Shown: positions 1 through 13,608 of the stretch, piece by piece
How the letters are laid out: each line of letters begins with the position of its first letter
How positions within the stretch are numbered: position 1 is the first letter of the stretch
Source: Hyphomicrobiales bacterium
GTDB taxonomy: Bacteria; Pseudomonadota; Alphaproteobacteria; Rhizobiales; Xanthobacteraceae
Reading direction: 5' to 3'
Length of the DNA stretch: 13,608 nucleotides
Assembly: GCA_017304505.1 (NCBI GenBank)
Contig: JAFKKQ010000053.1
Span: 1-13,608 of the forward strand
Notes under the pieces: generated by a model
Database searches by the model: none
Seen by the model: the letters and a program-made list of their open reading frames with translations, nothing else
Told to the model about the DNA's origin: nothing
Translations under genes and position numbers: made by a program

Positions 1-875
1 ACCCGCGCTCGATCTCGTTCTTCGATTGCTCGGGCGAACATTCGCGCGGCGTGCACCAGCTCTGGTTCTGCGACGGCGAATACGTCCACATGGCGTCGGG
101 CGCACCGGATTTCCTGCCGACGCATCCCAACGACGACCAGTTCTACCGCTGCATCGACGTGCGCAATCCGTCAAAGCCGGTCGAGATCGGCCGCTGGCAC
201 ATGCCGGGCACCCGGCAGGGCGACAACACGCCGCCGCCGCCGCGCCATCCGCTCGACAAGGGCTACCGCGCGCACAACTGCAACGTCTATCCGCAACGGC
301 CGGACCGCTGCTATCTCGGCTACATCGACGGCGGCATGCACGTGCTGGACATTTCCGACAAGTCGGACCCCAAGCGCGTCACGTCGTGGACCAACTCGCC
401 GCCCTACACCGGCTTCATGCACACCGTGGTGCCGCTGTTCGACCGCGGCCTGATGCTGGTCACCGATGAGTCGACCGAGAACAACGCCAAGGACTGGCCG
501 AAGCTGATCTGGGTGCTCGACGCGCGCGACGAGAGCAATCTGGTCCCGATTTCAACCTGTCCGCTGCCCGACCACAAGGCTTATGCCGCGCGTGGCCGGT
601 TCGGCGCCCATAACATCCATGAGAACGTGCCGGTGCCGACCTCCTGGCAAAACGACCAGATCGTGCTCGGCACCTTCTTCAACGGCGGCTTGCGCGCTTA
701 CGATCTTTCCAATCCATTCCAGCCGCAGCCGATCGCAACCTTCGTGCCGCCGGCCCCTCCCGGCGCGCCGACCGGAACGATCCAGCTCAACGACGTGTTC
801 GTCGACGAGCGCGAAGTCGTCTACACCGTCGACCGCCACATCGGCGGCCTCTACATCCTGGAGATGGATTTCTGA
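1..875 (+). CDS. LVIVD repeat-containing protein (5' truncated)
   Basis: The reading frame is open from the first full codon at position 3 to a TGA at 873-875, so this is the C-terminal part of a longer protein and the true start lies outside the window. At least three segments fit the LVIVD repeat pattern (hydrophobic strand, Asp, short polar turn, Pro, then a strand): 'CIDVRNPSKPVEIG', 'VLDISDKSDPKRVTSW' and 'AYDLSNPFQPQPIATF'. The protein ends in a further strand, 'LYILEMDF'. Such repeats build beta-propeller-like folds, often in secreted or surface proteins. The substrate and role of this family are unknown, so no function is assigned. The N-terminus is missing, so a signal peptide cannot be judged. 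A hairpin follows 39 bases after the stop, before the downstream GTPase gene on the same strand. Confidence 0.8.
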   Translation, partial: PRSISFFDCSGEHSRGVHQLWFCDGEYVHMASGAPDFLPTHPNDDQFYRCIDVRNPSKPVEIGRWHMPGTRQGDNTPPPPRHPLDKGYRAHNCNVYPQRPDRCYLGYIDGGMHVLDISDKSDPKRVTSWTNSPPYTGFMHTVVPLFDRGLMLVTDESTENNAKDWPKLIWVLDARDESNLVPISTCPLPDHKAYAARGRFGAHNIHENVPVPTSWQNDQIVLGTFFNGGLRAYDLSNPFQPQPIATFVPPAPPGAPTGTIQLNDVFVDEREVVYTVDRHIGGLYILEMDF

Positions 876-914
876 GACGGTAAACGCAGAATTCCTGACA
901 GGCAGTCTGCTTTC

Positions 915-943
915 TTCACCCTCCCCTGGAGGGGGAGGGTGAA
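915..943. repeat. Perfect 12-bp inverted repeat, REP-like or terminator
   Basis: TTCACCCTCCCC (915-926) and its exact complement GGGGAGGGTGAA (932-943) flank a five-base loop (927-931). There is no T-run after it, so it is not a classical intrinsic terminator. A very similar C-run/G-run palindrome is, to my recollection, scattered through intergenic regions of Bradyrhizobium-like genomes, so it is better read as a REP-type repeat that may also attenuate or protect the upstream transcript. Confidence 0.65.
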
Positions 944-955
944 AACGCAAGTGGC

Positions 956-2008
956 ATGACCGACACCATCTACGATCTCTTTCCCTCGCAGTCCGCCGGC
1001 CGCTTCGGCCGGCGGCAGAAGCGGGCGCGTGGCGCGCGGCTGCCGGTCATCATCGTCACCGGCTTCCTCGGCGCCGGAAAGACCACGCTGGTCCGCCGCT
1101 TCCTGGAGTCGCCGGAGGGCCGCGGCACCGCGCTGATCGTCAACGAGTTCGGCGCCGAGGGCATTGACGACGCGCTGCTGCGCCAGAGCAAGGACGAGGT
1201 CACGCTGCTCGGCAACGGCTGCCTGTGCTGCACGACACGCTCCGACCTGCAGATCGCCTTACGTCGCCTGGTCGCCGACCGCGACCGCGGCAAGATCCCG
1301 CATTTCGACCGCGTGCTGATCGAAACCAGCGGGCTCGCCGATCTTAGCCCGATCCTGCAAACCTTCTCGACCGACCGTGCGCTCGGCGACGAATTCGCCA
1401 TCGAGGTGGTGCTCGCGGTGGTCGACGCGGTGGCGGGTCTTCGCAATCTCGAAACCGCGCCGGAGGCGCGCAAGCAGGCGATCCTGGCGGACCGGCTGGT
1501 GGTATCGAAAACCGACATCGCCAACCAGAAGTCGGTCACCAAGCTGACCGCGATGCTGCGCGACCTGAACCCGCGTGCGGTGATCGACGTCGCGGTCAGG
1601 GGCGACATCGATCCGAAGACTCTGACCGACACCGGGCAGGTCGACGCCATCGAGCGTCACTCCGGCTTCATTGCCGAAGCCTCGCACAGCGACGGTATCG
1701 TCAGCTTCGTAATGCGCGACGAGGCGCCGTTGGTCTGGCCAATGTTCCACCGCGCCATCGAGACGCTGATCGCGCTGCGCGGCCCCGACATCCTGCGCGT
1801 CAAGGGGCTGCTCAACCTCGCGGGCTCCAAGGGCCCGGTGGTGTTCCAGGCGGTGCAGCACCTGATCCATCCGCCGGTCGAACTCACCGCATGGCCGGAT
1901 GACGATCGCGCCAGCCGGGTGGTCTTCATCACCCGCGGCATCAGCGAGCGGCAGGTGTCCGATCTGTTCGCGGCCTGCCGGGCGCTGGGCTTCACCGCGG
2001 ACGAATAG
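956..2008 (+). CDS. CobW/COG0523 G3E-family GTPase (metal chaperone type)
   Basis: 350 residues, typical for the family. Visible motifs: Walker A GFLGAGKTT at residues 36-44; switch region NEFGAEGIDD near 63-72; the metal-binding CxCC motif in GNGCLCC at 86-92; Walker B-like ETSGLAD at 123-129; a guanine-specificity motif in the form SKTD at 184-187; and a CobW C-terminal domain from about residue 240 to the end. COG0523 proteins use GTP to deliver metals (Zn, Co and others) to target enzymes. Nothing in the sequence fixes the metal: there is no His-rich tail, and no Zur or cobalamin control element could be recognised upstream. The first 28 residues are a basic extension before the GTPase core. 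The ATG at 956 is the first start in frame, 12 bases after the hairpin, and has no convincing Shine-Dalgarno sequence. The gene is convergent with the MFS gene, with only three bases between the two stops. Confidence 0.9.
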   Translation: MTDTIYDLFPSQSAGRFGRRQKRARGARLPVIIVTGFLGAGKTTLVRRFLESPEGRGTALIVNEFGAEGIDDALLRQSKDEVTLLGNGCLCCTTRSDLQIALRRLVADRDRGKIPHFDRVLIETSGLADLSPILQTFSTDRALGDEFAIEVVLAVVDAVAGLRNLETAPEARKQAILADRLVVSKTDIANQKSVTKLTAMLRDLNPRAVIDVAVRGDIDPKTLTDTGQVDAIERHSGFIAEASHSDGIVSFVMRDEAPLVWPMFHRAIETLIALRGPDILRVKGLLNLAGSKGPVVFQAVQHLIHPPVELTAWPDDDRASRVVFITRGISERQVSDLFAACRALGFTADE

Positions 2009-2011
2009 GCC

Positions 2012-3475
2012 TCAGTCCAGGAAGGTCAGCGGCCGCGCCACCTGTTCGAGCGGCTTGCGCTCGGCCGCAACGGCGAAGAACGCCGCGATCAGCCCCGCTG
2101 CGATCATCAGCACGGATCCCAGGAGATAGCCGCCGAACAGGCTCGTGCGCGAGCCGGTGTCGATCAGCACGCCGAACAGCCACGGCCCGGCCATGCCGCC
2201 GATGCCGGTGCCGATGGCATAGAAGATCGCGATGGCCAGCGCCCGCATCTCCAGCGGGAACGTCTCGCTGACGGTGAGATAGGCCGAACTGGCCGCGGCC
2301 GAGGCAAAGAAGAAGATGATGGTCCACGCCAGCGTCTGGTGCGCGGCGCTGAGCACGCCTTGCTCGAACAGCGATCCGCTCACCGCAAGCAGCACGCCCG
2401 AAACGATGTAAGTGAACGCGATCATCGTCCGCCGGCCGATCACATCGAACAACCGGCCGAGCAGCAGCGGGCCGAGGAAATTGCCCGCGGCGAACGGCAG
2501 GATGTACCAGCCGACGTCGCCGGATGGGATGCCATAGAAATCGGTCAGCACCAGCGCGTAGGTGAAGAAGATGGCGTTGTAGAAGAACGCCTGCGCCGCC
2601 ATCAGCGCGAGACCGACAAGCGTGCGGCGCGGGTAACGTTGCACCAGCACATTCGCCACTTCGATCAGCGGCGTGCGATGACGCATACGCAGACGCACCC
2701 GCGGCAGACCGGCCGTTGACAGTCGTTCCTCGTGCGTCACGCGGCGCTCGATGCCGGCCACCACCTGTTCCGCTTCGGCCACGCGACCGTGGGTCATCAG
2801 CCAGCGCGGGCTTTCCGGCAGCCATAGCCGCATGAGGAAGATCACCAGCGCCAGCGCGGCACCGAGCAGGAAGGCCAGCCGCCAGCCGTATTCCGGATCG
2901 ATCAACGACGCATCGAGCACGACGATGGCAGCCAGCGCGCCGAGCGCCGCGCCGATCCAGGAGCTGCCGTTGATGGCGAGTTCGGTCCAGCCGCGCACGC
3001 GGGCCGGGATCAGTTCCTGGATGGTCGAGTTGATCGCGGCGTATTCGCCGCCGATGCCGGCGCCGGTGAGGAAACGGAACACCGCGAAGCTCGCAAGATT
3101 CCACGACAGCGCGGTGGCCGCGGTCGCGGCGAGATAAACCGACAGCGTGATGAAGAACAGCTTCTTGCGGCCGAGCCTGTCGGTGAGCCAGCCGAAGAAC
3201 AGCGCGCCAAAGACGGCGCCGGCCACATAGGCGCTCGCGGCGATCCCGACATCGGCGTTGCTAAAGCGCAGCATCGGGCTTGCCTTGAGCGCGCCGGCGA
3301 CGGAGCCGGCAAGCGTGACCTCAAGGCCGTCCAGAATCCAGGTGACGCCGAGCGCAGCCACCACCAGCGTGTGAAACCGGCTCCAGGGCAGACGGTCGAG
3401 ACGTGCGGGAATATCCGTCTCGACGACCGCAGCCGCGTCGGCGAAAGCAGAGGAACTGGCCGACCGCTGAACCAT
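2012..3475 (-). CDS. MFS transporter, sugar/metabolite:H+ symporter type
   Basis: 487 residues from the ATG at 3475, with about 12 hydrophobic segments in two halves. Signatures of the sugar-porter-like branch of the major facilitator superfamily are clear. Loop 2-3 motif GWLTDRLGRKK is at residues 95-105, GGEYAAINSTIQELIPARVRG at about 142-162, and PESPRWL after helix 6 at 220-226. The second-half equivalents are GRLFDVIGRRTMI and SETFPLEMRA. It should act in the inner membrane as a proton-coupled importer, but the substrate cannot be told from sequence. The frame stays open upstream to a TTG at 3538, which would add 21 residues. That TTG lies inside a palindromic repeat (3508-3586), so the ATG at 3475 is preferred. 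Neither start has a good ribosome binding site. The gene shares no operon with its neighbours. Confidence 0.88.
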   Translation of the reverse strand: MVQRSASSSAFADAAAVVETDIPARLDRLPWSRFHTLVVAALGVTWILDGLEVTLAGSVAGALKASPMLRFSNADVGIAASAYVAGAVFGALFFGWLTDRLGRKKLFFITLSVYLAATAATALSWNLASFAVFRFLTGAGIGGEYAAINSTIQELIPARVRGWTELAINGSSWIGAALGALAAIVVLDASLIDPEYGWRLAFLLGAALALVIFLMRLWLPESPRWLMTHGRVAEAEQVVAGIERRVTHEERLSTAGLPRVRLRMRHRTPLIEVANVLVQRYPRRTLVGLALMAAQAFFYNAIFFTYALVLTDFYGIPSGDVGWYILPFAAGNFLGPLLLGRLFDVIGRRTMIAFTYIVSGVLLAVSGSLFEQGVLSAAHQTLAWTIIFFFASAAASSAYLTVSETFPLEMRALAIAIFYAIGTGIGGMAGPWLFGVLIDTGSRTSLFGGYLLGSVLMIAAGLIAAFFAVAAERKPLEQVARPLTFLD

Positions 3476-3507
3476 GCCGGGCGAACGCTGGTGGCGAGGA
3501 TTCGTTC

Positions 3508-3586
3508 CTAGTGGAGCGGATTTGACATTCGCTATCAACCTGGCAGCGAACTGGCACAGCGAATGTCAAATCCAAAGCTCCACTAG
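3508..3586. repeat. MITE-like palindromic element A
   Basis: The left arm at 3508-3533 starts CTAGTGGAGC and continues GGATTTGACATTCGCT. The right arm at 3558-3586 is its exact complement except for three extra A bases at 3574-3576. The result is a 10-bp outer and a 16-bp inner stem around a 24-base loop. Both ends are CTAG. It sits 32 bases upstream of the MFS start codon and is related to element B, 13 bases further on, in opposite orientation. No transposase is encoded. It is probably a non-autonomous mobile repeat or a REP-type structure; which family could move it is not visible here. Confidence 0.8.
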
Positions 3587-3599
3587 CAGTTTGAATTTG

Positions 3600-3675
3600 C
3601 TAGTGGTCCTTTGATTCTAACATTCGCAAACACGCCTGCTGAAACCGCATGCGAATGTTAGAATCGGACCACTAG
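3600..3675. repeat. MITE-like palindromic element B, mirror image of A
   Basis: The left arm at 3600-3627 is CTAGTGGTCC, then TTT, then GATTCTAACATTCGC. The right arm at 3651-3675 is the exact complement without the three-base insert. The loop is 23 bases. The ends are again CTAG. Compared with element A, the arms differ at several positions, and each change is matched on the opposite arm, so both hairpins remain fully paired. The TTT insert is on the arm facing element A, which shows that the two copies lie in inverted orientation. Confidence 0.8.
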
Positions 3676-3706
3676 CGGCTGCGCATGGCGTATCAACCTC
3701 GAGCGC

Positions 3707-3738
3707 AAAACGGCGGACGCCGTAATGCGGCGCCCGTC
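3707..3738 (-). terminator. Intrinsic terminator of the TIGR02594 gene
   Basis: On the minus strand, 14 bases after the TAA stop, an 11-bp stem forms between GACGGGCGCCG (3738-3728) and CGGCGTCCGCC (3722-3712) around the loop CATTA. It has one mismatch and one G-U pair, and is followed by GTTTT. This is a good rho-independent terminator for the gene at 3753-4436. Confidence 0.7.
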
Positions 3739-3752
3739 TCTCGAAGCAACGC

Positions 3753-4436
3753 TTAGGGCATCACGTAAGCGTAGATCCGGCCGCGCGGATACTTGGCCTC
3801 GGCCACGCGGCGCCCGTAGTTGCCCGAGATGATGATGGGATTGCCCTTGGCGTCGATGCCGCTGACCACGCCGACGTGTCCGCCGTTGCGGCCGCGACTC
3901 ATCACTGCGATGGCGCCGACGCGCGGACCAGGTACACGCCGCCCGTAAGAAGCAAACGAGCGGGCCATATCCGACGACGTGCCTTTGAGGCCGACGCGCT
4001 TGAGCACGAAGTTCATGAAACGCGCGCACCACAGGCTCGCCCGCCCGGTCGGGTTGGTGCCGATCCAGCGGCGCGCTTCGGAAACCAGCGAGTTGCTTCC
4101 GAACGACGCAAACGCATCGCGAGGGTTGTGGCCTTGATGCAATTCCTTCGCCGTTGAAATTGCGTGGTGTCCGCGCAGGTGCCGCATCGCGCTTCGATGC
4201 GACCGCGCATGGGCGCGCTCCCGCGTCGCGTGGCGCACCGAGTGACGATGCGGGCTGCGCCGCGCCTTATGGCTGCTTCTCGCATGGCGAGCGCGCTTCG
4301 GCGCAACGTTCGATCCCTGGACAGGATACGCATCACTCATGTGGACACCGGATTCCGGCGGATCAGCCGACGCCGGCGCGGCAAACACCATCATCGAAGA
4401 CGACAGAAGCACAACAGCAACAAGATTCACGCGCAT
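3753..4436 (-). CDS. Secreted TIGR02594/CHAP-like cysteine peptidase or amidase
   Basis: 227 residues. The N-terminus has a basic start, a hydrophobic core and an APASA-D cleavage site (about 24/25), so the product is exported. Residues 47-103 form a low-complexity linker with about 13 Arg and 12 His. The C-terminal domain, from about residue 116, matches the TIGR02594/CHAP (NlpC/P60-like) pattern. It has the candidate nucleophile Cys137 in SLWCARFMN, His187 in GGHVGVVSG, and a polar Asn206 in ISGNYG as the likely third residue. Families of this type cleave peptide cross-links or amide bonds in peptidoglycan, so a cell-wall role is inferred, not shown. The ATG at 4436 has AGGGG upstream at a usual distance. 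A terminator follows directly. The positively charged linker could bind envelope polyanions or metal ions. Confidence 0.82.
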   Translation of the reverse strand: MRVNLVAVVLLSSSMMVFAAPASADPPESGVHMSDAYPVQGSNVAPKRARHARSSHKARRSPHRHSVRHATRERAHARSHRSAMRHLRGHHAISTAKELHQGHNPRDAFASFGSNSLVSEARRWIGTNPTGRASLWCARFMNFVLKRVGLKGTSSDMARSFASYGRRVPGPRVGAIAVMSRGRNGGHVGVVSGIDAKGNPIIISGNYGRRVAEAKYPRGRIYAYVMP

Positions 4437-4601
4437 TCAGACAAACCCCTGTGTGGAGAGACGCCATCAATGCCCGCCGGCATGGAGGCGTCAGTCACCG
4501 CATCTCTTGATGTTCAGGAATGAGAGGACGGCGATCTGTGAGGAACGGTGTGGACAACACGATTTGAACGACGCGGGAACACTGATCCAGCACCAAACTC
4601 T

Positions 4602-4624
4602 GTTAGTGTTAGACGTTAATGTTA
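4602..4624 (-). promoter_or_regulatory. Cluster of four TAAC motifs, possible operator
   Basis: On the minus strand TAAC occurs four times, with spacings of 6, 7 and 6 bases, in an AT-rich patch of otherwise GC-rich DNA. It lies 166-188 bases upstream of the secreted TIGR02594 gene. Regular spacing suggests a protein-binding site. It resembles CtrA half-sites (TTAA) only loosely and does not show the TTAA-N7-TTAA spacing, so no regulator is named. Confidence 0.25.
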
Positions 4625-4703
4625 CCGGTGCGCCCCCGCGGCGCATGTGATTGCCTGGCGGCAATCGCGGTCAGCGTTCCCGCAGCACTGTGGCGACATC
4701 AAG

Positions 4704-4750
4704 AAAAACTGCCGGCAGCGCCGTGACGTTTGCGGTTCCGCATGGAACCG
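4704..4750 (-). terminator. Possible terminator region of metXW
   Basis: On the minus strand, 58 bases after the metW stop, a perfect 7-bp hairpin (CGGTTCC/GGAACCG, loop of four) is followed by a 4-bp CGGC-GCT-GCCG hairpin and then GTTTTTCTT (from 4709 downwards). Each hairpin alone is weak, but the T-run right after GC-rich pairing makes this the best candidate for the operon end. Confidence 0.35.
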
Positions 4751-4807
4751 GCGCGCAGCCTGCGCGTGGAACTCGGGCGAGTGGGACTCGAAATTGTCGG
4801 ATCAGCC

Positions 4808-5470
4808 TTAACCGCGCCGGCTCAGCAGGAACACCGCCTGCTCGCCGAACAGGTTCCAGAACCACCAGGGCGCGTTGAATCCGAGCGGCTTGCCGTAGGC
4901 GTTCAGCGCCACCGCCCGTTCCATCTTGGCGTTGACGACATCGCAGAGGTCGCGGACATCCTTGATCGTGCAGAAGCGGATGTTGGGCGATTCCCACCAC
5001 GCATACGGCAGGTTGTCGGTGCTCGGCATGTGGCCGCCGAGGCCAAGCTGCAGGCGGATTCGCCCGTGGCCGAAGTTCGGAAACGACACCACGGCGTTGC
5101 GCCCGATCCGCAGCATGTTCTCCAGCACCACGCGCGGACGGCGCATCGCTTGCAGGGTCTGCGACAGGATCACGTAGTCGAAAGCGTCGTCAGGATAATG
5201 ATCGAGGTCGGTGTCGGCGTCGCCCTGGATCACCGCCAGTCCTTTAGCAGCGCATTCGTTCACGCCCTCGCGCGACAGTTCGATGCCGCGGCCGTCGACG
5301 CCGCGCTGTTCGCCGAGGATGCGCAGCAGTTCGCCGTCGCCCGCGCCGATGTCGAGCACCCGCGATCCCGGCGCGATCATGTCCGCAACCAGCAGCAGGT
5401 CGATGCGCGCGCCGTCGGCCACGCGCGCCGTATCCGCCATCGTGAGGTCGCGCTTGAGGCGGGAGAGCAT
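4808..5470 (-). CDS. metW: Methionine biosynthesis protein MetW
   Basis: 220 residues, normal for MetW. It has a class I SAM-dependent methyltransferase-like fold with glycine-rich motif VLDIGAGDGELL at residues 38-49 and an acidic residue at the end of the next strand (GRGIELS, 60-66). The family-specific stretches SFPNFGHGRIRLQL (from 129) and PYAWWESPNIRFCTIKD (from 155) are present. MetW is consistently encoded next to metX and is needed or helpful for homoserine acylation; its own catalytic reaction is not established. It lies three bases downstream of the metX stop, so the two are co-transcribed and probably translationally coupled. The ATG at 5470 is taken as start, with GGGTGA just upstream inside the metX end. 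Met11 (5440) is an alternative but would not change the domain. Confidence 0.93.
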   Translation of the reverse strand: MLSRLKRDLTMADTARVADGARIDLLLVADMIAPGSRVLDIGAGDGELLRILGEQRGVDGRGIELSREGVNECAAKGLAVIQGDADTDLDHYPDDAFDYVILSQTLQAMRRPRVVLENMLRIGRNAVVSFPNFGHGRIRLQLGLGGHMPSTDNLPYAWWESPNIRFCTIKDVRDLCDVVNAKMERAVALNAYGKPLGFNAPWWFWNLFGEQAVFLLSRRG

Positions 5471-5473
5471 GAG

Positions 5474-6664
5474 TCACCCGCCGTTGTTCAGGCCGCGCAT
5501 CTTGGCGGCACCGTCGAGAAAACCACGGGTGATCGCGAACAGCTCGGGCTCGTCGAGCAGGAAGGCATCGTGGCCCTTGTCGGTCACGATCTCCGCAAAC
5601 GAGACGCGGCCGCCCGAAGCATTGAGCGCGTGCACGATGTTGCGCGATTCCGACGTCGGGAACAGCCAGTCCGACGTGAACGACACCACGCAGAACCGCG
5701 TGTCCAATCCGCGAAACGCATTCGCCACCGCGCCGCCGTGATCGGCGGCCAGGTCGAAGTAATCCATCGCGCGCGTCAGGTAGAGATACGAATTGGCGTC
5801 GAAGCGTTCGACGAACGAACTGCCCTGATGGCGCAGATAGGACTCGACCTCGAAATCGGCATCGAACGAGAATGTCGGCTTGTCGCGATCCTGGAATTTG
5901 CGGCCGAACTTGCGATGCAGCGCCGCGTCCGAAAGATAGGTGATGTGCGCGGCCATCCGCGCCACGGCGAGCCCGCGCCGCGGCTCCGTGCCCTCGACGA
6001 CATAGCGGCCGTGGTGCCACTCGGGATCGGCCATCACCGCCTGGCGGCCGACCTCGTGGAAGGCGATGTTCTGCGCCGAGTGGCGCGTCGCGCAGGCCAG
6101 CGGCAGCGCGCAGAACACGCGCTTGGGAAAGCTCGCCGCCCATTGCAGCACCTGCATACCGCCCATCGAGCCGCCCGCCACCGCGAACAGCGTTTCGATG
6201 TTCAGCGCATCGAGCAGCATGGCCTGCGCCCGCACCATGTCGCGGATGGTGATGACCGGAAAATCCAGGCCCCACGGCTCGCCGGTCTTCGGATTGGTCG
6301 AAGCCGGCCCGGTCGAGCCCATGCAGGAGCCGATCACATTCGAGCAGATGACGAAATAACGCTCGGTATCGATCGGCTTGCCCGGCCCCACCATCGTCAC
6401 CCACCAGCCGGGCTTGCCTGTCACCGGATTGGGACTCGCGGCGTGCTGATCGCCGGTCAGCGCGTGGCAGATCAGCACCGCGTTGGAGCGGTCGGCATTG
6501 AGCGTGCCATAGGTCTTGTAGGCAATCTGGAACGGCGACAGTTCCACGCCGGCGTCGAGCTTGAGCGGCTTGTCCGGCCCGAAATACGCCACTTCCGAAT
6601 TGCGGGGTGCGTCAGCCTCGCCCGCGCGAAGCGTTGAACGAACCGCTGTCTCGACGTCACCCAT
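5474..6664 (-). CDS. metX: Homoserine O-acyltransferase MetX
   Basis: 396 residues with an alpha/beta-hydrolase fold. The catalytic triad is readable: nucleophile Ser166 in GGSMGGMQ, Asp332 in TSDWLFPT and His365 in KGHDAFLL. Other family blocks are ALTGDQHAA (68-76), [15 protein letters not shown] (86-100) and [12 protein letters not shown] (109-120). It acylates homoserine at the first committed step of methionine synthesis in the cytosol. Acetyl-CoA is the classical donor, but MetX proteins are known that prefer succinyl-CoA, and I cannot decide that here. The ATG at 6664 has AAGG 4-8 bases upstream. It is the first gene of metXW and is divergent from chorismate mutase over a 124-base region. 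A sigma70-like promoter is visible 44-73 bases upstream, and no SAM-II riboswitch fold was seen. Confidence 0.95.
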
Positions 6665-6707
6665 GCCCTTGATATCCAGCGGCCGCGCGGGCGCGCTCGT
6701 GGCCGGA

Positions 6708-6737
6708 TAGGTAGGGACCGGCTGCCGCCTATGTCAA
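6708..6737 (-). promoter_or_regulatory. Predicted sigma70 promoter of metXW
   Basis: On the minus strand a perfect -35 box TTGACA (6737-6732) is followed after 18 bases by TACCTA (6713-6708) as a weak -10 box. Transcription would begin near 6700, leaving a leader of about 35-40 bases, too short for a SAM riboswitch. The -10 match is poor, so the exact position is uncertain. Confidence 0.45.
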
Positions 6738-6788
6738 TGTTTTCTTTGATTTAATGCGTCGTCCCGCCTATCAATAAGGGTAACCGCC

Positions 6789-7676
6789 ATGGCCAAGAAA
6801 CCCACCACGAAACCCACCGAGAAACCGACCGGGAAGCCCGCCGACGCGCCTTCGCTCGGCGACCTCCGTAAGGAAATCGATCGCATCGACGAGACGATGC
6901 ATCGGCTCCTGATGGAGCGCGGCGACATCATTGACCGGCTCATCAGGGTCAAGAAGACCCAGGAGTCGGGCTCGGCGTTTCGTCCGGCCCGCGAGGCCGA
7001 CATGATGCGCCGCCTGGTGCAGCGCCATCATGGCATCCTGCCGCTCGACACCGCCGAAAGCATCTGGCGGGTCATCATCGCCACGTTCACCCATGTGCAG
7101 GCGCCGTTCTCGGTCCATGCCGACCTGTCGGCCGGCGACGCACCGATGCGCGACAGCGCACGCTTCCATTTCGGCTTCACCGTGCCGTTCGTGCCGCACA
7201 TGGGTGCGGCCGGCGTGGTCGAAGCGGTGTCGGAATCCAAGGGCGACCTCGGGCTGGTCCCCGCCTTCGCCACCGGCCGGGGCGCGGCGTGGTGGACCGC
7301 CCTGGAGTTCGAGAGCGCGCCGAAGATCATCGCCCGCCTGCCCTTCATCGACCGCCCGGACCATCCGGCCCCGCTCAATGTGTTTGTGGTGTCGCGCGCC
7401 GCCGCCGACGCGATGGTCACCGAGGTCGAAACCTGGAGTGTCCGGGTGTCCGGCTGGGGCGCTTCCGCGGCGGCGGCCGTCGCCGCCCTGACCGAAACCA
7501 TCGCGGTGCCCGACAGCGCCTTTGACGGCGCCGCCCTCCTGGTGTCCGTGCCCCCTGGCGGCAAGCTCGCCGACGTCACCCGCGCCCTGGTCGATGCCGG
7601 CGCCTCCGTCCGCTCCACGGCCCTCGTCGGAAGCCACGCGACCCGCTACAAGGTTCCTGCCAACAAGGGCGCCTAG
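6789..7676 (+). CDS. Chorismate mutase (AroQ type) with long C-terminal region
   Basis: 295 residues. After a Lys/Pro/Thr-rich head (residues 2-17) comes an AroQ-type chorismate mutase domain (about 22-104). Residues matching the E. coli active site can be placed: Arg27 (R11), Arg44 (R28) and Lys55 (K39), with identical spacing, and Arg68-Glu69 (R51-E52). It converts chorismate to prephenate. The remaining 190 residues resemble the order of a prephenate dehydratase domain, with a GDLGLVPAF stretch, a VFVVSR strand and an ACT-like end. They lack the substrate-binding TRF motif and the usual GTFS start, so dehydratase activity is unlikely. AAGGG at 6776-6780 is a good ribosome site. It is the first gene before hisC-tyrA, with a 178-base gap. 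Possible roles for the tail are allosteric control or partner binding (inference). Confidence 0.9.
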   Translation: MAKKPTTKPTEKPTGKPADAPSLGDLRKEIDRIDETMHRLLMERGDIIDRLIRVKKTQESGSAFRPAREADMMRRLVQRHHGILPLDTAESIWRVIIATFTHVQAPFSVHADLSAGDAPMRDSARFHFGFTVPFVPHMGAAGVVEAVSESKGDLGLVPAFATGRGAAWWTALEFESAPKIIARLPFIDRPDHPAPLNVFVVSRAAADAMVTEVETWSVRVSGWGASAAAAVAALTETIAVPDSAFDGAALLVSVPPGGKLADVTRALVDAGASVRSTALVGSHATRYKVPANKGA

Positions 7677-7729
7677 AGACCCCCCAAAACCACCCAGGGG
7701 ACACTTCAAAGCGCCGCCAGACGTGTCGT

Positions 7730-7748
7730 CGCCTGCTCAAAGCAGGCG
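7730..7748. repeat. 8-bp hairpin after chorismate mutase
   Basis: CGCCTGCT (7730-7737) pairs perfectly with AGCAGGCG (7741-7748) around CAA. It lies 54 bases after the stop and is not followed by T residues, so it may be an RNA-processing or stabilising hairpin, or a weak attenuator between chorismate mutase and hisC, rather than a terminator. Confidence 0.4.
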
Positions 7749-7808
7749 GCCCAGGAACCACCCGTTGCGGAAACCACCCCGTTGCCCAAACCGCACCGAC
7801 CGTGGTGA

Positions 7809-7840
7809 CTGGGTGCCCCGCTCGCGTGGGCATGACGAGC
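7809..7840. repeat. REP-type palindrome remnant upstream of hisC
   Basis: The stretch around TGCCC (7814-7818) and GGGCATGACGAGC (7828-7840) forms an imperfect stem. It resembles the short intergenic REP-type repeats ending in ATGACG that are frequent in alphaproteobacteria, and another in this window ends in the same bases (12942-12947). It directly precedes the hisC ribosome site. Confidence 0.35.
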
Positions 7841-7854
7841 CCTAAGGAACGAGA

Positions 7855-9039
7855 ATGACCGCGACCCGCCCTGAACCACGCCCCGGTGTGCTTGCCATCG
7901 ACGCCTACGTCCCCGGCAAGAGCAGCGCCCCCGGCGTCGAGAAGATCTACAAGCTGTCGTCCAACGAGACGCCGCTCGGCCCGAGCCCGAAGGCGGCCAC
8001 GGCCTATGCCGCCGTGGGGCGGCATCTGGAGGATTATCCGGACGGCTCGGCCTCGGAATTGCGCGAGGCGATCGGCCGCGTGTTCGGGCTCGACCCCGCG
8101 CGCATCGTCTGTGGCGCGGGCTCGGACGACCTGCTCAACCTGATCGCGCGGGCCTATCTCGCCGACGGCGACGAGGCGATCCACACCACGCACGGCTTCC
8201 TGGTCTATCCGATCGCGACGCTCGGCACCGGCGCCAAGCCCGTGGAAGCGCCGGAAACGGATTACACCGCCGACGTCGACGCGATCCTTGCGCGTGTCAC
8301 GCCGAAGACCAAAGTCGTCTTCCTTGCCAACCCGAACAACCCGACCGGCACCTACCTGCCGTTCGACGAGGTCAAGCGCACGCCGAAGACCAAAGTCGTC
8401 TTCCTTGCCAACCCGAACAACCCGACCGGCACCTACCTGCCGTTCGACGAGGTCAAGCGGCTGCACAAGGGCCTGCCTCCGAACGTGCTGTTCGTGCTCG
8501 ACGCGGCCTATGCCGAATACGTCCGGCGCAACGACTACGAGGCGGGGCTTGAGCTGGTCGCGACCAGCGACAACGTCGTGATGACGCGCACCTTCTCCAA
8601 GATCCACGGCCTCGCGGCGCTGCGGCTCGGCTGGATGGTCGGACCGGCGCATGTGATCGACGCCATCAACCGCATCCGCGGGCCGTTCAACGTCAACAGC
8701 GCGGCCATCGCGGCGGGCGTCGCGGCCATCGAGGACACCGCGCACCAGGAACGATCGCGCGAGCACAATTCCAAATGGCTCACGTGGCTGACCGAGGAGA
8801 TCGGCAAGCTCGGCCTCAAGGTGACGCCGAGCGTGGCGAATTTCTTGCTGATTCATTTCCCGCAGGACAAGGGCCGCACCGCGGCCGACGCCAACGCCTC
8901 CCTGATGAAGCGCGGACTGATCCTGCGGCAGGTCGGCGCCTACAAGCTGCCGAATGCTTTGCGCATGTCGGTCGGCACCGAGGAGGCCAACCGCCTGGTG
9001 GTGCAGGCGCTGGCGGAATTCCTGGAGAACGCGAAGTGA
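7855..9039 (+). CDS. hisC: HisC-family histidinol-phosphate/aromatic aminotransferase with internal tandem duplication
   Basis: 394 residues; without the duplication it would be 367, the usual length. It is a fold-type I PLP aminotransferase. Visible are [11 protein letters not shown] (35-45), Asp216 in DAAYAEY, which contacts the pyridine nitrogen, the Schiff-base Lys249 in TFSKIHGLA, Arg257 in RLGWM, and the carboxylate-binding Arg370 in LRMSVGT. Residues 149-175 are repeated exactly as 176-202, so the NPNNPTG loop occurs at 159-165 and 186-192. The enzyme makes histidinol phosphate from imidazole acetol phosphate. Its place between chorismate mutase and tyrA suggests it also, or mainly, transaminates aromatic keto acids such as phenylpyruvate or hydroxyphenylpyruvate. 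The start at 7855 has AAGGA 6-10 bases upstream. Whether the enlarged protein still folds is uncertain, since the extra segment repeats a core strand and loop. Confidence 0.93.
8298..8459 (+). repeat. Exact 81-bp tandem duplication inside hisC
   Basis: Bases 8298-8378 and 8379-8459 are identical over 81 bases, directly adjacent and in frame. The next base (8460, g) and the base before (8297, t) break the pattern. The unit encodes 27 residues from the Thr before [11 protein letters not shown] to DEVKR. No synonymous change separates the copies, so the event is very recent or is an assembly artefact. Confidence 0.97.
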
Positions 9040-10010
9040 CACCGCTGCAACAGCCCCTGTTCAACCGGCTGGCGCTGATCGGCTTCGGCCTGATCGGCGG
9101 CTCGATCGCGCGCGCGGCACGGGCGCAAGGCGCGGTGCGCTCCATCATCGCCACCGCGCGCTCGCCGCAAACCCGCAAGCGCGTCGCCGAACTGGGCATC
9201 GTCGATCAGGTGGTGGAGACCAACGCCGCCGCGGTCGAAGGCGCCGACCTCGTTATCGCCTGCGTCCCGGTCGGCGCTTGCGGCGCGGTCGCCAAGGAGA
9301 TCGGCCCGCACCTGAGCAAGGGCGCCATCGTCTCCGACGTCGGCTCGGTCAAGGGCTCGGTGCTGCGCGATATGGCCCCTCACCTGCCGGCGGGCGTGCA
9401 TTTCGTCCCCGCCCACCCGGTCGCCGGGACCGAGGATTCCGGCCCCGATGCAGGCTTCGCCGAATTGTTCGTCAACCGCTGGTGCATCCTCACGCCGCCA
9501 CCCGATGCCGACAAAGCGGCGGTCGAGAAACTCAAGACGTTCTGGAGCCATCTCGGCGCCAACGTCGAATGCATGCCCGCCGCCCACCACGACCTGGTGC
9601 TCGGCATCACCAGCCACTTGCCGCACCTGATCGCCTACACCATCGTCGGCACCGCCGACGAACTGAGCAGCGTCACCCGCTCCGAAGTGCTGAAGTTCTC
9701 CGCCGGCGGCTTCCGCGACTTCACCCGCATCGCGGCCTCCGACCCGACCATGTGGCGCGACGTGTTCCTCGCCAACAAGGACGCGGTGCTGGAGATGCTC
9801 GGCCGCTTCAACGAAGACCTCGCGGCGCTGACCCGCGCGATGCGCTCGGGCGACGGCCAGACGCTGTTCGACCATTTCGCCAGGACGCGCGCCATTCGAC
9901 GCGGCATCGTCGAGATCGGCCAGGACTCGCCCGCGCCGGATTTCGGCCGCAGGCAGCCGACGCTGCCGGCCGAGCCGCTGCCGCGACCCTACGCCGCCGA
10001 CAACGAGTAG
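9036..10010 (+). CDS. tyrA: Prephenate/arogenate dehydrogenase
   Basis: 324 residues from a GTG at 9036 that overlaps the hisC stop in the sequence GTGA. GGAG at 9024-9027 supports this start and implies translational coupling. The N-terminal Rossmann domain has GFGLIGGS at residues 16-23. DVGSVKG is at 101-107, and the catalytic His127 lies in [10 protein letters not shown]. The alpha-helical C-terminal half contains SHLPH (193-197) and [11 protein letters not shown] (230-240), where Arg231 is placed to bind substrate. It oxidatively decarboxylates prephenate or arogenate towards tyrosine. There is no ACT domain; the protein ends in a short Pro-rich tail. Whether NAD or NADP is used, and whether arogenate is accepted, cannot be fixed by eye. 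The gene is the last of the block and is convergent with the DUF3551 gene five bases away. Confidence 0.93.
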
Positions 10011-10015
10011 GCCGT

Positions 10016-10285
10016 TCAGTGTCGCGCGTGTGACGCACGGTGCGCGGCGGGCTTTGCGGCCGCGTCAGGCGCCTGATGATACGCCGGATGATACTTGGCG
10101 TTGCGCACGCACATCGCCGAGATTGTCTTGGCGACCTCGGCGCACTCTTCATGCGTGGCGAAGGTACAATTCCGGGTGAACGGATCAAGCTCCGTGCACC
10201 ACGGGAAATCCTCCGCATGAAGCGGCTGCGCCGTCATGGTGAACACAACAAACACCACCCCGACCCCTGCAAACCATTTCCCCAT
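10016..10285 (-). CDS. DUF3551 small secreted cysteine-containing protein
   Basis: 89 residues. A signal peptide is evident (hydrophobic residues 4-18, cleavage after about LHA-24). The mature part begins EDFPWC and has four cysteines (30, 40, 48, 59) in the arrangement PWC...NCTF...EEC...CVRN, which matches the DUF3551 family common in Bradyrhizobium-like bacteria. Two periplasmic disulfides are likely. The C-terminal 25 residues are rich in His and Ala. The ATG at 10285 has a strong GGAGG site five bases upstream, good evidence that this small gene is real. It follows the DUF2125 gene by 38 bases on the same strand and may be co-transcribed with it. The function is unknown. Confidence 0.82.
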   Translation of the reverse strand: MGKWFAGVGVVFVVFTMTAQPLHAEDFPWCTELDPFTRNCTFATHEECAEVAKTISAMCVRNAKYHPAYHQAPDAAAKPAAHRASHARH

Positions 10286-10323
10286 CGCGGCCTCCCGGCA
10301 GCACCCCGCATGTCACCTTGCGA

Positions 10324-11451
10324 TCAGAACAGCGACGGAACAACACCGATCTTCAACGGACCGAGCGACACCAGCCCGTCATCGAACCGCAGCGGCAGGA
10401 TCACCGCGCGGCGGCCTTCGAGCTGGGTCGGCTGGCCCATGACGTTGATGCCGGCGACAAGAGCCGGTCCGGCGTTGCGCCGCGCCATGTTGCCCAGCCC
10501 CGGCATGATGCGGTCGAGCCGGTTGAACGTTTCGTTGAGCTGCGGCGACGCCTGCTCCTGCGACAGCAGCCGGTCGAGGCCAAGCGCCGGCAGCAGCGCC
10601 TCCAGGTTGGCCACAGTGAGACGCAGTTCGCCGTTGAGGCGACCGGCCGGCGAAAGCCCGAGCGTGCCGTCGGCGACCGCAAGGGTGTCGCGCTGCTGCA
10701 CCCGCGCCTTGGTGATCTCGATGCGACCGCCCGCGGCCTGGAACGCGCGCAAGCGCGCCGGCCAGGGCCTGGGCGAAAGGTCCGCGAGCCCGCGCAGCAC
10801 CGCGGTGATGTCGGCATCGACGGGAATCGCCGCAGCCTGATGCCATGCGGGCGCGGTCGCGGCTGCAAGCTTGAGCACCATTTCGATCACCGGGTGATCT
10901 TCGACCGTGCCGGAGACTATGCGGCCGTCGAGATCGAATCGCTCCGCCTTGAACACGGCCTCGCCGCCCGCCGCGCGAGCGACCACCGGCCCCTCGACCT
11001 GGATCGAGGCGCTTTCCGGCGACGTCGGCAGGCCGCGCAGTTGGGCTTCGGCGTGCCGCCAGTTGGCAGCAATCGTTGACGCCCCGCCCGGCTCGGAAAC
11101 CACGAACGGACTGCCGAACTCGGTGGTCAGCACCGTCGGCTGCCAGACGCTGGCCGAGACCCGCATGTCCTTGGTCTTGACGGCGAGCGGCGGCTGGTTC
11201 GATTTCAACTCGGCGCCGGCATCGGCACAATGCACCGTCAGCCCGAAGGGAAAGCCACCAATGGCCAGCGACGCGCAGGTGTAGACCCGCCCGGCCGCCG
11301 CTTCGCGGGCCTTCCAGCCGTCGATGGTTTGCTCGGCGACACCCGCGCCGTAATGCCAGAGCGCGGACCATGCTCCGGCGCCGACGACCAGCAGCACGAT
11401 CAGGATCAGCGGCCAGCGTCGGCTTCGACGGGTAAGATTTTGCTGGGGCAT
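10324..11451 (-). CDS. DUF2125 domain-containing membrane-anchored protein
   Basis: 375 residues. A basic start (RRSRRW) is followed by one transmembrane segment at about 13-33, so most of the protein should face the periplasm, anchored in the inner membrane. The family pattern is clear after it: AAAGRVYTCASLAIGGFPFGLTV with Cys59 and Cys75, then many beta-rich repeats of hydrophobic strands. DUF2125 proteins are typical of alphaproteobacteria. Their large beta-rich region is reminiscent of AsmA-like envelope proteins, but the function is not established. The ATG at 11451 lies just before the hydrophobic segment; no clear ribosome site was found. It is divergent from the ChaC-like gene across 158 bases. 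Confidence 0.85.
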   Translation of the reverse strand: MPQQNLTRRSRRWPLILIVLLVVGAGAWSALWHYGAGVAEQTIDGWKAREAAAGRVYTCASLAIGGFPFGLTVHCADAGAELKSNQPPLAVKTKDMRVSASVWQPTVLTTEFGSPFVVSEPGGASTIAANWRHAEAQLRGLPTSPESASIQVEGPVVARAAGGEAVFKAERFDLDGRIVSGTVEDHPVIEMVLKLAAATAPAWHQAAAIPVDADITAVLRGLADLSPRPWPARLRAFQAAGGRIEITKARVQQRDTLAVADGTLGLSPAGRLNGELRLTVANLEALLPALGLDRLLSQEQASPQLNETFNRLDRIMPGLGNMARRNAGPALVAGINVMGQPTQLEGRRAVILPLRFDDGLVSLGPLKIGVVPSLF

Positions 11452-11609
11452 CCGTGCTGTGAAACCGCTGAATGCGGCGTTTCAAAGGTTGTGCGGTTTT
11501 CCGCAGGCGGCGCAGCGATCCAGGCGGTTGCCGGCCGGCGCGACGCCTGCCCGGCGAAGCCTCCGCTTAAACCGATTCGCCGCGAATCCGCGACCCCCAC
11601 CCCGCTGCC
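11452..11609. other. Divergent intergenic region DUF2125 / ChaC-like
   Basis: This 158-base region must contain promoters for both flanking genes. The only clear structure is a 6-bp palindrome GATTCG-CCG-CGAATC at 11574-11588, a possible operator. No convincing -35/-10 pair was found on either strand. Confidence 0.3.
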
Positions 11610-11657
11610 GTGAATGCCGCCGAAAATGTTGCTATGAACGTTGCAATGAACGCCGCC
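11610..11657 (+). repeat. Four degenerate 12-base repeats at the gene start
   Basis: Four consecutive 12-base units at 11610, 11622, 11634 and 11646 encode MNAA, ENVA, MNVA and MNAA. Units one, three and four begin with a usable start codon (GTG, ATG, ATG). The last unit differs from the first at two positions only. Confidence 0.7.
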
Positions 11658-12278
11658 CTGAATCCCGACATCGACCGCGCCACCGAGGACCTCTGGGTGT
11701 TCGGCTATGGTTCGCTGATCTGGCGGCCGGGGTTTGAATACGCCGAGCGGATTCCTGCGCATATCGTCGGAATGCATCGCTCGCTCTGCATCTATTCGTT
11801 CGACCACCGCGGCACGCCGGAGCGGCCCGGACTTGTGCTGGGCCTGGACTTCGGCGGTGCCTGCCGCGGCATCGCCTATCGTGTGGCGGCCAGGCGGCGC
11901 GCCGCAACGCTCGCCTATCTCCGCGAGCGCGAGCAGACCACGGCCGTGTATCGCGAACTGATGCGCGGAGTTTATCTCGACGGGCAACCGATGCGCCGCG
12001 TCGATGCGCTGTGCTACGTGGTGGACCGTGGCCACCCGCAATACGCCGGGCGTCTCACCCACGACCGGCAACTGCGCATCGTGCGGCAGGGTTTCGGGCG
12101 ATCGGGCAACAACCGCGATTATGTGATCGAGACCGCCAAGGCGCTGGAAGCGCTCAACATCGTCGATCACGATCTGCAGGTCCTGGCCGAGCGGCTGAAG
12201 GGATTGGCGCCGGTTTCGCACGATGGCCTCCATCGCGGTGCGTTTTCTTCGCCGCGGCCGGCAATGGAACCGGATTAA
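11610..12278 (+). CDS. ChaC-like gamma-glutamylcyclotransferase
   Basis: Up to 222 residues. The fold signature VFGYGSLIW lies at 30-38 (glycine loop YGSL, 33-36). A conserved acidic position follows in YLREREQTTAVY, where Glu108 is the likely catalytic base, and the C-terminal part has YAGRLTHDRQLRIVRQGFGRSGNNRDYV as in ChaC proteins. These enzymes act in the cytosol and release 5-oxoproline from gamma-glutamyl peptides, in ChaC proteins from glutathione. The start is uncertain: the GTG at 11610 gives the longest form, with ATGs at 11634 and 11646 also possible. All lie in a run of 12-base repeats and none has a good ribosome site. The catalytic domain is complete with any of them. Confidence 0.87.
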   Translation: MNAAENVAMNVAMNAALNPDIDRATEDLWVFGYGSLIWRPGFEYAERIPAHIVGMHRSLCIYSFDHRGTPERPGLVLGLDFGGACRGIAYRVAARRRAATLAYLREREQTTAVYRELMRGVYLDGQPMRRVDALCYVVDRGHPQYAGRLTHDRQLRIVRQGFGRSGNNRDYVIETAKALEALNIVDHDLQVLAERLKGLAPVSHDGLHRGAFSSPRPAMEPD

Positions 12279-12328
12279 ACGCGGGAACCGAACGCGATCG
12301 TTGACGAAATTGATCGCCGCTGCATACC

Positions 12329-12354
12329 GGAACGAAGCGCGTGCGTTGCGGGTT
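12329..12354 (+). promoter_or_regulatory. Possible EcfG-type stress promoter of the DUF1236 gene
   Basis: GGAAC at 12329-12333 is followed after 17 bases by GGTT (12351-12354), one base from the general-stress sigma consensus GGAAC-N16/17-CGTT of alphaproteobacteria. It ends 43 bases before the start codon. One mismatch and the lack of a second example make this tentative. Confidence 0.25.
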
Positions 12355-12397
12355 GTCCCTCCATGCCGAGGGCTGATCAACAACGGAGCGCATTCGT

Positions 12398-12817
12398 ATG
12401 AGGACCAAAGCTCTTACCCTGTCGATTCTTCTGACGGCACTGGCGTTGCCGGTCGGCGCGCAAGCGCAAGGCACCTTGCAGGGCGCGGCGGAAGGCGCGC
12501 ACGAAGGCGGCCGCGCGGCAGGCCCTGTGGGCGCCATTGTCGGCGGCGCTGTCGGCGCGGCAACCGGAACAGTCGAGGGCATCCTTGGCATCGACGACCG
12601 CCCGCGCTTCCGCGAATACGTCGTCCGCGAGCACCGGCCGTCGTATCATTACAGCCGCGCGGTTCGTGTCGGCACCGTGCTTCCGGAGCGCGGCGTGGTG
12701 TATTACGACGTCCCGGCCGAATATCACGTCCGTCCGGGCTATCGGTACACGATCGTGAACGATCGCCCCGTCATCGTCGAGGCGCGCACGCGGCGCATCG
12801 TCGAAGTGATCGACTAG
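12398..12817 (+). CDS. DUF1236 domain-containing secreted protein
   Basis: 139 residues. A signal peptide of about 23 residues ends AQA-QG. Residues 38-64 are a Gly/Ala-rich stretch (GPVGAIVGGAVGAATG), like a glycine zipper that may associate with membranes. The C-terminal block 88-138, with VRVGTVLPERGVVYYDVP and YRYTIVNDRPVIVE, fits DUF1236, a family of small exported proteins abundant in Bradyrhizobium relatives, with no known function. The ATG at 12398 has GGAG nine bases upstream. The gene stands alone, with a REP-type palindrome and a terminator behind it. Confidence 0.85.
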   Translation: MRTKALTLSILLTALALPVGAQAQGTLQGAAEGAHEGGRAAGPVGAIVGGAVGAATGTVEGILGIDDRPRFREYVVREHRPSYHYSRAVRVGTVLPERGVVYYDVPAEYHVRPGYRYTIVNDRPVIVEARTRRIVEVID

Positions 12818-12833
12818 AATTTTTCTCACTCGT

Positions 12834-12947
12834 CGTCATGCGCGGACTTGATCCGCGCACCTATCGTCTTCGAAAAATGGATGGATTGCCGGGTCATAGG
12901 CGAGCGAAGCGACGCCGTTCTTCGAACGACTATGCCCGGCAATGACG
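12834..12947. repeat. REP-type composite palindrome
   Basis: The element is bounded by CGTCAT (12834-12839) and ATGACG (12942-12947). Inside are a perfect 8-bp hairpin TGCGCGGA/TCCGCGCA (12839-12859) and a longer stem TTGCCGGG-T-CATAG (12886-12899) with CTATGCCCGGCAA (12930-12942). Within that stem is a small CGTTC/GAACG hairpin (12916-12928). Elements of this look, with TTGCCGGG...CCCGGCAATGACG, are from memory very common between genes in Bradyrhizobium-like genomes. It sits between two convergent genes, the usual place. Confidence 0.75.
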
Positions 12948-12955
12948 CCACATAG

Positions 12956-12989
12956 AGAAACGGCCCCATCTGTCGGGGCCGTTTCTTTT
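12956..12989. terminator. Strong bidirectional intrinsic terminator
   Basis: AGAAACGGCCCC (12956-12967) pairs perfectly with GGGGCCGTTTCT (12975-12986) around a 7-base loop and is followed by TTT (12987-12989) on the plus strand. On the minus strand it ends in TTTCTCT. It can stop transcription from both the DUF1236 gene and the convergent plsC gene. Confidence 0.88.
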
Positions 12990-13025
12990 GAACGCAGGTC
13001 GCGGAGCGCGTCGCGACAAAAGCGG

Positions 13026-13608
13026 TCAGGCCACGCCAAGGCGTTTCAATTCGGCTTGCCCTTCGGCGATCAATCTCGCCGTTGCCGTTTCGATCTGGCT
13101 TTGCATGCGGCGGAAGAATTCGTCCTTGTCGAGGCCGGGTGGAATCGGTTCAAGGAACTCGACGACGATGGTGCCGGGCAAGCGCCGGAATGCGCGGCGC
13201 GGCCAGAACAGACCGGAGTTCAGCGCGACGGGAATGCACGGCACGCCGATCTCGGTGTAGAGATACGCCACACCATACTTGTAGCGTGGCTCGGCGCCCG
13301 GCGCACGTCGGGTGCCCTCCGGGAAAATGATGAGCTGGCGACCGCTGCGGATCTCCTCGCGCGCCCGCGCGGTCATTTTGGCGAGCGCCTGCGAACCGGC
13401 GGAACGGTCGACCGGGATCATGCGCCCCTTCGCCATGAACCATCCGAACAGCGGAATCCACATCAGCTCGCGCTTGACGATGAAGGTGAAGTCCTCGAAC
13501 AACCGCAGCAGCGCGAACGTCTCGAAGATCGACTGGTGCTTGGCGGCAACGATGAGCGGCCCCGCGAAGCGCGCGCCGTTCAGCCGCTCCAATCCGCGAA
13601 CCTCAAGG
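13026..13608 (-). CDS. plsC: 1-acyl-sn-glycerol-3-phosphate acyltransferase (PlsC family, 5' truncated)
   Basis: The frame is open from the window edge (first full codon 13607-13605) to a TGA at 13028-13026, giving 194 residues. The start lies outside. The PlsC motifs are present in order: KHQSIFETF with HX4E instead of the usual HX4D (motif I), KGRMIPVDR (motif II), IIFPEGTRRAPG (motif III) and VPCIPVALNSG (motif IV). It transfers an acyl chain to lysophosphatidate at the inner membrane to make phosphatidate for phospholipids. The VRGLERL stretch before motif I is usual for PlsC and shows that the TTG at 13592 is internal, not the start. One or two N-terminal membrane segments should be coded beyond the window. 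Confidence 0.9.
   Translation of the reverse strand, partial: LEVRGLERLNGARFAGPLIVAAKHQSIFETFALLRLFEDFTFIVKRELMWIPLFGWFMAKGRMIPVDRSAGSQALAKMTARAREEIRSGRQLIIFPEGTRRAPGAEPRYKYGVAYLYTEIGVPCIPVALNSGLFWPRRAFRRLPGTIVVEFLEPIPPGLDKDEFFRRMQSQIETATARLIAEGQAELKRLGVA

Follow-up and report, generated by a model that had tools for sequence, protein, structure and literature searches.

Exact in-frame 81-base tandem repeat in the hisC gene of a Hyphomicrobiales metagenome bin, probably introduced during assembly

The hisC gene in a 13,608-base stretch of Hyphomicrobiales DNA (the window, meaning the whole stretch analysed) carries an exact 81-base tandem repeat, in which no letter differs between the copies and the reading frame is kept. 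We regard the second copy as probably an error of metagenome assembly, which is somewhat likelier than a real allele. Reads of two co-occurring strains would have been merged inside hisC, and a local join or gap-filling step would have written the 81-base stretch twice; the sampled genome would then hold an ordinary hisC with one copy. We infer the strain mixing, the step at which the error entered, and a cause shared by the repeat, the mosaic composition of the gene and a false flank elsewhere in the assembly.

Results

Tandem Repeats Finder reported an array at 8298-8459 with a period of 81, 2.0 copies, 100% matches and a score of 324, whereas the second-ranked of its nine arrays in the window scored 64. 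Two exact 81-mers side by side lie far outside what chance would produce. When shifts of -4 to +3 were compared directly, one register alone fitted the two identical 81-mers. By its coordinates the unit begins at the third base of codon 148 (Table 1), and 27 residues of the product (149-175) recur as residues 176-202. The preliminary description had reported an exact in-frame tandem duplication of 81 bp in hisC, and both Tandem Repeats Finder and the direct comparison bear this out. The junction between the copies (8378/8379) contains no N, and the remainder of hisC has neither stop nor frameshift; a random insert length would preserve the frame with odds of one in three. The intact frame and the junction without N argue against an assembly error and speak for the main alternative, namely that the tandem duplication is genuine, in frame and of very recent date in the population sampled. 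Such a duplication would most likely harm or inactivate the enzyme and be on the way out through precise deletion or selection. We consider this alternative a substantial possibility, less probable than an error of assembly. Since the copies are wholly undiverged, the event would be recent if real.

Table 1. Positions of the features discussed (in the window, unless another contig is named)
Feature	Position	Strand	Basis or remark
81-base unit, first copy (HisC residues 149-175)	8298..8378	+	Repeat finding, direct comparison
Second identical copy, residues 176-202	8379..8459	+	Repeat finding, direct comparison; exactly 81 bases absent in 10/10 congeners
hisC (394 codons in this assembly), histidinol-phosphate aminotransferase	7855..9039	+	Reading frame, profile match, homologues
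Interval where the product switches from the P0011 match to the P0001 match	8083..8259	+	Protein level only
Chorismate mutase-domain protein, upstream of hisC	6789..7676	+	Reading frame, domain
Prephenate dehydrogenase (tyrA/tyrC type)	9036..10010	+	GTG start overlaps hisC stop by 4 bases
Join error, G000 contig C431 (L185)	567-597		15-base repeat around one N

The run of matching positions between the copies was exactly 81, indicating that there is no additional homology at their junction, and no short direct repeats were found bordering the unit. Of random 81-base units drawn from hisC, 46% likewise lacked junction homology and 3% had four bases or more. Thus, if the repeat is real, its breakpoints look random and not made by slippage. 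For a real allele the lack of homology is neutral where breakpoints are random, unlike slippage between short repeats, against which it counts. It also counts against the idea that hisC is switched reversibly on and off as slippage adds and removes the copy, which the preliminary description had suggested, since nothing at the junction would drive repeated gain. A switch would be suited by the precise loss that exact tandem copies can undergo, and by the duplications in pneumococcal capsule genes that were reported to cause phase variation (Waite et al., 2001, 2003, as cited in excerpts of PMC4022640). However, hisC is presumably a housekeeping gene of amino-acid synthesis, its product being a core biosynthetic enzyme and hence an unlikely switch, and no two-copy relative was seen among those examined. 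The switch found no support in our results, and we hold it to be extremely improbable.

The product scored 307.1 bits against the NCBIfam hisC model TIGR01141 (cut-off 276.55), the match falling in two stretches because of the insert, and it also lies within Pfam PF00155, with the whole gene assigned to HisC. Known HisC structures were recovered when the sequence was searched against solved structures, and they too matched in two stretches. Most listed HisC homologues have 367 residues; the window's product, with 394, does not have the uninterrupted aminotransferase core of about 367 residues. The start of the prephenate dehydrogenase gene (GTG, 9036) is our choice of frame start, and the nearest tyrA product differs from the window's at 2 of 324 residues. 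The chorismate mutase-domain protein carries short Lys-Pro-Thr repeats close to its N-terminus (6792-6844).

Every relative examined had one copy. In all ten congeners the protein match broke at or beside residues 175/176, and the DNA alignment showed a single gap of exactly 81 bases (10/10). In a sample of the family, 118 of 119 genomes had a match at E 1e-50 or better; the match was single and continuous in the window's own genome only, and all 117 others were aligned in pieces (115 in two, two in four), as counted from the complete per-genome table. A GTDB scan gave a HisC frame with one NPxNP[T/S]G motif in 80 of the 80 loci kept of 443 relatives found. Among the best 120 of 8000 scored homologues the duplication was not found: 118 had one motif, P0042 had no motif hit owing to a one-residue variant, and P0014 had two owing to a partial repeat of period 138. 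A two-copy protein would rank at the top of this list and none stood there, which suggests that, within the reach of these searches, no other record shares the duplication. Near-identical one-copy proteins (P0001) were present in other metagenomes. The presence of one copy in all relatives favors an assembly error, and the absence of any other record with the repeat among those examined weighs against a real allele. The preliminary description had left a choice between a very recent event and an assembly error, and the identical copies together with the second copy's absence from all relatives support it. An old, fixed duplication, which the same description would have recognized by two copies in orthologues, is rejected, as the orthologue comparison gave one-copy relatives only.

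P0014 is a HisC homologue of 503 aa on a 1909-base ENA contig. The parts of its internal repeat, whose period is 138 residues, are identical at 115 of 138 positions and begin at a 13-residue segment; it is perhaps a chimera of two alleles.

The repeated segment is strongly conserved. In an alignment of 47 sequences (the window's product and 46 hand-picked from the 120 listed, 84-98% identical), 20 of its 27 residues were invariant and three more nearly so. In the weak model of P0001 the segment spans a predicted strand, the NPNNPTG motif and the beginning of a helix; we take this motif to contact the cofactor in fold-type I aminotransferases. A functional 394-residue HisC could in principle use one of two equivalent strand-loop segments with the other looped out, as the preliminary description had also suggested, and the kept frame, the unchanged motif residues in both copies and the lack of a stop or frameshift elsewhere would agree with it. 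However, such strong conservation speaks against a two-loop enzyme, as does the absence of the insert from all homologues examined, and we judge it very unlikely. The AlphaFold2 model of the 394-residue form was poor (mean pLDDT 50.9; the one-copy P0001, given the same 46 homologues, reached 65.8); the direction fits a disturbance, both models being too weak to count as evidence, probably because the alignments held close homologues only. If the repeat is real, an impaired or null allele is likeliest.

A second hisC, proposed for search in the preliminary description, was not detected in the 79% complete bin, where the next matches had E values of 7.6e-9 or weaker. Three of the four next-match frames were scanned: other aminotransferase or MocR-like models ranked first, and TIGR01141 was outside the 25 best models for each. 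The fourth frame, in contig C431, contains the join error described below. The lack of a second hisC to cover a loss weighs against a real allele, and the position of the insert in a conserved part of the only hisC detected favors an assembly error.

The gene is a mosaic of two protein types. With one copy left out, its product matched P0001 (26 contigs) without a difference from residue 77 through the C-terminus, and it was identical to P0011 over residues 1-135. The types switch 39-215 bases before the repeat, and the left flank of the repeat (residues 136-148) is already P0001-like, so the switch is not at the repeat itself. We took a protein to join both parts if it matched at 74 or more of the 76 N-terminal and 188 or more of the 192 C-terminal positions; this was true of none of the 120 listed homologues (of 8000 scored). 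In the three listed homologues that reached 75 or more of 76 N-terminal matches, the C-terminal matches did not exceed 180 of 192, and in those with 187 or more C-terminal matches the N-terminal ones did not exceed 68. The meeting of two types so close to the repeat, joined in none of the listed proteins, favors an assembly error, and a strain-chimeric assembly would produce such a mosaic. However, natural recombination would do so too, and the switch is off the repeat. Along hisC, the ten congeners were 75-93% identical in DNA per 150-base bin, with no clear step at the switch. At the protein level, congener G004 had 94% identity over residues 1-175 and 88% over residues 176-391, and the other nine had 85-87% and 79-88%, respectively. 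These identities are compatible with both a natural and an artefactual mosaic.

The host genome is a bin from environmental DNA with 550 contigs and 3.08 Mb, 79% complete and 1.6% contaminated, so that a fifth of the genome is absent from it. The contig (C325 of G000) has 15,321 bases and 69 N directly after the window (13608/13609), indicating that it is a scaffold. Fragmentation and N runs point to a short-read origin. A scaffolded bin of this kind favors an assembly error. The true gap at 13608/13609 would be about 66 bases by four congeners (G001, G002, G004 and G007; error 3 bases) and about 53-54 by the other six (error 15-16). We fetched 128 of the 550 contigs, of which 34 were mostly N; the 94 readable ones comprised 721,493 bases. 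At C431:582 the same 15-base flank precedes and follows a single N, throwing a class I aminotransferase out of frame. The 16 positions concerned were absent in nine of nine congeners with a match (of 10), which indicates a scaffold-join error. This false join in the same assembly also favors an error in hisC.

However, several properties of the assembly argue against such an error. Another exact tandem repeat with a period of 40-699 was not found in the 94 readable contigs, indicating that the assembly does not often make them; this also speaks for a real allele. The sample held nine N runs, seven of which were checked for shared flanks, with C431:582 as the one case, and three of which were compared with congeners. 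Besides the gap after the window, their lengths were in error by 16 bases (9 congeners) and 8 bases (8 congeners). All N-run errors measured (3-16 bases) are thus far below 81. The readable contigs had one exact contig-end overlap, of 48 bases, so 81 fits no overlap seen. An assembly word length (k) of 81 was considered as the source of the repeat length and was not supported, since the only contig-end overlap was 48 bases and the flank repeat 15 (94 readable of 550 contigs). Moreover, an exact 81-base overlap should merge easily, and short-read assemblers tend to collapse, not expand, exact repeats, which we count for a real allele.

Discussion

Our results favor an assembly error in hisC. 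If this is right, it is a reminder to seek read support for exact in-frame repeats in metagenome bins before building a functional story on them. If the repeat is real, we would be seeing a core-gene duplication, probably short-lived, at one moment in an uncultured population. Tandem duplications that knock out bacterial genes have been described before (excerpts of PMC4022640), including a 5-base duplication in rcsB (excerpts of PMC5343319). Intragenic duplications are known in pneumococcus, in cap8E/wchA, in tts and in the type 3 capsule locus (Waite et al., 2001, 2003; excerpts of PMC4022640), and the example of wchA speaks for a real allele. No report of a histidinol-phosphate aminotransferase with a tandem duplication was found by title or abstract start in one open-access library.

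A natural HisC with two identical, interchangeable copies of the cofactor-loop strand, one of them folded in while the other is looped out, so that histidine and aromatic amino acid synthesis is adjusted or switched by the number of copies, is highly improbable in our view, and we found no support for either the switch or the two-loop enzyme. Were the two-loop form true, improbable as it is, it would give new insight into how aminotransferases tolerate insertions in their core.

Compared with HisC as defined by TIGR01141 and PF00155, the whole gene belongs to the family, but the window's product has 27 extra core residues. The duplications in pneumococcal cap8E/wchA, tts and the type 3 capsule locus resemble the repeat in that the copies lie within the frame, and the gene is impaired there. 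However, they were described, in the excerpts of PMC4022640, from cultured isolates with capsule loss, whereas the hisC repeat comes with no isolate, phenotype or junction homology. In comparison with duplications from scaffold joining or gap filling in short-read metagenome assemblies, such as the flank at C431:582, the hisC repeat has no N, is five times longer and is in frame; it shares with them the exact copy, the absence from relatives and the scaffolded bin.
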